DNA from: Candidatus Bathyarchaeota archaeon
GTDB lineage: Archaea; Thermoproteota; Bathyarchaeia; Bathyarchaeales; Bathycorpusculaceae
Length of the DNA: 64,000 nt
Reading direction: 5' to 3'
Assembly: GCA_026014615.1 (NCBI GenBank)
Contig: JAOZHZ010000004.1
Span: forward strand, 1-64,000
In this document: piece after piece, positions 1-64,000 of the stretch
Position numbering within the stretch: the first letter of the stretch is position 1
Layout: every line of letters begins with the position of its first letter
Made by a program: the position numbers and the translations under genes
The notes under the pieces: model-generated
What the model was told of the DNA's origin: nothing
Database searches by the model: none
Seen by the model: the letters and a program-made list of their open reading frames with translations, nothing else

Positions 1-1
1 T

Positions 2-199
2 GTATCTTTTAACGTTCCCATGGATATTGGGGTCTTTAATAAAGAGAGAGCCAGTTTGACAATTTATACTAAAAAACCAGATAGGTTGAGAACCGAAATG
101 TCGGTCCTAACTTCAAATCACCCCATTTTCGTACAAATGGTTCAAAATCATTTTGACCTTCTATGGAACAATTCGACGATTGCCTCACCAAAGCCGTAA
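2..199 (+). CDS. C-terminal fragment of a regulator-like protein
   Basis: An open frame enters from the left edge and stops at TAA 197-199, giving 65 residues. It reads through MDIGVFNKERASLTIY and then MSVLTSNHPIFVQMVQNHF, followed by DLLWNNS. The pattern of a short strand, then 'SNHP.FV..V..HF..LWN', resembles the C-terminus of archaeal TrmB-like or PLD-domain transcriptional regulators. The N-terminal DNA-binding part lies outside the window, so family membership is an inference from the tail only. Confidence 0.55.
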   Translation, partial: VSFNVPMDIGVFNKERASLTIYTKKPDRLRTEMSVLTSNHPIFVQMVQNHFDLLWNNSTIASPKP

Positions 200-246
200 T
201 GATGCATATTAGAGGCTTAGATCAGGCACAGCTAAGAGAATATTTG

Positions 247-555
247 TTAGACGATTTCGTTCATACGTTTTAGTAGCGCTGCGATTTCTTTCCCTTTGCT
301 TGTAAGGCTGTATTCTACCTTTGGTGGTCTGTTTTCAATTACTTTTCTGCTTGCTATCTCGTTTTTTTCCAGAGTTTTTAATAAATTTGAGAAGGCTTGT
401 CTGCTTACTACAAATCCTTGTTTATAGAGTTCGTAGTATCCTGCTTTTTCGCTTTTTTCAATGTATCGTATTGTTTCGATGACTCCTTTTCCAAATAAGA
501 ACTGTATCTTGTTTGTCAAACATACCACATACAGAAAATTAGGCAGGCACATCAA
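247..555 (-). CDS. Winged-helix transcriptional regulator (MarR/HxlR-like)
   Basis: The 102-residue protein has a compact winged-helix pattern. The recognition-helix region is VSRQAFSNLLKTLEKNEIA (about residues 50-68), followed by a wing, RPPKVEYSLTSKGKEIAALL. The stretch 'YSLTSKGKEI' is typical of MarR/HxlR/PadR-type wings. ATG codons at 555 and 552 lie roughly 20 bases from a TATA-like box at 567-577, so the message is probably leaderless or nearly so. A palindrome beside that box suggests autoregulation. The ligand is unknown. Confidence 0.65.
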   Translation of the reverse strand: MMCLPNFLYVVCLTNKIQFLFGKGVIETIRYIEKSEKAGYYELYKQGFVVSRQAFSNLLKTLEKNEIASRKVIENRPPKVEYSLTSKGKEIAALLKRMNEIV

Positions 556-566
556 AAGTATAATAC

Positions 567-588
567 ACTATAAATAGTACAATGTACT
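567..588 (-). promoter_or_regulatory. TATA box with overlapping palindromic operator
   Basis: A TATA-like stretch (minus strand CTATTTATAGT, 567-577) abuts a perfect inverted repeat AGTACA-A-TGTACT at 576-588. Both sit just upstream of the winged-helix gene at 247-555, the usual place for an autoregulatory operator. Function is inferred. Confidence 0.5.
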
Positions 589-617
589 AAAAATAAGGCA
601 TAAAATCGGGTGAAAAA

Positions 618-766
618 ATGAACAACAACACAAAACAAGCAACCCTAAAAGGCAATTAGTCCCAGAAAGCCAAGCGATAAACAATGAACAAATCAAAAAA
701 GAAACCAGAAAAACTCTAGCATGCACTTGGTTGCTAAAAATACAAAATATCATAATAGACGAATGA
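618..766 (+). pseudogene. Small ORF broken by a frameshift at an A-run
   Basis: An ATG at 618 follows a GGTGA ribosome site. The frame reads MNNNTKQATL and then meets a stop. Adding one A at the AAAA run (647-650) joins it to a coding-like frame, RQLVPESQAINNEQIKKE, that ends at TGA 764-766. The product would be about 50 residues and is unrecognised. It could be a real small gene with an assembly error, a decayed gene, or chance. Confidence 0.3.
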
Positions 767-794
767 AAACTCAGTTGACAAGCAGGCGAGTTAA

Positions 795-980
795 CATGAA
801 CCCCATAAAAAGTTTGACTTTACTGGTCAAGCAACTGAATGCGTCAATGTAACTGACTTAGAATCAAGCAAACGGCATTCCATATTTGCGGCTTGCAGGA
901 ACAAAAACGGCTTTGCAGGCTTCATTAAACACAAACAAAACAACGAGACTTATCTCATATTCATCTACAAAGAACTATAA
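795..980 (+). pseudogene. Possible gene remnant without a start codon
   Basis: Sixty-one codons are open between TAA 792-794 and TAA 978-980. The translation looks coding near its end (NETYLIFIYKEL), but no ATG, GTG or TTG opens it. It could be the tail of a decayed gene or a chance open frame. It converges with the gene ending at 983. Confidence 0.22.
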
Positions 981-982
981 AA

Positions 983-1272
983 TCACGGTTCCGATTGCCT
1001 CTGGGTTTCGTTCCATGATTCAAAAGCAAAACGGGTTAGTGTCCAATGCCAGCCACGCTTTTCTGCCAATCTTTTCAAGAACGACTTCTTGTTGCTGGCA
1101 GTGAGCTCCTCCCAATTTAAAAGAAAAACACGTTCCGGTTCATCTATGCCTTCCAAGGTTGCAGATTGAGGAATAAGGCTCTGAATGGGCACTTCGCCAT
1201 CAGGAAAGACGTCCCCCCCCAGAGCGCGTTCCCTTCAGCATTCAGGCAAGTCCATATGACGTATTTCCTCAA
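983..1272 (-). CDS. Small hypothetical protein, frameshifted at a C8 run
   Basis: A TTG start at 1272 follows a strong GGAGG site (plus-strand CCTCC 1280-1284) at about 7 bases. It reads MRKYVIWTCLNAEGNALWGG. At the homopolymer C8 (1213-1220) the frame must shift, by one extra or two fewer bases, to continue as DVFPDGEVPIQSLIPQ and then LLNWEELTASNKKSFLKRL. The restored protein is about 95 residues; the family is not recognised. Its TTG overlaps the TGA of the upstream zinc protein (TTGA), so the two are translationally coupled. The shift may be an assembly error, decay, or phase variation. Confidence 0.5.
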
Positions 1273-1403
1273 ATCTGGACCTCCTTTTTGCGTTTCAAAC
1301 GTTCACAGGCTTCGCTGGACGCTATGCGATTAATGGATCTTCTGCCCTGCATCAACGGTTCAGTGCAGCGCCCGCACCAAAAAACGCAATCAGCGCAATA
1401 CAA
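1269..1403 (-). CDS. Tiny Cys-rich, zinc-ribbon-like protein (44 aa)
   Basis: A TTG start at 1403 is preceded by GAGGGTG. The protein starts MYCADCVFWCGRCTEPLMQG and continues with RRSINRIASSEACERLKRKK. Cys3, Cys6, Cys10, Cys13 and Cys33 form a CxxC...CxxC...C pattern, and 'INRIASSEACERLK' resembles small archaeal metal-binding ribbons. The stop codon overlaps the start of the next gene at 1272, which supports a real, coupled gene. The start is less certain because no ATG lies upstream in frame. Confidence 0.55.
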   Translation of the reverse strand: MYCADCVFWCGRCTEPLMQGRRSINRIASSEACERLKRKKEVQI

Positions 1404-1531
1404 AACACCCTCAGAAAATGGCCCCCGGACGTGTGGTAGGCGTTTTAGCGTTTACGCTGGAAACTTTGGATAAACTGAAAAAAGAAAGAAGGCGAGGAGG
1501 AAAATACGGTATAAATGCACGTGAATTGTGG

Positions 1532-1606
1532 CGGGTCCGACGGGAATTGAACCCGCGACCCTCGGATTAAAAGTCCGATGCTCTAGCCTGACTGAGCTAC
1601 GGACCC
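1532..1606 (-). tRNA. tRNA-Lys (TTT anticodon)
   Basis: The minus strand folds as a standard cloverleaf. The acceptor is GGGTCCG/CGGACCC, the D stem GCTC/GAGC, the anticodon stem TCGGA/TCCGA with loop CTTTTAA, and the T stem GCGGG/CCCGT with loop TTCAATT. The anticodon is TTT (lysine). The discriminator is G, and CCA follows it directly in the genome (1531-1529). No intron is seen. Confidence 0.96.
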
Positions 1607-1694
1607 ACCAGCTAAGTGCTGCTGATAGCAAAACAACATTGGGGTTTTTTAGCGTTTCTGTTCGGATTGGAGAAATAGAAAAAGGAGGGGAGGG

Positions 1695-2069
1695 TTATTG
1701 GATTTTTAGGAAGTTAGAAACGAAGGTTTTGATGTCTTGGTTGACGTTTAGTATGGTGTTGATGGTGTGTGTACCTTTTTTGGTGAGTTGGTAGGTTCGT
1801 TTTCTTTCATCCCAGACGCCTTCGATGAGTCCGTTTCTTTCAAGGCTGTACAGGAGACTGTAGATGGTTCCTGAACTGACCAGAAGTTGGAATTTGTTGT
1901 GAATGTAGCTGATTATGTCGTATCCGCTGAAGGTTCCGTTCCGAAGTTCACTCAAAATGATTATGTCTAAAAAGTTTTTTATGATGCGTTCATTCATTTT
2001 TTTGATGATTTTAGCTTCTGATTTCTCTATTGTCACGACCATGGCAGCTTTCTCCATTCTCCCGTCCAA
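1695..2069 (-). CDS. PadR-family transcriptional regulator
   Basis: The 124-residue protein shows the PadR fold: FLDIIILSELRNGTFSGYDI (about 32-51), then VSSGTIYSLLYSLERNGLIE (recognition helix), then the wing DERKRTYQLTKKGTHTI. The 'G.sGYdI' and 'GtiYslLysLe..GlI' motifs are diagnostic. A TATA-like box (minus TATTTATATC) lies about 25 bases before TTG 2069. ATG 2057 is an alternative start; the true start is open. PadR proteins usually repress nearby genes in response to small molecules, but the target here is unknown. Confidence 0.85.
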   Translation of the reverse strand: MDGRMEKAAMVVTIEKSEAKIIKKMNERIIKNFLDIIILSELRNGTFSGYDIISYIHNKFQLLVSSGTIYSLLYSLERNGLIEGVWDERKRTYQLTKKGTHTINTILNVNQDIKTFVSNFLKIQ

Positions 2070-2314
2070 TTTAGATAATCCAATTCAGATATAAATATTT
2101 AACCAATAGTCGAAATTGGACTCAGAAGTTAATACACATAATTACCTGTTTAAACAAATCAGTCCGCAAAAATCAAGCAAACCGCCACGCCAGCGACTCG
2201 TCTAAAAACAGCAAGCCAAGCAAGTAATCAACCGTGAAGAAAACAGGGAAGGCAACTTCAAAAACAGAGATAGTAAAAAGGAATAAAAAAAGGAAAAGTG
2301 TACGAGATAGCCGC

Positions 2315-3721
2315 TTATTCTTGGCGTGCTTCTTCGTCGTCACTTGAAGAGGCTTCGGGCAAGTCCTCTTTTGCTGAATGAATAGATACCTGCGGAGCTT
2401 CTTCGGAGACTTCTGGAATGACGGCGTTTGCTTCTTCCTGCGCCTCTATGGGCGCTTCTGTGAAAGGGTTTTCCGCAGTCTCCTCTACAGGCTGTAGGAG
2501 TTCACTCTGAACGATGTCGGGTTCAGCAACTTCGAACTCGTCTAAGGGGCGTTTCTCCTCAACTGCCTCTTCAACGACTTCTGGTTCTTGAACAGCAGCT
2601 TCTTCAACAAAGGTGACTTCCTCAGTTGCCTCAGTCTCCACTGGAGCTTCAATCGTTTCAACCGTTTCTACGGCCATGGTTTCTACTTCAATTTCAGGTT
2701 GTTTAGGCTCAAGCTGTTCAACAGCTGCTTCTTCCTGTATGACGGGCGCCTCAACTGAAGCTTGCTCAGCAACCTGTTCCATTACTGGAGCGGGCTCTTC
2801 CATCGGGGAGGCTTCTACCTCAGCGGCTTCCTCGACTGGAGCTACTTCAGCAACTGGAACCTCAACAACTACAGCTTGTTCCTCAACAGCTGGTTCATCT
2901 GCAACTACAACCGCTTCCTCAACGGCTGGCTCTGGTGCGGCAGACATAACAAGCTCAGCTTGAGATTCCTCTACAGGTTGTTCCATTGCGATCTCAGGTG
3001 CGGGAGCTTCAACAACTGGAACTTCCACAGCTGGCTCCATAGGCTCTGCAGCCTCTGCAATTGGTTCAGGTGCTGGCTCAGGCACTGGTTCTAATACGGG
3101 AGCTTCAACAACTGGAACTTCCACAGCTGGCTCCATAGGCTCTGCAACTGACTCCGAAATGATTTCTTCGGGAACGCCAGCTACTTCACTGGGAGCAACT
3201 TCAACTGGTGCGGTCACTTCAACTGCGGCAGCTTCAATTTCTGCGGCTTCAGGTTGCGCGGGGGCAACTTCCAAAGTTGGGATTTCCGCGGCTGGAGCAG
3301 CTGGTTCGGCTACGGGCTGACCGAGTTGGTCAACAGCGTTTTGGATGTTTTCCAGTTCATGCTTAGCGGTTTCTAAGCCGTTGCTCAGCAGGTTAATTTC
3401 CAGATTGTAGGTGTTTTCGTCAATTTCGCCTGCTACATGTTGGATTTCGTAGTTTGCAAGGAGAATTTCAAGGGTCTTGATTTGGTTCTGCAAGTCAGCT
3501 GATTTAGCTTGCATTTTGCCGATGAGGTCTTGCTGCTGTTTTTCAATTTCAGCAATTGCTGCGGCTATTTCTGCATTGAAAGAGTCATGTGTTGATTGAG
3601 AAATCCTGCCCTTTTCATACAAGCTGTCTAACGCTTGCTTCTTTTTCTGGGCTATCTCGTTTTCTTCTTTTAAACGGTTAAAGGAATGTTTCCATGAAAT
3701 CACTTTAGGCACCGAGCACAC
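2315..3721 (-). CDS. Coiled-coil protein with long Glu/Ala/Pro/Val-rich tail
   Basis: Residues 15-145 are strongly helical and coiled-coil forming, with EEKGRISQ-type hairpin signals such as LYEKGRISQSTHDSFNAEI and VAGEIDENTYNLEINLL. From about residue 150 to the end the chain is an acidic, low-complexity E/A/P/V tail with repeated VEVPVVEAP-like units. The head resembles the coiled-coil part of CdvA-like archaeal cell-division proteins, a weak inference without a profile search. GTG starts at 3721, 3712 and 3703 are possible; a TATA-like box lies near 3758. No membrane segment or signal peptide is seen. Confidence 0.6.
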   Translation of the reverse strand: MCSVPKVISWKHSFNRLKEENEIAQKKKQALDSLYEKGRISQSTHDSFNAEIAAAIAEIEKQQQDLIGKMQAKSADLQNQIKTLEILLANYEIQHVAGEIDENTYNLEINLLSNGLETAKHELENIQNAVDQLGQPVAEPAAPAAEIPTLEVAPAQPEAAEIEAAAVEVTAPVEVAPSEVAGVPEEIISESVAEPMEPAVEVPVVEAPVLEPVPEPAPEPIAEAAEPMEPAVEVPVVEAPAPEIAMEQPVEESQAELVMSAAPEPAVEEAVVVADEPAVEEQAVVVEVPVAEVAPVEEAAEVEASPMEEPAPVMEQVAEQASVEAPVIQEEAAVEQLEPKQPEIEVETMAVETVETIEAPVETEATEEVTFVEEAAVQEPEVVEEAVEEKRPLDEFEVAEPDIVQSELLQPVEETAENPFTEAPIEAQEEANAVIPEVSEEAPQVSIHSAKEDLPEASSSDDEEARQE

Positions 3722-4137
3722 ATAGCGTCAGCATTAAAGATAACGTTTGTTAACATGCACATATATCGCTGGCGAGTAAAATTTGGGTTTAGAAAAGAGA
3801 AAAATGAAATTATGGATACAAAATGCAGTCGATTTTGCTTTGGATATATCACTAAACATTGAAAAAATACATGGAGCCTAAAAGCCAATTGAACATTAAA
3901 AGCAAAAAAATAACCAACTGCAACAAAGGATTGCGTGTTCTGTGCCATGTACACTCCCCCCTCGTTTTCTACGAATCCCGTTTTGAGCTGCTTTTTTAAT
4001 TCAGTGTTTGAAACGGGTTTAAACCGCGACTATAAACGGTTAGAAACGGCTAGGAAAGGGGAAAATTTGGGTGAAATAGGCGGAAATGCCACGGGAACAG
4101 GTTTCCGCAGCTACGGACAGACCATAACAAATGTTGC
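3722..4137 (-). other. Intergenic region with a possible tiny membrane ORF at 3948
   Basis: No clear gene lies between the coiled-coil gene and the beta-helix gene. On the minus strand an ATG at 3948 follows a strong GGGGGAG site and reads MAQNTQSFVAVGYF before a T7 run. Read straight it continues to 3700; with one T fewer it gives a 31-residue single-pass membrane peptide ending SMYFFNV. Either could be chance. Promoter sequence for the gene at 3721 lies near 3758. Confidence 0.3.
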
Positions 4138-6435
4138 TCAGTCATATTTCCGCGGGTTCTGTCTATACTTAATAACGAATAATGCAACTAAACTGAATGC
4201 TGCCACCGCAGCCGCTACCCACATAAACTCACCTAAGCCGCCGCCAATTGAGGGAAAGTTGCTGCCTGCATTTTGTGGCTCAACCGAAGGTGTGGATTGG
4301 TCTAGTGAATTGGAAGAAGAACCCGTTGGCTGAGTAGCTGAAGGGTTACCTGTGCCTGTAACCTCGAACCATATCGTCTCAGACGCACAGGCACCACCAT
4401 TTGAATCTCCAGCATACACTGTGAGACGGTGAACGCCCGCGGACAAACCAGCTAATAGGGTGCCTTCTTCTTCGTGCAGCGTTACGTTTGTGTTGCCATC
4501 CAAGCTATAGCCAGTCCAGGAAGTGTTTGCGGTGGCAAAGAAAGACAGCGGCACACGACCAGAAGTGTAGGTTGTGTTTGCAGGCTGCAGTATAGTCAGT
4601 TGATATTTCATGTTAACAGGCTTACTAAGTGGGTAATGGTCTATGTTGATTTCGTTTATGGCTACGGGTGCATCATAGATTCCTATCTCGGTTACCTCGT
4701 GGGCGGTGGGGTATTTACTTTCATAGGCGCCCCAGAAGTTCCCTTCGCTTCCGTCATCCCACTTATTGAGAGTATCTCCTCCAGGGTAGACTTGGTAAGA
4801 GTTACCGCCCATGTTGTTGATGAAATTGTTGTGGTAAATTTTATTGTTGCCTACGGTTCCGCTTATGGTTAACGCCCAAGTTTTGGTCCAAGCAATATTG
4901 TTGCCAGTTAAGACGTTGTTAAAGGATTCCCCAAGGTGGAAGCCTTTTTCTCGACTATACAAAACGGAATTTTCAAAAACCATGTTGTCTCCGCCCCTGT
5001 TAACGACAAAGCCTTGTTTGCTGTGGGCGATATAGTTACGTGTGAAGTTGTTGTTGCTGCAGTCGTCTAAGTGAATACCGAAGTTCTCGTTGAAGTTTAG
5101 CTTGTTTCCCGAAACCTCGTTGAACTTCGCCGCCTCCATGTATACGCCGTCGGAATTGTTAGCGATTAGATTTCCTGAAATCGTGTTGCCGGAGGCGCCT
5201 TTCAGGATGATACTGGCTTGGTTGTTGGTTATGATGTTTCGGGTTATGGTGGAGTTTGTGACCTCCATCAAAAGCATAGCCTGCCGTCGGTCAGTAATGT
5301 TGAGGTTTTGGACGGTGATGTTTGAACAACTCAAGAGAACAACGTACCCCACATCGACGGGCACAGTCTTGTCGGTTTGCCATATCCAGTAACATATGGG
5401 CGTGCCGTCTACAATGTTGGAATAGTCGAACTCGTCGATGAAGCGGTCCTCAAAATTCACGTCGTACGTGTTGTTGTCCAGCCGATTACTCGTGAACGTG
5501 TTAGGTCTGGAGTACGTGACGATGCCGTGGGTGTTGTTTGCAATGCTGTTTGAGAGGATGTTATTGTTTTGGGAGTTATAGAGGGCGATGCCTTTGTCGT
5601 TGAAAGTTATGTTATTGTTGGCAACTGTGGAGCGGTTGGTGGAAATCAAAAGAACGCCCTGCCCGTTGTTTGCCAAATTCAGATTCCACGCAGAAATGCC
5701 TGTGCAGTTGATTAACGCGACGTACCCCACATCCGCAGGCACAGTTCGGTCATGCTGGTTTACCCAGTAACACACGGGGTTACCATTCACCGTGTTCGAA
5801 TAGTCAATGTCGTTGACAAAGTCTGCGGCGGAGGTCGCGTTTTCACAATCAACCAACAAGTTTGGTCCTTTGCCAGTCAAGGAGTTGTTTCTTAAGACGT
5901 TGTTTGTTGAGTTATCAATGGAAATGCCGCTGCCGGAAACGAAAACGTTGCCAAAAACAAGGTTTCTTGTCGCGTGGTCGGTTAAGGCTACGCCTGTTTG
6001 AGTGTTGGTGAACTTGTTTTGGCTGATTGTGCAGTTGTAGGAGCTGCTGAGCAAAACGCCGCGGTTTAACCCGTCAACGTGCAGGTTTTTGACTGTTACG
6101 TTGGTTCTGCCAATCAACGCCACCGCGCTTTGAGCGGACCAAGTGGGCAAGGTCCGTTGTATTGTGTAACCTGCACCGTCAATTACGATGTTGTTACGTT
6201 GGACTTCAAGGACATATTGTGTTATGTTTTCAGTGAGGGTATAGACGTTGCCCACTTGGTTTATGGCATCGATTTGGGGTGAGAGGGTGCCGTCTGCGTT
6301 GATTGTAAGGGTGTCTAAGGGGGGATAAAGCCCTACAAAGTTTGCTTGTGCAACCTTAACCGACTGAAAAGCCAGAGCCGCAGGGCACAAGAGCAACAAC
6401 ACAGACAGGAACACAAACGCTTTTTTCTTAATCAA
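4138..6435 (-). CDS. Surface-anchored right-handed beta-helix (NosD-like) protein
   Basis: About 765 residues. An N-terminal signal peptide (FVFLSVLLLLCPAALAFQ) is followed by many NosD/PbH1-type repeats such as GVALTDHATRNLVFGNVF and NNNILSNSIANNTHGIV, between about 60 and 590. An Ig-like domain follows (YQLTILQPANTTYTSGRVPL), then a Ser/Thr-rich linker and a C-terminal membrane anchor (MWVAAAVAAFSLVALFVI) with a basic tail. A GGAGGT site places the start at TTG 6435, inside the end of the upstream gene. It is predicted to sit on the cell surface; a carbohydrate-related or adhesive role is possible. True NosD copper insertion is unlikely without nos genes. Confidence 0.8.
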   Translation of the reverse strand: MIKKKAFVFLSVLLLLCPAALAFQSVKVAQANFVGLYPPLDTLTINADGTLSPQIDAINQVGNVYTLTENITQYVLEVQRNNIVIDGAGYTIQRTLPTWSAQSAVALIGRTNVTVKNLHVDGLNRGVLLSSSYNCTISQNKFTNTQTGVALTDHATRNLVFGNVFVSGSGISIDNSTNNVLRNNSLTGKGPNLLVDCENATSAADFVNDIDYSNTVNGNPVCYWVNQHDRTVPADVGYVALINCTGISAWNLNLANNGQGVLLISTNRSTVANNNITFNDKGIALYNSQNNNILSNSIANNTHGIVTYSRPNTFTSNRLDNNTYDVNFEDRFIDEFDYSNIVDGTPICYWIWQTDKTVPVDVGYVVLLSCSNITVQNLNITDRRQAMLLMEVTNSTITRNIITNNQASIILKGASGNTISGNLIANNSDGVYMEAAKFNEVSGNKLNFNENFGIHLDDCSNNNFTRNYIAHSKQGFVVNRGGDNMVFENSVLYSREKGFHLGESFNNVLTGNNIAWTKTWALTISGTVGNNKIYHNNFINNMGGNSYQVYPGGDTLNKWDDGSEGNFWGAYESKYPTAHEVTEIGIYDAPVAINEINIDHYPLSKPVNMKYQLTILQPANTTYTSGRVPLSFFATANTSWTGYSLDGNTNVTLHEEEGTLLAGLSAGVHRLTVYAGDSNGGACASETIWFEVTGTGNPSATQPTGSSSNSLDQSTPSVEPQNAGSNFPSIGGGLGEFMWVAAAVAAFSLVALFVIKYRQNPRKYD

Positions 6436-7345
6436 CAGGTTTACCTCCATCACTCAAAGAACCGCCAGCAAAAGACGTTTCAGGGAAACACCGATTATCC
6501 CGCCGCTTGATTTTGCGGAAACATACGAACCCAACTGTGCCAACGGAAACTGCTGCAGCTAAAACTAAAACTGACAGCCCGATGTTAACCGATGAAGCGG
6601 CAGAGACATTCAGCAAAGGTGAGGATGCTGACGGTGTGGGGACTGTGGAGTAAGCTGCAGGTTCGTAAACTGGGAAGACCGAGCTGTTCATGGTGTATTG
6701 GTAGCGTCGGTCGCCGAGCGTAAATATGTGGGGTCGATTAAAGAAACTGATGCCTAACAGGCGGTAGTCTTCGCCCTCGAAAGTGTAGCTCCAATCAAAA
6801 TCAGGCTCCTCCTCACGGACAGTTATCTCCAGCTTAAGGGTGCCCTCGACTACGGAGACAGCCCGCACTTCAGTGACAGAGTTGAGAAGGTCTTTCATGT
6901 CGCTGATTCTGGAATCGCCCGTGAACTGTTCGTAACGTTCAAGGAATCCCTGTGCCAGCTCAAGGTGGTCACCTGACTGAGGCTCAAGATAAGGAATCGG
7001 GTTCTGGTTGTTAGTGTCATAGTAGACTAGGCACCATGTCAGGTGTTTGCCTCGGAACTCAAACTGCGCATGCACCGACCCGCCGCTGTTAAAATACAGT
7101 ATCGCTTTTCCGCCTGCTCTGCCTCTGGTTCCAAGTTCAGGGCTGTTATCACTGTCTCTGTCAAATCTAACAGACATATTACATTGCGAGGTGTCGATTC
7201 GCAGAACATCCCTAAAGAAGACAAGCAACTGGTTTTCTTCCACAGAAGCTTCGGCATGAACTACGGGAAACTGCGCTATAGACGAGGCTAAAACTAACAA
7301 GCAGACCAAAGATGCAATCAACTGGGGTTTTTTGAAGCCACCCAT
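6428..7345 (-). CDS. Secreted, membrane-anchored hypothetical protein
   Basis: The 305-residue protein has a signal peptide (LIASLVCLLVLASSIAQFPV), an extracellular region of about 200 residues, and a transmembrane helix near 255-280 (NIGLSVLVLAAAVSVGTVGF) followed by a basic cytoplasmic tail. The central region (QGFLERYEQFTGDSRISDM, then DWSYTFEGEDYRLLGISF) matches the central region of the secreted protein at 53887-55029, so the two belong to one family. It overlaps the start of the beta-helix gene and is probably co-expressed with it. Function unknown. Confidence 0.65.
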   Translation of the reverse strand: MGGFKKPQLIASLVCLLVLASSIAQFPVVHAEASVEENQLLVFFRDVLRIDTSQCNMSVRFDRDSDNSPELGTRGRAGGKAILYFNSGGSVHAQFEFRGKHLTWCLVYYDTNNQNPIPYLEPQSGDHLELAQGFLERYEQFTGDSRISDMKDLLNSVTEVRAVSVVEGTLKLEITVREEEPDFDWSYTFEGEDYRLLGISFFNRPHIFTLGDRRYQYTMNSSVFPVYEPAAYSTVPTPSASSPLLNVSAASSVNIGLSVLVLAAAVSVGTVGFVCFRKIKRRDNRCFPETSFAGGSLSDGGKPVD

Positions 7346-7581
7346 TCTGCGTCAACCCATTTTTCCTTGAAAAAGGTGGTTTTTCTAAAAATAAAAGGGT
7401 TCTTGTAAGGAATTCTTGACTAAAAGCGACTATAACGAGCGAGTTTCTGGTCAAAATTTCTTGACTAACATCTGAACGGGTCTAAGTCAAAAACTGCAGG
7501 GTTCTTCTACTTATACACGCAGGGGTTTTTCGGGTTAGACAGCGTACTGATTTGCTCCCTGCTCAGGGGCGCGGTTAAAGC

Positions 7582-8355
7582 CTATTTTTTGACGGGAACG
7601 CAGATTTTTGAGGAGTCAAAGCAGGCTACTTTGACGTCGATGCCGTAGATTGTTTTGAGGTTTGCTTCGGTAATTACATTTTCTGCTGTGCCTGATGCTA
7701 TGAAGCTGCCTTTGTTCATCATTGCTACTGTGGAGGACAAATGGAAGGCGTGGTCAGGGAAGTGTGTTGTCAAAATTATGGATAAGCCTTTTTGTGACAG
7801 GTTTTTAATAATTTCCAGCATGCGCACTTGGTTTCCAAAATCAAGATGAGAAGTAGGCTCATCCAAAAGCAAAATACGTGGTTGCTGCGTAAGCACCATA
7901 GCTATAAGCGCCAGTTGGCGTTCGCCCCCACTGATTTTCGTGTAAGGTTTATCAGCCAAGTGATCAAGCCCCAGCAGTTTCAGGTTGCTTTCAGCAAGCG
8001 CGTAGTCCTTAGGCGAAGGTGAATCAGCTAAACCTAGGTGGGGAGAGCGCCCCATAACGGCAACTTCGAGAACGGAGAAGGGAAAAGTTGAAACGTGTAA
8101 TTGAGGAAGAAAGCCTATATCTGTGGCAATTTTTTTTCTGCTAATCGACGCTAAAGTTTTGCCATTCAGGTAAACATTGCCGCCGTCAAGCGTCAATAAT
8201 GCATCAATACATCTCAACAGGGTTGATTTTCCAGAGCCGTTTGGTCCTAGAATACAGAAAACCTCGCCTTTTTCCACAGAAAAAGAGACATGTTCAAACA
8301 CGTTTCTCTTTCCGTCGTAAGAAAATTTGACGTCGTCAACTTGCAGAATCATCAT
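7582..8355 (-). CDS. btuD: ABC transporter ATPase, BtuD/FhuC type
   Basis: The ATP-binding subunit energises uptake of a metal chelate or corrinoid. Motifs are Walker A LGPNGSGKSTLL (about 37-48), the signature ISGGERQLALIAMVL, Walker B ILLLDEPTSHLDF and the switch His in LTTHFPDH. Length (257 residues) is normal for the family. The ATG at 8355 overlaps the permease TGA (8352-8354), so the genes are translationally coupled. Members of this family import vitamin B12, haem or siderophore-iron, and sequence alone does not decide which. Confidence 0.88.
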   Translation of the reverse strand: MMILQVDDVKFSYDGKRNVFEHVSFSVEKGEVFCILGPNGSGKSTLLRCIDALLTLDGGNVYLNGKTLASISRKKIATDIGFLPQLHVSTFPFSVLEVAVMGRSPHLGLADSPSPKDYALAESNLKLLGLDHLADKPYTKISGGERQLALIAMVLTQQPRILLLDEPTSHLDFGNQVRMLEIIKNLSQKGLSIILTTHFPDHAFHLSSTVAMMNKGSFIASGTAENVITEANLKTIYGIDVKVACFDSSKICVPVKK

Positions 8356-9353
8356 GACCAACTCGCTTTACTCTTCCAAAGTAAATAGCCGAAGAACGGC
8401 GTACCAATAAGTGCAGTTAGAATGCCTAAGGGGATTTCGCCAGCCGTCACCGTCCGCGCAATGTCATCAATTATGACGAGGTACGCGGCGCCTACCAAAG
8501 CACTGACTGGAATCAGCTTTTTGTAGTCAGGTCCAACCATCATCCTGCCTATATGTGGAATTACTAGTCCCACCCAGCCGACAATTCCACTTATGCATAC
8601 AGCTGAAGCGGTCGCAATGGTACAGCATGCTACTATGATGGCGACCACAAGCCTTAGGTCTACGCCAAGCGCACGCGCCTCATCTTCCCCCATAGCCAAG
8701 ATGTTTATTCTCCAACGAACCAGCATAATACCTACTATCCCCGCAAAAATGACGGGAATTGCTACCTGCATAGTGCTTGCGGTTACCGAAGAAAGAGAAC
8801 CCATAAGCCAGAAAACGATAGCAGGCAACGTGTCCGTAGGGTCTGCGATGTACTGCAAAAAAGAAACAAGAGCAGAAAAGAAAGAACCAACGATAATTCC
8901 AGACAATACAAGAGTTAAAGCAGAAGACCCCTTGTAAATTCGGCTCATAGCAAACGACGCGACAACCGCAATGATCCCAAAAGCAAACGCGAACCCTTGG
9001 ACAACAACCGCGCCAGCAGCCATGGTTAAGGCTAAAGCGGCGCCGAACCCAGCACCAGACGACACCCCAAGCTGATATGACGAGACCAAAGGATTCTTGA
9101 AAAGCCCCTGAAACGCCGCGCCTGACACTGCCAAAGCTGCACCTACCAGCATAGCGGCGATTACTCGGGGAAGACGAATATTGAAGATAATATTGGTGAC
9201 CACAGAGTCAGAAGAATTATTCAAGAACAAAGCGCTAAAAACAGCGTCTACGGGAAGAGAATACCTGCCTACAGAAATAGACACCAAAAAGGTAACAAAC
9301 AACAAGCCGATTAAGAGTAATAAAAGAAACTTGTGATTTAATTCAAAGCGCAT
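8352..9353 (-). CDS. btuC: ABC transporter permease, BtuC/FecCD family
   Basis: A 333-residue polytopic protein of the FecCD family. The diagnostic segment RLPRVIAAMLVGAALAVSGA (about 55-75) is followed by FKNPLVSSYQLGVSSGAGFG. The coupling-helix region LVIPHIGRMMVGPDYKKLIP and the end GEIPLGILTALIGTPFFGYL are typical. About ten membrane helices are expected. It ends in TGA at 8352, overlapped by the ATPase start. Its partners are the binding protein at 10226 and the ATPase at 7582. Confidence 0.92.
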   Translation of the reverse strand: MRFELNHKFLLLLLIGLLFVTFLVSISVGRYSLPVDAVFSALFLNNSSDSVVTNIIFNIRLPRVIAAMLVGAALAVSGAAFQGLFKNPLVSSYQLGVSSGAGFGAALALTMAAGAVVVQGFAFAFGIIAVVASFAMSRIYKGSSALTLVLSGIIVGSFFSALVSFLQYIADPTDTLPAIVFWLMGSLSSVTASTMQVAIPVIFAGIVGIMLVRWRINILAMGEDEARALGVDLRLVVAIIVACCTIATASAVCISGIVGWVGLVIPHIGRMMVGPDYKKLIPVSALVGAAYLVIIDDIARTVTAGEIPLGILTALIGTPFFGYLLWKSKASWS

Positions 9354-9368
9354 CAGCGATTTCTCTTT

Positions 9369-10223
9369 TCAGCGGTTTGTGTTTTTCCACCAGAAAATGC
9401 CCCATAAATCAGGGGTGTCAAGCAAGTTACGTTCATTCTCTGCGTGATGTTTCATGATGGCTTCTTTTTCTTCAGAATTGAATTTTTCAATCCAGTCCAG
9501 CCACTTCAGCAACCCCGCAGAATCATCGGACCTTCGCTTCGCAAACGATAGAACCTCAAAGTTAGGGCGAATACCCATCTGATGCAACACGTTATACAGG
9601 ATGATGTGGTTAGGATGCGGCTGATAGTCTTTGCCAAGTAACCTGAACAGTTCTGAATCGTTGTCGCCCCCCAAACGAAAAGTCACATAAACTCTTTTTC
9701 CAACCTGAGTCATCTTGCTTAGAGCCTCCACAAGATTCCAGTCCTGTGATGTCTTGCCATTTATCGTCTGTTCTCGCACTCCAAGCAGACTTATCGAATT
9801 TGAAGAAATCACCACGTCATATTCCCTTTTGATGTCAACGCCGACCTGAACAGTTCGCCAAGCCTTGTTAACACACGTGATGTTCCGTAAATTCTGCGGT
9901 TTCATGTTCTCACATAATACTTCAAGCATACCGGGTGCGGAGTCAACAGCAGTAACGGTTTTGGCTACTTTAGAAAAAGGGAGGGAAAGAACTCCCGGGC
10001 CACAGCCAATGTCAAGCACGGACTCTTCGGCAGTTACGGCGGTGAGGGCAATGAGTGCCTGGTAATACTCTGGATTGGAGTATTGAAGGTAGTCTTTAGC
10101 TTGGCTAACACTCCATTGTTTCAGACGTCCATTTTTATCGTAGGCTATTGCATAGCACTTGCTCATCATGTCCTGCCAAAGTTCGTGCCAGTCTGTATCA
10201 GTGCGGAGCGTTTTGTGGGTCAT
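9369..10223 (-). CDS. Class I SAM-dependent methyltransferase in a metal-uptake operon
   Basis: The 284-residue protein has a Rossmann-type SAM site, ESVLDIGCGPGVLSLPFSKV (about 66-85), followed by acidic motif II TVTAVDSAPGMLEVL. The substrate is not evident. It sits between the substrate-binding protein (3 bases away) and the permease (15 bases away), so it is clearly part of the operon. A role in modifying the imported chelator or a corrinoid-related compound is inferred from this position. No Cys-rich radical-SAM motif is present. Confidence 0.8.
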   Translation of the reverse strand: MTHKTLRTDTDWHELWQDMMSKCYAIAYDKNGRLKQWSVSQAKDYLQYSNPEYYQALIALTAVTAEESVLDIGCGPGVLSLPFSKVAKTVTAVDSAPGMLEVLCENMKPQNLRNITCVNKAWRTVQVGVDIKREYDVVISSNSISLLGVREQTINGKTSQDWNLVEALSKMTQVGKRVYVTFRLGGDNDSELFRLLGKDYQPHPNHIILYNVLHQMGIRPNFEVLSFAKRRSDDSAGLLKWLDWIEKFNSEEKEAIMKHHAENERNLLDTPDLWGIFWWKNTNR

Positions 10224-10225
10224 GG

Positions 10226-11248
10226 CTAAAGCGCGGGTCCCGTGTAATCTATGCCGTAAACAGTTTGGTAGAAGTCGTTGGCTTCTTGATTCATGTCGAT
10301 GCCGCTGAACTTGTCAGGATAGAACTTTGACGCCATATACTCTATTGCCAGTATTGCTCTAAGTGAACCGAAATCCCAGCCATCTTCAGGCATAGCGTAA
10401 ACCTTGCCAGTTTTTATAGCAGAGACATCCTGTATGCGCCCGTCATTTAGTATGTCATCAATTGAGGTGCCTGTCAGCGTAAATATGACGTCGGGGTTCC
10501 AGACAAGTAACTGCTCTGAAGACACTTCCGGCAGCCAAGTCGTTAGTTCCGCACCAACGTTAATGCCCTTAGCCGTGACGATCTGAGCATGCTCAAAGGT
10601 TGTTCCGCCGTACACATGGAAAGCATCGTGCGAGCAGAAGTACGCTTTAATTTGGTCACCAGCACTTACGTCTCCAACTGTTGAGTCAACTTTGTCAAGA
10701 ACAGATTGAATGTAAGAAGCAACAGTATCCGCCTTGTCTTCTTTGCCTACAACCTCTGCGATTATATTCAAGTCCCTAGTGAAATTCCCGATCTCCTCAA
10801 AGTGCGCAACAACCACGGTAAGATCAGCTTCTCTTAAAGGGTCGACCCAACTCAACCGTCCATAGCCGCCAACGAAAACCACGTCCGGCTCCAAAGCAAC
10901 GATTTCCTCCAAGTTTATCGATCTCCCAGAAACAGGCACTGTCAAATCCATCAATTGAGGACAGCATGAAGCAATGTATGCACCAAAACCTGTCCCGCCC
11001 GCAGTGTAGTCATCAATAGCTACCAGCTTGTCTTCGGCACCAAGTACAACCATCATCTCCACAATCCCAGAGCGCAACGCAACAACACGTTGAACATCCG
11101 CGGGCACTTCAACTGAAGTTCCAGTAGAGTCGATTATTGTTCTAGTTTCGGGAGTCCCTTGTGGGTTAAGTGCGAAGAAGTATACTCCGCCAATGCTTGA
11201 AACTGCCACAATAGCGATTAGAATGCTTGCTACTAACCATTTGTTCAT
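10226..11248 (-). CDS. btuF: ABC transporter substrate-binding protein, BtuF/FhuD type
   Basis: About 340 residues. An N-terminal hydrophobic anchor (WLVASILIAIVAVSSIGGVY) is followed by the two-lobed periplasmic binding fold of the helical-backbone class (TroA/BtuF): RTIIDSTGTSVEVPADVQRV, then LEEIVALEPDVVFVGGYG, and QLLVWNPDVIFTLTG in the second lobe. The start was set to ATG 11248, which follows GGTGA at 8 bases; GTG or TTG codons upstream are less likely. Protein would be membrane-tethered outside the cell. First gene of the operon btuF-methyltransferase-btuC-btuD. Confidence 0.85.
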   Translation of the reverse strand: MNKWLVASILIAIVAVSSIGGVYFFALNPQGTPETRTIIDSTGTSVEVPADVQRVVALRSGIVEMMVVLGAEDKLVAIDDYTAGGTGFGAYIASCCPQLMDLTVPVSGRSINLEEIVALEPDVVFVGGYGRLSWVDPLREADLTVVVAHFEEIGNFTRDLNIIAEVVGKEDKADTVASYIQSVLDKVDSTVGDVSAGDQIKAYFCSHDAFHVYGGTTFEHAQIVTAKGINVGAELTTWLPEVSSEQLLVWNPDVIFTLTGTSIDDILNDGRIQDVSAIKTGKVYAMPEDGWDFGSLRAILAIEYMASKFYPDKFSGIDMNQEANDFYQTVYGIDYTGPAL

Positions 11249-11254
11249 TTTGTT

Positions 11255-11284
11255 CACCGTTATGTTTTTCCATACCAAACGGTG
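11255..11284 (-). promoter_or_regulatory. Inverted repeat in the btuF leader
   Basis: Perfect 7-base arms CACCGTT and AACGGTG, spaced by 16 bases, flank the leader just upstream of the btuF start; the left arm contains the ribosome site GGTGA. A TATA-like TTATTAAATAG lies about 10-20 bases further upstream. The repeat could be an operator or a translational control hairpin for metal uptake; this is inference. Confidence 0.4.
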
Positions 11285-11338
11285 CTATTTAATAAAACTT
11301 GCCCCAAAAAAATCACAAAAAATATGAAAAAAGCAAAC

Positions 11339-12073
11339 CTACGCGCATAAAAGCTCCTGTAACAGCTTTATCGCAGACCAAGCAGCAAGCGCGCTGGTAT
11401 GGGGGTTATCTGGATGAGGGTCATTTGCAAACCGCAAGAACATCTCGCCAAACTTCCACTTTAACGTGATCTCATGGGTGTTGCGTTCAACGTTCGGGTC
11501 GGAAATCACCTGCACCTTCACCCGCGCAGGCTTCACTGTGAGTGCTAAGGTGGCGGCAACGTTCATAGCTCTGGGAAACTGTCTTGCTGCCTCTTCGGCT
11601 GTGCCCTCGTAAACGACCTCAGGCTGCCTGTTATTTTTCTCAAAGGCACGAGGGTTTTTGCGTGACGCCAACACAACCTCATTCACTCCAACCAACGCTG
11701 CATTGGAGATGGCATCTAAACCTCCGATGGCTCCCGAAGGCACATACACCCTGCTCAAATCCACATCTAAATCCAGCAACGCACCCGTACTCAAAACAAT
11801 CAACTCAATGCCTTCAGCGGCGATTTTAGGCGCGTACTCTTTGACCGCCTGCTGCGAAGCTGCCTCCACAATAACAGAGGGGTTGCGTTTGAGCAGTTCC
11901 TCAAAGCTGTCCACGATGGTTACTGGAAACTTCAGGGCTGCCTTCAGCTGCTCCGCTTTTGCCTTGTCAACGTCAAAAACGACCAGTTCATCACAAACGA
12001 CCAGTTTACGTTCGATGGCTTCCGCAAGAACCGTGCCGATGGCGCCACACCCGATTAACCCAACGGTTTTCAT
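11339..12073 (-). CDS. nadX: L-aspartate dehydrogenase
   Basis: The enzyme oxidises L-aspartate to iminoaspartate with NAD(P), feeding quinolinate and NAD synthesis. The 244-residue protein begins with a Rossmann motif MKTVGLIGCGAIGTVLAEAI. It contains the family segment VYVPSGAIGGLDAISNAALV (about 110-130) and the C-terminal DPNVERNTHEITLKW with the catalytic-region His. Length is normal for archaeal aspartate dehydrogenases. It lies 5 bases after valS, so the pair is probably co-transcribed. No nadA or nadC is in the window. Confidence 0.87.
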   Translation of the reverse strand: MKTVGLIGCGAIGTVLAEAIERKLVVCDELVVFDVDKAKAEQLKAALKFPVTIVDSFEELLKRNPSVIVEAASQQAVKEYAPKIAAEGIELIVLSTGALLDLDVDLSRVYVPSGAIGGLDAISNAALVGVNEVVLASRKNPRAFEKNNRQPEVVYEGTAEEAARQFPRAMNVAATLALTVKPARVKVQVISDPNVERNTHEITLKWKFGEMFLRFANDPHPDNPHTSALAAWSAIKLLQELLCA

Positions 12074-12078
12074 CGTGT

Positions 12079-14574
12079 TCAGCTCGGTTTAGGCTTCTTC
12101 TGGACAGGCTGATAATCCGCTTTGAAGCGTACTGTGGGGAACTGCATGACTTCACGTCCGTTGCCGTCCTCGGGCAAAACCATCAGGGCTTCGACTTTGA
12201 GGGCGCCTACGATGTCGGTTTTTCCGTCTTCAAGGGCTTCCGCTGCGGAGTGGTCGCCCGCGTAAACCGTCAACGTCTTAATCGGCGTGTTCAAAGACAT
12301 GCGTTTTTCGGCTTTTTCGCGTCTGACTTCGCCTATGAACTCCACAATAACGTCACCACGTTTCTCGGCGTGTTCATCCACGGCGGCTTGGTTGAATTCG
12401 GGCCAAGGCGCCAGTTGCAGGCTTGTGTAGCCCTTGTCAGCAGCGTACAGGGTCTGGTAAATCTCCTCCGTCAAGTGAGGAACCACGGGAGAAAGCATCT
12501 GCAAAACACGGAACAGTACTTCGTAGAGCGTGTATTGTGCGGCGGTTTTTTGGGCTTGCCCGTGTACTTCGGGTCGGTAGAGGCGGTCTTTGGCGGCTTC
12601 CACGTAAGAGTCACAAAAGACATGCCAAGTAAAGTTGCGAAGCTCCTCCACGGCAAGGTTGAATTGACATTTTTCGAAGGCATCGGTGACTTTTTGGATG
12701 ACTTTCTCGGTTTTACTCAGCATCCACTTATCCAAAGCTTGCAGCTCCAGCGCCGAGGTATCTTTGATGGGCTGGTAGTCCTCAAGGAGTTTGCTGGCAA
12801 AGCCCGACACGTTCCACAGTTTCACAAGGAAGCGCCTGCCGTATTCGACATCTTGGACGCGGTAAGGAATGTCTGAACCCGTTGCTCCTCCACCAGCAGC
12901 CCACTGACGGATGGCATCGCTGCCGTATTTGTTAAGGGCTTCGGGTGCAGCAGCGTAGTTTTTAAGAGATTTACTCATTTTTCTGCCGTCTTGCCCCAAA
13001 ACCATGCCGTTGATGAGCACACTCTTGTAGGCTGTCTGATCGAAGAGTGCCAAATGGCGTACCATGAGGTAGTATGCCCAGGTTCGGATGATGTCGGTTC
13101 CTGACGGGTGCAGGTCCGCGGGGAAAAGCCGTTTCCAGTCGGCTCGGTCAGGCCAACCCGCATGCACCGCACAAGTGATTGAGCTGTCCATCCATGTGTC
13201 GAAGACGTCGGTTTCGCCTGTGAATTCGGTTCCGCCGCATTTGGGGCACTTGTCTATGCGTGGTTCTTCCAGTTTGGGGTCTATGGGCACCCATTCAGGC
13301 TCGGCAAGGATGAGTTCGCCGCAGGTTTTGCAGTACCACACAGGAATCGGCGTGGCGAACAGGCGTTGGCGGCTGATGACCCAGTCCCAATCCAGCGACC
13401 GCGCCCAATCCACCAACCGATTCCGCATGTAATCAGGATACCAGACGACTTCGTTGGCGGCTTTCTCCACCGCATCCGTCAAGTCGCGGCTCTTCATGAA
13501 CCACTGTTTGCGCTCCAAAATCTCCACATGCGCCTTGCAGCGGTCACAAACGCCCACTTCATGCTGGATTTTTTCAGTGTGATCCAGTAAGCCGGCTTCG
13601 GTGAGATCTTGGACAATGGCGGCGCGGGCTTGGTTTATGGTTAAGCCTTGGTATTTGCCGCCGTTCTCGTTAATTCGGCCGGTCTCCGTCAGGAGCATGA
13701 TGACGGGGAGTTTGTGTTTCATGACGGTTTTTACGTCTTCCTTATCGCCGTAAGTACAAATTTGCACCACGCCTGTGCCGAATTCTGGGTCAACGGATTC
13801 TTCGGCGATTATGGGTACGGTGCGGTTGACGAGGGGCACCACGATGTTTTTGCCGATGTACTTGTTGAAGCGTTGGTCGGTGGGGTTGACTTCGACGGCG
13901 ACGCAGGCAGGGATGAATTCGGGTCTGGACGTGGCAATCATCAAGTGCTGGTCTGTGCCTTTCAGCGGGTAACGAATGTAATGCAGGACGCCTTCGCGTT
14001 TGACGTGGTCAACTTCGGCGTCGGCTATGGCTGTTTCGTCACGGGGACACCAATTCACGGGATGCTTGCCCCGATACAGGTAGCCCTTCTTATGCAGCAA
14101 AATGAAGCTCAACTGCGTGCGGCGCCAGTAGTCGGGGTCCATGGTTTTGTATTCGGTGGTCCAGTCGATACTGCAGCCCAACTTCAAGATGCCTTCCTTC
14201 ATCATCGCAATGTACTTTTCAACCAGCGCCATGCACATTTTGCGGAATTGGTCAGGGGGCAGGTCGCGTTTACGGATGTTGTTGGCTTTTTCAACTTGGA
14301 TTTCGATGCCTAAGCCGTGGCAGTCCCATCCCTGCGGAAACAGCACGTTATAGCCGCGAAGGCGTTTGTATCGGGCGACTGTGTCAAAGTATGTCCAGTT
14401 GAGGACGTTGCCCATGTGAAGCTCACCTGAGGGGTAGGGCGGTGGCGTGTCGATGCTGTAGGGTGTCCGCTTGGTGTCGTTCCAGTCGTAGCGGTAGATG
14501 CCCATTTCTTCCCATTTCTGTTGCCATTTGCGTTCGATTTCAATGAAGTTATATTCTTTCGGCAGAGGCTGCAT
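12079..14574 (-). CDS. valS: Valyl-tRNA synthetase
   Basis: Class I synthetase charging tRNA-Val. HIGH-type motif PPPYPSGELHMGNVLNW near residue 40, CP1 editing domain (VNWCPRDETAIADAEVDHV), a zinc-like pair CKTCGEL / CPKCGGTEF near 430-465, and KMSKS in GRKMSKSLKNYAAAP. The C-terminal helical anticodon-binding region is present (VEAAKDRLYRPEV), but there is no long coiled-coil tail. At about 831 residues it fits archaeal-type ValRS. The start was set to ATG 14574 after GAGGAAC; an upstream in-frame TTG/GTG would add about 20 non-conserved residues. Confidence 0.95.
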   Translation of the reverse strand: MQPLPKEYNFIEIERKWQQKWEEMGIYRYDWNDTKRTPYSIDTPPPYPSGELHMGNVLNWTYFDTVARYKRLRGYNVLFPQGWDCHGLGIEIQVEKANNIRKRDLPPDQFRKMCMALVEKYIAMMKEGILKLGCSIDWTTEYKTMDPDYWRRTQLSFILLHKKGYLYRGKHPVNWCPRDETAIADAEVDHVKREGVLHYIRYPLKGTDQHLMIATSRPEFIPACVAVEVNPTDQRFNKYIGKNIVVPLVNRTVPIIAEESVDPEFGTGVVQICTYGDKEDVKTVMKHKLPVIMLLTETGRINENGGKYQGLTINQARAAIVQDLTEAGLLDHTEKIQHEVGVCDRCKAHVEILERKQWFMKSRDLTDAVEKAANEVVWYPDYMRNRLVDWARSLDWDWVISRQRLFATPIPVWYCKTCGELILAEPEWVPIDPKLEEPRIDKCPKCGGTEFTGETDVFDTWMDSSITCAVHAGWPDRADWKRLFPADLHPSGTDIIRTWAYYLMVRHLALFDQTAYKSVLINGMVLGQDGRKMSKSLKNYAAAPEALNKYGSDAIRQWAAGGGATGSDIPYRVQDVEYGRRFLVKLWNVSGFASKLLEDYQPIKDTSALELQALDKWMLSKTEKVIQKVTDAFEKCQFNLAVEELRNFTWHVFCDSYVEAAKDRLYRPEVHGQAQKTAAQYTLYEVLFRVLQMLSPVVPHLTEEIYQTLYAADKGYTSLQLAPWPEFNQAAVDEHAEKRGDVIVEFIGEVRREKAEKRMSLNTPIKTLTVYAGDHSAAEALEDGKTDIVGALKVEALMVLPEDGNGREVMQFPTVRFKADYQPVQKKPKPS

Positions 14575-14956
14575 GCAGATTGTTCCTCGTTTAATGTGAT
14601 GGCTTAGGAGAACTTGAAAACCACCTAAAAACATTATCCCATTCTAAATGAAGCCTTCATAGAACCTTCGTCAGCACACACTAAAACCGTGCCCCAAAAG
14701 TGCATTGGTCGAATGCCTAATCGGTAGTACGCAATGGTCTCCAGAGCTTGCTAGAAGCGCCAAGTATCTTGATGAGGATATTGTCCAGCCCAAACGTTTC
14801 GTCCATTTTTAACTATGCACTTCTAAAGGCTACAGTAGATATAACACCGTGGCATTTCTCTGCCCATTATTTTTAGGAGAACTTTTTACAAATGTGGAAT
14901 TTTTTTACTTTAACGATGACAAGTCATAAAAGCGTTAAATAACAAATTGAACTGCC
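14575..14956. other. Intergenic region, no gene seen
   Basis: Between the divergent valS and TIR genes I see no supported coding frame or RNA. A TATA-like GTTAAATAA at 14933-14941 lies close to the TIR start. The valS ribosome site lies at the left end. Confidence 0.5.
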
Positions 14957-15541
14957 ATGACTTCCGTGCGGCAAATATTCGTATCCCACAGTAAGCATGA
15001 CAAAGATATAGTCGCCTCTTTTGACAAAGTATTTGCTAGAACTGGCGTAAAATCTGCGTGTATGGAATTTGAGGATGTTAGCGCACCCGAATGGTTTAAA
15101 ATAAAAAATACGATAAACGAGTCAAAAGCCGTTTTTGTTCTGTTAGGTCCAAACGTGCGTTCCTCGATCTATACACAGAACTGGATCGCATTTGAAGTAG
15201 GATTAGCGTGTGCACTTGGCAAAGGGGTTTGGGTATTTGAGCAACTTAACTCCAAAATAGTTGACTTTCCCATCCCATACGTTACTAACTACATGGTGTA
15301 TAATCTTGAGGAGCAAGGACACTTTGAATATGTTAGGGAGATAATTGAGGGCTTAAGAGACAAAGCCCAGGTTGTTTGGAGCGCAGTTGACGAGGTCCAC
15401 CATGAGGTGCCCAAGGGAACGAAGGTGCAATGTCCTCATTGCCATTCCAAATTCTCATTGCATCCACGTCGTCTAGTTTTCCTGAAGTCCTTGAATTGTC
15501 CCTCATGTAGGCAATCGTTTACTCCAAAAAAACTCTTCTGA
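14957..15541 (+). CDS. TIR-like domain protein with C-terminal zinc ribbon
   Basis: Residues 1-130 form a TIR-like fold: RQIFVSHSKHDKDIVASFD at the N-terminus, FVLLGPNV in the middle strand, and NWIAFEVGLACALGKGVWVF, which carries the Glu at the position of the TIR NADase catalytic residue. Residues 155-185 hold CPHCHSKF and CPSCRQSF, a four-Cys zinc ribbon. Prokaryotic TIR proteins often act in antiviral NAD+-depleting systems; here no partner gene is adjacent, so that role is inference. No Shine-Dalgarno site precedes ATG 14957, consistent with a leaderless message. Confidence 0.75.
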   Translation: MTSVRQIFVSHSKHDKDIVASFDKVFARTGVKSACMEFEDVSAPEWFKIKNTINESKAVFVLLGPNVRSSIYTQNWIAFEVGLACALGKGVWVFEQLNSKIVDFPIPYVTNYMVYNLEEQGHFEYVREIIEGLRDKAQVVWSAVDEVHHEVPKGTKVQCPHCHSKFSLHPRRLVFLKSLNCPSCRQSFTPKKLF

Positions 15542-15755
15542 ACATCTCAGGTAAACAAACGATAAAATATCAAAGCGCCTCTTAGCTGTAGGTTGCGGCT
15601 TATCATGGTACAGTCTACGTTAATTGGCGCCCAATTGCTAATTAAGGGGCACTTTTTGGTAAGGCTTTTTTTTAAGTGCCTGTTCTTGTTGGAGAACGCC
15701 CTGTTCTTTGGGGAGAGCTAAATTAACCCAACCTAACATAACAGTAGGTGGAACC

Positions 15756-17849
15756 TTGAAACGAAACGTGGTTGTCCTTCTTTCACTTGTTGCGTTGGCG
15801 ATTTTAGTTACGGGCACAGTTGTCTATAGTCAAATAAGCAACAACCATACCCAACCACCAGCGGCTTCGCCTTCAACGGAACCCCTGCAGCCCCGCCCTA
15901 GTTCAACAGCGACCACAAGCCCTACACCCTTCTCGCTTGCTCCTCCAAAGGCTTCTTCAGCTTCACCTTCCACTGAACCTTTACCTATTGACCCGTTAAC
16001 TACAAGCAATTTACCGCTTACTCCTACTGTCTTTGACCTTGTGGTTCCTGACGACTATTCATGCATTCAGGAAGCTGTTGACCACGCGGTTGAGGGTGCA
16101 GCTATTCTGGTGAGGACGGGTGTGTACAATGAGTCAGTAACCGTCAACAAGCCGGTGTGGCTGGTGGGAGAAGATAATCAAACAACAATCATCGACGCCC
16201 ACAGCGTAGCTCCAGACCTTTGCATCCTTGTGGACAACGTTAACGTTACGGGTTTCTGCATGGTAAACACCGCCATTCCAGCACAAGGCAACTGGATGTT
16301 TTATTGGGATTACGTTCCCGCAAAGCAACTGCAGAATATTCAAATAAGCGGTGCCAGCGGCTGCCACATCTACCACAACATTTTGCAAAACAGCAGCGTC
16401 GGCGTGGACCTTGCGGACTCAAAAGGTAACTGTGTGTTTGAAAACGAGTTTTTGGGCAACGGGGAAGCCGTTTACATTTCAGGGGGCAGCCACTTTGTCG
16501 CGAATAACCTGATTGCAAACCGTAACGGCGGAGGCACAGGATTAGTGGTTGCTTCAAACAACAACACCATAATAAACAACACCATCACCGAGGGGACAGG
16601 CGGAGTCTGGTTTAAATCGGGTGAAAACAACACCCTCAAGGGCAACAAGCTCCAAGGCAATTTTATCAGCTTGCTCATGGGCTCAACGGAGCCATGGCTA
16701 GACTACGATAACTATGTGGATTCTTCAAACACCGTCAACGGCAAACCCGTCTACTACTGGATAGACAAAACCAACAAGACTGTGCCGTCGGATGCGGGTG
16801 CTGTCATATTGGTTAACAGTACGGGCATGATAATCAAAGACTGTGTTCTTCCGCAAAGCACATACGGGATAACACTTGTGAACACCAACCAGTCCACGGT
16901 TGAAAATAATCAGCTTGCCGCTTTAGATCCCGCGCAACTCGAACAGTACCACACACCCGGCGTTCCCCTGTATATCCTATTGCTGAACAGTTCGGGCAAC
17001 CAGTTGAACAGCAACCGAGCCGCTCTATGGCTGAACTCTTCTTTGACAAACATGTTGATGCACAATACGGGGGTTATTCGGCTCAGTGGTTCAGACAATA
17101 ACCAAATCACCCAGAATAACGTGACCAAAATCGGCTTCACGGCTATTGACTGGTCAGGCATTGTTCTAAGCAAGTCCTCAAACAACACCATCAGCGAAAA
17201 TGACATTTGGGGCAACAGCGCAGGCGTAGGAGTAAATGGGGGCGCCACGTTCAACCGCATAAGCGACAACGACATTTATGGGAACGCTCAGGGAGGCATC
17301 GTACTTGGAACCATGGGTTCGGGAACCAAAAACAACCTCATCTACGGCAATAATATAACCGACAACGACAACGAAGGCATACTCGACTCCGCCTTCGGCA
17401 CCCAAATCATAGGCAACAACATCCCAAAGAACAGCGGCAACGGCATTGAATTGAGTAACAGTGTCAACTGTACAATAAAGGGAAATGTTATCGAAGGCTT
17501 CTTCTTTGGAATGTTCCATAACAGTGCGATTAACTGCACCGTGGTTGCTAACAACGTTAGTTTGAACACGAGATATGGGCAGTACGGCATCTGGTTCCAA
17601 TCTGATGTAGCAGGAACTTTCTACCACAACAACTTCATATCCGCCATAAGTTTTGACCACTCCAACTACACCGCTAACGTCTGGGACAACGGCAAAGAAG
17701 GCAACTGGTGGTACTTCTACACAGGAACCGACGCAGACGGCGACGGCATAGGCGACACACCCTACGAAATCGGACCCAACAACATCGACCGCTACCCCCT
17801 AATCAAACCATTCGACATCACCAAAGCCATTCCCCAAACTCCACCATAA
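15756..17849 (+). CDS. Secreted right-handed beta-helix (NosD-like) protein
   Basis: About 697 residues. A signal peptide/anchor (VVLLSLVALAILVTGTVVYS) is followed by a Pro/Ser/Thr-rich linker and a long beta-helix built from PbH1 repeats such as NNNTIINNTITEGTGGVWF and SSNNTISENDIWGNSAGVG. The end, ADGDGIGDTPYEIGPNNIDR, is a common NosD-type cap with a Ca-binding-like DxDxDGxGD. The start TTG 15756 follows GGTGG. It lacks the C-terminal anchor of the protein at 4138, so it is likely held by the N-terminal helix or released. Confidence 0.8.
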   Translation: MKRNVVVLLSLVALAILVTGTVVYSQISNNHTQPPAASPSTEPLQPRPSSTATTSPTPFSLAPPKASSASPSTEPLPIDPLTTSNLPLTPTVFDLVVPDDYSCIQEAVDHAVEGAAILVRTGVYNESVTVNKPVWLVGEDNQTTIIDAHSVAPDLCILVDNVNVTGFCMVNTAIPAQGNWMFYWDYVPAKQLQNIQISGASGCHIYHNILQNSSVGVDLADSKGNCVFENEFLGNGEAVYISGGSHFVANNLIANRNGGGTGLVVASNNNTIINNTITEGTGGVWFKSGENNTLKGNKLQGNFISLLMGSTEPWLDYDNYVDSSNTVNGKPVYYWIDKTNKTVPSDAGAVILVNSTGMIIKDCVLPQSTYGITLVNTNQSTVENNQLAALDPAQLEQYHTPGVPLYILLLNSSGNQLNSNRAALWLNSSLTNMLMHNTGVIRLSGSDNNQITQNNVTKIGFTAIDWSGIVLSKSSNNTISENDIWGNSAGVGVNGGATFNRISDNDIYGNAQGGIVLGTMGSGTKNNLIYGNNITDNDNEGILDSAFGTQIIGNNIPKNSGNGIELSNSVNCTIKGNVIEGFFFGMFHNSAINCTVVANNVSLNTRYGQYGIWFQSDVAGTFYHNNFISAISFDHSNYTANVWDNGKEGNWWYFYTGTDADGDGIGDTPYEIGPNNIDRYPLIKPFDITKAIPQTPP

Positions 17850-18084
17850 CACCTTCGTTCCTCTTTTTCTCCAAAAACCCGCAAGCTACACGGCACACTC
17901 TGAAAAGCAAATCAAAACCAACCTGCCAAGACACAGCAAATAACACTTCCAAAAGCTGAGTATAACAAAAAGTCACAGAAAATCACTAAAAATACTCAAT
18001 TTGTTTCTGCTTACAAATTCACAAAAGACCAACACGACAGAAAACTAAAATACCGCCCTGAAAACAGTATCTTCATCAAAGGTA

Positions 18085-18173
18085 TTCAAGGGGAGCTGGG
18101 AAATGACCTGGCTGAGAGGACAGTTCCTTCTGTCGACCCATGGAACCTGACCCAGATAATACTGGCGAAGGGA
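18085..18173 (+). promoter_or_regulatory. TPP riboswitch (THI element)
   Basis: The leader contains the conserved thiamine-pyrophosphate aptamer blocks in order: GGGGAGCTGGG (18090-18100), CTGGCTGAGAGG (18109-18119), GACCCATGGAACCTGACCCA (18135-18154) and ATAATACTGGCGAAGGGA (18155-18172). These match the pyrimidine-sensor and pyrophosphate-sensor helices of the class. The aptamer ends 10 bases before the thiT start and includes an AAGGGA that may serve as ribosome site, so control is probably translational: TPP binding would hide the site. Confidence 0.93.
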
Positions 18174-18181
18174 AAAAAGAG

Positions 18182-18724
18182 ATGACCCAAACTACACCAT
18201 ACCCTAACTATAAATCTTCCAACCGGACTCGAATTTTCGCCGAAGCCATAATCTTTGTCGCCCTCGCGACAGCCCTGAGCTTCGTAATTGTTTATGTTAT
18301 GCCGCAGGGTGGCTCCATCACCGCGGGCTCCATGGTGCCCCTCATCTGGCTCTCGCTAAGACGCGGACCCAAAATCGGCATAGCCGCAGGCGTACTCTAC
18401 GGCGTCATCCAATTCATCGTCCTACCCTACGCAGTTAACCCCATACAGGTACTGCTGGACTACCCACTGGCGTTCGGCGTGCTGGGGCTGGCGGGCTTCT
18501 TCAAAAAACTCCCCCTCGTCGGCGCAACCGTCGCCATCACAGGACGATTCATCATGCACTTCATCTCAGGCGTATTCTACTGGGCACCCCTATACGCTCC
18601 AGACATGAACCCGTACGTTTACTCAGCTGTCTACAACGCAAGCTACCTAGTACCCGAACTGGTCGTCACCGGAATCATAATCTTCGCGCTACAGAAAAGC
18701 AAAGTCCTCAACGCGTTCCTATAG
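18182..18724 (+). CDS. thiT: ECF thiamine transporter S-component (ThiT)
   Basis: A 180-residue six-helix membrane protein of the ThiT family. It has ITAGSMVPLIWLSLRRGPKI and GVLYGVIQFIVLPY, the S-component loops that contact substrate, and a late GRFIMHFISGVFYWAPLY, the segment where ThiT uses aromatic and acidic residues for thiamine. It would work with shared EcfAAT subunits encoded elsewhere. The start at ATG 18182 follows AAGGG; an in-frame ATG at 18140 lies inside the riboswitch and is rejected. The TPP riboswitch confirms a thiamine link. Confidence 0.92.
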   Translation: MTQTTPYPNYKSSNRTRIFAEAIIFVALATALSFVIVYVMPQGGSITAGSMVPLIWLSLRRGPKIGIAAGVLYGVIQFIVLPYAVNPIQVLLDYPLAFGVLGLAGFFKKLPLVGATVAITGRFIMHFISGVFYWAPLYAPDMNPYVYSAVYNASYLVPELVVTGIIIFALQKSKVLNAFL

Positions 18725-18734
18725 GCTGAACATA

Positions 18735-19736
18735 ATGGGAAAACTCTCCACAGATGAACTCAAAAAAATCTTAACCTGCATAAAACCAGACTCCCGCGTA
18801 ACTGTTCCGCCTCAGGTGGGCTTTGATGCAGGCGTCCACCGTATAGGCGACAGGTACGTGGTTGTTGCTGCTGACCCCTGCGTAGGCGTCCCCGAAGACT
18901 GGTTCGGGTACCTGCTCATACATTACGCGGCTTCGGACGTTTCGCTGTTTGGGGCAAAACCAGAATTCTGCACTGTAACCCTCATGGGACCACGCCCCAC
19001 GGACCCACAGAAATTCGTGGACGTAATGAAGCAGACATGCCAAGCCGCCGACGACTTAGACATAGCCATCGTCAGGGGACACACAGGAACCTACGACGGC
19101 ATCTCCGAACTGGTAGGCGTATGCACCGTCTACGGCACCGTAGCGCCTGGAAAGCTAATTACGCCAGAAAACGCGAGACCCAACGACCTCGTCTTATGCA
19201 CCAAACCAGTCGGGTTGGAAACCGTCGTCAACTTCGCTCTGACCCATAAAGCGTGGGCACAAGAACTCTTCGGAAAAGCGCAAGCGGAAAAGCTTTCTGG
19301 TCAGGTTCCGATGCAGAGTTGCGTAAGAGAAGCCATGCAACTCGCCCAAACAGGCAGAGTTCACGCGATGCACGACGCCACAGAAGGAGGTTTCGTGTCA
19401 GCATTAAACGAGCTGACAGAAGCCTCAAAACTTGGTTTCCAAGTAGATTTTGAGAAGCTGCCCATTCCCCCCGAAGCACTGATTTTGCAGGAAACGTTTG
19501 GGCTTTCGGATGAGCAGGTTTTAGCCATGTCCTCAACAGGCACGGTTATGGGGGCGGTTGACCCCAAAGCCAAAGAAAACATCCAAGAAGCTCTAAGGCA
19601 CATCGGCGTGCACGCAAGCTTTATTGGAGAATTCACTGAAAACAAAAGCTGCACACTTATCAAAAAAGGAAAAGAAACGCGGTTCCCAGAAACCGCAGTT
19701 GACCCTTATAGCCGAATAATGTCTGGGAAAGCCTAA
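18735..19736 (+). CDS. AIR-synthase-related protein (HypE/ThiL/PurM superfamily)
   Basis: The 333-residue protein has the two-domain ATP-binding fold of the AIR synthase family: N-terminal VVVAADPCVGVPEDWFGYLL with ASDVSLFGAKPEF, and C-terminal MHDATEGGFVSALNELTEAS, close to the HypE 'HD.TrGG' motif. HypE's C-terminal Cys motif is absent. It lies 10 bases after thiT under the TPP riboswitch, so a thiamine-phosphate kinase-like role is possible, but the sequence is closer to HypE-like orphans. The function remains open. Confidence 0.65.
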   Translation: MGKLSTDELKKILTCIKPDSRVTVPPQVGFDAGVHRIGDRYVVVAADPCVGVPEDWFGYLLIHYAASDVSLFGAKPEFCTVTLMGPRPTDPQKFVDVMKQTCQAADDLDIAIVRGHTGTYDGISELVGVCTVYGTVAPGKLITPENARPNDLVLCTKPVGLETVVNFALTHKAWAQELFGKAQAEKLSGQVPMQSCVREAMQLAQTGRVHAMHDATEGGFVSALNELTEASKLGFQVDFEKLPIPPEALILQETFGLSDEQVLAMSSTGTVMGAVDPKAKENIQEALRHIGVHASFIGEFTENKSCTLIKKGKETRFPETAVDPYSRIMSGKA

Positions 19737-19746
19737 CCTAACTGCC

Positions 19747-20640
19747 TTACTTTTTGAGTTCTGCCATCAAGAAGTCCACTATTTCGTCGGCTATGTTAAC
19801 TTTGGTGACTACCTGTAGACCCTTCCAGCCCGGCTGGCTGTTCACGTCACAGATTTTGGGGCCTTCGGGTCCTTCAAGGATGTCTACGCCTGAAACCTTT
19901 GCGCCCACGGACTGGGCAGCTTTCACCGCAAGGTCCTCAAACTCCTTGCTTAACCTGGTAGGAACAGGTCGGGCGCCTTGACTGTAGTTGGTTTTCCAGC
20001 CGTCCGCTTCCCGTCTCATCGCAGCCACAACACGGTCGCCAACCACGAAAACTCTGATGTCTGAGGTGCCGTGCTCCACAAACTCCTGCAGGTAAATGAC
20101 GCCGTGCTGGAAGGTTATAGCTTTGAAGACTGTTAGGGCAACTTCGGGGTCGTTGACGCGGGTTGCTCCTATGCCTCGGCTGCCGAAAACAGGTTTGATG
20201 ACTACATCGCCACCAAGCTCTTTGAAAGCCTCCAGAGCCCAGTTAGAGCTTTCGGTTGCAAAAGTCCGTGGGACAGGCACGCCGTTATCTTCGAGTATGG
20301 AGAGGATGTCGTATTTGTCGACGCAGTGCTCTATGGCTTCTGCGGGGTTGATGATGTAGAAGCCTTCGCGTTCCAGCTTATAGAGCATATCCATACGGAA
20401 CACGAGTTCTTCGAGGCTTCCGCGTCCAATGGGACGGATGATCAAGGCGTTGAGGTCTTGGAGCAAATCCACATCTTGCAGGTTAATGTCTTTGGCTTTA
20501 AAGTAAGGTTTGCGTCCAAGCTGCGCGATGAGTCGGGGAAAAGTGAAACATACGTAGGGTATGCCGCGTTTGGTGAGGGCTTCTCGGACCTGAGTGCTGC
20601 TCCAGGCTTCCATGTTTCGGGTAGCAATTCCAATCTTCAA
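19747..20640 (-). CDS. RimK/MptN-type alpha-L-glutamate ligase
   Basis: A 297-residue ATP-grasp ligase. It has the RimK/LysX/MptN pattern: EDNGVPVPRTFATESSNWAL, GGDVVIKPVFGSRGIGATRV (ATP-binding), YLQEFVEHGTSDIRVFVVGD and SGVDILEGPEGPKICDVNSQ. MptN adds glutamate to tetrahydromethanopterin to give tetrahydrosarcinapterin; this fits the C1 pathway encoded nearby. Other members act on ribosomal protein S6, F420 or amino-carrier proteins, so the substrate is inferred. The start is TTG 20640. Confidence 0.8.
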   Translation of the reverse strand: MKIGIATRNMEAWSSTQVREALTKRGIPYVCFTFPRLIAQLGRKPYFKAKDINLQDVDLLQDLNALIIRPIGRGSLEELVFRMDMLYKLEREGFYIINPAEAIEHCVDKYDILSILEDNGVPVPRTFATESSNWALEAFKELGGDVVIKPVFGSRGIGATRVNDPEVALTVFKAITFQHGVIYLQEFVEHGTSDIRVFVVGDRVVAAMRREADGWKTNYSQGARPVPTRLSKEFEDLAVKAAQSVGAKVSGVDILEGPEGPKICDVNSQPGWKGLQVVTKVNIADEIVDFLMAELKK

Positions 20641-21040
20641 CTATGGTTCTCCTTGCCGCTTGTCTGCCAAAAATGCATCTGCACTATGCTCTTAAAGCTT
20701 CCGCGAGAAATGTACGCTTGCTAATCAGCAAGCAGCAAAGTTCACCAGTGCCTCTTGATGCGGCTGGGGGTCAACATAATTTTGGACCAAAAATTCGCCA
20801 ATAGCGACCCCTCCCCCCTCTTTTTTTGCGGCAAACGTTTTGGACCTACCCCCTATCGTTTCTGCATCGATATACTATTAGCAACCAAATAGACGCCAAA
20901 TAGGTTCGTGAATTGCAGGTTACTGGGGCATTTCACTGAACTCTTTCAGGCGGGTTGCTCGGATAGAAGGACTAAATTTTATAGTAAGTGATGGATAATA
21001 AGCAATTCAAAATGGCTCAAAAGAAAGGACACTGATTAAA
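20641..21040. other. Intergenic region holding a dispersed repeat
   Basis: No coding frame is supported here. A repeat shared with the mobA-moeA gap lies at 20799-20881 (separate entry). A TATA-like TTTTATAGTAAG at about 20976-20987 is placed to drive the gene at 21041. Confidence 0.5.
20799..20881. repeat. Dispersed intergenic repeat, copy 1
   Basis: Two C-rich boxes, CAATAGCGACCCCTCCCCCC (20800-20819) and CCTACCCCCTATCGTTTCTG (20845-20864), the latter running on as CAT..ATAT.CTATTAG to 20881. The second box is nearly identical to 49536-49572. The element is outside genes in both cases. It could be a regulatory site, a small RNA or a non-autonomous repeat. Confidence 0.6.
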
Positions 21041-21508
21041 ATGACGAAAAAGCGGTTAAGCTCTGTTTTACTGGTTGCACTCATGTTTACGGCAATAGGT
21101 CTTGCCTGTGCTGCTCAGGTGAACGCTGACCCAACAATAACAATGAAGATTCACAAGGACTACGGGTACAGCAGCTTTGGCAACGACGCGCAAGGTGACT
21201 GGACAGTGCATGCAACTGTTTCAGAAGACACCACACGGGTGGAATTTTACTTAGACGATGAACTGCAGTTTGATGATACGCAGACGCCGTTTGCGTGGTC
21301 TTATGTCACGGACGACTTCCCAGAGGGTCTTCACACGATTAAAGCGGTGGCTTATGACTCAAACGGAAACACCGCGACCGCAGAGGTAGAACAGAACTTT
21401 GTTCCGTTTCCCATGGACTTCACTATCGGCATCGTCATCGCCGTAGTTGTGATAAGTGTGGTTGTTTCGATATTGGCAGTTGTTTTCGCGAGAAGAAAAA
21501 CGAGGTAA
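21041..21508 (+). CDS. Secreted Ig-like-domain protein with C-terminal anchor
   Basis: The 155-residue protein has a signal peptide (SVLLVALMFTAIGLACAAQV), one bacterial-Ig-like domain (VEFYLDDELQFDDTQTPFAW then GLHTIKAVAYDSNGNTATAE) and a C-terminal membrane helix (IGIVIAVVVISVVVSILAVV) with the basic tail ARRKTR. The 'G.H.i.a.AyDs.GNt..a' pattern is typical of Big_9/Big_3-type surface modules. It is a small surface protein of unknown role. The dispersed repeat lies upstream. Confidence 0.7.
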   Translation: MTKKRLSSVLLVALMFTAIGLACAAQVNADPTITMKIHKDYGYSSFGNDAQGDWTVHATVSEDTTRVEFYLDDELQFDDTQTPFAWSYVTDDFPEGLHTIKAVAYDSNGNTATAEVEQNFVPFPMDFTIGIVIAVVVISVVVSILAVVFARRKTR

Positions 21509-21530
21509 TAACCGCTCTAACTAAGAGCCG

Positions 21531-22475
21531 TTAGAATGTGTGAATGAAAGGAACCAGTTGGTTGGCGTTCTCAAACTTTTGTTTCAGCGACAACTCCAAG
21601 TAGGCGCCGTTTCGGTTAAAGTACGGCGGTCCTTTGCGGCTGAAAAGCGTTAGGATTTTGCCGTTGTGGTTGATTTTGAAGCCGTTGCGTGTCGACTCGT
21701 GTCCCCTTATTAGGATTTTTGCGTTCACCGTTTGCAGAATCTTTGCGGTAACTGTTTTTCCGAAAAGGTAACCTGCACCCCGAGGAGAAGACACAACCCC
21801 TTTGACTTGTTCGTCAGGGTCGTTCCAAAGCAGCTCCTCAAGGAAAGCCTTGTGAGGATGCAACTGATCTGCGTCAGCCAGTTCCTGCAGGCTCTCAAGT
21901 TTGGTTGGTAACCCGCCGTGAACCATCAGGTAACGGTTCTCCACGTAAACGGCGTTGTAGAGATGGCTGAAAAGCTCCTGCAACTGCTGGTAGACGGCAC
22001 CCCCCTTTTGTTTGAATTTACGTTGAAGCTGAAAAGGCAAATCATGTGGGTAAGCCATCATATCTGAAGGCGCTTCGTGATTTCCCCGCAGCAAGATAAC
22101 TTGTTCTGGAAAAGCCAGCTTCAGGCTGAGCACGGAGTAGCATAATTCAGGTGATTGTACGCCACGGTCTCCGTAGTCGCCCAGAAAAACCAAAGCCGCA
22201 GACCTGTCGGCTTTCATCGTCTCAAAAAACCCGCTCTTACCCATTATGGTGTTTAGGCTTTTTAGGTCACCGTGTAAATCCCCAATCACCAACGCTTCGC
22301 CAACGGGTTTAAGCTTAACCAGCTTGCCTGTTACGGTGATGTTTTGGTTGACAGGTTTTTTTCTATCAAGAATTTCAGTTACCTTTTCCGCTGTCTTCAA
22401 GAAGTCATCTGCGTTTATGACTTTGGATTCTTGAACAATCTTTGAGAACGCCAATCGCAAGCGCCTCTTAAACAA
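21531..22475 (-). CDS. PPP-family serine/threonine protein phosphatase
   Basis: A 314-residue metallophosphatase with the complete PPP signature: GDLHGD (about 73-78), GDYGDRG, LLRGNHEAPS and MVHGGLP, which supply the two-metal centre and catalytic His. These motifs mark true PPP phosphatases of the PP1/PP2A group rather than generic phosphoesterases. The TTG start at 22475 directly follows the stop of the coiled-coil gene (TAATTG), so the pair is one operon and the coiled-coil protein is a candidate partner or target. Confidence 0.85.
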   Translation of the reverse strand: MFKRRLRLAFSKIVQESKVINADDFLKTAEKVTEILDRKKPVNQNITVTGKLVKLKPVGEALVIGDLHGDLKSLNTIMGKSGFFETMKADRSAALVFLGDYGDRGVQSPELCYSVLSLKLAFPEQVILLRGNHEAPSDMMAYPHDLPFQLQRKFKQKGGAVYQQLQELFSHLYNAVYVENRYLMVHGGLPTKLESLQELADADQLHPHKAFLEELLWNDPDEQVKGVVSSPRGAGYLFGKTVTAKILQTVNAKILIRGHESTRNGFKINHNGKILTLFSRKGPPYFNRNGAYLELSLKQKFENANQLVPFIHTF

Positions 22476-23738
22476 TTATTGGAGTTGAACTTGTCTACCC
22501 ATGAAGCTGAGCACGTTTGCTTCCACAGACGATTTCAAGTGCCGTGCTCTATCCAGCAGGTCCTGCCGTTGGTTCTCCTTCATTTTCTCGTCTGCTTCGA
22601 TGCTGTCTCTTCTAATCCTCAACGTTTCCATCTGTTCCTTCAGCAAGCTGAGGTGCTGTGTGGCTTCCTCCATCTCCTTTGAGGTTAACAGCTTTTCTTT
22701 GAGAGTGAAAACTTCCACGCACCGTTTGTGTAAGTCCGTTAAAGTGTCGGATTTGAGGATTTCGTCCACATCTTGTTTTGCTTTACGTTTTTTGTCAGAT
22801 TTTAGTTTAAGTTTGTTTTCAGCCATCAGGTCAAGAAGTTTCTCCAGAATCTGGTTCAGCACTGGACAACCAGCCTGCTCGGCTACGATGGCTTCAAAAG
22901 GATTATCCATGTAGAGCCCAATCATCTTCAACTCGTCGGGCGTAATCCCGCCGCCTCCGCCGAACGTGGCTAAAGCCTGCATTTTCAGGAAAGGCTTCTG
23001 GAGGTGCCGCAGCGTTTGTTTCAGTTCGTCACTTAAAGCGTCAACTTCAGCGTCTAAACGATTTAACTCCTTAAGGGTATCGTTGCCCTTAACCTGAGTA
23101 GCCCTCTGCTGAAGTGCATCTATCTCTTTTTCTAGAAGTAAACGTTCATTTTGCAGGTTTGCTTGTTCCGCTTCAATAGCAGCTATTTGCTCTTCAAAGC
23201 TCTGTAGTTCGTCAATGAGTTGGTAGGTTTTTTCTAAAGTTTTGGATTTGATGTAGTCTTTGTTTACGAAGTCGGTAAGGGAGTTCACGGTCATTTTGGT
23301 TTTTTCGTAGGTGGTTAGGAACTTTCTGCGATCCATAATGAAGAAGGGGCTAATTCGTGGGAACCAGTTCTTTATGTCGATTTCGATGACCGTGAGGGTT
23401 TTTTGGGTTTCACTGGCGAATACGCTAAAGTTGTCAAACGAGATTTGTTCAGGAGCTTTTAACTTTTTAATTCGTTCCATGAAGATGTTAGCAAGTTTGT
23501 TTAGGGCGCGGGCGCGGTTGTAAACTTTCGCGTTGCGTTTTTCGATTTCTTTTTGGCTGTTATCGAAGAGCATTTTGCTGGCGTCGCTTAGGTTCTGTAG
23601 GGCAGTTTGGGTTTCGTCGCTGTATTTTTGAGCCTGTGCTTGGACAGGGTTAAGTATGGAGCCTGTCTCTGTTTCTAGCCAAGCTTTTAGGTCATTGGTA
23701 GTGAAGGTTGTTGGGGTCAATGCATGCTCACACTGCAT
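22476..23738 (-). CDS. Coiled-coil hypothetical protein in an operon with the PPP phosphatase
   Basis: The 420-residue protein is mostly helical with two coiled-coil blocks: QIAAIEAEQANLQNERLLLE (about 190-210) and the later TQHLSLLKEQMETLRIRRDS. It has no membrane segment or signal peptide. A Gly-rich hinge, ATFGGGGGITPDELKMIGLY, separates the blocks. The arrangement recalls structural or SMC-like adaptor proteins, but no ATPase motif is present. Its tight coupling to the phosphatase suggests a joint role. Family not recognised. Confidence 0.6.
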   Translation of the reverse strand: MQCEHALTPTTFTTNDLKAWLETETGSILNPVQAQAQKYSDETQTALQNLSDASKMLFDNSQKEIEKRNAKVYNRARALNKLANIFMERIKKLKAPEQISFDNFSVFASETQKTLTVIEIDIKNWFPRISPFFIMDRRKFLTTYEKTKMTVNSLTDFVNKDYIKSKTLEKTYQLIDELQSFEEQIAAIEAEQANLQNERLLLEKEIDALQQRATQVKGNDTLKELNRLDAEVDALSDELKQTLRHLQKPFLKMQALATFGGGGGITPDELKMIGLYMDNPFEAIVAEQAGCPVLNQILEKLLDLMAENKLKLKSDKKRKAKQDVDEILKSDTLTDLHKRCVEVFTLKEKLLTSKEMEEATQHLSLLKEQMETLRIRRDSIEADEKMKENQRQDLLDRARHLKSSVEANVLSFMGRQVQLQ

Positions 23739-23853
23739 ACTTTAGGGTTCGGGGGTATTTATCAAATTTCCCAATTTTTGGTTCAAACTTGACGTACTCC
23801 TATTTAGGTAGCTACTCTTAAATAATTAACCAGTGAAAGGTGACTTGATAAAA

Positions 23854-24453
23854 ATGAACACCAAAGTCCTCGCAGTAACCATAATCCTCGCCGCAGTAAC
23901 CGTGGCCCTAAACCCAGTCTTCACCAAAATCGCCATCCCCGCACCCTACGCACCCTTCCTCTTCTACCAAATATGGGAAATCCCCATAGTAACCGCCTTC
24001 GTACTCATCAACCACAAATCAGCAATCACCATCGCAGTCCTCAACGCCATAGTTCTTATGGCAATATTCCCAGGGGCACTTATTCTTGGACCCTTCTACA
24101 ACCTACTAGCCGTACTCTCAATGCTACTAGGGGTCTACATGGCACACAAGTTAGCTACCCGCATGTTCACCAAAGGAAAAAACCAAGAAATCACGCTCCA
24201 ACAAGAAACCAAACTAGCTACAGCCGCCACCGCATCAGGCATACTCTTCCGCGTAGGGCTCATGACAATTGTAAACTACGTTGCGCTCCGCTTCGGTCCA
24301 CCAGTAGGCTACGGCATGAACGAAATGGAAATACTCGCCGCGATTCCGCTAATTGCCATATTCAACGCCACCTTAGCACTCTACACGATACCTATAGGTT
24401 ACCTTCTGGCAAAAGCCATTAGAAAGAACCTGAAAATCAGCAAAATCGAATAA
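23854..24453 (+). CDS. ECF transporter S-component
   Basis: A 199-residue membrane protein with about six helices. It begins MNTKVLAVTIILAAVTVALN and contains PYAPFLFYQIWEIPIVTAFV and LILGPFYNLLAVLSMLLGVY. The pattern matches integral S-components of ECF vitamin transporters; the substrate is unclear. The start ATG 23854 follows AGGTGA at about 10 bases; GTG 23833 includes the ribosome site and is rejected. No riboswitch was seen upstream. Confidence 0.7.
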   Translation: MNTKVLAVTIILAAVTVALNPVFTKIAIPAPYAPFLFYQIWEIPIVTAFVLINHKSAITIAVLNAIVLMAIFPGALILGPFYNLLAVLSMLLGVYMAHKLATRMFTKGKNQEITLQQETKLATAATASGILFRVGLMTIVNYVALRFGPPVGYGMNEMEILAAIPLIAIFNATLALYTIPIGYLLAKAIRKNLKISKIE

Positions 24454-24458
24454 AACCA

Positions 24459-24476
24459 GTCTTTCTTTTTTTTCTA
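24459..24476 (+). terminator. T-rich terminator after the ECF S-component gene
   Basis: A pyrimidine run, GTCTTTCTTTTTTTTCT, follows the stop codon directly, as in archaeal transcription termination. No stem is needed or seen. Confidence 0.45.
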
Positions 24477-24490
24477 AAAAGAGAAATAGT

Positions 24491-25456
24491 TTAGAAGCCC
24501 AGTGATTGGGCTAAAACTTGGGGGTTAATTTCGCCAGCTTTGAAAACTTTGCCCGTCTTGGCGTTGTTCACCATCAAGGCTGCGGGTGCGAACAGGTTAT
24601 GGTCAATCTTGTAGAAGTCTTTGTCGGCTTCGCGGAAAATCTGCAGAAACGGCTTCCCGTAATCCTTGGACATCTTAGACGGCGCCTGCTCAACGATTTT
24701 CTGCAACGCAACTTCATCGTCATGTTCGACGGTGCAATAGACGGTGCCGCCGTAAAGAATCGCGTCGTTGGTCCGTGCCATAGCCACCTCGAAGTCTTTA
24801 CCTTGTGGTGGAATAGGCGCATAACCGCACGCGTACTTGATGCTTTGTGGGTTTAAGCCGAGTGTGCGTAGTTTGTGGATGCCTACTTCGACGATTCTGC
24901 CCGTGACCTGAGTTAACCCCGCTACACTTGCAGTGGGAGCAACAACTGCAATGAGGTTTTCGGGGCTGATGTTGCAGGCTTTGGTGACTTTCTCGATAAG
25001 CGTGTCCGAAGGAAGAACGTTACTTTCCAGCGTCAAAACAGCCTTGTCAGATTCGTCCTTGTAACCGATTTCCTCAAAAACAGCCTTGGGCTTCAACGCC
25101 AACGCGCGGGCAGGTCCAGAGCCGATAGCGATGGAGCCATCAGGTTCCTTGATGCGCCAACCCGCAAACTGCGAACCCAACGCCGCAATTGCAGGATGGT
25201 CAGTGGAAACGGTCACGGACGGAAAAGTTATATCACCATAGGCTTTGAAGCCAAGTTGCACTTTTCCTGCGCCTCCAAGGCACAGTTCAGTAAGCATTTT
25301 CCCCGCTTGAAAACCACCCGGCACGTTTACTCCTGCGTCGATTATGGTTGCGCCTGCGCTGGTTTTAGAAGCATGTACATCATAGAAGGCTTGTTTCACC
25401 AACAGTTTTTCGGCAAGTTTCCACGCAAGTGTGTTAACGCTCAAGAATTCATGCAT
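24491..25456 (-). CDS. mch: Methenyltetrahydromethanopterin cyclohydrolase
   Basis: The enzyme interconverts formyl- and methenyl-tetrahydromethanopterin in the C1 branch. The 321-residue protein has the family motifs IDAGVNVPGGFQAGKMLTEL (about 40-59), AIGSGPARALALKPK and LIAVVAPTASVAGLTQVTGR, and ends with NLFAPAALMVNNAKTGKVF. Length is typical. It is the last gene of fwdDBAC-mch, 10 bases after fwdC. This gives steps 1 and 3 of the methyl branch; formyltransferase (ftr) is not in the window. Confidence 0.95.
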   Translation of the reverse strand: MHEFLSVNTLAWKLAEKLLVKQAFYDVHASKTSAGATIIDAGVNVPGGFQAGKMLTELCLGGAGKVQLGFKAYGDITFPSVTVSTDHPAIAALGSQFAGWRIKEPDGSIAIGSGPARALALKPKAVFEEIGYKDESDKAVLTLESNVLPSDTLIEKVTKACNISPENLIAVVAPTASVAGLTQVTGRIVEVGIHKLRTLGLNPQSIKYACGYAPIPPQGKDFEVAMARTNDAILYGGTVYCTVEHDDEVALQKIVEQAPSKMSKDYGKPFLQIFREADKDFYKIDHNLFAPAALMVNNAKTGKVFKAGEINPQVLAQSLGF

Positions 25457-25466
25457 ACGCTTTCAC

Positions 25467-26291
25467 CTATAGGTATTTATCGTATATCGGTCCCAGTTGA
25501 GGGTTGCTTTCTCTGGAAATGAAAAGCTTACCAGTTCCATGTTCAGCTAAGTCGCCGAGGAACACGTAAAAGGGACCCTTAGCGGTCAGTTCGGCGTCAA
25601 CCTTTGCTTTTCCCTTCACTCCGTCAACTGTGAAAGAAGGCATAACTTCTTCAACGGTGCCAGCGATGATGATTTTGCCGCCAGTCATGCATGGAGCTAA
25701 CCGGTATGCACATTCTTTCTCGATGTAGATTGCGCCTTTTAACATGTGGTACCCTAAGAAGCGCCCCGCACCGCCTTTGACTTTGATTACTCCACCAGCC
25801 ATATAACACGCAGAATCCGTTCCGATATTCCCATCAACTAAGATTAAGCCTCCGCGCATACCAATCTCGCTTCCACGGTATGGAGAACCCAAATAGTCAC
25901 CGCCATCGCCGTGGATTTCAAGGACGCCTCCGCGCATTTGGCTACCTGTCCAGCTTCCAGAGCTACCGTTAACTGTGATTTTGCCGCCAACCATCTTTTC
26001 GCCAGTATGCATGCCGACGTTGCCGTTGATGGTTATTTCTCCGGTTTTCATGCCTTGACCGATGCGTTTGACCCTGCCCACATCGCCGTTTATGGTTATG
26101 TTTGAGGTTCCGTCGGGTGTTTCTTCAATTTTGAAGAGGTCACAAAGCGTCAGTTGAGCGTTTCCTTCAGTAACGGGCAAGTTAGCTATCTGCTCAAGGG
26201 TTTTTCCTTGGAATACGTCGGGGTTGATGCAGGCTGCTTGAACGGGGGCTTCGTACTTTTTCAGGGTTGTAAGAACAATCATCTTAGACAC
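25467..26291 (-). CDS. fwdC: Formylmethanofuran dehydrogenase subunit C
   Basis: The 274-residue subunit forms the beta-helix scaffold of the Fwd/Fmd complex. It has the GXGXG-type repeats: GDVGRVKRIGQGMKTGEITI, NVGMHTGEKMVGGKITVNGS, RGGLILVDGNIGTDSACYMA and AGRFLGYHMLKGAIYIEKEC. It overlaps fwdA by 8 bases. A stand-alone FwdC, not fused to FwdA or FwdD, is seen here. The complex reduces CO2 to formylmethanofuran or works in reverse. Confidence 0.94.
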   Translation of the reverse strand: MSKMIVLTTLKKYEAPVQAACINPDVFQGKTLEQIANLPVTEGNAQLTLCDLFKIEETPDGTSNITINGDVGRVKRIGQGMKTGEITINGNVGMHTGEKMVGGKITVNGSSGSWTGSQMRGGVLEIHGDGGDYLGSPYRGSEIGMRGGLILVDGNIGTDSACYMAGGVIKVKGGAGRFLGYHMLKGAIYIEKECAYRLAPCMTGGKIIIAGTVEEVMPSFTVDGVKGKAKVDAELTAKGPFYVFLGDLAEHGTGKLFISRESNPQLGPIYDKYL

Positions 26292-27978
26292 TTGCCTTCA
26301 CAGTTATTTTATCAGGAACTTTCACGTAATGGTCAAACACTGGATAGTTATCGTATTCGACAGTCCAGTAATCTCTAAACCTGCGTTTCATATCCTCGTC
26401 AATTACGCAAGGCTCAGCAGTGTTCACGTCAAGCCACATAGTTCGACCGCTTGCTGTTTTGACAATTTCGCCGTCTTTAACCAAGATTTCGCCGTCTTTG
26501 ATTGTGTAAGCAGCGCCATCGAAGGCTTTGCGAGCCGTCCTGAACTTTTGGGCTATGTCCAGTGTTTCTGGGTTAATGTTGTAGATTGCAACGTCGCCGT
26601 CAGCGCCCACGCCCAAGTGACCTTTATTCTTGAGTCCTAAGGCTTTGGCTTGACCTGCACGGGTAACAATCGCCAACTCGTAAAGGCTTAACTCACGGTT
26701 AATCGAGGGCAGCAAGCTTCTTTTTTGGGCTTTCTTGTGACACTTCTTGAGCATCAACATACGAGCTTTTTTGCTGGTTAACCACGCCATGATTTTTGGG
26801 TATTCAAAGAAAGGTCCGCCGTTGGGGTGGTCAGTGGTCATGAAGATTTTCCACGGGTCCGTAATCAGCAAAGCAAGTTCTAAGCCTATGGACCATTGTA
26901 TGGCGTTTACGGCACTGTTGCGTTTGTAATGCATCGGTATGATGCCGCCGCTTGTTTCCGTCTCGACGTCTGAGTTTACCCATTTATGCCCGCTTAATTG
27001 GTAGAGGGTAAATTCGAAGGGTCCGTCGGCGGTCATGGTTGTGGTTTCAGAGAAGATTACCTGTCCCATGTCAAAGGTCATGTGATTATGGTTATTGATG
27101 TACTTGGAAATCTCGTCTGCGGCTGATTTCATGTGTCCCCAGTCGTCGCCCGCGAAGCTACTGAACTGTAGGTGAGTTATGTGGCAAACGGGTCTGTCGC
27201 CAGTGTAAATGTCTTCAAGGGCTTTCATTGTGTCCAAGGTGGTGGTATAGTTACCGGGCAAGCCAAGGTTGTTGGTGTGTAGGTGTATTGAGTGGGGTAA
27301 ATTGAGTAACTTGTTAACTTTAGCTAAACCACGCACTATCTCTCGGGGAGTAATGCAGAAGTTCGGAACTTGGTCGTCAATGCTGTGAACGTTGCCGCCG
27401 AATCCCCAAGATTCCAAGCCGCCGGGGTTAACGATTTTTATGGCGTAACCTTTGGTGGTGTTCATCATCCAAGCGACATGTCTTGCGCATTCTTCGATTT
27501 TGCCTTTGCTCAAGTATTCAAGAACGAACCACCAGTCGCCTATAAGCGGGTAGGTAGCTTTGTCTAACATGGGTATGTCGTTGAGTTCTTCGTGAGTGTG
27601 CTTTGCTTCCAAAGGAGCCATAGAAGGATTCATCGCGGTAGTGTAACCCATTTGGGAGTATCGGTAACCGGTGGTGAAGGTTGATGGAATCGAATATCCA
27701 GTTCCGCACCTTGTGATGGCGGTTTTCCGCACGACATCTTTAACGTGGTCTTCAGGACGAAGGATACGTCCAGTGTTAACTTCGCCCCCAGCAATATGCG
27801 TGTGGATATCAACTGCGCCAGGCATCACCGTCAAGCCAGATGCGTCGACAATTTTGGCGTTTGCCTCATTGACTTTTTCCACAATTTTGCCGTTTTTGAT
27901 GGCTATGTCCATTTTTTCGCCATTAATCTTGTTGATGGGGTCGAAGACGAAACCGTTCTTTATGAGCATCTCAGTCAT
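26284..27978 (-). CDS. fwdA: Formylmethanofuran dehydrogenase subunit A
   Basis: A 564-residue zinc amidohydrolase that couples formate to methanofuran. It has the metal motifs VDIHTHIAGGEVN (about 57-69), the Lys expected to be carboxylated in KGYAIKIVNPGGLESWGFG, SIHLHTNNLGLPGN, PVCHITHLQFSSF and MTTDHPNGGPFFEYP with the catalytic Asp. All binuclear-centre residues seem present. The gene starts one base upstream of the fwdB end (27978/27979), so the operon is tightly packed. Confidence 0.96.
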   Translation of the reverse strand: MTEMLIKNGFVFDPINKINGEKMDIAIKNGKIVEKVNEANAKIVDASGLTVMPGAVDIHTHIAGGEVNTGRILRPEDHVKDVVRKTAITRCGTGYSIPSTFTTGYRYSQMGYTTAMNPSMAPLEAKHTHEELNDIPMLDKATYPLIGDWWFVLEYLSKGKIEECARHVAWMMNTTKGYAIKIVNPGGLESWGFGGNVHSIDDQVPNFCITPREIVRGLAKVNKLLNLPHSIHLHTNNLGLPGNYTTTLDTMKALEDIYTGDRPVCHITHLQFSSFAGDDWGHMKSAADEISKYINNHNHMTFDMGQVIFSETTTMTADGPFEFTLYQLSGHKWVNSDVETETSGGIIPMHYKRNSAVNAIQWSIGLELALLITDPWKIFMTTDHPNGGPFFEYPKIMAWLTSKKARMLMLKKCHKKAQKRSLLPSINRELSLYELAIVTRAGQAKALGLKNKGHLGVGADGDVAIYNINPETLDIAQKFRTARKAFDGAAYTIKDGEILVKDGEIVKTASGRTMWLDVNTAEPCVIDEDMKRRFRDYWTVEYDNYPVFDHYVKVPDKITVKASV

Positions 27979-29484
27979 TTAGTTAGCCCCCTCTGTTTTT
28001 GTGGCACATGTAGATTTTGGAGGAGGGTTAGCGGCTTTTTCAGCCTTAATTTTCTTAACTTCCTTCAAGATCAGGGTAAGTAACTCCTCGTCGTTAGGCA
28101 CACCTTCAGGCGGCTCCACCACTTTCCGAAGCATAATAGGCACATGATCCATACGATACGCGGTACCCTCATATTCAATGCCGCACCATTGTGTTGGGAA
28201 CACCACGTCACCGAGACGCGAGATGGCGTTCATGTCGGGGTTAATCGTAATCAATGGGTGCTTCAGCATATTTTGAACAGCTGACTTGGGAAAATGCGCA
28301 CCAGGATCCGCAGAAATGACGAGCGTTGCGTCGTTGTCTCCACGTCTGAGCAAGTCAATAGCTGTAAATTCACCCGGGTTATACTGGGGATAGCCCTGCG
28401 AAAAATCAAGTGCATACGGATAACCTGTTTGCCAAGCAAAAACCACGTTTGCACCTGTAACATTGAAGTGCCCCCTCATGGGTGAGATTACGAATTTGGT
28501 TTTACTGTTAAGATCACGGGTTAAGGCGATTGCAATTTCGATGTTACGGAACCTGCCAGCGCTTTGAGTTAAGCCCAGACCGAAAAAGATTACGCCAAAC
28601 TCACAGTTAACCAGAGCGTCAGCCACTTCTTTTAAGTATTCAACTGGAACTCCACCGACTTTTTCAACATCCAACTCTTGATCATTAACTAAACATCGAA
28701 GAGCTTCAATTATTTCGTAGTCTTTGTTTGGTTCAACTTGCACAAAATAGTCAGCAGCTTCAGCAGTCATCGTCTTCCTAACATCAAAAACAATCATCTT
28801 ACGCCCCATCTTATTAATCGTCTGAGGCGGAGCATCCACAACACACGTCTGAGGACGAGGCGGAGGCTGATACTTGATGTGGCTTTGTCTAGCGGCGGCT
28901 ACGAGTTTTTTCTTTCCAGAAGCAGCCTTAACTTTCTGTATGTAATCTTTCCATTCGCTCTTCTCAAAACGACCTTCGCTAAAAGAAGTGTATCTTTCAA
29001 CGTGTCTAGGGTGGGAAGTCCATGGGTTGCATGCCCAGTAAACGATTAAGTCTGCGCGGTGCCTGATTTGTCCTAAAGTGCATGAGGGTATACCGATTTC
29101 TTGTGTAGCCATAACAGAGGGTCCATGGCAGACACTGCAGCAGTTATCTAACGCTGAACCTAATTCTTCAGCTAGTTCAACCCCGACTCGTTGTGCTTCG
29201 CTGGTTGAACTGCTCCAGCCGAACAGCAAAGGGTATTTTGCGTCGGTAAGGATTTGGGCGGCCTTATGAACCGCTTCATCCATGGGTACAGGAACTAATT
29301 TACCGTTCTTACGAAGCATAGGCTTTAAAATACGCTCATCACTCCTGTAGCCGTAAACCATTTTTGCTTCGCATACAGAGCAACCGTTTTTCATTTTGAC
29401 AATCTCGTTATTTTCCACGGTTACTTCTAGGTCATCACATAAGCAACCGCATATTGGACAAATAACGGATTTTACTTCAGTCAT
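27979..29484 (-). CDS. fwdB: Formylmethanofuran dehydrogenase subunit B (W/Mo catalytic)
   Basis: The 501-residue catalytic subunit reduces CO2 to formate at a W- or Mo-bis-MGD site. N-terminal [4Fe-4S] ligands are seen in CPICGCLCDD and CSVCEAK. The active-site ligand is the Cys of SVCHGPSVMA (about residue 120), where several methanogen enzymes have selenocysteine. Despite the Sec machinery 1.5 kb away this site is TGT-type Cys, so this Fwd is the Cys form. Bis-MGD need fits the mob/moe cluster at 45-51 kb. Confidence 0.95.
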   Translation of the reverse strand: MTEVKSVICPICGCLCDDLEVTVENNEIVKMKNGCSVCEAKMVYGYRSDERILKPMLRKNGKLVPVPMDEAVHKAAQILTDAKYPLLFGWSSSTSEAQRVGVELAEELGSALDNCCSVCHGPSVMATQEIGIPSCTLGQIRHRADLIVYWACNPWTSHPRHVERYTSFSEGRFEKSEWKDYIQKVKAASGKKKLVAAARQSHIKYQPPPRPQTCVVDAPPQTINKMGRKMIVFDVRKTMTAEAADYFVQVEPNKDYEIIEALRCLVNDQELDVEKVGGVPVEYLKEVADALVNCEFGVIFFGLGLTQSAGRFRNIEIAIALTRDLNSKTKFVISPMRGHFNVTGANVVFAWQTGYPYALDFSQGYPQYNPGEFTAIDLLRRGDNDATLVISADPGAHFPKSAVQNMLKHPLITINPDMNAISRLGDVVFPTQWCGIEYEGTAYRMDHVPIMLRKVVEPPEGVPNDEELLTLILKEVKKIKAEKAANPPPKSTCATKTEGAN

Positions 29485-29490
29485 TGTTAT

Positions 29491-29892
29491 CTACCTTCCA
29501 TACTCCTCTTTAAGAAGCTCATCCAGAGTCAAGATGGGCTGATTTGGGGCGGGTTCAACTTCAACGGTGAAGCCTTTGAACATGGGCATGCCCATGCTGT
29601 AGGTGTCATCGCCACAGATGGCGTTTGCCCACAGACCGCACGGAATGAAAACCAATCCAGGCATGGACCCGCGGGGAAACTTCTTTGCTTTAACAACCAC
29701 GGTACCGAATTTTGAGGTGACCCGAACGGTGGCGCCGTTCCTTATGCCGAGTTTAATCATGTCGGTTTTGTCTAGAAAACATACTGCGGCGCTGTCAAAG
29801 TATTCCTTTGTCCCTTTTCCCAGTTCTTTTCCAACGCCTTGATCAATTGTTCTGCCGGTGATTAAAGTTGCACGTAACTTTTGGTCTACCAT
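29491..29892 (-). CDS. fwdD: Formylmethanofuran dehydrogenase subunit D
   Basis: A 133-residue subunit of the molybdopterin dinucleotide-binding fold that caps FwdB. It shows LITGRTIDQGVGKELGKGT and later IKLGIRNGATVRVTSKFG and MPMFKGFTVEVEPA. The start is set to ATG 29892 after AAGGTC; TTG 29910 would add six residues. It is the first gene of the operon; a TATA-like box lies near 29925. Ferredoxin-like FwdF/FwdG are not present here. Confidence 0.92.
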   Translation of the reverse strand: MVDQKLRATLITGRTIDQGVGKELGKGTKEYFDSAAVCFLDKTDMIKLGIRNGATVRVTSKFGTVVVKAKKFPRGSMPGLVFIPCGLWANAICGDDTYSMGMPMFKGFTVEVEPAPNQPILTLDELLKEEYGR

Positions 29893-29921
29893 ACCCTTGA
29901 CCTTAACCAATAGAGATTTCA

Positions 29922-29936
29922 GTGGTTATATTTAAG
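29922..29936 (-). promoter_or_regulatory. TATA-like promoter of the fwdDBAC-mch operon
   Basis: The minus strand reads CTTAAATATAACCAC about 30-45 bases before ATG 29892, a standard archaeal TATA position. No operator-like repeat is obvious. Confidence 0.5.
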
Positions 29937-30085
29937 AGTAAGTTCAGAAAATGCTCGAAATTCAACATTAAAACATGATGCGAAGCATGTGAAAAGGTTC
30001 AAGATAACACCCTGAATCGCAGTTTATAATAAAAGCGGAGGAAGAAAATGAAAGCAAACCGCCATAGAACGCATTTTTTGAGAGG

Positions 30086-30457
30086 TTATTTGAGTTTGCC
30101 GTGTTCAGCCTTAAAGGAAGCGTTATAAGTTCGTTTGTTAGCGGCGCCAACCACATAGGTCACTTTAGGCAAAAACGTGACGCCCCTAATCCGCCTCAAA
30201 TCTTTTGTCACATCGGGTTCGTCGTCGTCAAATCAGCACAAGACGTAGTGGTCAGCTTCGCCTTCAGGGGTGGCAAGATAATCCGCGTCGCCCATGAGTG
30301 TAAAGAAGTCCTGGAGGTCTCCATTTAATTTGCCATCGTCAGCTTTTGAAATCGTGAGTTGTTTTGCTTTAACCACAACAAACGGGTCAGCTTCATGATT
30401 AGGAGAACGTTCTTTAAAGATACAAACAACAGGTTTCTTCCAAACGAAGTCGGACAA
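30086..30457 (-). CDS. Candidate selenoprotein with in-frame TGA (Cys-Sec pair)
   Basis: A TTG start at 30457 follows GGGGCGAT, and a TATA box lies at 30491-30500. The frame reads KKPVVCIFKERSPNHEADPF, then ATPEGEADHYVLC, a TGA at 30233-30235 (codon 75), and continues FDDDEPDVTKDLRRIRGVTF to TAA 30086-30088. The post-TGA segment is 48 codons and coding-like; its 'LRRIRGVTF...VTYVVGA' resembles the end of a small alpha/beta (RAM-like) domain. The genome region encodes tRNA-Sec and selD, so TGA could be Sec next to Cys74. The alternative is a nonsense-mutated gene. The family is not recognised, and no SECIS is shown. Confidence 0.5.
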
Positions 30458-30490
30458 AACATCGCCCCAACAGGAATAAGCAGAAAAGAA

Positions 30491-30500
30491 GTATATAACA
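30491..30500 (-). promoter_or_regulatory. TATA box of the candidate selenoprotein gene
   Basis: The minus strand reads TGTTATATAC about 35 bases before TTG 30457. The divergent Rieske gene has its own AT-rich box (TTAATTTAAG, about 30521-30530), so both genes share one divergent promoter region. Confidence 0.5.
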
Positions 30501-30565
30501 TTTGATGCTATGGGCACCACATTAATTTAAGTTACATAATGCTTGAAGTAGTTGGAGGCGGTAAC

Positions 30566-30901
30566 GTGAGTGACCATGAAGACATGTTTGTACCAGTTTT
30601 AGATGAAAACGAGCTGAATGAGGGCTCAATGAAACTTGTAAACATTGAAGGAACCCCTGTTCTGCTGGTTAAGGTTTTAGGCGAAATCTTTGCAATCGAC
30701 AACCGTTGTCCCCACATGGGCTGCGGATTCTCAGGCGGTTCCCTTGACGGCGACGTCATTATTTGCCCATGCCATGACTGGCGGTTTAACCTTAAAACAG
30801 GGGAATACGAGGAAATGCCTGACATGACGCTTGTCAAATATGAGTGGAAAATCAAGGCAGGGAAAATCTGCGTTAAAGTCGAAGACGAAGAAGAATGGTA
30901 A
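30566..30901 (+). CDS. Rieske-type [2Fe-2S] ferredoxin
   Basis: A 111-residue stand-alone Rieske protein. Cluster ligands are in CPHMGC (about 47-52) and CPCHDW (about 68-73), giving the two-Cys, two-His site. No membrane anchor or oxygenase catalytic domain is present, so it is a soluble electron carrier or a small subunit. The GTG start at 30566 follows GGAGGCG; ATG 30539 is a longer alternative. It lies 49 bases before tRNA-Sec on the same strand and divergent from the candidate selenoprotein. Confidence 0.9.
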   Translation: MSDHEDMFVPVLDENELNEGSMKLVNIEGTPVLLVKVLGEIFAIDNRCPHMGCGFSGGSLDGDVIICPCHDWRFNLKTGEYEEMPDMTLVKYEWKIKAGKICVKVEDEEEW

Positions 30902-30950
30902 ACAGCAAACTTAACCGCCCTTGAACAAAATTCATGCGAGCGATGTTGAG

Positions 30951-31038
30951 GGCGCCTTACAGTTAGGTGGTCCTGACACCGGACTTCAAATCTGGTGAGT
31001 CCGAGAAGGATTCGGGGTTCAATTCCCCTTGGGCGCCG
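30951..31038 (+). tRNA. selC: tRNA-Sec (anticodon TCA)
   Basis: The 88-base RNA folds as archaeal tRNA-Sec. The acceptor is 9 bp, GGCGCCTTA/TTGGGCGCC (one U-U mismatch). The D stem is 6 bp, GTTAGG/CCTGAC with loop TGGT. The anticodon stem is CCGGA/TCTGG with loop CTTCAAA and anticodon TCA (30986-30988). The variable arm is GAGTCC/GGATTC with loop GAGAA. The T stem is 4 bp, GGGG/CCCC, loop TTCAATT. The 9+4 geometry and long D stem set it apart from tRNA-Ser and from a TCA suppressor. Discriminator G31038; the terminal A of CCA is not encoded. Confidence 0.95.
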
Positions 31039-31131
31039 CCGCTACCTCAATTTCCCAAGAACTCAATCGAACCACTCAACCAAAAGATTTGCTCATCGTT
31101 GTAGCCGTTTTCAGGCGCACTCCTTTTTCTC

Positions 31132-31152
31132 AAAAGCGGGTTTACCGCTTTG
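31132..31152. terminator. Hairpin between tRNA-Sec and the LysR gene
   Basis: AAAGCGG-GTTTA-CCGCTTT forms a perfect 7-bp stem. It lies between the ends of two converging transcripts (tRNA-Sec and lysR) and is placed to act as a terminator or 3' stabiliser. Confidence 0.4.
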
Positions 31153-31174
31153 AATGCAGCAAAAGCATTTAGGG

Positions 31175-32077
31175 TTAAGCTTTTTTGGAGGCTTGTTCTT
31201 TGCAGAATTCCCAAAAAACCTCAGCGGCTTTTAAAAGGTTCCTTTTTGGTCGGAGCAGGTAAAGTTTTCGTGTGGAATCTGCGCCTTCGAGCTTAAGGAT
31301 CGCGACTAAACCTGCTGCTTGAGCTTTTTTGGAGGCAATTGAGGATACAATGCTTATGCCTATTCCTTCGGAGACAGCGGTGATTACTGATTCGGTGCTG
31401 CCTAGCTCCAGCGGAGTTTTAAGTTTTGAGGCGGGTATCCCTGAGACTTCAAGTACGCGTTCAATTTCTGCTCGGGTGCCAGAGGTTTCTTCGCGATTTA
31501 TGTAGGGGTACTTGAGGATTTCTTGCAGTGAGACAGATTTGCGGCTTGCAAGTTCATGCCCACGGGGGACAACGAGCACCAGTTCTTCTCTGCCGATTTC
31601 TATGGCTTCGAACCTTTCATCATAACCACGGATGCTACCTGTAGCTGCAAAGTCCACATCATTAGCCAGCAGACTCAGCAGACTGGTTACGCTGTCTTCA
31701 GTTTTTGTTTTAAATCTGACGATAGAGTTGTTTTTTTGGAATTCGACAATAAGGCTAGGAAGCAGGTGTTCTTCGGGTATGGTGCTAGCGGCGATTTTTA
31801 TGACACCTGTAAGTTTGTGTTTTGTTGAGGAGATTTGGGCTTTAGCGTTTTCCACGGTATACAGTATTTTTTCCGCGGCTTCTTGAAGAATAGCGCCTGA
31901 CTCAGTAACTTCAACGCCTTTTATGGTACGTTTTAGAAGTTGCGCGTCAAAGTACTCTTCCAAGGTGGCGATGTGGTTGCTGACGGTTCCTTGACTTGTG
32001 TGGAGTTCTTTGGCGGCTAAGGAGAAACTACCGATTCGCGCCACGGTTAGGAACGTTTTTAGATAATCAAGTCGCAT
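31175..32077 (-). CDS. LysR-family transcriptional regulator
   Basis: A 300-residue LysR regulator. The N-terminal helix-turn-helix reads LKTFLTVARIGSFSLAAKEL then TSQGTVSNHIATLEEYFDAQ (about 5-45), followed by a type-2 periplasmic-binding-fold effector domain (VLVVPRGHELASRKSVSL, TVSEGIGISIVSSIAS). Length is standard. LysR proteins usually act on a divergent gene; here the divergent region (32078-32307) leads to the DUF3343 group, so it may control the selenium island. The effector is unknown. CysB-like sulphur sensing is one possibility but not shown. Confidence 0.88.
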   Translation of the reverse strand: MRLDYLKTFLTVARIGSFSLAAKELHTSQGTVSNHIATLEEYFDAQLLKRTIKGVEVTESGAILQEAAEKILYTVENAKAQISSTKHKLTGVIKIAASTIPEEHLLPSLIVEFQKNNSIVRFKTKTEDSVTSLLSLLANDVDFAATGSIRGYDERFEAIEIGREELVLVVPRGHELASRKSVSLQEILKYPYINREETSGTRAEIERVLEVSGIPASKLKTPLELGSTESVITAVSEGIGISIVSSIASKKAQAAGLVAILKLEGADSTRKLYLLRPKRNLLKAAEVFWEFCKEQASKKA

Positions 32078-32307
32078 GAGCTCTCTGCCTCTGTATAGTC
32101 GAAGAGGTTATTTATTTTTTCAGCAGGTGCTTATATATTGTTTCTTTGTAGGCGCGGAAGGTTTCGGGCGCTGTTTTAAAGGGAGGGATTTTATGTCTTT
32201 GGAGTTCTGCGCGGTTTTTTGCGTTGATTTTGGGAATAGGCAGCAAAAGGCATATCAATTAGAAATCTTAATACGCCGAAATAGAAATCCCAAAGGGAGA
32301 AGTAGGG
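32078..32307 (+). promoter_or_regulatory. Divergent promoter region with a possible leader peptide
   Basis: A TATA-like GCTTATATATTG lies near 32128-32139. A strong ribosome site, AAAGGGAGGG (32178-32187), precedes ATG 32193, whose frame (MSLEFCAVFCVDFGNRQQK) runs out of frame into the small gene at 32308 and stops near 32438. It may be a leader peptide, an upstream ORF, or chance. A second site, AAAGGGAG, precedes ATG 32308. Confidence 0.4.
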
Positions 32308-32515
32308 ATGTCAAAATACATAACTATATTAGTAGCTGGCTTAATCGCCGGAGCCTTGGCAGCTATAGCACAAGTTCCTTTCTATGCCCAAACACCATAC
32401 GCCTGCGGGATATGTGGCTTACCACGGCAGAGACATAGTAAACTGGCGCGTCAATGTGGAAATAGGATGGAATCTGGGAGTCGCCCCCGTGTCCATCATA
32501 GCTCCAGTGAGTTAA
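32308..32515 (+). CDS. Small membrane protein with a one-base frameshift
   Basis: ATG 32308 opens MSKYITILVAGLIAGALAAI, a single membrane helix, then AQVPFYAQTPYACG. Removing one G from GGG (32407-32409) restores a coding frame, YVAYHGRDIVNWRVNVEIGW, ending APVS at TAA 32513-32515, for about 68 residues in total. Without the fix the frame gives a basic, non-protein-like tail to 32592. The fix makes a small anchored protein with an extracytoplasmic tail; family not recognised. Sequencing error or recent decay cannot be told apart. Confidence 0.5.
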
Positions 32516-32593
32516 AGATGAAAGGCCGCAGTTCACAATCGTTATCGAAAAGAAATAACGCCGCGAACTTGTCGCTTATGTGGAGCGAATAGG

Positions 32594-33118
32594 TTGACTA
32601 AAAAAGACAAAACTGAAAGAGCAATTGTTCTGCTGAAAGATGTACGGGAAAGCATGAAAGCGGAGCGAATCCTAAAAGCAAAGGACTACGACGTGAAAAT
32701 TGTGGCGCCTCCGCCTGAAGTGCGAATCGGATGCGACTTAGCCATAGAAATCAACATCGTAGACAGTTTCGGAGTACAAAACACCCTAAAAAACAACAGA
32801 ATCAACCCGATAAACGTGGTTCCATTAAGCAACATGCAGCTAAAGCCACTTGAAATCGTCAAGGAAACAGACCTCGGAGAATACCTCATGATTAAAGCTG
32901 GACACATGAAACTAACGTTCAACAAAAACAGCGGTGAAATCGTCAACGTTTCGGGGGGTGGGTGCCCCGACATTCCCTTCTTGGCGTTGAGCATGGTCGG
33001 CAAAACCATCGAAAGCACCAAAAGACCAGATGAGTTAGGCTACACGCTCTGCGCTTATATGCTGGAGAAAGCCTACGAACGAGCACTTCAACTACGCAAG
33101 GAGAAACAACCATGCTAG
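32594..33118 (+). CDS. DUF3343 (putative Se/S carrier-like) protein with extra domain
   Basis: The 174-residue protein opens with a DUF3343-like domain: RAIVLLKDVRESMKAERILK, then YDVKIVAPPPEVRIGCDLAI (about 10-50). DUF3343 (PF11823) is described as a Se/S carrier-like family linked to selenium genes in comparative genomics. Residues 95-174 form a second part, IVNVSGGGCPDIPFLALSM, with Cys residues that could take part in transfer. The start is TTG 32594. The stop overlaps the next start (ATG 33112), so the genes are coupled. A role in selenium delivery is inferred from context. Confidence 0.6.
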   Translation: MTKKDKTERAIVLLKDVRESMKAERILKAKDYDVKIVAPPPEVRIGCDLAIEINIVDSFGVQNTLKNNRINPINVVPLSNMQLKPLEIVKETDLGEYLMIKAGHMKLTFNKNSGEIVNVSGGGCPDIPFLALSMVGKTIESTKRPDELGYTLCAYMLEKAYERALQLRKEKQPC

Positions 33119-33990
33119 TCATTGTCGGCACAATCCCCATTAAAGACATGCCGCTGACAACGGATTTCTGCGAATTCAACGACGAAAAGTTGAAAGTGGG
33201 CGAAGCTGACCTGCCGCTGATTAACGGAACGAGCGCTTTGGTGGCAACCGCAGCTGCAACGTGCAGTGCCCTGAAAATTCAGAAGCCTTATGCGGTTCTT
33301 GCAGGCGATATAGGCACTGGAGAAGGAAGCAACAAGATTTACAGGTTCCTGCGGGATTCCTTTAAGCCTCCCAGAGATACTTCTGAGAAAACTGTCATCG
33401 CAATGCACTACATCAAACCCAACGTCCTCTACGCTAAAGACGCCATCAAAGCTCTAAGAAAACACGCCAACACCACTCTGATTGCCGATGCGGGCTCCAT
33501 GTATGTCGCCAAAGCGGCAAAACTATCCAAAGACTTTGACCTGTTTACTCCTGACCCCGGCGAGATGGCGTTTCTGGCAGACCCTGAAGCGATGCATCCA
33601 GCTTACGTGCGCAGCTTCATATTCGACGCAATCAATGATGTCCCAGCGCTGATAAAACAAGCGTACCAAAATTTTAACGCAGCAAAGTTTCTGTTAGTGA
33701 AAGGAGTCACTGACTTCATTGTTGACAACGGCGAAATTGTGGCTAATGTGTCTGAGCCGTGTATTTCAGCGTTGGAAGCCGTCGGCGGCACAGGCGACAC
33801 ACTTGTCGGAATCGTCTCCACCCTGATTGCTTCAGGATGCGACATACCCAAAGCAGCAGTCAAAGCGGCAAAAGCCAACAGGTTTATGGGAGCACTTGCG
33901 AAGCCTACGCCTGCCACTAAGGTCTGGGAGATGATTCAATACATTCCAAAGGCACTTGAAGCGGTTGAAAAAGCGTCTGCTCCAAATTAG
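33112..33990 (+). CDS. YjeF-C/ribokinase-like kinase
   Basis: A 292-residue protein of the ribokinase-like superfamily, nearest to the ADP/ATP-dependent NAD(P)HX dehydratase (YjeF C-terminal) group. Key segments are YAVLAGDIGTGEGSNKIYRF, FDLFTPDPGEMAFLADPEA (substrate and nucleotide region) and EAVGGTGDTLVGIVSTLI (the catalytic GxGD loop, about 225-240). It is translationally coupled to the DUF3343 gene. The substrate is unknown. A role in small-molecule repair or in the selenium module is possible. Confidence 0.7.
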   Translation: MLVIVGTIPIKDMPLTTDFCEFNDEKLKVGEADLPLINGTSALVATAAATCSALKIQKPYAVLAGDIGTGEGSNKIYRFLRDSFKPPRDTSEKTVIAMHYIKPNVLYAKDAIKALRKHANTTLIADAGSMYVAKAAKLSKDFDLFTPDPGEMAFLADPEAMHPAYVRSFIFDAINDVPALIKQAYQNFNAAKFLLVKGVTDFIVDNGEIVANVSEPCISALEAVGGTGDTLVGIVSTLIASGCDIPKAAVKAAKANRFMGALAKPTPATKVWEMIQYIPKALEAVEKASAPN

Positions 33991-34051
33991 CCGTCAACCA
34001 TTTTTTCCTTTTTTAGGCTAAACGTAACGTTTTGTTTGCGTGGAAGTTTAG

Positions 34052-34064
34052 AAAAAACTTATAT
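34052..34064 (+). promoter_or_regulatory. TATA-like box upstream of the dsrE-like gene
   Basis: An AAAACTTATATCA stretch lies about 55 bases before ATG 34117, and ATGAGGATGG gives a ribosome site closer in. It suggests a separate transcript for dsrE-tusA-reductase-activator-selD. Confidence 0.4.
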
Positions 34065-34116
34065 CAGCAGCACTAATACACAATATTAGATACCCTGAAA
34101 TGAGGATGGATAGTTT

Positions 34117-34467
34117 ATGGTTAAGTTTACAGTGTTAATTAATGAATCACCGATTGCTAAAGAACGCGCGTTTACAGGACTCAGGTTCGCAACAACCGCC
34201 GTGCTTGAGGGGCACGAAGTTAACGTTTTCTTGATGGAAAACGGCGTGTATCTAGCCAAGAAAGGTCAGAACCCGTCCGCCGACGCCCCAAACCTTCTGG
34301 AATACTTGGAAGAGTTGATTAACAGCGACGTTGAAGTGAAAGCCTGCGTTGTCTGCTGCCAAGCTCGAGGCTTAACTGAAGACGACCTTCTTGCAGGCGT
34401 AAAAATTGCTTCCATGCATGAACTGGTCGAGTGGACAGCAGCCTCAGACAAAACAATAGTTTTCTAG
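34117..34467 (+). CDS. DsrE-family sulphur/selenium relay protein
   Basis: The 116-residue protein has the DsrE/F fold: GLRFATTAVLEGHEVNVFLM, then VEVKACVVCCQARGLTEDDL (about 70-90), which carries three close Cys residues at the usual persulphide position, and a C-terminal SMHELVEWTAASDKTIVF. DsrE-type proteins pass persulphide sulphur between carriers. It is followed 9 bases later by a TusA-like gene, a usual partner. Near selD, it may carry selenium instead of, or besides, sulphur; that is inference. Confidence 0.85.
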   Translation: MVKFTVLINESPIAKERAFTGLRFATTAVLEGHEVNVFLMENGVYLAKKGQNPSADAPNLLEYLEELINSDVEVKACVVCCQARGLTEDDLLAGVKIASMHELVEWTAASDKTIVF

Positions 34468-34475
34468 TGAGACAC

Positions 34476-34700
34476 ATGGAAACCGAAAAACTAGAAGTAA
34501 AAGGCAAAGTTTGCCCCATGCCCATCCTCCTTATCAAGCGTAAACTTAACAGTGTTCAGTCAGGGCAAGTTTTGGAAGTCATCGGGGACTGCGGACCAGC
34601 GTTTGATAACGTACAGCGTTGGGCAAAAAACGCGGGGCACGAAGTTGTGGAAGCGTCTAGGACGGGCGACGAATTCAACATCAAAATAAGGAAAAAATAA
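34476..34700 (+). CDS. TusA/SirA-family sulphur carrier
   Basis: The 74-residue protein shows the TusA fold with its signature Cys: LEVKGKVCPMPILLIKRKL (CPMP motif at about residues 13-16), and VIGDCGPAFDNVQRWAKNAG. TusA-like proteins (YedF in selenium gene sets) bind persulphide or perselenide at the CPxP Cys. The start is ATG 34476; longer frames run into the dsrE gene. Its site next to DsrE and upstream of selD supports a role in selenium or sulphur delivery. Confidence 0.9.
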   Translation: METEKLEVKGKVCPMPILLIKRKLNSVQSGQVLEVIGDCGPAFDNVQRWAKNAGHEVVEASRTGDEFNIKIRKK

Positions 34701-34853
34701 GGGCTCAGAGAGCTATCGTGCGCCCGCCTTTTGGGCTTAAGCTCGAAAGTATAAGACGTTAAATAAATCAACACCATTTAATTTTTTAATATATTACATC
34801 AAAAATTTTAATAGATACATACGCGGTCAACTCAACCATTAGGCAGTGATACC

Positions 34854-36140
34854 ATGGCAGAAAAATATGTTAATTTATGGACAAGCCTAGGAATAGACCT
34901 TGAAAAACACAACCAACTCTTAGCGGTTTTACCCCAAATCTACACCGACCTCGTTTTATCCCAAAAAAACAGGCCCAAAAAGATGGATTACTTTGACTTT
35001 GTTATCTCTGAAATTCACGGGTTGCGAGTCGATGAACTAGATAAACTTCGAAAAGAAGGAAACAAAATAATCGGAGCCTTCTGTCTTTACGCGCCCGAAG
35101 AGCTCGCCTACGCAGCAAACGCAACCATGGTGGGCTTGTGTGGAGGCGCCGACTTCTCAATTCCCGATGCAGAGGCGGTTTTGCCCCGAAACTTATGCCC
35201 GCTCATAAAGTCGTTCTACGGTTTCAAAATCGGCTTAACATGCCCATATTTCCAGTGCTGCGATATGCTTGTTGGAGAAACCACATGCGACGGCAAAAAG
35301 AAAGTGTATGAACTTTTGGATGAGCATGTGCCAACTTACGTGATTGAAGTCCCCCACAAACCCGACACTGAACAGGGAAGAAGCCTGTGGCTGAAGGAAC
35401 TTGAAGAGTTCAAAGCACAACTGGAAAAGCTGACGGGAAACACGATAACCGCCGAAAAACTGAAGGCATCCATTGAGCTGATTAACGGCAAACGCAAAGC
35501 CCTCAAGCGCTTATCCGAACTACGCAAAGCCTCACCAGCACCAATCAGCGGCTTAGACGCCTTAATCGTTATCCAAATCGGCTTCTATGACGACGTGAAA
35601 CGGTTCACCGCCAAAGTCAACGAACTCTGCGACGAACTCGAAGAACGCGTCAAAAACGGCATCGGCGTCACCGACAAAAACGCCCCCAGACTTATGGTTT
35701 CGGGCTGCCCCATGGCTGTGCCTAACTGGAAGCTTCCCAGCATTGCAGAATCCGCAGGCGCATCCATAGTCGTCGAAGAAAGCTGCGTCGGCACCCGATA
35801 CTTCACCGACATGGTTGAACCCAAAGGCGACAGCATAAACGACCTGCTTGAAGCATTAGTTGAGAAATACGCCAAGATTCCCTGTTCATGCTTCACTCCA
35901 AACGATGCCCGCGTGGAAAGCGTAGAAAACCTCGCCAAGGACTTCAACGTCGACGGCGTAGTCTACTACACCCTACAATTCTGTCACAGCTACAACGTCG
36001 AAGCCGTCAAAGTTGGAAAAGCACTCAAATCCAAAGACGTACCGATGCTAAAGATCGAAACAGACTACACCATGGAAGACGCCGAACAAATCCGCACAAG
36101 ACTTGAAGCATTCCTTGAAATGATTCGTGGGAAAAAGTAA
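34854..36140 (+). CDS. Double-cubane-cluster reductase (HgdB/BcrB-C-like family)
   Basis: A 428-residue member of the 2-hydroxyacyl-CoA dehydratase D-like family, nearest the double-cubane-cluster reductases. Diagnostic segments are GAFCLYAPEELAYAANATMV, TCPYFQCCDMLVGETTCDGK, VSGCPMAVPNWKLPSIAES, EESCVGTRYFTDMV, KIPCSCFTPND and LQFCHSYNVEAVKVGKALKS. The Cys set fits a [8Fe-9S] double cubane. These enzymes reduce small molecules at very low potential with ATP-driven electron injection. The substrate here is unknown; proximity to selD and the carriers points to selenium or sulphur reduction (inference). Confidence 0.85.
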   Translation: MAEKYVNLWTSLGIDLEKHNQLLAVLPQIYTDLVLSQKNRPKKMDYFDFVISEIHGLRVDELDKLRKEGNKIIGAFCLYAPEELAYAANATMVGLCGGADFSIPDAEAVLPRNLCPLIKSFYGFKIGLTCPYFQCCDMLVGETTCDGKKKVYELLDEHVPTYVIEVPHKPDTEQGRSLWLKELEEFKAQLEKLTGNTITAEKLKASIELINGKRKALKRLSELRKASPAPISGLDALIVIQIGFYDDVKRFTAKVNELCDELEERVKNGIGVTDKNAPRLMVSGCPMAVPNWKLPSIAESAGASIVVEESCVGTRYFTDMVEPKGDSINDLLEALVEKYAKIPCSCFTPNDARVESVENLAKDFNVDGVVYYTLQFCHSYNVEAVKVGKALKSKDVPMLKIETDYTMEDAEQIRTRLEAFLEMIRGKK

Positions 36141-36182
36141 ATTCCCTTTTTTCTTCTTTTAGCTGTTTAGGCAGGGTTTGTT

Positions 36183-36956
36183 TTGGTTGTAGCAGGTGTT
36201 GATGCTGGTTCCGCGGCGACTAAAGCTGCCATTGTTAAAGATGGAAAGATTTTGGCTTATGCCATTGTGCCCACAGGTGCTAATGGGAAAAACGCTTCTG
36301 TGAATGCTTTGGAAAAAGCGTTGGCACTTGCGAAGCTGACCCGCGAAGACCTAAAGAATATTATGTCAACGGGATACGGCAGACGTAATGTAGCGTTTGC
36401 GGATAATGCAATAACGGAAATTACGGCTCATGCGAAGGGAGCCAAATCCCTGTTTCCCCAAGCCAAGACCATAATCGACATAGGTGGGCAAGACAGCAAA
36501 GTCATAGGTCTTGACGAAGAAGGACGCATAAACAATTTTGTCATGAACGACAAATGCGCTGCAGGAACAGGCAGATTCTTAGAGGTCATGGCACGAACTT
36601 TAGAGGTAACACTTCAAGATTTAGGCAAGCTATCCGTTTCTGCCCAAAAAACCGCAAAAATCAGCAGCATGTGCACCGTTTTCGCAGAATCCGAAGTAGT
36701 TTCCCTGATTGCTCAAGGCGAAAGCAGAGAAGCAATTATTGCAGGGTTACATGAAGCCATTTCGAAACGCATTGCCAGTATGGTTAAGCAGGTTGGTTTG
36801 AGACGCGAAGTGGTTTTTACAGGCGGAGTCGCCAAGAACATCGGTATGAAAGCGGGGTTGGAACGGGTTTTTGGTTTAAAGATTAATATCCCTACGGAAC
36901 CTCAAATTATAGGTGCTCTTGGGGCAGCGTTAATAGCTGAAGAGAGCATAAGTTAA
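36183..36956 (+). CDS. ATPase activator of the double-cubane reductase (HgdC-like)
   Basis: A 257-residue ASKHA-family activator. It has the phosphate loop VVAGVDAGSAATKAAIV, IIDIGGQDSKVIGLDEEG, and the Cys residues NDKCAAGTGRF and SSMCTVFAESEVVS that hold a bridging [4Fe-4S] cluster in the dimer; the end is IGALGAALIAEE. ATP hydrolysis lowers the electron potential for its partner at 34854. The TTG start at 36183 follows the reductase stop by about 40 bases. The gene lies 22 bases before selD, in one operon. Confidence 0.9.
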   Translation: MVVAGVDAGSAATKAAIVKDGKILAYAIVPTGANGKNASVNALEKALALAKLTREDLKNIMSTGYGRRNVAFADNAITEITAHAKGAKSLFPQAKTIIDIGGQDSKVIGLDEEGRINNFVMNDKCAAGTGRFLEVMARTLEVTLQDLGKLSVSAQKTAKISSMCTVFAESEVVSLIAQGESREAIIAGLHEAISKRIASMVKQVGLRREVVFTGGVAKNIGMKAGLERVFGLKINIPTEPQIIGALGAALIAEESIS

Positions 36957-36978
36957 GTTGAAGTTGAAGGCGAAAAGC

Positions 36979-37998
36979 ATGGAGTACAGGCTCACCAAAG
37001 TTGTGCCAGTGCACGGTTGAAGCTGCAAGCTCCCACAGTACCAGCTGGATAAACTTCTCGCCAGTGCCGGCGTCTCAATTGCGCCTTCACCTGAGTTGTT
37101 AGCTGGGCCGTGGGAGAACGCCAGCGCTGTTCGGGTAACAGGAGACGTTGCGTTACTGAACACGCTGGACTTTTTCACGCCCATTGTGGATGAGCCTGAA
37201 ATTCAAGGCAGAATTGCAGCCAGCAACGTAACCAGCGACATATACACCATGGGCGTAGCCAAAATCGCCACCGTCCTCTCCATCATGGCGTTCCCCGAAA
37301 ACATGCCCAACGAACTCGCAGTCGGCATGCTAAAAGGGTTCGCAGACTTCTGCAAAGAAATGGATGCCACACTTCTAGGTGGACACACAATCAGGAATCC
37401 ATGGCCTATTCTTGGAGGCGCAGCCACAGGAGTAAGTCACCCAAAAAAAATCGTCTACACACGTGGTGCAAAGCCTGAGGATAGACTGGTTTTGACCAAG
37501 CCCTTGGGGGTGCAACCTGCCATGGCTGCATACCGCATGCGCAAAGAAGAAGGAGGACAAGAATTCCTCGAAGAGATTCCAGCAGATTCGATTGAAGCAG
37601 CAGTCTCTGGCGCAATCAAACTGATGACCACTTCAAACAAACCCGTTGCAGAAATCATGCAACAAATACCCGTACACGCAGCAACAGACGTGACTGGTTT
37701 CGGTTTGAAAGGACACGCCGAAAACATGGCAAAACTCGGCGGAGTAAACCTCTTTTTCGACAAACTGCCCGTGCTCCGCGGAACACCTGCCCTTGCAGAT
37801 TTGATGGGTTATCCCCTGCTCACTGGTGAAGCAGCAGAAACTGCTGGCGACATACTGATTGCGGTTGCCAAAAAAGATTTGGGGGACTTGCTGGATGCAC
37901 TCGAGAAGCGTAAAGTGGAGCACTTTGAGGTTGGCTCTGTCTTAGAGGGAGACGGAGAAGTGCACGTTTCTGAAGAAGTTAAGGTAGTGGAAGTTTGA
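36979..37998 (+). CDS. selD: Selenophosphate synthase with in-frame TGA (Sec14)
   Basis: SelD makes selenophosphate from selenide and ATP. ATG 36979 opens MEYRLTKVVPVHG, then TGA 37018-37020, then SCKLPQYQLDKLLA. The TGA sits at the catalytic Cys/Sec position of SelD (E. coli Cys17-x-Cys19-Lys20), and Cys16 and Lys17 follow as expected. Later motifs are GGHTIRNPWPILGGAATGV and AATDVTGFGLKGHAENMA. The length of 339 residues is normal for SelD. Taking ATG 37096 as start would drop the active site. With tRNA-Sec 6 kb away, Sec14 is the natural reading. It ends the DCCP-activator operon. Confidence 0.93.
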
Positions 37999-38046
37999 CT
38001 GACGGGTACCCCGCTTATCTAAATCCAAAAGGATATTGTCGGCTTC
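37990..38046 (+). other. Possible structured 3' element after selD (SECIS candidate)
   Basis: GAAG (37990-37993) can pair with CTTC (38043-38046), and CTGAC (37999-38003) with GTCGG (38038-38042), leaving a five-base bulge TTTGA. Inside are CGGG-TAC-CCCG and ATCC-AAAA-GGAT hairpins. Archaeal SECIS elements sit in the 3' region, but the known GAA/A internal loop is not evident, so this is only a candidate. Confidence 0.25.
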
Positions 38047-38110
38047 ACAGGAATTAGGCAGGCAAAAACAGAGAAAAGAAAAAAATGGTTTGGTTGGACG
38101 CACCTGTAGG

Positions 38111-38686
38111 CTACAGATTTTTAACTGCTATTTCTAAGTCCTCAGCGGCTTCCTTAATTTTCCCGTCCCTATTGTTGATGACTCTGAAAGGCACAGCCGA
38201 ATACACGCTGTAAACAAGCCCCGCCTCTCTTTCCAACGATTGAATAAACGCAATTTCTTGCAGGTCATTGACGTCACGGTTCCGGAGGGTGCCCTGATCT
38301 TTTTTGCGCCGCTTAACCAGTTCTTCAGGGTCGGCTTCCATGACAACTAGAAGGTCGGGTTTCACGTATTTTAGGAACTCGAAATCCAATCCAGGCAGTA
38401 AACCAGACTTTGTTTGGACAAGTGCATGAGTGTCGATAATTACGTCGTTTTTGGCGGCTGCTTCTTGGAGCCTTTTGAAGGCTTCCCTTTGGATCTGCTT
38501 GAAAGCTTTTGTTCGAGTTTCTCTTCGTATGGCGTCTCTGTCTGTTTTTCCTGTTGCTTCTTCACCGATTGACTTTATGAAGTCGCCCAAAACGATGTAG
38601 TTGAAGCTCTTAAAAAAATCAGAGCTTCGAATTACAGTGGATTTTCCAGTGCCTGAAAGGCCCAAAACAATAATTTTTCGGGTCAC
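38111..38686 (-). CDS. Archaeal adenylate kinase (AdkA-type)
   Basis: A 191-residue P-loop kinase. Walker A reads VLGLSGTGKSTVIRS (about 7-21), and the archaeal adenylate-kinase blocks IIDTHALVQTKSGLLPGLDF and RNRDVNDLQEIAFIQSLERE follow. The C-terminal lid is short, as in the AdkA family. It interconverts 2 ADP and ATP plus AMP. The start overlaps the hppA stop (ATGA, 38683-38686), so AMP/ADP balance and pyrophosphate use are co-expressed. Confidence 0.82.
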   Translation of the reverse strand: MTRKIIVLGLSGTGKSTVIRSSDFFKSFNYIVLGDFIKSIGEEATGKTDRDAIRRETRTKAFKQIQREAFKRLQEAAAKNDVIIDTHALVQTKSGLLPGLDFEFLKYVKPDLLVVMEADPEELVKRRKKDQGTLRNRDVNDLQEIAFIQSLEREAGLVYSVYSAVPFRVINNRDGKIKEAAEDLEIAVKNL

Positions 38687-40923
38687 TTTTCGGGCTCCTG
38701 CTCAATTTCAGAGAAACTGTTCGAGGTGTCGCGCTTGGTGAAGAGAATTGCTGCGGCTATCGCTGTTGCTAAGACGACGGAAAGAACAGCTGAAGCCAAC
38801 GGTATTTGTATGGTTGTGTTAGGTATCTGGTAGACATAGAGATCTTTTAGGGACAGAATTGCACCGGAGAAGAGCAGCGAAACCAAGTTAATCACTTTAA
38901 TCATCGGATTTAACGCTGGTCCAGCAGTATCCTTTAGAGGATCGCCGACTGTGTCGCCTATGATTGCCGCTTCATGGTTCTTAGAGCCTTTCCCACCGAA
39001 GTAGCCGTCTTCAATCTTCTTTTTAGCGTTATCCCATGCGCCACCTGAGTTTGCCATGAACACAGCCAGCAATTGACCGGTAAGGATTACTCCCGCTAAG
39101 AAGCCACCCCACGCAGTAGCGCCAAGCAAAGTGCCCACAAGCAACGGTGTCAAGATGGCAATGATAGCTAAGCCTGCCAGTTCCCGTTGCGCTGCTGAGG
39201 TACATATTCTGACGACTCGAGCGTAGTCGGGCAGTTTCTTTCCTTCCATTATTCCAGGCAGCCTGAATTGTTTTCGGACTTCTTCAATTATTTTTTCAGC
39301 TGCCTTGCTCACCGCTCGTATGGATATAAAGCTGAATAGGAAAGGCAGAGTACCACCTACAAGTATCCCAACGAACACCAGTGGGTCGGCTGCAATGTCC
39401 AAGGAAAGCCCTCCGGGAGCAACTGTCTCGGTGAATGAGGCAAACAGTGAAACCGCCGCCAGTACAGCTGAAGCGATAGCTATGGCTTTTGTAACTGCTT
39501 TTGTGGTGTTTCCTGCCGAATCCAAGTCAGCGAGAACTTTACGAGGTTCACCTTCTATGCCAGCCATTTCGCCGATACCGTTTGCATTGTCCGCGATGGG
39601 CCCGAAGGTGTCCATGGCGACGTTGTTACCTGTGTGGGTAAGCATGCCAATGCTTGCAAGGGCTACACCGTAAAAGGCAAACAACATACCTGCGCCAGTC
39701 CAGATAATCACGGAAACCACTATGGTCAAACCTATGACAAGGGTTGTCCAGACGGCGCTTTCAAACCCAAGAGCTAAACCCTGCAGTATAACAGTCGCTG
39801 AGCCAGTTTTGCTAGATGCTGCTACCGCGGTTACGGGTTTTCGGTTGCAACTCGTGTAGTAGTTAGCAAGCTTGTTGAAGCTAATGGCTAAAACTATGCC
39901 CATTGCGGTTGCCAAGAAAACTCTGATGTCATTGACGTAGCATATGGATAATAATAGAAAGCTCACCAAAGAAATTGCACTTGAAAGGTCATATGAGAGG
40001 TCCATAGCTTTGAAAGCGTCACCTTTAGTTATCCTGTCGGGCCAAAGGGATACCGCGTAGGTTCCGACAATAGTGCTTACTACACCGATTCCGCGTGCTA
40101 AGATGGGGAAGACTATCCATTTTGCGTCGAAAATTGGTCCTTGGCTGGCAATTGCTAAACCTAAAATTAACGCGGAAACCATCGTTACTTCGTAAGATTC
40201 GAAAATGTCAGCTGCCATTCCTGCGCAGTCGCCTACGTTGTCGCCTACAAGGTCTGCTACGACTGCCGCGTTTCGGGGGTCATCTTCAGGTATGCCTTTT
40301 TCAACTTTGCCAACTAGGTCTGCGCCCATGTCTGCGGCTTTAGTGTAGATTCCTCCGCCTACCCTCATGAAAAGGGCAAGAAGGGTGCCTCCAAAGCCGA
40401 AGCCCAGCAAAACGTCAGGTGAATTTTCCACATAAATCAGAAAAATAACTACGCCGCCGAGGAGTCCTAATCCGTCGGTGAGCATGCCAGTTATTGTTCC
40501 AGTGCGGTAGGCTATTTTTAGGGCTTCACGAAAACCTTTCTTTGAGGCTTCAGAAACGCGAATGTTTCCCTGCACCGCCATGTTCATGCCAATGTAGCCG
40601 ATCATTGCGGAGAAGAAAACACCGATTAGAAAAGCCCCAACTCGACCCACAGTCACAAGCATTGGCAAGTTAGTGAAAGAAGCCGAGAAGTACAGGAAAA
40701 TTCCCAAGATCCCGATGAAAAGAATCAGGGACTTGAACTGGGTTTTTAGATAGGCGTTGGCGCCGTTCTTTATGCCGTTCCAGACTTCCACGATTTTTCC
40801 AGACGCAGGTTTTTCCCGCAATACTTGTCTTCTTAGAATTAACGCATATATCAAGGCAGCAATTGCTATGCCAACCACAGAATAAAGCGCAGTTAATTCA
40901 AAAGGAGTAAGTAACGAGCTCAC
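38683..40923 (-). CDS. hppA: Membrane-bound ion-translocating pyrophosphatase
   Basis: A 746-residue integral enzyme that couples PPi hydrolysis to ion pumping. Active-site segments are MGADLVGKVEKGIPEDDPRN, VADLVGDNVGDCAGMAADIF and IIGDTVGDPLKDTAGPALNP. The segment LDSAGNTTKAVTKAIAIASA has Lys at the position where K+-dependent enzymes have Ala, which indicates the K+-independent, usually H+-pumping, type. The GTG start at 40923 overlaps the stop of a 46-residue ORF. About 16 membrane helices are expected. Confidence 0.95.
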   Translation of the reverse strand: MSSLLTPFELTALYSVVGIAIAALIYALILRRQVLREKPASGKIVEVWNGIKNGANAYLKTQFKSLILFIGILGIFLYFSASFTNLPMLVTVGRVGAFLIGVFFSAMIGYIGMNMAVQGNIRVSEASKKGFREALKIAYRTGTITGMLTDGLGLLGGVVIFLIYVENSPDVLLGFGFGGTLLALFMRVGGGIYTKAADMGADLVGKVEKGIPEDDPRNAAVVADLVGDNVGDCAGMAADIFESYEVTMVSALILGLAIASQGPIFDAKWIVFPILARGIGVVSTIVGTYAVSLWPDRITKGDAFKAMDLSYDLSSAISLVSFLLLSICYVNDIRVFLATAMGIVLAISFNKLANYYTSCNRKPVTAVAASSKTGSATVILQGLALGFESAVWTTLVIGLTIVVSVIIWTGAGMLFAFYGVALASIGMLTHTGNNVAMDTFGPIADNANGIGEMAGIEGEPRKVLADLDSAGNTTKAVTKAIAIASAVLAAVSLFASFTETVAPGGLSLDIAADPLVFVGILVGGTLPFLFSFISIRAVSKAAEKIIEEVRKQFRLPGIMEGKKLPDYARVVRICTSAAQRELAGLAIIAILTPLLVGTLLGATAWGGFLAGVILTGQLLAVFMANSGGAWDNAKKKIEDGYFGGKGSKNHEAAIIGDTVGDPLKDTAGPALNPMIKVINLVSLLFSGAILSLKDLYVYQIPNTTIQIPLASAVLSVVLATAIAAAILFTKRDTSNSFSEIEQEPEK

Positions 40924-41060
40924 TTGTATCCCACCCTCCTTTCACTTTGTTTATGTTGCTGTCGGAGATTGATTGCCAAGTTAGCCACAGCTAACTTTGG
41001 TTTTTCGTTGTTTCCACACTTTTTCAAACTAACTGCTGATGCCGTCAGTTCCTCGCTCAT
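40920..41060 (-). CDS. Tiny ORF bridging a Cys-rich gene and hppA (46 aa)
   Basis: ATG 41060 overlaps the stop of the upstream Cys-rich gene (ATGA, 41057-41060), and its own TGA overlaps the hppA GTG (GTGA, 40920-40923). The peptide opens MSEELTASAVSLKKCGNNEK and ends LRQQHKQSERRVGYK. It is hydrophilic with no known motif. Its overlap at both ends supports translation. It may be only a coupling device or a small partner of the pump. Confidence 0.45.
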   Translation of the reverse strand: MSEELTASAVSLKKCGNNEKPKLAVANLAINLRQQHKQSERRVGYK

Positions 41061-41230
41061 TTTTCCACCCACATTTTACACCCTTCGCAATGTACAGGCT
41101 TTTTTTTAATCTCGCCAAATAGCTCAATTTGTAGTTCAAGGCAACCTCGCCAGTCACAGAAAGTGCCTTTGCATTTCTGATTGATTTTTTGCACTGTTTC
41201 AGTTTTCATTCTTTCACTGACTTCAGCCAT
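41057..41230 (-). CDS. Small Cys-rich (zinc-finger-like) protein
   Basis: The 57-residue protein begins MAEVSERMKTETVQKINQKC and contains C-x4-C-x4-C (CKGTFCDWRGC) and later VHCEGCKMWVEK, so five Cys in all. The pattern suits a small metal-binding or Fe-S protein. The start at ATG 41230 follows AGGTGTG; ATG 41239 is an alternative. It is the first gene of a run of overlapping genes ending with hppA and the adenylate kinase. Family not recognised. Confidence 0.55.
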   Translation of the reverse strand: MAEVSERMKTETVQKINQKCKGTFCDWRGCLELQIELFGEIKKKPVHCEGCKMWVEK

Positions 41231-41753
41231 GATAATCACACCTGTTTTTGGATTCGTTTTTTTGTAACTTATCCACGATAGTGTAATATCCGCTGATAGT
41301 TGTCAAATGAAAGAAAGAATCTTTCACGTTAGTACATTCAAAAAAACGTTGAAATTGCACAGGTTTTAGAAAGTTAAAAAAATCAACCGATTTAACGGGA
41401 GACAGGACACAAGCAAACACAAAGACATGACGCGGCCAACTTGCCGCGCTCACCAATGTGCCCCCTTACACAAGACGGCATGACATCTGTTATGACATCT
41501 ATTATTTATCGCTGCTTGGTTTATTGACATGAGGGTATACATCGTTGTTAATGATTCAATCATGGGTGTGTCGCTTCTTATTTCCATCAGATAGCTGTGT
41601 TACCCGCATATACAGTATATACATTTAAAAGCTTTTCGTTAAAATACGACGGGGAAAAAACCTCGAAAGACATTACGGTATAAGTATATATCGAGTAAGC
41701 CAATTACTATGAATATTAGAACTTTAATCGTTAGATGTGACTAGGGAACAAAC
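41231..41753. other. Divergent intergenic region with promoter-like repeats
   Basis: No gene is seen in this 520-base gap between hppA's leader genes (minus) and phoU (plus). It holds a tandem 12-base repeat at 41480-41503 (ATGACATCTGTT, ATGACATCTATT), an ATATACAGTATATAC box at 41608-41622 that recurs before nfnA, and AT-rich TATA-like runs near 41625 and 41680. It is probably a complex control region for both sides. Confidence 0.5.
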
Positions 41754-42794
41754 ATGGAACGTAAAATAATGTCGTTAGGCAAGTCGTCGATGGTTATTTC
41801 TCTTCCGAAGGATTGGATGGAGATGAATAATTTGAAGAAAGGCGACATGGTTTCCTTTACGGTCCAAGGTGACCGGTCCTTGGTGGTTTATCCAAGTGCC
41901 CAAAATAAGAGCGCACCTAGAGAGATAACCATTAACATCGGAACCAACGATGAAGAAATCCTCATCACCCAAAAAATACTTGGTGCTTTCCTGAACGGCT
42001 ACTCAGGCATGAGACTTATCACAGAAAAAGTTTTCTCAGTTCCACAAATAAAGACAATCCGCAACATAACAGGCAGACTCTACATGAGAGTTATGGAGTC
42101 AGACTCCAAAAGTGTCTACATCCAAAGCCTAACCGACGAATCAAAAGCATCACTCGAACAAGCCATTCAACGTATGCACTTAATTTCTAAATCCATGTGT
42201 GAAGACTCCATCAGGGCGTTATACGAAAACGACGTTTCATTAGCAAAGTCAGTTTTTTCTCTAGACGATGATGTAGACCAGTTTGCTTTTTTTATTCTTC
42301 GAATTCTGCGGGAGGCTGCCCAAGACCCAATTTTGGCGAACGAATTGCACATAGACCCCTTGGACTGTATGGACCACCAAATTCTGGTTTACCGAATGGA
42401 GCACGCTGCAGATTACGCGGCAGACATTGCAAAGCACCTAGTAATGTTGGAAGGGTATCAACTGAAGATTCCTGAAGACGTGCTGGAGCTTATGGTTGCG
42501 GCAGGCGTAGAAGTTGTTGAATTGTACGTCAAAGCTGTGGGGACATTCTTCGCAAAAGACATACCCTACTCGGTCGACATAATGAAACATCAAAAAATAA
42601 TCGAAGGACTAGACGTCCAAATTGCATCTAAAGCATTCACAGGGAAACAAAAAAGCGCGGAGCTGGTTTGCGGCATTTGCTCCATACGAGACAACATAAA
42701 GAGACTCTCCCATTGCGCCGTGAACATAGCCGAAGTTGCGGTAAACCGCGCCTTTAAAGAAAAAGAAGACGAGGAAGAGCAAGAAACAGCATAA
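41754..42794 (+). CDS. phoU: PhoU-family regulator with AbrB-like N-terminus
   Basis: A 346-residue protein. Residues 1-45 form a SpoVT/AbrB-like DNA-binding domain: MSLGKSSMVISLPKDWMEMN and KKGDMVSFTVQGDRSLVVY. Residues 100-340 hold two PhoU three-helix bundles, with metal-binding Asp/Glu-rich stretches such as SVFSLDDDVDQFAFFILRI. This architecture is common in archaea and is thought to tie phosphate transport to transcription. No pst transporter is adjacent, but the pyrophosphatase lies divergently upstream, which fits a phosphate link. Confidence 0.88.
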   Translation: MERKIMSLGKSSMVISLPKDWMEMNNLKKGDMVSFTVQGDRSLVVYPSAQNKSAPREITINIGTNDEEILITQKILGAFLNGYSGMRLITEKVFSVPQIKTIRNITGRLYMRVMESDSKSVYIQSLTDESKASLEQAIQRMHLISKSMCEDSIRALYENDVSLAKSVFSLDDDVDQFAFFILRILREAAQDPILANELHIDPLDCMDHQILVYRMEHAADYAADIAKHLVMLEGYQLKIPEDVLELMVAAGVEVVELYVKAVGTFFAKDIPYSVDIMKHQKIIEGLDVQIASKAFTGKQKSAELVCGICSIRDNIKRLSHCAVNIAEVAVNRAFKEKEDEEEQETA

Positions 42795-42811
42795 GACAGC
42801 AGTTTACCTAA

Positions 42812-44284
42812 CTACCTGCTTTTCAGCGTCGGCTTTGGCGTTGGAGCATTTTTGCGTTGGGGTTTGTTTTTCAGATATTCGTGTATGCTTTGAGCGGCTT
42901 TCTTGCCTGAACCCATAGCGCTTATGACTGTTGCTTCTTCTGTGGCTATGTCTCCACCTGCGTAGACAGCTTCTAAACTGGTTTGCCCTGTCTCTGACTT
43001 AGTCACGATTATGCCTCGGCTGGTCGTTTTTAGCCCGTCGGTGGTGCTTTGGATTATGGGGTTAGGCGTTCGCCCTATGGCAACAATCACTGTGTCCACG
43101 TCCATTACGGTTTCTGAACCTTCGATTGGGGTGACTGTTCGTCTGCCTGAAGCGTCTGGTTCCCCAAGCTCCATAGTCAGGAATTCCATGCCTTTGACGT
43201 TGCCTTTCTCGCCACCCAAGAACCGCGTAGGCGACGCTAAGAATTTGCAGACTATGCCCTCTTCTTCAGCGTGAGCAATCTCTTCTAAGCGGGCAGGCAT
43301 CTCTTCACGAGACCGACGATAAGCAATGCAAACATGTTCCGCACCCAACCGCAACGCACATCTGGCAGAGTCTAAGGCTACGTTTCCGCCGCCAATGACA
43401 ACCACGTTTTTGCCGATGCGTATTGGGGTTTTGAATTCTGGGAACTTGTAGGATTTCAGGAGGTTCACGCGGATAAGAAATTCGTTTGCAGAGTAAATAC
43501 CGCCTAGGTTCTCGCCGGGTATGTTTAGGAATCGGGGTAATCCTGCGCCGGTTCCTATGAAAACGGCGTCAAAGCCTTTCTCGAACAACTCTTCAACCGT
43601 GAACAGTCTGCCGATCAACGCGTCCGTGCGTACATCCACGCCTAACTGTTTGATGTAGTCGACTTCGGCTTGCACGATTTTTTTGGGCAGCCTGAATTCG
43701 GGTATGCCGTAAACTAAGACTCCGCCTGCAACGTGGAGTGCCTCAAAGACAACGACTTTGTAGCCACGTTTAGCCAAGTCGGCAGCCACTGTTAATCCGG
43801 CGGGACCCGCCCCAATGACTGCGACTTTTTTACCGTTCAAAGCAGGCAATTCTGGAACGTTCAGGCGTTTTTTGAGCTCAAAGTCAGCAACGAACCGCTC
43901 CAACCGTCCAATCGACACTGGATCGCCTTTCTTGCCGAGTACGCATTGTTTTTGGCATTGTTGCTCTTGAGGGCAAACTCTGCCGCATATGGCAGGTAAA
44001 CTGTTCTTTTCCTTCACCTTACGTATAGCGTCGCTGTACTTCTGCTCTTTTATCAATTTGATAAAGGCGGGGATGTCGACACTTACGGGGCAGCCTTTTA
44101 CGCATTGGGGACTGGGACAGGTTAGGCATCTGGAAGCTTCTGCCAACGCTTGCTCTTCTGTGTAGCCTTGAGCGACTTCTTTGAAGTTTTGGATTCGTGT
44201 TTTGGGTTCTTGACTATGCATGGAAACAGCTTGAAAACGATTCTGCATTTTGGTCGGCTCCTCTACTGGTTTTGGCATCGGCAT
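42812..44284 (-). CDS. NfnB-type NADPH/ferredoxin oxidoreductase (GltD-like) subunit
   Basis: The 490-residue flavoprotein has an N-terminal Fe-S region (CLTCPSPQCVKGCPVSVDIP, CGRVCPQEQQCQKQC), a FAD site (KKVAVIGAGPAGLTVAADLA) and a second nucleotide site (NVVVIGGGNVALDSARCALR). It closes with the family end GGDIATEEATVISAMGSGKK. With the gene at 44263 it forms NfnAB, which bifurcates electrons between NADPH, NADH and ferredoxin, or a sulphide dehydrogenase. The gene overlaps the nfnA end by 22 bases. Confidence 0.88.
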   Translation of the reverse strand: MPMPKPVEEPTKMQNRFQAVSMHSQEPKTRIQNFKEVAQGYTEEQALAEASRCLTCPSPQCVKGCPVSVDIPAFIKLIKEQKYSDAIRKVKEKNSLPAICGRVCPQEQQCQKQCVLGKKGDPVSIGRLERFVADFELKKRLNVPELPALNGKKVAVIGAGPAGLTVAADLAKRGYKVVVFEALHVAGGVLVYGIPEFRLPKKIVQAEVDYIKQLGVDVRTDALIGRLFTVEELFEKGFDAVFIGTGAGLPRFLNIPGENLGGIYSANEFLIRVNLLKSYKFPEFKTPIRIGKNVVVIGGGNVALDSARCALRLGAEHVCIAYRRSREEMPARLEEIAHAEEEGIVCKFLASPTRFLGGEKGNVKGMEFLTMELGEPDASGRRTVTPIEGSETVMDVDTVIVAIGRTPNPIIQSTTDGLKTTSRGIIVTKSETGQTSLEAVYAGGDIATEEATVISAMGSGKKAAQSIHEYLKNKPQRKNAPTPKPTLKSR

Positions 44285-45168
44285 TTGCCTCCTTCATGTC
44301 GATGAGTTTGAAGCGCGGATTTTTCTTCGGTGACGTAGCTTTTTAGGCGTTGAATCAGCTCTTTGAAGTCAACTTGGTGAGCGTCAAATTCAGGTCCATC
44401 TACACATGCGAACTTGGTTTGGCCGCCGACGGTTACGCGGCAGGCGCCGCACATGCCCATGCCGTCCACCATTATGGGGTTTAGGCTGACGATTGTTTTG
44501 ATTTTGTATGGTCGGGTTACGTCGGCGATTACTTTCATCATTATTGGAGGCCCAATAGCGTAAACCGCGTCGAAACCGTAGTTCTTGTCAATTAGGGTTT
44601 TCAGAACGTCACTTACGAAGCCCTTGTGTCCTTTGGAGCCGTCATCGGTGGTTATGTAGAATTCGTTGGAGACGGCTTGCATTTCGGGTTCCAGCACGAG
44701 CAGTTCTTGGTTGCGGGCGCCTACGACGGAAATTACGGTGTTGCCTGTTTCTTTTAGTGCTTTAGCTATGGGGTACGCTGCGGCTGTGCCTACTCCGCCG
44801 CAAACTACTGCTACTTTGCCGTAGCCTTTGATTTCACTGGGTTTGCCTAGTGGGCCTGCGATGTTGAGGATGGCGTCGCCTATGTTGAGTTTTCCTAATT
44901 CTTTGGTTGAGAAGCCGACTTCTTGGAAGATGAGGGTGATTGTTCCGTTTTTGTTGTTCCATGTGACAAGTGTGAGAGGGATTCTTTCGCTGTTTTCGTG
45001 TACTTTTAAGATTGCGAATTGTCCTGCTTTGGCTTTTGTTGCGATGTCGGGTGCGATGACGTCGATTTGGGTGATTTGTGGGGCTATTTGTTTTTTGTCT
45101 GTGATTGTGTGGGTTTTTGCGGTTGCTATTTCTGTTGTTTGGATGGTTTGTTGCTGGAGTTTTTGCAT
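44263..45168 (-). CDS. NfnA-type NAD/FAD and [2Fe-2S] subunit
   Basis: A 301-residue ferredoxin-NADP reductase-like protein. It has a FAD domain (AGQFAILKVHENSERIPLTL), a Gly-rich NAD site (YGKVAVVCGGVGTAAAYPIA) and a C-terminal [2Fe-2S] motif (DGMGMCGACRVTVGGQTKFA). The start ATG 45168 follows GAGGCGGG; a longer frame adds a poor N-terminus. It pairs with the NfnB-type gene to form an electron-bifurcating or sulphide-dehydrogenase enzyme. A palindrome upstream may control it. Confidence 0.88.
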   Translation of the reverse strand: MQKLQQQTIQTTEIATAKTHTITDKKQIAPQITQIDVIAPDIATKAKAGQFAILKVHENSERIPLTLVTWNNKNGTITLIFQEVGFSTKELGKLNIGDAILNIAGPLGKPSEIKGYGKVAVVCGGVGTAAAYPIAKALKETGNTVISVVGARNQELLVLEPEMQAVSNEFYITTDDGSKGHKGFVSDVLKTLIDKNYGFDAVYAIGPPIMMKVIADVTRPYKIKTIVSLNPIMVDGMGMCGACRVTVGGQTKFACVDGPEFDAHQVDFKELIQRLKSYVTEEKSALQTHRHEGGKCRCQNQ

Positions 45169-45195
45169 TTTTCCCGCCTCAATGAACACATACAA

Positions 45196-45220
45196 TATTT
45201 ACGTGTATATACAGTAAATA
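45196..45220 (-). promoter_or_regulatory. Palindromic operator upstream of nfnA
   Basis: Arms TATTTAC and GTAAATA enclose TGTATATACA, itself palindromic, in 25 bases. It lies about 30 bases before ATG 45168, where TATA or an operator is expected. The 15-base core ATATACAGTAAATAC (45207-45221) matches 14 of 15 bases of a box before phoU. Confidence 0.5.
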
Positions 45221-45336
45221 CTTCTAGAGGTATAAAAATCTTGCCAAAAACCCACACAAACAACCAAAAAAGCAACCCCTTGCGCCAACAAGCATTAAAC
45301 TTAATTGCCTTCCAAACCTAAGTAGCCCTGTGGACA

Positions 45337-45675
45337 GTGGCGATTCTGCGCACGTTAAACTATGCAATCAAACTTTGGATGATAAATGAGGACAAAGAAT
45401 CGGTTTTCGGCGACGGCTTAGCCAGGCTTTTAGAGGAAATCGACAAAACTCATTCCATGCTTGAGGCAGCCCAAAATTTGAAGATGTCTTACCGTTATGC
45501 ATTGCACAGGATTACGCTTGCAGAGAAACGGCTTGGCAAGTTGCTTGTGAAGAGAAGTCGTGGAGGCGCCAAAGGCGGCGGGTCCTCCGAAATTACGCCC
45601 TATGGAAAGGAGTTGATTGCGCGATTTAGGAAGGCACAGGCAGAACTTGATGCTGCTTTGAAAAAGCTGCCATAG
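45337..45675 (+). CDS. ModE-type winged-helix regulator
   Basis: A 112-residue protein with the ModE/LysR-like helix-turn-helix: GDGLARLLEEIDKTHSMLEA, AQNLKMSYRYALHRITLAEK, then LLVKRSRGGAKGGGSSEITP. The last segment matches the ModE DNA-binding wing. No molybdate-binding (TOBE) domain is present, so it may sense through a partner. It stands at the head of the Mo/W cofactor cluster. The start is GTG 45337; a TATA-like TATAAAAATC lies at 45231-45240. Confidence 0.85.
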   Translation: MAILRTLNYAIKLWMINEDKESVFGDGLARLLEEIDKTHSMLEAAQNLKMSYRYALHRITLAEKRLGKLLVKRSRGGAKGGGSSEITPYGKELIARFRKAQAELDAALKKLP

Positions 45676-45772
45676 TTTGGCGTGTTTGTGCTGGTTTTTC
45701 GTGTTGTTGTTTGGTTTGTGACGCGAAGGTTTATTTATCGATATTACAAGTTTGTAACATCGGTGTGCTCGT

Positions 45773-46336
45773 TTGAAAATAGAAACCCTAACTCTGCGAA
45801 GAAGCGTCGGCAAACAAGCAACAGTTGACTTGGTGCTGATGGCTCTGTTTGCAAGTTTAGGTTTAGCCACCAAAAACATCATCCACCCACTCGTCGCCAC
45901 GCTAGCAGGTCCGCTGTATATTCCGACGGGGGCCTTGGCGGGCGGCATCTACATGATGTGGCCGGTCATGGCGTTTGGGTTTGTACGTAAAATCGGCGCC
46001 GCCACGTTCACTTCGCTAACACAGGCTTTCATTAGCTTGCTTTTGCCGTTTGGGAACTTTGGGCTCTTGTCGTTTGTGATTTACCTTGCGCCTGGTTTAG
46101 CCATAGACGGTTTCTTCTTACTGTCTAGGCACAGGGCGTGTTGTGCGGGGTGTTGTTTGGGGGCGGCGGCTTTGGCAAATGCTGTAGGCACGGTTTTGGT
46201 GGGCACATTGGTTTTGGTTTTGCCAGAGTTCGCGTTACTGTTCATCGCGTTAGTTGCTGCCGTAAGCGGGGCTGCAGGTGGACTCATTGCGAACATGCTT
46301 TTGGTAAGAACCAGAAAACTTGTATTAAAAAAATAG
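45773..46336 (+). CDS. ECF transporter S-component in the Mo/W cluster
   Basis: A 187-residue membrane protein. It opens with a basic N-terminus and VDLVLMALFASLGLATKNII; GPLYIPTGALAGGIYMMWPV is typical of ECF S-components of the HMP/thiamine or cobalt-like group. About six helices are expected. The TTG start at 45773 has a TATA-like box about 40 bases upstream. Its substrate is unknown; its place beside a Moco-fold protein and mob genes makes a metal or cofactor precursor conceivable. Confidence 0.65.
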   Translation: MKIETLTLRRSVGKQATVDLVLMALFASLGLATKNIIHPLVATLAGPLYIPTGALAGGIYMMWPVMAFGFVRKIGAATFTSLTQAFISLLLPFGNFGLLSFVIYLAPGLAIDGFFLLSRHRACCAGCCLGAAALANAVGTVLVGTLVLVLPEFALLFIALVAAVSGAAGGLIANMLLVRTRKLVLKK

Positions 46337-46349
46337 CGAAAGTGAGACA

Positions 46350-46853
46350 ATGAAGAAAGCAAATAAAATAGCAATAATCGCCTTAGCCGTTATTGTAGCG
46401 GTAACTGTTCCAGTGTATTTGGTTATGCGCCAGAACGCTGGAATTGAAGGCAGCATCCAAATCAAAGGAGCCGTGGGCAATGCGGGCAATTTCACGTACA
46501 ACCAGCTTGAAGCGTTTGCGCCCGTCACCGTTCAGGTCGAGTTAAGCTCCAGTTCTCGTCCAGCTGACAATGGCGTCTTCAACTACAGAGGCGTTCCACT
46601 TAAAGTGCTGCTGGAAGAAGCTCAAGTCTCCGCAGACGCCACCTCAGTGTATGTGCAAGCCTCTGACGGGTACGGCACCACCATTCCAATTCAAGACGCA
46701 CAAAACTCAGGCACAATCTTAGCCTACCAGAAAGATGGTGCTCCGTTGACGGCGTTGTCAGAGGGCGGTGAAGGACCCATACGGTTGATAATCGGTGCTG
46801 ACGAGTTTGCGCAGCGGTGGGTCCGAGGCGTATCCGTAATTGAAGTTCGCTGA
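46350..46853 (+). CDS. Anchored protein with a molybdopterin-oxidoreductase-type domain
   Basis: The 167-residue protein has an N-terminal membrane helix (IAIIALAVIVAVTVPVYLVM) and a domain resembling the sulphite-oxidase-type molybdopterin-binding fold (GVFNYRGVPLKVLLEEAQVS, GGEGPIRLIIGADEFAQRWV, and RGVSVIEVR). It contains no Cys, so it cannot give the Mo thiolate ligand of true sulphite oxidases. It may be a binding or scaffold protein. It follows the ECF S-component by 13 bases, so the two probably act together. Confidence 0.65.
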   Translation: MKKANKIAIIALAVIVAVTVPVYLVMRQNAGIEGSIQIKGAVGNAGNFTYNQLEAFAPVTVQVELSSSSRPADNGVFNYRGVPLKVLLEEAQVSADATSVYVQASDGYGTTIPIQDAQNSGTILAYQKDGAPLTALSEGGEGPIRLIIGADEFAQRWVRGVSVIEVR

Positions 46854-46867
46854 TTAAGTCGCTTCAT

Positions 46868-47638
46868 TTACTCTTTTTCTATTTCGATTTTAACGGTTTT
46901 TATTTTTGGGATAAACTCAAGGGATTCAATCATACCTTCTAAGGTGCTCTGAAAGATTTGTTCAGGAAACGCCTTGAGCGGAATCCGTACACCATTTACT
47001 TCCAGAATAAACCGTTTCTTCTTAGCTAACACACAGCCGTCAGCTTTCGCGTCGCCCCTCACCAACGCTTTAGCCAGTTCATAGCAGGACTCATATTCGC
47101 ATTCGCCGCAGTGAGGCAAATCAGGCAACTTATCAAACGCTTTCTGCTCCACCAAGTCAGCGAGTTTTTCCGCATCACGAACACTGCCTAGCAGGGGCAG
47201 TTGCAGTTCGGAAGCTTTGGATGTTTCTTCTGTGGAGTCTGCGATGATTCCTGAGAGGGCGAGGGCTAAGCCGTCTTGGAATTCTTTGGCTTCTTGAGCG
47301 GTTTTGGCGGCGATTATTTTCGGCAGGGTCTTTTCTTTTTCGAAGCCTTCCAGAAGCACATAGTCCATTTCGTGAAGGTAAAGCAGAATTTGTGGTAGGC
47401 TGAGGCGGTTTTTTAGGAAAACTACGGTTTCTTCGCGGGGAACCGCCACCACGATTTCCGCGCCCGCAGTCGTGTACCTGTCCGTCTCCGTCTCGGGCGT
47501 GTCTAGGGTGGGGATGCGCACCATTTCTTTCACGGTTCCTACGCGGTAGCCTCGGGTTTTGAGTTGGCTAAGCAGGTTTTCAATTATGGTGGTTTTGCCT
47601 GAGTGTTTTCCACCGACAACTGCGACCAGTTTAGGCAT
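46868..47638 (-). CDS. mobB: MobB-like P-loop protein with C-terminal Fe-S-type motif
   Basis: The 256-residue protein opens with the MobB P-loop KLVAVVGGKHSGKTTIIENL and the following TLDTPETETDRYTTAGAEIV. It ends with a Cys cluster, LPHCGECEYESCYELAKALV, and a further Cys in KADGCVLAKKKR, fitting a [4Fe-4S] site (C-x2-C-x4-C...C). MobB helps MGD formation on Moco. The Fe-S tail is not part of standard MobB. It is the first of three MobB-like proteins in the window. Confidence 0.82.
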   Translation of the reverse strand: MPKLVAVVGGKHSGKTTIIENLLSQLKTRGYRVGTVKEMVRIPTLDTPETETDRYTTAGAEIVVAVPREETVVFLKNRLSLPQILLYLHEMDYVLLEGFEKEKTLPKIIAAKTAQEAKEFQDGLALALSGIIADSTEETSKASELQLPLLGSVRDAEKLADLVEQKAFDKLPDLPHCGECEYESCYELAKALVRGDAKADGCVLAKKKRFILEVNGVRIPLKAFPEQIFQSTLEGMIESLEFIPKIKTVKIEIEKE

Positions 47639-47754
47639 CTGTCTGCACCTGACCTTTTACTGTAAGTGAACAGTGTAATATGCTGTTGGGTGCTTGTTTA
47701 TCGTGTTGTTTATTAGAGCCAACGGGACTGACTTTCCAGCAGGAGCGTAACTGC

Positions 47755-48327
47755 ATGGTTTTAGTTATCGCTGCCGTAGGCACAAGTGGTTCAGGCAAAA
47801 CAACTACCTTGGAGTATTTGATTTCGCGTCTTTCTGCTGAAGGCTACAAGGTCGGGTCGATAAAGCATGTCCACCACGAAGGCTTCACCATGGACACAGA
47901 GGGCACTAATACGTGGAGGTACGGCAAGGCAGGCGCAAAAGTCATAGCTGCCATCTCGCCTGAGGAAATTGCCATCTTGAAGAAGACGGATGCGGCGTTG
48001 AAGGATTTGGACCAAGTTATTGCGCTGCTTGACCGTGAACAGCTTGACATTGTTTTCATCGAGGGCTTTCACAGCCTTATAGCGAAAAGAACCGATGTCC
48101 CCAAGTTAATCACGGCTGAGAACGAGGCGAACTTGAAGCGGACGCTGGAGGGAACTGCGGAGCCGATTCTGGCAGTCACAGGAGTAATATCTCAAAACAA
48201 GCCTACGATAGACTGGTTAAAGATTCCCATAATTGACCTGAAGACTGAAGGCGACAAACTTTTGCAGCTCATGAAGCAGTTCGTGAAAGTTAAACCTCAG
48301 AAGCCAGAAGAAAAAACTGCCAATTAG
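47755..48327 (+). CDS. mobB: Molybdopterin-guanine dinucleotide biosynthesis protein MobB
   Basis: A 190-residue GTP-binding protein. It has the P-loop VIAAVGTSGSGKTTTLEYLI, KVGSIKHVHHEGFTMDTEGT (the MobB 'KH..H' block), TWRYGKAGAKVIAAISPEEI and DIVFIEGFHSLIAKR. It acts with MobA to add GMP to molybdopterin for the bis-MGD cofactor used by FwdB. The start ATG 47755 follows an AGGAG site; in-frame codons further upstream add a non-conserved stretch. It precedes the mobA-like gene by 9 bases. Confidence 0.92.
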   Translation: MVLVIAAVGTSGSGKTTTLEYLISRLSAEGYKVGSIKHVHHEGFTMDTEGTNTWRYGKAGAKVIAAISPEEIAILKKTDAALKDLDQVIALLDREQLDIVFIEGFHSLIAKRTDVPKLITAENEANLKRTLEGTAEPILAVTGVISQNKPTIDWLKIPIIDLKTEGDKLLQLMKQFVKVKPQKPEEKTAN

Positions 48328-48336
48328 GGAGAAAAC

Positions 48337-49425
48337 ATGACGACGCGAGCTGCACTCATCCTTGCAGGAGGCAAAGCTCGCCGTTTCCAGCACAAACAAC
48401 AAGAATGGCAAGACAAAGCCCTCGCCCAGCTTGCGGAAAAGCCCCTGCTGATTCACGTTGCAAAGACCGCAAGCGAAGTTGCGGACGAGATTGTGGTTTG
48501 CGTTAACGACGAAACACGAAAAACAAAGTACGCTGAAGTTTTGAAAGAGCATAATGTGGGCAACTTTGAGTTGGTGGTTGACGAAAAAATCAGCCACGTA
48601 AGCGGGCCCAACGTGGCAATCATGACTGGGCTAAAAGCAGCAAAAGCCGATTTTTGTGTAACTCTTCCATGTGACATGCCGCTGATTCAGCCCAAAATCG
48701 TCCAATACTTATTTGACGCCGCAGAAGACGCACAGTTGGCGGTGCCTTTGTGGCCAAACGGCAGAATAGAAACCCTCTTCATGGTTCTGGAACGCACCAG
48801 CGGCGTCGAAGTCACGGAGACGTTGTGCAGGCTTAGGCGACCTCGCTCAGACGACATCGTGAGAGGCGCAGAGAAGGTGCAGTTTGTTTCGCCTGTTGAG
48901 AAAATGCGGGCACTTGACCCTGAACTGACAAGCTTCGTGAACATTAACCGCCAAGACGACTTGTCAAAGCTTCGCACCCGCCTCGCTAAAGGCAGCATCA
49001 CAAACAACTTCAAAGCAACGTTGGGTGCCCTGATGGCGCCACAACTTCAGGAGCTACGAGAAGCCTCAGCCCTAAGCTACGAGCACAAGTTCACTGAAGC
49101 CGCAGCCCTATTTTCCAGTTGCGCTGCAGAGTTGGAGGCGCAGAATCAGTCGCCGTTTTGGGCGGGCATAAGCCGCGAAAACGAAGCGGAAACCCTGCTG
49201 GCTTGGGCTAAACGCCAAGAAAAACCTGACGAAGCCACTGAATTGGACTTCAAGGGCAAGGACGCTTTTTTGGCAGCAGCCGAGAACTACAGGTGGGAAG
49301 CGAAGATGCATTTTGCCAATAGCTGCAGATTTCTCGCCGAACGGGCATGGGCAGACAAAGCATGGTGCGAATCATGGGTCATGGGCAAAGCAGGACACAC
49401 CGACAGATACCCACCAAAATACTGA
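48337..49425 (+). CDS. MobA-like nucleotidyltransferase with C-terminal helical extension
   Basis: Residues 1-195 form a MobA-type nucleotidyltransferase: AALILAGGKARRFQ (the GTP loop, about 5-18), QDKALAQLAEKPLLIHVAKT and VTLPCDMPLIQPKIVQYLFD, the metal-binding 'CDMP' site. Residues 200-362 are an added helical domain (ASALSYEHKFTEAAALFSSC), absent from bacterial MobA. It probably attaches GMP to Moco. The role of the extension, perhaps a partner-binding domain, is unknown. Confidence 0.82.
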   Translation: MTTRAALILAGGKARRFQHKQQEWQDKALAQLAEKPLLIHVAKTASEVADEIVVCVNDETRKTKYAEVLKEHNVGNFELVVDEKISHVSGPNVAIMTGLKAAKADFCVTLPCDMPLIQPKIVQYLFDAAEDAQLAVPLWPNGRIETLFMVLERTSGVEVTETLCRLRRPRSDDIVRGAEKVQFVSPVEKMRALDPELTSFVNINRQDDLSKLRTRLAKGSITNNFKATLGALMAPQLQELREASALSYEHKFTEAAALFSSCAAELEAQNQSPFWAGISRENEAETLLAWAKRQEKPDEATELDFKGKDAFLAAAENYRWEAKMHFANSCRFLAERAWADKAWCESWVMGKAGHTDRYPPKY

Positions 49426-49467
49426 ATTACGAACTCGCCTCTTGGAGGTAGATCAGCTACGTTTCGA

Positions 49468-49572
49468 ATAGACCCCTACCCCTCTACGCTTTTCTGTTTC
49501 AACATGTTTTTGACTTGAAAAACAGCCAATAGCACCCTACCCCCTATCGTTTCTGCATAAATATGCTATTAG
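49468..49572. repeat. Dispersed intergenic repeat, copy 2
   Basis: Between the converging mobA-like and moeA genes lie two C-rich boxes: AATAGACCCCTACCCCTCT (49468-49486) and CAATAGCACCCTACCCCCTA (49527-49546), with the second continuing TCGTTTCTGCATAAATATGC and ATTAG to 49572. This matches copy 1 at 20845-20881 with few changes. Confidence 0.6.
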
Positions 49573-49601
49573 GATCCAAATAGGCTCAACAAGAACGGGT
49601 G

Positions 49602-50873
49602 TCAGTTGCCGATTTGTGTCAGTTCAAGTTTGCTGAACAAACAAACCTTGATTTCTGCTCCTTTTGCCAGATTCGTATGGGGCGGAACGATTGTGTATCC
49701 GTTGGACTGCACGATTGTAGTCAACGCACTTGAGCCACCCTTCACGTGTGTAGCCACGAATTTTCCGTCAACCCGCCTTACGTTGACCAGTAGGAACCTG
49801 AACTGGGGTCCCGTCTCCACTGCCTCACCCAGCACTGCGGGTACCCGTGGAACCGCCTCGTCGGGTTTTAGTCCGCTGTAGACGCTGATTAGGGGGGCCA
49901 GAAACAGGTAGAAGCCGCCGATGCAACTGCCGATGTGTCCAGGCAACATGATCACGGGTTTGCCGTCGACTAAGCCGAAACCGGAGATAGCGCCTGGACG
50001 CAACGACACCCCCTGCACGACCACGCCAGGTTCGCCCAAAGCGTTTATGGCGTCTGGAACGAAGTCTTTTACGCCTACGCTGGAGCCGCCTATGGTGACG
50101 ACTATGTCTAAGGTTTGGAGGGCTTGGCGGATTTTCTCTGTAACCTTGTCGAGTGCGTCGGGCATTATACCCAGCAGTTTCGGTTCGGCGCCCAACTCCG
50201 TGACCAAACCCGCAACCACCAGTGCGTAGTTGTTGGCGATGGCAGAGGGGTCGTTTTGGCATTGCTTAAGCAGTTCGTCTCCACCCGAAATAACCGCGAC
50301 CACAGGTTTCTTGTAAACTTCGGCGCGGGTCAGTTTGTTGGATGCCAACAGCCCAATGTCCTGAGGTCTTAGAACTTGTCCTTTGCGGAGAAGTAGGTCA
50401 CCTTTTTTCACGTCGTCACCCAGTGGGATGATGCCCTCACCCGTTTTAATTTCTCTCACAACTTCGACTGTGTTATCGTGGAGGCGGGTTTCTTCAACCT
50501 TCACCGTCGCCGCTGCACCTTTCGGGATTGGGGCGCCGCATGCCACGTAAACCGTTTCCCCACTTTGGAGTTGGAGGGTGGTTGGGTGGTCGGGTGGGAA
50601 CAGTTTGCATACGATTTTGAATGCGGCTGGCTTTGCGGGGGATGCTCCGGGGGTTTCTTTGGTGTTGATGGCGTAGCCGTCTATGAAGGTCTTGTCGTAA
50701 TCGGGAATGTTCAAGTCAGAAAAAACGTCTTGAGCCAAAACCCGCCCAACACACTGTTCTAAGGGGACGGATTCTGTGGTAACCACGTTTGCGCTTACGC
50801 TGGCAAGCAGCTTATCCACGGCCTCTTGCGGGTTTGCCCGTTTGGGTAATCTTCGAATGTCTGGTCTGTTCAT
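49602..50873 (-). CDS. moeA: Molybdopterin molybdenumtransferase MoeA
   Basis: The 423-residue MoeA inserts Mo or W into the dithiolene. It has the motifs NIPDYDKTFIDGYAINTKET (about 58-77), the MPT-binding PVVAVISGGDEL, and the catalytic-domain signature VVTIGGSSVGVKDFVPDAIN with VVVQGVSLRPGAISGFGLVD. The end holds the MoeA domain IV (GGSSALTTIVQSNGYTIVPP). The start is set to ATG 50873 after GGTGGTT. It provides cofactor for FwdB and any formate or aldehyde enzymes elsewhere. Confidence 0.95.
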   Translation of the reverse strand: MNRPDIRRLPKRANPQEAVDKLLASVSANVVTTESVPLEQCVGRVLAQDVFSDLNIPDYDKTFIDGYAINTKETPGASPAKPAAFKIVCKLFPPDHPTTLQLQSGETVYVACGAPIPKGAAATVKVEETRLHDNTVEVVREIKTGEGIIPLGDDVKKGDLLLRKGQVLRPQDIGLLASNKLTRAEVYKKPVVAVISGGDELLKQCQNDPSAIANNYALVVAGLVTELGAEPKLLGIMPDALDKVTEKIRQALQTLDIVVTIGGSSVGVKDFVPDAINALGEPGVVVQGVSLRPGAISGFGLVDGKPVIMLPGHIGSCIGGFYLFLAPLISVYSGLKPDEAVPRVPAVLGEAVETGPQFRFLLVNVRRVDGKFVATHVKGGSSALTTIVQSNGYTIVPPHTNLAKGAEIKVCLFSKLELTQIGN

Positions 50874-50910
50874 CAAGAACCACCGCAACTGAATATTCTA
50901 TATCAGAAGG

Positions 50911-51696
50911 TTAGTATGTTATTCTTTCTGCGCCCGAGTATACGTTCATGCGTTTCCCCCGCACAAACCCAACCAGCCCCATGTTCGCCCGCTTCGCAGA
51001 AGCCACACCCGACGAAAGCACCGCAGCCATCGAAGCCACCAGCGGAATGCCAACTTTGGCAGCCTTGAAAATCATGTCTCCCGGCACTCGCCCCGTGATA
51101 GTCATGAAGCATTCGCCAAGGTCCACCTTGTTTAGTACGGCGGTGCCGATGACTTTGTCTACGGTGTTGTGCCTGCCCACATCCTCGGAGAAAGCCACTA
51201 ACGTGCCATCAGCCTTAAAAATCGCCGAGTCATGCAAGCCGCCTGTTTGCTGAAAGCCTATAGCACATTTATTCATCTCGTTAATGCAGTCAATGATAAC
51301 CTGCGCTTGAACCTTCAGCAGGGACTCGACACGGGGGATGGTTTCTCTGCGCTCATACGGGGACGTACTGGCTTTAATGAGTGGAATGACACGCCAGTGC
51401 ACCCTTGAGTTCTTCATGCGTTCGGCAACGTCTACGTTGGACTTGAGGGTGACTTGGCATTTGAGAGCTTCTTCGTCAACGGTTATCTGGTCGATTTCGT
51501 CAGCTGACCTTAACACATCCTCCGCCAGAAGGTACCCCACCGCCAACTCCTTAAACTGCATGGGGGAGCACCAAATCACAAACGAATAATCATCATCCAC
51601 AGAAATCTGCAGCGGAACTTCGTCAGCCACCAAATCCGAGACCGCATCTGCCTTGCCCGCGCCTAGGTCAAGCCTTACGATTTCAACTTGACGCAT
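50911..51696 (-). CDS. fdhD: FdhD-like protein lacking the usual Cys loop
   Basis: The 261-residue protein is clearly FdhD-like: GGLHDSAIFKADGTLVAFSE, DVGRHNTVDKVIGTAVLNK, TGRVPGDMIFKAAKVGIPLV and NVYSGAERITY. FdhD normally carries a CxxC loop that accepts sulphur and sulphurates the Mo site of formate dehydrogenase. Here that segment reads STSPYERRETIPRVES with no Cys. It could bind bis-MGD without transferring sulphur, or use a different carrier. Its end lies 38 bases from moeA's start. Confidence 0.85.
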   Translation of the reverse strand: MRQVEIVRLDLGAGKADAVSDLVADEVPLQISVDDDYSFVIWCSPMQFKELAVGYLLAEDVLRSADEIDQITVDEEALKCQVTLKSNVDVAERMKNSRVHWRVIPLIKASTSPYERRETIPRVESLLKVQAQVIIDCINEMNKCAIGFQQTGGLHDSAIFKADGTLVAFSEDVGRHNTVDKVIGTAVLNKVDLGECFMTITGRVPGDMIFKAAKVGIPLVASMAAVLSSGVASAKRANMGLVGFVRGKRMNVYSGAERITY

Positions 51697-51764
51697 ACTC
51701 AGTCACACCTACCGTACTTTCCCCCGTTCTAACTAATAAAGAACAAGAAACAAAACAAGCAAAG

Positions 51765-52712
51765 TTATGGACGATAACCCCTGAGCATGCATAACGCTAA
51801 CGCTGCAGCCGTTAAGTCTGCGGTTGTCCCCGGATTCAAGCTGTTTCCTTTTTGGCGAAGTTTCTGGTCCAGTGCCGCGATGGCTGCCTTACCATCGGGG
51901 GTATCGGTGCCACCTAACCGCAAAATTTCTTGTGCGTCAGCGGAGACTTGGCAGGCTTTTTCTTTGCCTGCTTTTCGAGCAATGAAAGTGTCGGGTCGTT
52001 GACTGAGAATCTTAAGGGAACCCTGAAGAACAGCGTCGCCTACGCTTTGGGTTTTTAGTTGCTCCCATAAATAAGGATAAGCTAACTCGAAGGTTATAGC
52101 GAAGTTGGTTACCCACTCATAACTCACATCGTCATAGCCTTTACCAAGTTTGAGGACATCAAAAAGGGACACTTTTTCGTTGAGCAGTCGCTGTTTGGAC
52201 GCGGAGTCCTTCACGTCCAGTTCGGGGGCTTCGTTTAAGCCACTGGGCTGAGCAATGTCGATGGCTTCGTACAGGCAAACCGCATCCGTAGAGGTAGTGG
52301 ATTCAGCCGTTAGCTTCAGGTTTGCCCGTAACTTTTGAACGTCAAATTCGCCCTTCTCGTTGTGAGACGTCATGCCTGCCGCAGATGCCAACGGAACAAA
52401 CAACATAACCGGTCCCAGCAAGGTGTTGCCGCCCCTCTGCCACCCCGCAATATCCGCCACACAAGTTTTAATCAGCTCGCCTACGCCGACTTGGCTGATT
52501 TCCAGTTTACCCTCAAAAACCGCTACACCCCGCTTTGCTGCTTCTTCAAAAGCCGCCTGCGCTGCAACCGCTGAGGCAAGGAAGTGCTCTATGCGGGTGC
52601 CTTCGAAGCCGGTGGTGGGGGTTACGTTGCCGGGTTTGTTGGAGGTGACTTCAAAGAGGATGGCGGTTTGGAGACATTTGGAGACGTGTTTGGCTTTGTC
52701 AAATGGGGGCAT
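51765..52712 (-). CDS. CitG/MdcB-type triphosphoribosyl-dephospho-CoA synthase family protein
   Basis: A 315-residue protein of the CitG/MdcB family. It has LFEVTSNKPGNVTPTTGFEG (about 21-40), the GGNTLLGPVMLFVPLASAAG active-site segment and the end NSLNPGTTADLTAAALALCM. In bacteria it makes the prosthetic group of citrate lyase, but no lyase gene is present; archaeal homologues have no settled role. The start ATG 52712 follows AGGTG; ATG 52742 is an alternative. It is divergent from the nucleotidyltransferase at 52821. Confidence 0.8.
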   Translation of the reverse strand: MPPFDKAKHVSKCLQTAILFEVTSNKPGNVTPTTGFEGTRIEHFLASAVAAQAAFEEAAKRGVAVFEGKLEISQVGVGELIKTCVADIAGWQRGGNTLLGPVMLFVPLASAAGMTSHNEKGEFDVQKLRANLKLTAESTTSTDAVCLYEAIDIAQPSGLNEAPELDVKDSASKQRLLNEKVSLFDVLKLGKGYDDVSYEWVTNFAITFELAYPYLWEQLKTQSVGDAVLQGSLKILSQRPDTFIARKAGKEKACQVSADAQEILRLGGTDTPDGKAAIAALDQKLRQKGNSLNPGTTADLTAAALALCMLRGYRP

Positions 52713-52820
52713 GTGTGGGGCACCTGAAAGGGTAGGGTTCAAAAAAGGTTTATTAAACGTTATGCAAGTCGGTTCCAGCAGTCAAGTAGGCTACGTTAGA
52801 AGTTTGAAGGAGAAGTTTTG

Positions 52821-53840
52821 ATGCGTGCGCGTGAAGGTGACTTAATCCGAACAGGCGACAACGTCATATTTGACGTTAAAGGTTTAGTGCATCCGCCCAA
52901 CAAGGTTATAGCGTTTCCACGGTACTTACCCAGTGCGGAAGGCAACCGCGGCAGCCCCGGAGCACTATACACGAAAGTCTACAACCTCGCCGAACGCTAC
53001 AAATACTTGCAGGAGAAAACGCCGCAGTTGCTGGTTGATGACCCTGTTTTCGGCGAAAAACTCTGCGAAGTTCCTGTGGAAGCCATCACAAAACACTACA
53101 ACCCCATCGAGGCTCTTGAGCAGCTGCGTCACATCAGCCGACTGGCACCACTACAGCAGAAAGCCGTGATGTTGGCGGAGGAGCTTCATGCAGCGGCGGG
53201 GATTCCGTGGAGCAGCATAGGCGTTTCAGGTTCGGTCATGGCGGGAATGTTCACGTTGCAAAGCGATATTGACCCCCTCGTGTACGGCGCAGAAAACTCG
53301 CGCAGAGCGTACGAGACGATGGAGGTTTTGCAGAAAACGGAGGCATCACGCTTCAAAGTCTACACGCGCTCGGAGTTGCAGGCTTTGTTCGATTTTCGTT
53401 CGAAAGACACCGTCATGAGCTTCGAAGATTTTGAGCGGGTCGAAACACGCAAAGCCTTCCAAGGCATGTATGAGGGAACGGACTATTTTGTGCGTTTCGT
53501 GAAAGACTGGTCTGAAGTGGATGAGCGGTATGGGGATGTCTGCTACGAGAACGCGGGTTACGCTAAAATCTCTGCCGTGGTGGCGGATGACGCGGAGGAT
53601 TTATTCACGCCCTGCAGCTACGAACTTGAAAACACAAAAGTGCTGGAAGGTCCCCAGCTTGCGCCCATCACGGAGATTGCTTCTTTCCGTGGCAGGTTCT
53701 GCAAACAAGCCAAACGCGGCGAAGCCGTGGTTGTGCAGGGCAAAGTGGAACGCGTCACCGACAAACGCACAAACAGCCAACACTACCGCATCATAATCGG
53801 CAACAAACCCGCCGACTACCTTACACTATCAAAGAGTTAA
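52821..53840 (+). CDS. Archaeal nucleotidyltransferase, paralogue 1
   Basis: The 339-residue protein has a central polymerase-beta-type domain: GVSGSVMAGMFTLQSDIDPL (about 128-147) carries the GS...D-I-D metal motif. An N-terminal strand-rich domain (DLIRTGDNVIFDVKGLVHPP) and a C-terminal OB-like module (GEAVVVQGKVERVTDKRTNS) flank it. The same layout occurs in the proteins at 56364 and 57440. The substrate is unknown; RNA-end or small-molecule nucleotidylation are possible. ATG 52821 follows AAGGAGAAG. Confidence 0.75.
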   Translation: MRAREGDLIRTGDNVIFDVKGLVHPPNKVIAFPRYLPSAEGNRGSPGALYTKVYNLAERYKYLQEKTPQLLVDDPVFGEKLCEVPVEAITKHYNPIEALEQLRHISRLAPLQQKAVMLAEELHAAAGIPWSSIGVSGSVMAGMFTLQSDIDPLVYGAENSRRAYETMEVLQKTEASRFKVYTRSELQALFDFRSKDTVMSFEDFERVETRKAFQGMYEGTDYFVRFVKDWSEVDERYGDVCYENAGYAKISAVVADDAEDLFTPCSYELENTKVLEGPQLAPITEIASFRGRFCKQAKRGEAVVVQGKVERVTDKRTNSQHYRIIIGNKPADYLTLSKS

Positions 53841-53886
53841 AGCAAAAACAACTTCAACGTTTTATAAAAAAAGGAAAAGAAAGTTG

Positions 53887-55029
53887 CTATTTTTTCTTCT
53901 TCTTTATTATAACTACAGAAGTGATTGCAACCCCTATTGCTGCCAACACAACGATTAAAGCAAAACCTGAATCAATTGTCGATGAAGCGAGTTCTGCAGG
54001 TGAAGATGTGAAATCAGCAGCTTCAGGTGAGGGCGTAGCGTCAATGCTTGAATTGTCCGCATAGTCAATACCGCCGTAGGCTATGTTGCTGTAGGATATG
54101 ATTTCGCCAGTATTAGCCCATACAAAAGCTGTAATGCCATGTACACTTCCGGGGTAAGTCTGGTTTAGAGGCATCCGAATATCCCAGTAAGGCCTAAGTT
54201 CAGAGTCCACAAAAGTAGTAGCTAACTCAGCGGTAATGTAGTCTTCTGTTACGTTAAAATCGCGTACCACGGACTGATCTGGCATCAAATAAGAGTAAGT
54301 AGAAAGGTTCTTGAGGGCTATATTGATTACTTGCTCTTTTGAAATGTTTACCGAAGTATCACCAATAGTGTAGACATCGCGGGTATCGCGGAAAGAGTCG
54401 AAAATACCATTGTCCTGAAAGCCGATCTGCAATGTAGTATAGTCTGCCCCGTTTACTGTATATGTCCACTCGAACCTTGTTAGCGCCTCGCCACTAAAAT
54501 TATTGTTAGCTATGACAAGCTTGATGTTATCTATGGTTGTTGTTGTGTTTTTGGTTATGTCAACATTGTTTAGCATGGCTATGAGGTTAGTTGAATCTTT
54601 CTTGCTGTAGGTTTGGTAATTTGTAAGGAAGCTTTTTGCCGCATCAAGTGGATCAGTGTACGGTTTATCGCTAATAACGGACCCATTTATTGCATATATG
54701 TGGCAGTATTTGACGACACTGTTCTCAACCTTGCAGATAACATCAACTGTGCTTTCGTCTGAACTTAGAGTATATTTCACCGTTTCCACTACTCGGTTAT
54801 TTGATAGGCTAGTTGCTCCAGCAACTGTTGAGCCATCAAGTATTGAATAGCTTACGAAGGTTATATCATATTTTGATAAGCTCAATGGAAGGGCATTTTC
54901 TATGAAAGCTAAGACTTGGTCCTTAGCGGTAGTTTGATCTGCATACGCAGTAGGCAAAACGCATAGGGAAGAAGCCGCAAAAAGTACAATAACTATAGGC
55001 ATACAAAGTTTTGTTAATTGTTTTTTCAT
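53887..55029 (-). CDS. Secreted, membrane-anchored protein, same family as 6428-7345
   Basis: A 380-residue protein with a signal peptide (PIVIVLFAASSLCVLPTAYA), an extracellular region of about 300 residues, a Ser/Thr-rich linker and a C-terminal anchor (FALIVVLAAIGVAITSVVII) with KKKKK. The segment AAKSFLTNYQTYSKKDSTNL and RFEWTYTVNGADYTTLQIGF match the protein at 6428. It follows the secreted protein at 55042 by 12 bases and has a clear ribosome site (AGGAGG). Function unknown; likely a cell-envelope component. Confidence 0.65.
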   Translation of the reverse strand: MKKQLTKLCMPIVIVLFAASSLCVLPTAYADQTTAKDQVLAFIENALPLSLSKYDITFVSYSILDGSTVAGATSLSNNRVVETVKYTLSSDESTVDVICKVENSVVKYCHIYAINGSVISDKPYTDPLDAAKSFLTNYQTYSKKDSTNLIAMLNNVDITKNTTTTIDNIKLVIANNNFSGEALTRFEWTYTVNGADYTTLQIGFQDNGIFDSFRDTRDVYTIGDTSVNISKEQVINIALKNLSTYSYLMPDQSVVRDFNVTEDYITAELATTFVDSELRPYWDIRMPLNQTYPGSVHGITAFVWANTGEIISYSNIAYGGIDYADNSSIDATPSPEAADFTSSPAELASSTIDSGFALIVVLAAIGVAITSVVIIKKKKK

Positions 55030-55041
55030 TTCACTTTCCTC

Positions 55042-55881
55042 CTAAGGTAGATACAAATTCTCATTTCCCCATATTATCAGCCAACCATGTAGATCAGTAT
55101 ATTCAAAATCGTCACCATAAATGTCATCACATAGACTGTCCAATGCTTGTATTACTGTGTTACTATTGCACGCGTAGTACCAGAAACTGCCTGCAACGTT
55201 AGCATAATTAAAGTTGGCATCTATTGCGTAATCATATTGAGGCGATCCGCCACTTTGTTGTGGGTAAGGAGAACCAGGCACGTCATTATTCCAGCCTAAG
55301 AAAACTTGGCTTCCAGCATCATCGTACTGGTACATGTATTGGTTATGTGTCCAGCAGTAAGGCATCCCATAAGGACCATACGCATCACTGGGGATAGTAC
55401 CTGTTGTATAGTTAAGTGTGCTCTCGCAGTGCCATATAAACGTAACAACGTTTTCAGTAGATGTATTATCCAAAATTTCCTCATCATCTCTGACATGATT
55501 TGTATCATTATCCAAAAGTGACAGATGATTAACATTTCTCGGTATGTCGTCATAGTACGGGTAACCTCTATGACCCTTTGAAAACACCACTGCTTGGTCA
55601 CAATCACTCTGTAGGGTCGAAAGAATGCTGCAGTAACTACCAACGGTACAGGATTCACCATAACTATGGTAAGTATCATCTGGATACTTGTCTTCCAATA
55701 GGCCAGTTATGTATTCGGCGACATCTTCAGATAAGGCAAGTTCTTCATGACTGTCTACAGTAGATTGGTAGTTGTTTGGCAGAAAATTGGCTGCGCCGAC
55801 AACTGCGGAGGCAAAATTTGCTGAAGGCACCAAGATAGTTACGACTAAAAGCAAGCTTACTAAAACGCTCAATTTTTTCAT
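55042..55881 (-). CDS. Secreted protein with possible His-Cys peptidase motif
   Basis: The 279-residue protein has a signal peptide (LLLVVTILVPSANFASAVVG). Downstream it reads AVVFSKGHRGYPYYDDIPRN and, about 50 residues later, NVVTFIWHCESTLNYTTGT. The order of His-Gly-like region, then Cys at the end of a hydrophobic strand, recalls the clan CD caspase/gingipain dyad, but the match is weak. It is rich in Tyr, Asp and Asn and contains several Cys. The start ATG 55881 follows GGAGGT. It is co-transcribed with the gene at 53887. Confidence 0.5.
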   Translation of the reverse strand: MKKLSVLVSLLLVVTILVPSANFASAVVGAANFLPNNYQSTVDSHEELALSEDVAEYITGLLEDKYPDDTYHSYGESCTVGSYCSILSTLQSDCDQAVVFSKGHRGYPYYDDIPRNVNHLSLLDNDTNHVRDDEEILDNTSTENVVTFIWHCESTLNYTTGTIPSDAYGPYGMPYCWTHNQYMYQYDDAGSQVFLGWNNDVPGSPYPQQSGGSPQYDYAIDANFNYANVAGSFWYYACNSNTVIQALDSLCDDIYGDDFEYTDLHGWLIIWGNENLYLP

Positions 55882-56363
55882 GATTCCATAACCTCCTAAA
55901 ACCCATTCATCGTTTATCGTATTTAACAACTCTCAATACAACCAAATGAAGTTTATAAAAAAAGCACGAAAAATCACCAAATTTATGTTAAAAAACTAGC
56001 TTACGAAGACCTACATACTTGAACCTCCGAGCTTTTTTTAAGGTTTAGGCTATAATCTGCAACGGTTATTTGAAAATAAAACCCTAAATGCCACAGAATT
56101 CACAGATAGACACAGAAACACACAAAATTAAATCAATTAACCCATATAGTCATAGCCAACCTACTATTTCACCTCTAAATGCCTTTAAGTCCAGTTTTGT
56201 CTTTGAACCCACTGTTAAGCGTTCAACGAGTTGCACAGTCCATTATTATACCAGGTTATGTAACCGTTCAATGTAGCCTGAGCAATAGGGGAATCATGCA
56301 GTTGCTTCTTCCAGTTACACCGTAAACAATCGCTAGCACGGATAACTCTCCGCATAATCGCAC
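55882..56363. other. Intergenic region with a promoter and a transposase relic
   Basis: A TATA-like TTTTTATAAAC (minus strand, about 55951-55961) can drive the secreted pair. A transposase-like fragment lies at 56215-56340 (separate entry). I see no intact gene in the remainder. Confidence 0.45.
56215..56340 (-). pseudogene. Possible relic of a DDE transposase C-terminus
   Basis: The minus strand reads WKKQLHDSPIAQATLNGYI, then TWYNNGLCNSLNA before TAA 56215-56217. The 'Y..WYNN...nSL' pattern is common at the end of IS3/IS481-type transposases (YI.WYN..R.HSAL). No inverted repeats or upstream part are visible, so this is a weak, degraded relic if real. Confidence 0.3.
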
Positions 56364-57452
56364 TTAGAATTTCAGGTCTGCAACTTTTAGCGTCTGCTCA
56401 TAGTACCGTGGGCAGTAGGTTAGGGTTATCTGGTAGAAGCTGCCATCGGGAGATTTGACTTCTTCTAAGGTGCCTTCGATGATGACTGTTTCGTCTTTGC
56501 GGGCTTGCAGGCGGAACTCTTCCATGTAAGAAACAACCCGAACAGCCTCCAACCCCTTCTTAGAGCCCTTCAACACTTCAAGGGGCTGTATGCCGTAAAC
56601 CGACGGAATGTAGGGCGCATCCTCATCCTCGACTATGCGGGCTTTGATTTTGACCCATGATTTGTGGATGATTGTGGTGTCGGAGTTGTATTCGCTGTTG
56701 ATTTCGGTCCAGTCTTTGACGGGTTCAAACTCGGCTTTTATGGTTCGTCTGGTTGCGCGGTTATCGTATAGACCGTAGATGAGTTTGCGTTTCTGGTGCC
56801 ACATGAACTCTTTTACGGTGAAACGTTTAAACCGCCACCTTTTGCCTTCCATAGCAGCAGGGGTAGCGAATTCGTTTCGGAAACCCGAAAGCCCGTCACT
56901 ATAGAGGTCGCCGAGGACTTCACGCATTTTGGCAAGTTCTTTCCTGCCGTAAACCAGCAAATCAATGTCCGAGTAATCGGGATGATGGAAACCATGCAGC
57001 ATGGAGCCGAAAACGCCGAAATTCTCCGTTTGCAAGCCAGAATACTTCAGGGAGGTATCCAGCACACGCAAAGTCGCTGCGACAAGAGAATCTGAGGGTT
57101 CAGCGGAGACCAACATTTTCAGCCGTTTTTGTGGTTGTCGGGCTTCTTTGATTTCGGATTTTTTGATGCCGACCACTTTGACGCCCAGCATCTTGTGCGG
57201 GAGGGTGTATTGAGGGTAGTTATTGAAAACGAATTTCCAGCCTTCGTCATCGTAGAATTTGTAGAAGACTTTGCCGCCGGTGCCTCCGTTGCGTAGGGCC
57301 CGGGGGTCTTTGGATTGGAAGATGTCTGCAGAGGCGTATTCGGCGTCGCATATGTAGGCGCCTCGGGGGTGGCTGTAGCCAAACACACGAAAGATTATGC
57401 CCTCTTTGGTGAGGATGCTGTCTCGGTCACGCAGTTTCTTTACAGTGGCCAT
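56364..57452 (-). CDS. Archaeal nucleotidyltransferase, paralogue 2
   Basis: The 362-residue protein has the pol-beta motif [20 protein letters not shown] (about 147-166) with the two metal Asp residues. The N-terminal module reads [20 protein letters not shown], and the C-terminal OB-like module [20 protein letters not shown]. Layout matches paralogues 1 and 3. The start ATG 57452 overlaps the end of paralogue 3 by 13 bases, so both are in one operon. A C-terminal PRYYEQTL resembles a ligand-binding strand. The substrate is unknown. Confidence 0.75.
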
Positions 57453-58522
57453 ATCTGTTCGTCCTCAGTAGTTGCGGTTCCCACGACAACCTGATGGTAC
57501 GCCGCGCCTGTCTTGACGGATTCAACGCGCTCCAGCATGCCAGCTGCTTTGACTTTGTCGCCGCTGCGGGCTACGTTACGGTAGCAGCCGATGTTGCTGA
57601 GAATGCGGTCGGGAAGCTGCTCATCGGAAAGCTTGGACTTCTCGTCTGCGGGCTCAAAATTTTTTATCTTGTAGACGGCGGGTCGGAAAATCGCCTCTGT
57701 ATCATCACTTATGACACATTGAAACTTAACGGGCGCGATGGGTACGAAGCGGTATTCACCGTACTTCTCCGTTACCTCTGCAGGCAGCTTGGCGGCAGTG
57801 AACATCCAAAGTTTATCCTTATACTTACCCTTGAACTTGCGGGCACGGTCCAACTTATTACCAAAAATGTACCGCAAAGTGCCTGCTTCCACGAGGCGTT
57901 CGATGGTTTCTTCCACTACACGAAAGTTGCCCGACCCATAAACGACGAAGTCTATGTCGCTTTCTTCGCTGTGCATATCCAGTGCGATGGAACCGTGCAT
58001 GCCGAAGTGGCTGAGTTTCACGCCTGACTCCTTGCTCAACATGGTAATGAGTTCGACTGCTAAGGCTTGAATGTTGTCGTGGCTGGGTAAGGCAAGGATT
58101 CTTTGCAGGCAGTCTTTGGGAACAAACACCTTGTCAATGTGGTCGATGGGTGCTGTGATGAGTTCTTTGTTTCGGAAGGGACAGAAGTAAAGGAAGTCAG
58201 GGAAGTTTTTGCGGAAGGTTTCGATAAAAATTTGGTAGTTTTTGGCGGTGTAGAGTTTTTCTGCGCGAAACAGTTTCTTGCCGCCGAATTGCCATGTGCG
58301 TTCCAGCATCTCCACGTTAAAGAGTTCTTGGTACTCTGCGGGGATGTATTTGAGGAACGCAAAAACGCGTGTTTGGGGATGCTCGTAGCCGAGCGTGTTC
58401 ATGATGAAGCCTTCTTTGGTTACGAAGGTGTCTCCGTCTCTGGGAATCCAATTTGCTGTGGAAGCCGTTTTGATGCACCGCGTTAAGAAAACAGGGCTAG
58501 GATTAAAAAAGCTATTGTACAT
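57440..58522 (-). CDS. Archaeal nucleotidyltransferase, paralogue 3
   Basis: The 360-residue protein has [20 protein letters not shown] (about 178-197), the GS...DID metal motif of pol-beta-type nucleotidyltransferases. The N-terminal domain opens [20 protein letters not shown], like [12 protein letters not shown] of paralogue 2. The C-terminal module is [20 protein letters not shown]. The N-terminal 25 residues before RDGD are not conserved; no better start codon is seen. The three copies span 5.7 kb and point to a lineage expansion. Confidence 0.75.
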
Positions 58523-58697
58523 TCGTTGCGGTGTTTTTTGGATGTGTATGTTGCAGGGGAATTGTTTTTGGGTGTTTTGGAATTGTGGTTTTCTGTTTAT
58601 TTAGGTTTGTTTGGGAGGGGTGTGTTGGTGTGGGTGGTGGTTGTTTGCGGTTTTCCAACATCAATTAAACCGCAATTTAATCAAAGTTAAACCAAAG

Positions 58698-58726
58698 TTT
58701 ATATACGTGGTTGGATAAACCAACCA
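58698..58726 (+). promoter_or_regulatory. TATA box and inverted-repeat operator before btuF
   Basis: TTTATATA (58698-58705) is followed by a perfect 7-base inverted repeat TGGTTGG-ATAAA-CCAACCA (58708-58726), close to where transcription would start. The placement downstream of TATA is typical of an archaeal repressor site. The regulator is unknown; it differs from the repeat before the first btuF. Confidence 0.6.
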
Positions 58727-58752
58727 GTTACTAACATGCTGGAGAACACCAC

Positions 58753-59778
58753 ATGAACAAAATAATCACCTACATTTTAGCCATAGTAGCCATCGCCGCA
58801 ATAGCCTCCACTGCATACACATACTCACACTATAGCGCAAAAATAGGCGACTTAGAATCCACCATCAACACCCAAACAAACCAAATCGAAGCATACCAAC
58901 AACTCATAGACGAACAAACAATCGAAATAGACAAACAACAACAAATCTCACAGCAAATAACCTTAGTTGACGATTACGGATACGTACTCAACATCACCTC
59001 GTACCCTGAACGAATCGTGTCACTCGCGCCAAGCAACACTGAACTACTATTCGCCGTAGGCGCAGGCAACAACGTCGTAGGCATAACCGACTACTGCAAT
59101 TACCCCTACAACTTCACAGCGTGGACCGAAGCAGGCAACATAACAAGCATCGGAGACTACTGGCAACCCGCCATCGAACCAATCATCTCTTTAGAACCAG
59201 ACCTCGTGCTCGCCAGCGGCGACGCCAGCAGCGAAGTAGCCACCAAACTACGCAACCTAGGCTACAACGCACTCATTATAGAAGCAACCGACATAAACGG
59301 CGTCCTACGCGACATATTCCTAGTCGGACAAGCCACCAACAACACCGAAAACGCACAAGCCTTAGTCAACAGCCTACACGAAAGAATAGACACCGTAACC
59401 GAAACAATTGCTGAAGCAAACGCCACCAAACTAAAAGTTTACGACGAAATCTGGCATGACCCCTTAATGGCAGCAGGACCAGGAACCTTCATCAGCGACT
59501 TAATCAGCCTCGCAGGCGGAGAAAACATTTTTGACGACACACCAACGGATTGGCCGATAGTCAGCTCCGACTCAGTCATTTCAAAGAACCCTGACATAAT
59601 CCTCAGCCAGAACACGGAAGTCGCCTCAAGAGCAGGCTGGTCAAGCATAAACGCCGTGAAAAACAACCAAATCTACCAGATCGACGAAGACATATTCTCC
59701 CGACCAGGCCCCCGACTCATCGACGCACTGGAAGTTCTGTCAGAAATCATTCATCCCGAACTCTTCGGGAACCCCTAA
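58753..59778 (+). CDS. btuF: ABC transporter substrate-binding protein, BtuF type
   Basis: A 341-residue protein with an N-terminal helix (IITYILAIVAIAAIASTAYT), a short coiled-coil spacer, and a BtuF/TroA fold: YPERIVSLAPSNTELLFAVG (about 82-101), GDYWQPAIEPIISLEPDLVL and PVVSSDS-like WPIVSSDSVISKNPDIILSQ. Corrinoid-type members have this 'SLAPSnTE.LfA.GA' start. GGAG precedes ATG 58753. First gene of btuFCD; second such system in the window. Confidence 0.9.
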   Translation: MNKIITYILAIVAIAAIASTAYTYSHYSAKIGDLESTINTQTNQIEAYQQLIDEQTIEIDKQQQISQQITLVDDYGYVLNITSYPERIVSLAPSNTELLFAVGAGNNVVGITDYCNYPYNFTAWTEAGNITSIGDYWQPAIEPIISLEPDLVLASGDASSEVATKLRNLGYNALIIEATDINGVLRDIFLVGQATNNTENAQALVNSLHERIDTVTETIAEANATKLKVYDEIWHDPLMAAGPGTFISDLISLAGGENIFDDTPTDWPIVSSDSVISKNPDIILSQNTEVASRAGWSSINAVKNNQIYQIDEDIFSRPGPRLIDALEVLSEIIHPELFGNP

Positions 59779-59804
59779 CTTTCTTTTTTTAGGAGCCAAC
59801 GGAT

Positions 59805-60881
59805 TTGACCGAGAAACAAGGGGCGGAGTCTTTAGAGCATGTACGCCGATGGAAACTGTACCTTCTGGTACTGATTCTGGCTTTCTGTGTGACAGTGGTC
59901 CTTTCTTTAAATCTGGGTTTTTCTCCTGTTCCCATACCAAATATACTAAAAATATTTGTCAACAACATCCCTGTAATAGGTGACTACACAAACTTTCCCG
60001 TTCCAGACCTTCAAGCAACAATAATCACCCAAGTCCGCCTGCCCAGAATACTCTGTGCCGCTACCGTAGGTGCAGCGTTAGCGGCGGCAGGTGCGGTGTA
60101 TCAGGGACTTTTCCGAAACCCCATGGCAGACCCCTACACTATAGGTGCATCCGCAGGTGCCGCGTTAGGCGCAACCGCCGCCATTGTGTTAGGCATAGGG
60201 GTAAGCTTGCTGGGCGTGAACACCGTTCCCGTTTTTGCGTTCATCGGTTGCCTAACCACCGTTCTGTTTGTGTATTCAATTTCAAAAGTTGGCCCTAAAG
60301 TTCCCGTGCACACGCTGCTTCTTTCAGGAATCGCGGTGAGTATATTTCTCAGCGCCATAGTCAACTACCTTCAAACCATAGCCCCCGATAGGCTTCATCA
60401 GTCACAGTTTTGGCTTATGGGAAGCTTTTCTTACTCAGAATGGTCTGAAGTGTTAACTGTTCTGCCGTTAGTTTTGATAGGCACAGGCGTTATCTATCTT
60501 TATTCGCGGGACCTGAATCTTTTGGCGCTTGGGGAGGAAGAAGCCCAATATCTGGGCGTTAACCTTGAAAGAGTCAAAAAGGTACTTCTGGTTTCCAGCG
60601 CCTTAGTAACTGCGGCAGCGGTTTCCATAAGCGGCTTAATTGCATTCATAGGGTTGATAGTTCCGCATTTCACTCGGTTACTGCTTGGACCTGACCACCG
60701 CGTTTTGCTCCCAGCCTCCATACTCATGGGCGCTTCATTTCTGGTGGTGTGTGATGGCTTGGCGCGGGTGGTGGTTTCTCCCAGCGAACTGCCCGTTGGA
60801 GTCATAACTGCCATCTGCGGCGGACCCTTCTTCCTGTATTTGATGCGCAGGAAGAAAAAAGCAGACATATCCATGAGGTAA
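59805..60881 (+). CDS. btuC: ABC transporter permease, BtuC/FecCD family
   Basis: A 358-residue polytopic permease. It has RLPRILCAATVGAALAAAGA, GLFRNPMADPYTIGASAGAA (the family's 'NPLA.P...G.s.GA'), and FIGLIVPHFTRLLLGPDHRV, ending PSELPVGVITAICGGPFFLY. The TTG start at 59805 follows AGGAG. It lies between btuF and btuD; about ten helices are expected. The 'NPMADPYTIG' form is common in corrinoid-type importers. Confidence 0.92.
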   Translation: MTEKQGAESLEHVRRWKLYLLVLILAFCVTVVLSLNLGFSPVPIPNILKIFVNNIPVIGDYTNFPVPDLQATIITQVRLPRILCAATVGAALAAAGAVYQGLFRNPMADPYTIGASAGAALGATAAIVLGIGVSLLGVNTVPVFAFIGCLTTVLFVYSISKVGPKVPVHTLLLSGIAVSIFLSAIVNYLQTIAPDRLHQSQFWLMGSFSYSEWSEVLTVLPLVLIGTGVIYLYSRDLNLLALGEEEAQYLGVNLERVKKVLLVSSALVTAAAVSISGLIAFIGLIVPHFTRLLLGPDHRVLLPASILMGASFLVVCDGLARVVVSPSELPVGVITAICGGPFFLYLMRRKKKADISMR

Positions 60882-60886
60882 AAACA

Positions 60887-62219
60887 TTGGTCGTATTAAC
60901 CATCAACGGGGTAGACTGCTACTACGAAACCGTCAAGATAGTCAAAGACGTGAGTTTCTCTGTTCAAACCGGCGACTTCTTTGGCATACTCGGACCAAAC
61001 GGTTCAGGCAAAACAACCCTGCTCAAAAGCATCAGCCGCATCCTCAAACCACGCAAAGGCGCAATCCTTCTCGAAGATGCCAACATTTACACGTTGAAGG
61101 CTGTGGAGTTGGCGAAAAAGCTCGCAGTGGTTCCTCAGGAAGCGTCGATAGCCTTCAACTTCTCCGCCTTGGAGATTGTTTTAATGGGGCGTACGCCGCA
61201 TCTTTCCCGGTTTGCGGTAGAGGGCAAAAGTGATGTGGCAATCGCGAAGAAAGCTATGGAGTACACGGATACATGGAGTCTTAGGCACAGGCTTATAACA
61301 GAGTTGAGCGGTGGGGAGAAACAGCGGGTGATAATTGCCCGAGCACTAACCCAAGAACCCTCCGTGCTACTACTTGACGAACCCACCACCCACCTAGACA
61401 TAAGCAATCAACTGGAAATAATGGACTTGCTCAAGAAGCTCTGTACGGACAAGAAGCTGGTGATAGTGGGGGTTTTTCACGATTTCAACCTCGCCGCCCG
61501 ATACTGCGACTCCCTGATGCTGCTTAAAGACGTAAAAATTGTTGCCGCAGGAAAAACAAACGACGTACTAACCAGCGACAACATCAAAGACGTGTTTGGC
61601 ATCGACGCCATAGTAAACAAGCACACCATAACCAAACAATTGTACGTCATGGCCCTTTCCAAGCCAAAAGACCAAACAGACCAAAACCACAACCTAACCA
61701 TCCACCTAATATGTGGCGGAGGCACAGGCAGCCCCCTCATGAAACTTCTGCTTGACGCAGGCTACCACGTATCGGCAGGAGTGCTTAACAAATCGGACAC
61801 TGACCAAGTAACCGCAGACCTTCTAAAAATTCCCACAGCCCAAGAAGCCCCATGGTCAAAAATAACCAACACCACCCACCAAAAAAAACCTGAAGCTAAT
61901 CAGGAACGCAGACGCCGTCGTACTAACCTCGTTTCCCGTTGGAAAAGGCAACGTGAGAAACTTGGATGCAGCAAACTTTGCCTTAAACAAACAAATCCCC
62001 ACCTTCATCTTAGACGAAGAACCCATCGAAAAAAGAGACTTCACCCAAGGAGAAGCAACAAAAAAACTGAACCAACTAAAAAACAAAGGCGCAAAAGTGA
62101 TTGGGAATGAAGCTGCATTGTTTTCTGCCCTCGAAACGCTACACAAAAACACGGATACGGGGAAAGACCAATTTGCTGTGCAAGATGCTTTAATGCACCG
62201 CCCCAGAAAACAGGAATAG
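60887..62219 (+). CDS. btuD: ABC transporter ATPase (BtuD) with C-terminal domain, frameshifted
   Basis: Residues 1-255 form a normal ATPase: FGILGPNGSGKTTLLKS, ELSGGEKQRVIIARAL, SVLLLDEPTTHLDIS. A C-terminal domain follows, beginning LTIHLICGGGTGSPLMKLLL. At the A8 run (61881-61888) the frame runs into a basic, non-protein-like tail; with seven As it continues LIRNADAVVLTSFPVGKGNV to EALFSALETLHK-like sequence, ending at 62219. This extension occurs in archaeal BtuD proteins. The break is an assembly error or a recent mutation. The ATPase part is intact. Confidence 0.82.
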
Positions 62220-62305
62220 AATTAAAAGGATTGCAAACTGTCACCGTTAAAAAAGTGGCACGTGAAGTAACAAAAGAAAAAGCAAATAGCTCAGTAACCC
62301 CCCGT

Positions 62306-62563
62306 TTAGCGGAGAAGTTCATGAATTTCCTTGATTTTATGAGGGTCTAACGATACTTCTAAGCCGTAACTGGTAGTTTTGGGAACTACTAAGCCGGCTT
62401 TAACTAGTTTCCTAAGTGCTTTTTTGACTTCGCCATGCATATGCTTGGGCAAGCCTTTGGGGATATTATCTTCAGATGTGTGTTTTCCGCCTATGTATCC
62501 ATGACGAAGCATTTTCTCAAGAACAGCTTTTTCAGTTGTAGACAGCAATTCCCTTCTCAACAC
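62306..62563 (-). CDS. Small winged-helix-like protein
   Basis: The 85-residue protein reads STTEKAVLEKMLRHGYIGGK, then MHGEVKKALRKLVKAGLVVP and KTTSYGLEVSLDPHKIKEIH. The pattern of three helices and a wing (GEVKKALRKLVKAGLV...YGLEV) suits a small winged-helix domain, a common archaeal regulator or nucleic-acid-binding type. It converges with the btuD gene. No partner is evident. Confidence 0.6.
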   Translation of the reverse strand: MLRRELLSTTEKAVLEKMLRHGYIGGKHTSEDNIPKGLPKHMHGEVKKALRKLVKAGLVVPKTTSYGLEVSLDPHKIKEIHELLR

Positions 62564-62711
62564 AATGTGTCATTTACGACATTTAAATATTTCCAAAACA
62601 CAAATACAGGAAGCAAAATATAATGCTTAAATATGGCACAGACACCATAATAGTAACATGTATGCGTCACCCATGCACCACAGGCGCGCCATAACAGCAG
62701 TAACAGGTTAA

Positions 62712-63113
62712 TTGGCAGATATGGAAATAAAAATCAAAAAGGACGAATCAGGTGAAGCAAACCCACCGACTCTTCAAAAGTTGTTCACAGACTCCTCAGT
62801 GGCAAAACTTCTCGACTTCTTAACACTATATCGGGATTTTGATTACCCAAAAACCGAAATAAGCAAAAACTCAGGCGTATCTTGGAAGACGCTATTCCGC
62901 ATTTGGCCTGTTCTGGAAGAATACAAGATAGTGGTAAAAACCCGCCAGATAGGAAGAGCCACACTCTACAAGCTAAACCCAGATAGCGAAATCGCCAAAA
63001 CACTGCATACTCTCGCCCTTGAGGTAGCGGCTTTTGACGCAGAGAAAATCGCTGAAGAAGAAATCGAGAAGGAACAAATAAAAAAAGCTAGAGACGTATC
63101 AATAACCGCTTAA
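62712..63113 (+). CDS. Winged-helix regulator
   Basis: The 133-residue protein has DSSVAKLLDFLTLYRDFDYP and KTEISKNSGVSWKTLFRIWP (the recognition helix), followed by VVKTRQIGRATLYKLNPDSE (wing), an ArsR/MarR-like winged-helix pattern common in archaea. A charged helical C-terminus (EEIEKEQIKKARDV) may dimerise it. The start may be TTG 62712 or ATG 62721. It lies divergent from the small protein at 62306, sharing an AT-rich promoter region. Confidence 0.65.
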   Translation: MADMEIKIKKDESGEANPPTLQKLFTDSSVAKLLDFLTLYRDFDYPKTEISKNSGVSWKTLFRIWPVLEEYKIVVKTRQIGRATLYKLNPDSEIAKTLHTLALEVAAFDAEKIAEEEIEKEQIKKARDVSITA

Positions 63114-63158
63114 TCATCAGAAAAATAGAATAATAAAACAAGCAGTCGTTTTGATATA

Positions 63159-63178
63159 GTCTTTCTTTCAAGAAAGAC
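63159..63178. promoter_or_regulatory. Perfect 9-base inverted repeat
   Basis: GTCTTTCTT-TC-AAGAAAGAC lies between the two winged-helix genes, about 80 bases before the second. It could be an operator or a terminator stem of the first gene. Confidence 0.4.
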
Positions 63179-63241
63179 AAAAAATTCATTAAGAAAAAGT
63201 GCCACAAATTTTAAATTACCAAGGCAGAAAAGTTAGTAAGA

Positions 63242-63724
63242 GTGCAGTCCATGTCCGAAGAGTTATATCCGTATGTAGTTTTTCTTCCTTCTGAGGAAAA
63301 AAATAAGGTTCTTAGTGCCATATTTGGCAGTAAAGCCGCTGTAGACCTGCTTAAATTTGCGTTGGAGCAGGGTGTAGCCAAGAGCATTTACCAGAAAGAC
63401 CTTGTCAACAAACTCAACTTCTCAAACAAAACCATAATTGAGAACCTCAAAACCCTCACCAAACTTCGCGTCTTAGACGAAGACATGGAAAAGCATGAGC
63501 GGGAAGGCAGAATAATCTGGGTCAAAGCCTACCAGCTTACCGACCTTGGCAAATGGTTTGCCCTGCTTATGGCGGATGAGGAGCAAATCAGTGAGCCAGA
63601 GAAAGCGGAAATCATGCAGAACCTGTTTCGCATCTACGTCAAGATGGTTAAGGGCTTGGCGGAAGAGCTTCATATTGATAAGAAGTTGTTTGAGGACATT
63701 TTCCGGGAAGAGATGCAGGCTTGA
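63242..63724 (+). CDS. Winged-helix regulator upstream of mobB
   Basis: The 160-residue protein has SAIFGSKAAVDLLKFALEQG and QKDLVNKLNFSNKTIIENLK (recognition helix), then LRVLDEDMEKHEREGRIIWV and KAYQLTDLGKWFALLM, a winged-helix fold with a long C-terminal helix. The GTG start at 63242 lies about 27 bases after a TATA-like TTTTAAATTA; ATG 63251 is an alternative. Its stop overlaps the next start (TTGA, 63721-63724), so it is coupled with the third mobB and may control it. Confidence 0.65.
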   Translation: MQSMSEELYPYVVFLPSEEKNKVLSAIFGSKAAVDLLKFALEQGVAKSIYQKDLVNKLNFSNKTIIENLKTLTKLRVLDEDMEKHEREGRIIWVKAYQLTDLGKWFALLMADEEQISEPEKAEIMQNLFRIYVKMVKGLAEELHIDKKLFEDIFREEMQA

Positions 63725-64000
63725 AGCAAAAAGTTATTGCGGTTGTGGGCGGAAAAAAAGTGGGCAAAACCACCACGGCGGAGAACTTGATTGCGGAGTT
63801 TACGCGACGGGGCTATCGGGTGGCGGCTTTGAAGCATATTTCGGAGCCCGACTGGACAATCGACACGGAAGGCAAGGATACGTGGCGGTTCACGCACAAT
63901 GGAGCCCAGACGGTGGTCGCCGTGGGAAACAACGAAATAGCCACAATCGAGAAAGGCAGCACCGAAAAAATCAGCCTCAAAACGCTGCTCAAGAAAGTCA
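63721..64000 (+). CDS. mobB: MobB-like P-loop protein, 3' truncated by window edge
   Basis: The TTG start at 63721 overlaps the TGA of the regulator. It reads KQKVIAVVGGKKVGKTTTAE (P-loop), then VAALKHISEPDWTIDTEGKD, the MobB 'KH' and 'DTEG.DTWR' block, and GAQTVVAVGNNEIATIEKGS. About 93 residues are seen before the edge. It is the third MobB homologue in the window and lies apart from the other Mo-cofactor genes. Confidence 0.85.
   Translation, partial: MKQKVIAVVGGKKVGKTTTAENLIAEFTRRGYRVAALKHISEPDWTIDTEGKDTWRFTHNGAQTVVAVGNNEIATIEKGSTEKISLKTLLKKV

Follow-up and report, generated by a model that had tools for sequence, protein, structure and literature searches.

A predicted selenocysteine-containing selenophosphate synthetase in a bathyarchaeon, with a UGA codon probably marked by an in-frame hairpin

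Gene content around selD

The window analysed here is a stretch of 64,000 nucleotides from a Candidatus Bathyarchaeota archaeon (assembly GCA_026014615.1, contig JAOZHZ010000004.1, positions 1 to 64,000 of the forward strand), which lies in contig C17 of a 29-contig draft genome (G000; 88.8% complete, 7.4% contamination). The features noted in and around its gene for selenophosphate synthetase, selD, are listed in Table 1. The putative YedE-type transporter remnant was recognised from its position and short translation only, and no match to a YedE-type HMM was found in the window. In the related genome G002, at the place matching window positions 32076-32592, two adjacent ORFs match parts of TIGR04112 at scores below its cut-off.

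Table 1. Features in and around selD in the window
Feature	Position	Strand	Basis or remark
tRNA-Sec gene, anticodon TCA	30951..31037	+	one of two copies in the genome; ~6 kb upstream of selD
Selenium-metabolism-associated LysR regulator	31175..32077	-	NF040786, 254.4 bits (cut-off 250)
Possible remnant of YedE-type putative selenium transporter	32311..32425	+	position and short translation only
Protein with Se/S carrier-like domain	32594..33118	+	PF11823
DsrE-family protein	34117..34467	+	PF02635
Double-cubane-cluster anaerobic reductase	34854..36140	+	NF040772
Acyl-CoA dehydratase activase-type ATPase	36183..36956	+	TIGR00241; directly upstream of selD
selD (selenophosphate synthetase) with in-frame UGA	36979..37998	+	339 residues including predicted Sec14
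Predicted Sec UGA codon (codon 14)	37018..37020	+	aligned with Cys codons in 21/21 readable non-TGA SelD genes
Proposed in-gene SECIS, long hairpin	37022..37125	+	main stem CTCCCAC..GTGGGAG, 37030-37116, starts 9 nt after UGA
selD terminal TGA, taken as true stop	37996..37998	+	TAA at same place in G001, G002 and G006

An in-frame TGA at the catalytic position of SelD

Translation of the selD frame gives MEYRLTKVVPVHG-TGA-SCKLPQYQL..., with a single internal TGA followed by 325 sense codons. When the TGA was translated as Cys, the protein scored 337 bits against NF010705 (cut-off 291) and 248.5 bits against TIGR00476 (cut-off 125), consistent with the claim of an earlier sequence-only reading that the remaining 325 codons are open and SelD-like. 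The same reading had placed the TGA at the catalytic Cys/Sec position followed by Cys and Lys, and alignments to PDB entries and to relatives confirmed this placement. The partner of residue 14 in the PDB alignments is Cys in 5l16 (within 'GCSCKLPQ'), in 3u0o ('GCGCK') and in 2yye ('GCAAK'), and Thr in Selenide, water dikinase 1 (3fd5; 'GTGCK'); the 5l16 motif is identical to that of the window once the TGA is replaced by Cys. The hallmark catalytic Cys/Sec-x-Cys-Lys is present as U14-S-C-K. By curated models and catalytic motif the protein is SelD, and it is predicted to synthesise selenophosphate.

Under translation table 11 the ORF begins at TTG 37096 and lacks residue 14 and with it the catalytic site, as the earlier reading had also pointed out. 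Codon-position differences between the window gene and its G002 counterpart (38/26/148) follow a purifying pattern. A six-frame search for conserved frames containing TGA singled out selD, the remaining listed output consisting mostly of shadow frames. General reassignment of TGA, judged unlikely from the start, is argued against on several counts: TGA ends 10 of the window's 44 mechanical ORFs with 200 aa or more (some of these ORFs are not genes), it ends selD itself, and the internal TGA alternates only with Cys codons and tracks the Sec machinery. The catalytic TGA is real and, judging from sequence comparison, is almost certainly read as Sec.

Distribution of TGA-SelD and Sec machinery in the class

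A survey of 256 genomes of the class found SelD at E<=1e-40 in 31, of which eight carry one internal TGA: G000, G001, G002 and G006 (genus g1), G172 (g19), G041 and G199 (g36) and G195 (g45). G006 is a single 2.7 Mb contig. The SelD genes of the other 23 genomes have no stop, and the codon at this site is TGC or TGT in all 21 that could be read (G129 and G139 not among these). Eight further records from relatives, some of which duplicate the surveyed genomes, have TGA in one (L034) and Cys in seven. Because the same TGA occurs in eight genomes of the class, a sequencing error is very unlikely. In a tree of 29 SelD proteins the TGA genes fall into two groups, corresponding to at least two changes between TGA and Cys in either direction. 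By placement G172 belongs to the same family as the window genome; its SelD clusters with those of the f7 genomes (73% identity to G199) rather than with those of g1, which may reflect transfer or a mis-binned contig.

The co-occurring machinery genes follow the TGA. At a threshold of E<=1e-30, SepSecS was found in 9 of 32 genomes (the 31 with SelD plus G054), namely all eight TGA-SelD genomes and G054, and in 0 of the 23 non-TGA SelD genomes; weaker matches over the lenient Pfam cut-off (e.g. G051 at 97 bits and G043 at 57 bits) were not counted. PSTK at E<=1e-15 was found in ten genomes, comprising the eight TGA-SelD genomes and G054 (frames of 706-790 aa) together with G209 (a 207-aa frame, 65 bits). 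SelB exceeded its cut-off in 6 of 60 relatives (G000, G001, G002, G006, G041 and G054), in frames whose lengths match the PSTK frames, and was also found in the PSTK-bearing proteins of G172, G195 and G199. PSTK and SelB thus share one protein or frame in all eight TGA-SelD genomes and G054.

The 732-aa fusion of the window genome has PSTK at residues 8-240, scoring below the curated cut-off (150.7 vs 290.5 bits), and aSelB at residues 276-725, where the best PDB match is 4ac9 (MJ0495-like protein / SelB). Scanned with Pfam, the PSTK-SelB proteins from G000 and from G041 showed aSelB_III and no bacterial SelB wing domain. Together with the tRNA-Sec genes described below, these genes make up the predicted archaeal Sec-decoding set (tRNA-Sec, SepSecS, PSTK and aSelB), all of which is present in the genome. 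No in-frame stops were found in the formate dehydrogenase and NiFe hydrogenase families among the matches listed for nine genomes. One genome, G054 (contig C234; an 89% complete draft), has SepSecS, PSTK-SelB and a tRNA-Sec-like gene, yet SelD was not found in it.

tRNA-Sec genes

The tRNA-Sec gene of the window has a 9/4 acceptor arrangement and a G after the acceptor, and CCA is not encoded. The second copy in the genome adjoins SepSecS and PSTK-SelB on contig C2. The two copies differ at 9 of 90 positions, with some differences keeping pairing by inspection, and each has an acceptor of 9 bp, mismatched at pair 8, and a D stem of 6 bp. Pair 8, counted linearly, is presumably the U6-U67 mismatch. 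G006, too, has one of its two copies near selD (L079:18323-18408), and the G002 copy at the corresponding place looks decayed by inspection.

RF01852 matches over the cut-off were obtained in five genomes: G000 (two copies), G001, G002, G006 (two copies) and G045. The last was rejected as a Sec genome despite its 47.2 bits, as it has no SelD or SepSecS match. Matches at E<=0.001 occurred in 59 of 60 genomes; because all 14 control genomes match at this level too, such weak matches are no evidence. Genes in G041, G195 and G054 were read by eye. ARAGORN listed no tRNA-Sec in L081 or L086; at 37.9 bits, the gene of G041 falls short of the Rfam cut-off. An apparent T-loop intron of ~20 nt was observed in these genes (G041, L081:4152-4262; G195, L205 near 8396; G054, L086 near 3519; the L205 and L086 positions are counted on the reverse strand), and a T-arm intron has been reported for Lokiarchaeota (PMC9499178). 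A pattern search of the stretches taken from G199 and G172 found no tRNA-Sec.

A second predicted selenoprotein, an HdrA-FlpD fusion

A fusion of HdrA and FlpD with two in-frame TGAs is encoded in all four genus-g1 genomes that have the machinery (G000, G001, G002 and G006), and in the window genome it adjoins the Sec cluster on contig C2. The UGA contexts, DCSI[U]IEGPRM and FMCNW[U]GYAGADRAG, are identical in the four genomes. Immediately downstream lies a paralog in which, for the three genomes compared, both codons are TGC. At UGA 2 the two copies differ in protein sequence, with SYAGADLAGISRCEYP in the Cys paralog and GYAGADRAGTSRLEYP in the UGA copy, whose codons give GCCGGC...GCCGGC without variation among four genomes. 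HdrA and FlpD of G041 and G054 showed no TGA among the matches listed. HdrA and FrhD/MvhD/VhuD are named as widespread archaeal selenoproteins in a recent review (PMC13188914).

The tandem two-UGA and Cys paralogs can be seen at L082:3027-8299. In G002 (L085; C23:128068-130376) the second copy is in two pieces with stops at the joint.

Synonymous constraint downstream of the UGA

Codon identity at synonymous sites was compared between pairs of selD genes in a set freed of repeated sequences, which comprised 8 TGA and 21 Cys genes. Not included were L115 (G129), whose N-terminus is missing, and, for want of a locus, G139 and the second copy of both G148 and G150. Cys pairs were restricted to 65-92% protein identity, so that 185 of 210 were used. 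Across codons 13-60, a range picked, like the window lengths below, after seeing the data, the six g1 pairs had identical codons at 184/227 conserved residues vs 680/1305 elsewhere, a difference of +0.29 (0.23 to 0.34 per pair). The same region in the Cys pairs gave 2509/5937 (0.423) vs 15962/38916 (0.410) elsewhere, with a mean difference of 0.011, a 95th percentile of 0.166 and a maximum of 0.238 that reaches the lower end of the g1 range. The excess was weaker in the other TGA clade, where all six pairs exceeded the remainder of the gene (0.43-0.67 vs 0.29-0.58), and was present in 13 of 16 cross-clade TGA pairs, each with 11-17 codons.

Constraint of the same kind followed UGA 2 in flpD, with 48/58 identical codons vs 26/58 in the paralog. 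After UGA 1 in hdrA it was weak (39/51 vs 40/55 in the paralog) despite a strong fold, and another hdrA region (windows from codon 411-420) was equally conserved at synonymous sites. Clear UGA-specific synonymous constraint is thus found at two of the three site types. Within hdrA, codons 413-440 (L082 about 4263-4346) reach a synonymous identity of 0.91 in a 20-codon window, in UGA and Cys copies alike.

Folding stability and covariation of the candidate hairpins

Folding stability was assessed by a codon-shuffle test with 300 synonymous shuffles per gene. Over the 36-codon stretch that follows the UGA, z averaged -3.27 in the eight TGA selD genes (range -1.49 to -4.73, seven below -2) and -0.30 in the 21 Cys genes (range -2.02 to 1.82, two below -2). 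The clade of G172, G199, G041 and G195 has a compact hairpin that was already evident in 14-codon windows (z -2.79 to -4.33). The g1 genes have a long hairpin (Table 1), and their 14- and 20-codon windows were not significant in seven of eight tests. After UGA 1 of hdrA the 20-codon z ranged from -2.8 to -5.5, and after UGA 2 in flpD the 14-codon z ranged from -3.0 to -3.6. The Cys paralog of HdrA-FlpD gave values from +1.31 to -0.94 at 14 codons and down to -1.97 at 20 codons. Stability of the RNA is thus specific to the UGA copies of selD, hdrA and flpD.

Sliding windows placed this structure next to the UGA. The window right after the UGA was the most structured in seven of the eight selD genes and joint first in the eighth (L089), and the window right after UGA 1 ranked first in all four hdrA genes. 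The windows at UGA 2 ranked fourth or better out of 99 in G000, G006 and G002; in G001 they came seventh.

Across the four g1 selD sequences 97.1% of pair cells are kept. One pair is changed on both sides, which 229 of 500 shuffles of these four sequences also reach; the case for an in-gene signal is therefore drawn from synonymous constraint and stability that go with the UGA, rather than from covariation. No evident motif is common to the hairpins of the two selD clades, hdrA and flpD. The alignment of the hdrA UGA 1 hairpin is offset by one base for G001 and served for viewing only.

Searches for known SECIS types and alternative readings

Published descriptions put the SECIS outside the coding sequence, in UTRs, for archaea and eukaryotes, and within the ORF, next to the UGA, for bacteria (PMC11881835, PMC9622424, PMC9499178). 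No Rfam SECIS family was detected at permissive thresholds in the selD region of the window, the hdrA region of the same genome or seven other selD loci. Pattern scans of twelve 500-nt 3' regions, which know published SECIS types only and were run without a positive control, returned eaSECIS-like patterns in 0/12 (0/240 shuffles), eSECIS-like patterns in 1/12 (hdrA of G000; 12/240 shuffles, 0/28 Cys genes) and, in a relaxed form, kink-turn-like patterns in 0/12 (0/28 Cys genes, 0/600 shuffles). The GAA_A kink-turn-like motif of archaeal SECIS was seen in none of the twelve 3' regions or the in-ORF hairpins. Conserved blocks in the hdrA 3' region were considered as SECIS and rejected on inspection, as they resemble the promoter of the downstream paralog and no hairpin is kept in all four genomes. 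One block is common to the 3' regions of selD in G001 and G006, and it has a similar counterpart behind the Cys-SelD gene of L035.

These searches bear on the alternative that the post-UGA hairpin is only an auxiliary, SRE-like enhancer of readthrough, with a true SECIS of a type not recognised here lying in the UTR. Precedent exists, as the SPS genes of eukaryotes have stem-loops at this place in addition to a SECIS in the 3' UTR (PMC4561486) and published archaeal SECIS sit in UTRs (PMC11881835), and the scope of the scans could have let a new type pass. However, the 3' regions of the four g1 selD genes have no common element by eye, in G002 only 38 nt separate the selD stop from a convergent gene, and the pattern scans for published types and the Rfam searches gave no SECIS above chance level. 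We regard an auxiliary role as improbable, though worth keeping in mind, and favour the hairpin as the SECIS itself.

It is very improbable that UGA 14 is read as Cys or another residue, through readthrough or a Cys-charged tRNASec, leaving a protein that is no selenoprotein. It has been proposed that in some archaea the systems for Cys and Sec engage in cross-talk (PMC8762117), but the same genomes hold a complete Sec route, the TGA occurs only where the machinery exists, and the other two UGAs fall in HdrA and VhuD-type proteins, counted among widespread archaeal selenoproteins (PMC13188914). A pseudogene or an artefact, with the TGA a true stop or a misread TGC or TGT, finds an opening only in the draft state and the completeness and contamination values of the window genome and is scarcely credible, given the same TGA in eight genomes, the single-contig G006 included, and a frame that continues for 325 codons with a purifying pattern.

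Discussion

We conclude, from comparison of genes and genomes, that this bathyarchaeon probably has a Sec-containing SelD, made by archaeal-type machinery, whose Sec UGA is marked by an in-frame hairpin acting as a SECIS in the bacterial position. A broader proposal also seems likely on balance: that in Bathyarchaeia a PSTK-aSelB machinery of archaeal/eukaryotic type is guided by an in-ORF SECIS after each UGA, with a Sec UGA and a stop UGA in one mRNA. Both Sec insertion and the sufficiency of the post-UGA hairpin as a SECIS are what we infer from these patterns.

In the proposed mechanism, SelD would convert selenide and ATP to selenophosphate. Ser-tRNASec would be phosphorylated by PSTK and converted by SepSecS with selenophosphate supplied by SelD itself, the PSTK and SepSecS steps being established for archaea (PMC9499178). 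The fused aSelB would then deliver Sec-tRNA to the UGA, at which point the downstream hairpin would lie close to the ribosome; UGA 14 would specify Sec and UGA 340, further along the mRNA, a stop. The PSTK part of the fusion may channel the tRNA, and Mukai et al. suggested that it shields Sep-tRNASec from SepCysS (PMC8762117). Because the bacterial SelB tail was not found in the fusion proteins, a different contact would have to read the hairpin, and domain IV of aSelB, the fused PSTK or a further protein may provide it. In the literature the factor that binds archaeal SECIS is called unknown (PMC11881835, PMC9622424, PMC9499178), and aSelB reportedly does not bind SECIS in vitro (PMC8211752, PMC9499178), which counts against an in-gene SECIS. 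The different hairpins of the two selD clades suggest that UGA-adjacent signals evolved more than once or that their sequence drifts freely because nothing but position and stability would matter.

The Sec system of Bathyarchaeota and its PSTK-aSelB fusion have already been reported (Mukai et al. 2022, PMC8762117; PMC9499178), and the system described here resembles that of Mukai et al. in lineage, SepSecS, fusion and the U:U mismatch in the tRNASec acceptor stem, named U6-U67 there (PMC8762117). The main text of that paper does not mention SelD, selenophosphate or SECIS, whereas here we describe a predicted Sec-SelD, a two-UGA HdrA-FlpD, two tRNA-Sec genes and a proposed in-gene signal; a HdrA selenoprotein of Bathyarchaeota may already be drawn in its figures or supplement. 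The open-licence PMC literature yielded no description of a Sec-SelD or SECIS in Bathyarchaeota or of an in-ORF SECIS in any archaeon, and a May 2026 review lists archaeal Sec use only for Methanococcales, Methanopyrales and Asgard archaea (PMC13188914). The new part is the proposed in-gene, UGA-adjacent signal, the Sec trait of the lineage being already published.

Like bacterial SECIS elements (bSECIS), the hairpins lie in the ORF directly 3' of the UGA, with a function that is here predicted; unlike them, they accompany archaeal machinery in which the bacterial SelB wing domain was not found, and they are long or otherwise different. The SepSecS/PSTK/aSelB route is shared with the Methanococcales/Methanopyrus and Asgard systems, which also have SelD, HdrA and VhuD-type selenoproteins, but the elements there are in UTRs and carry GAA_A or AUGA_GA motifs (PMC11881835, PMC11227280) that were not recognised here. 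Archaeal genes with two Sec codons are said to use a single SECIS (PMC9499178), whereas here a hairpin follows each UGA. The SRE of eukaryotic SPS genes is likewise a coding-region stem-loop near the SelD/SPS UGA, but it accompanies a 3' UTR SECIS, and none was recognised here.

If this reading is true, standard gene calling would truncate SelD and HdrA in these genomes. An archaeal lineage that combines the bacterial SECIS position with archaeal machinery would break the rule of UTR versus ORF placement, would offer a new handle on what reads the Sec signal in Archaea, and would bear on the relation of bacterial SECIS, eukaryotic SRE and UTR SECIS.
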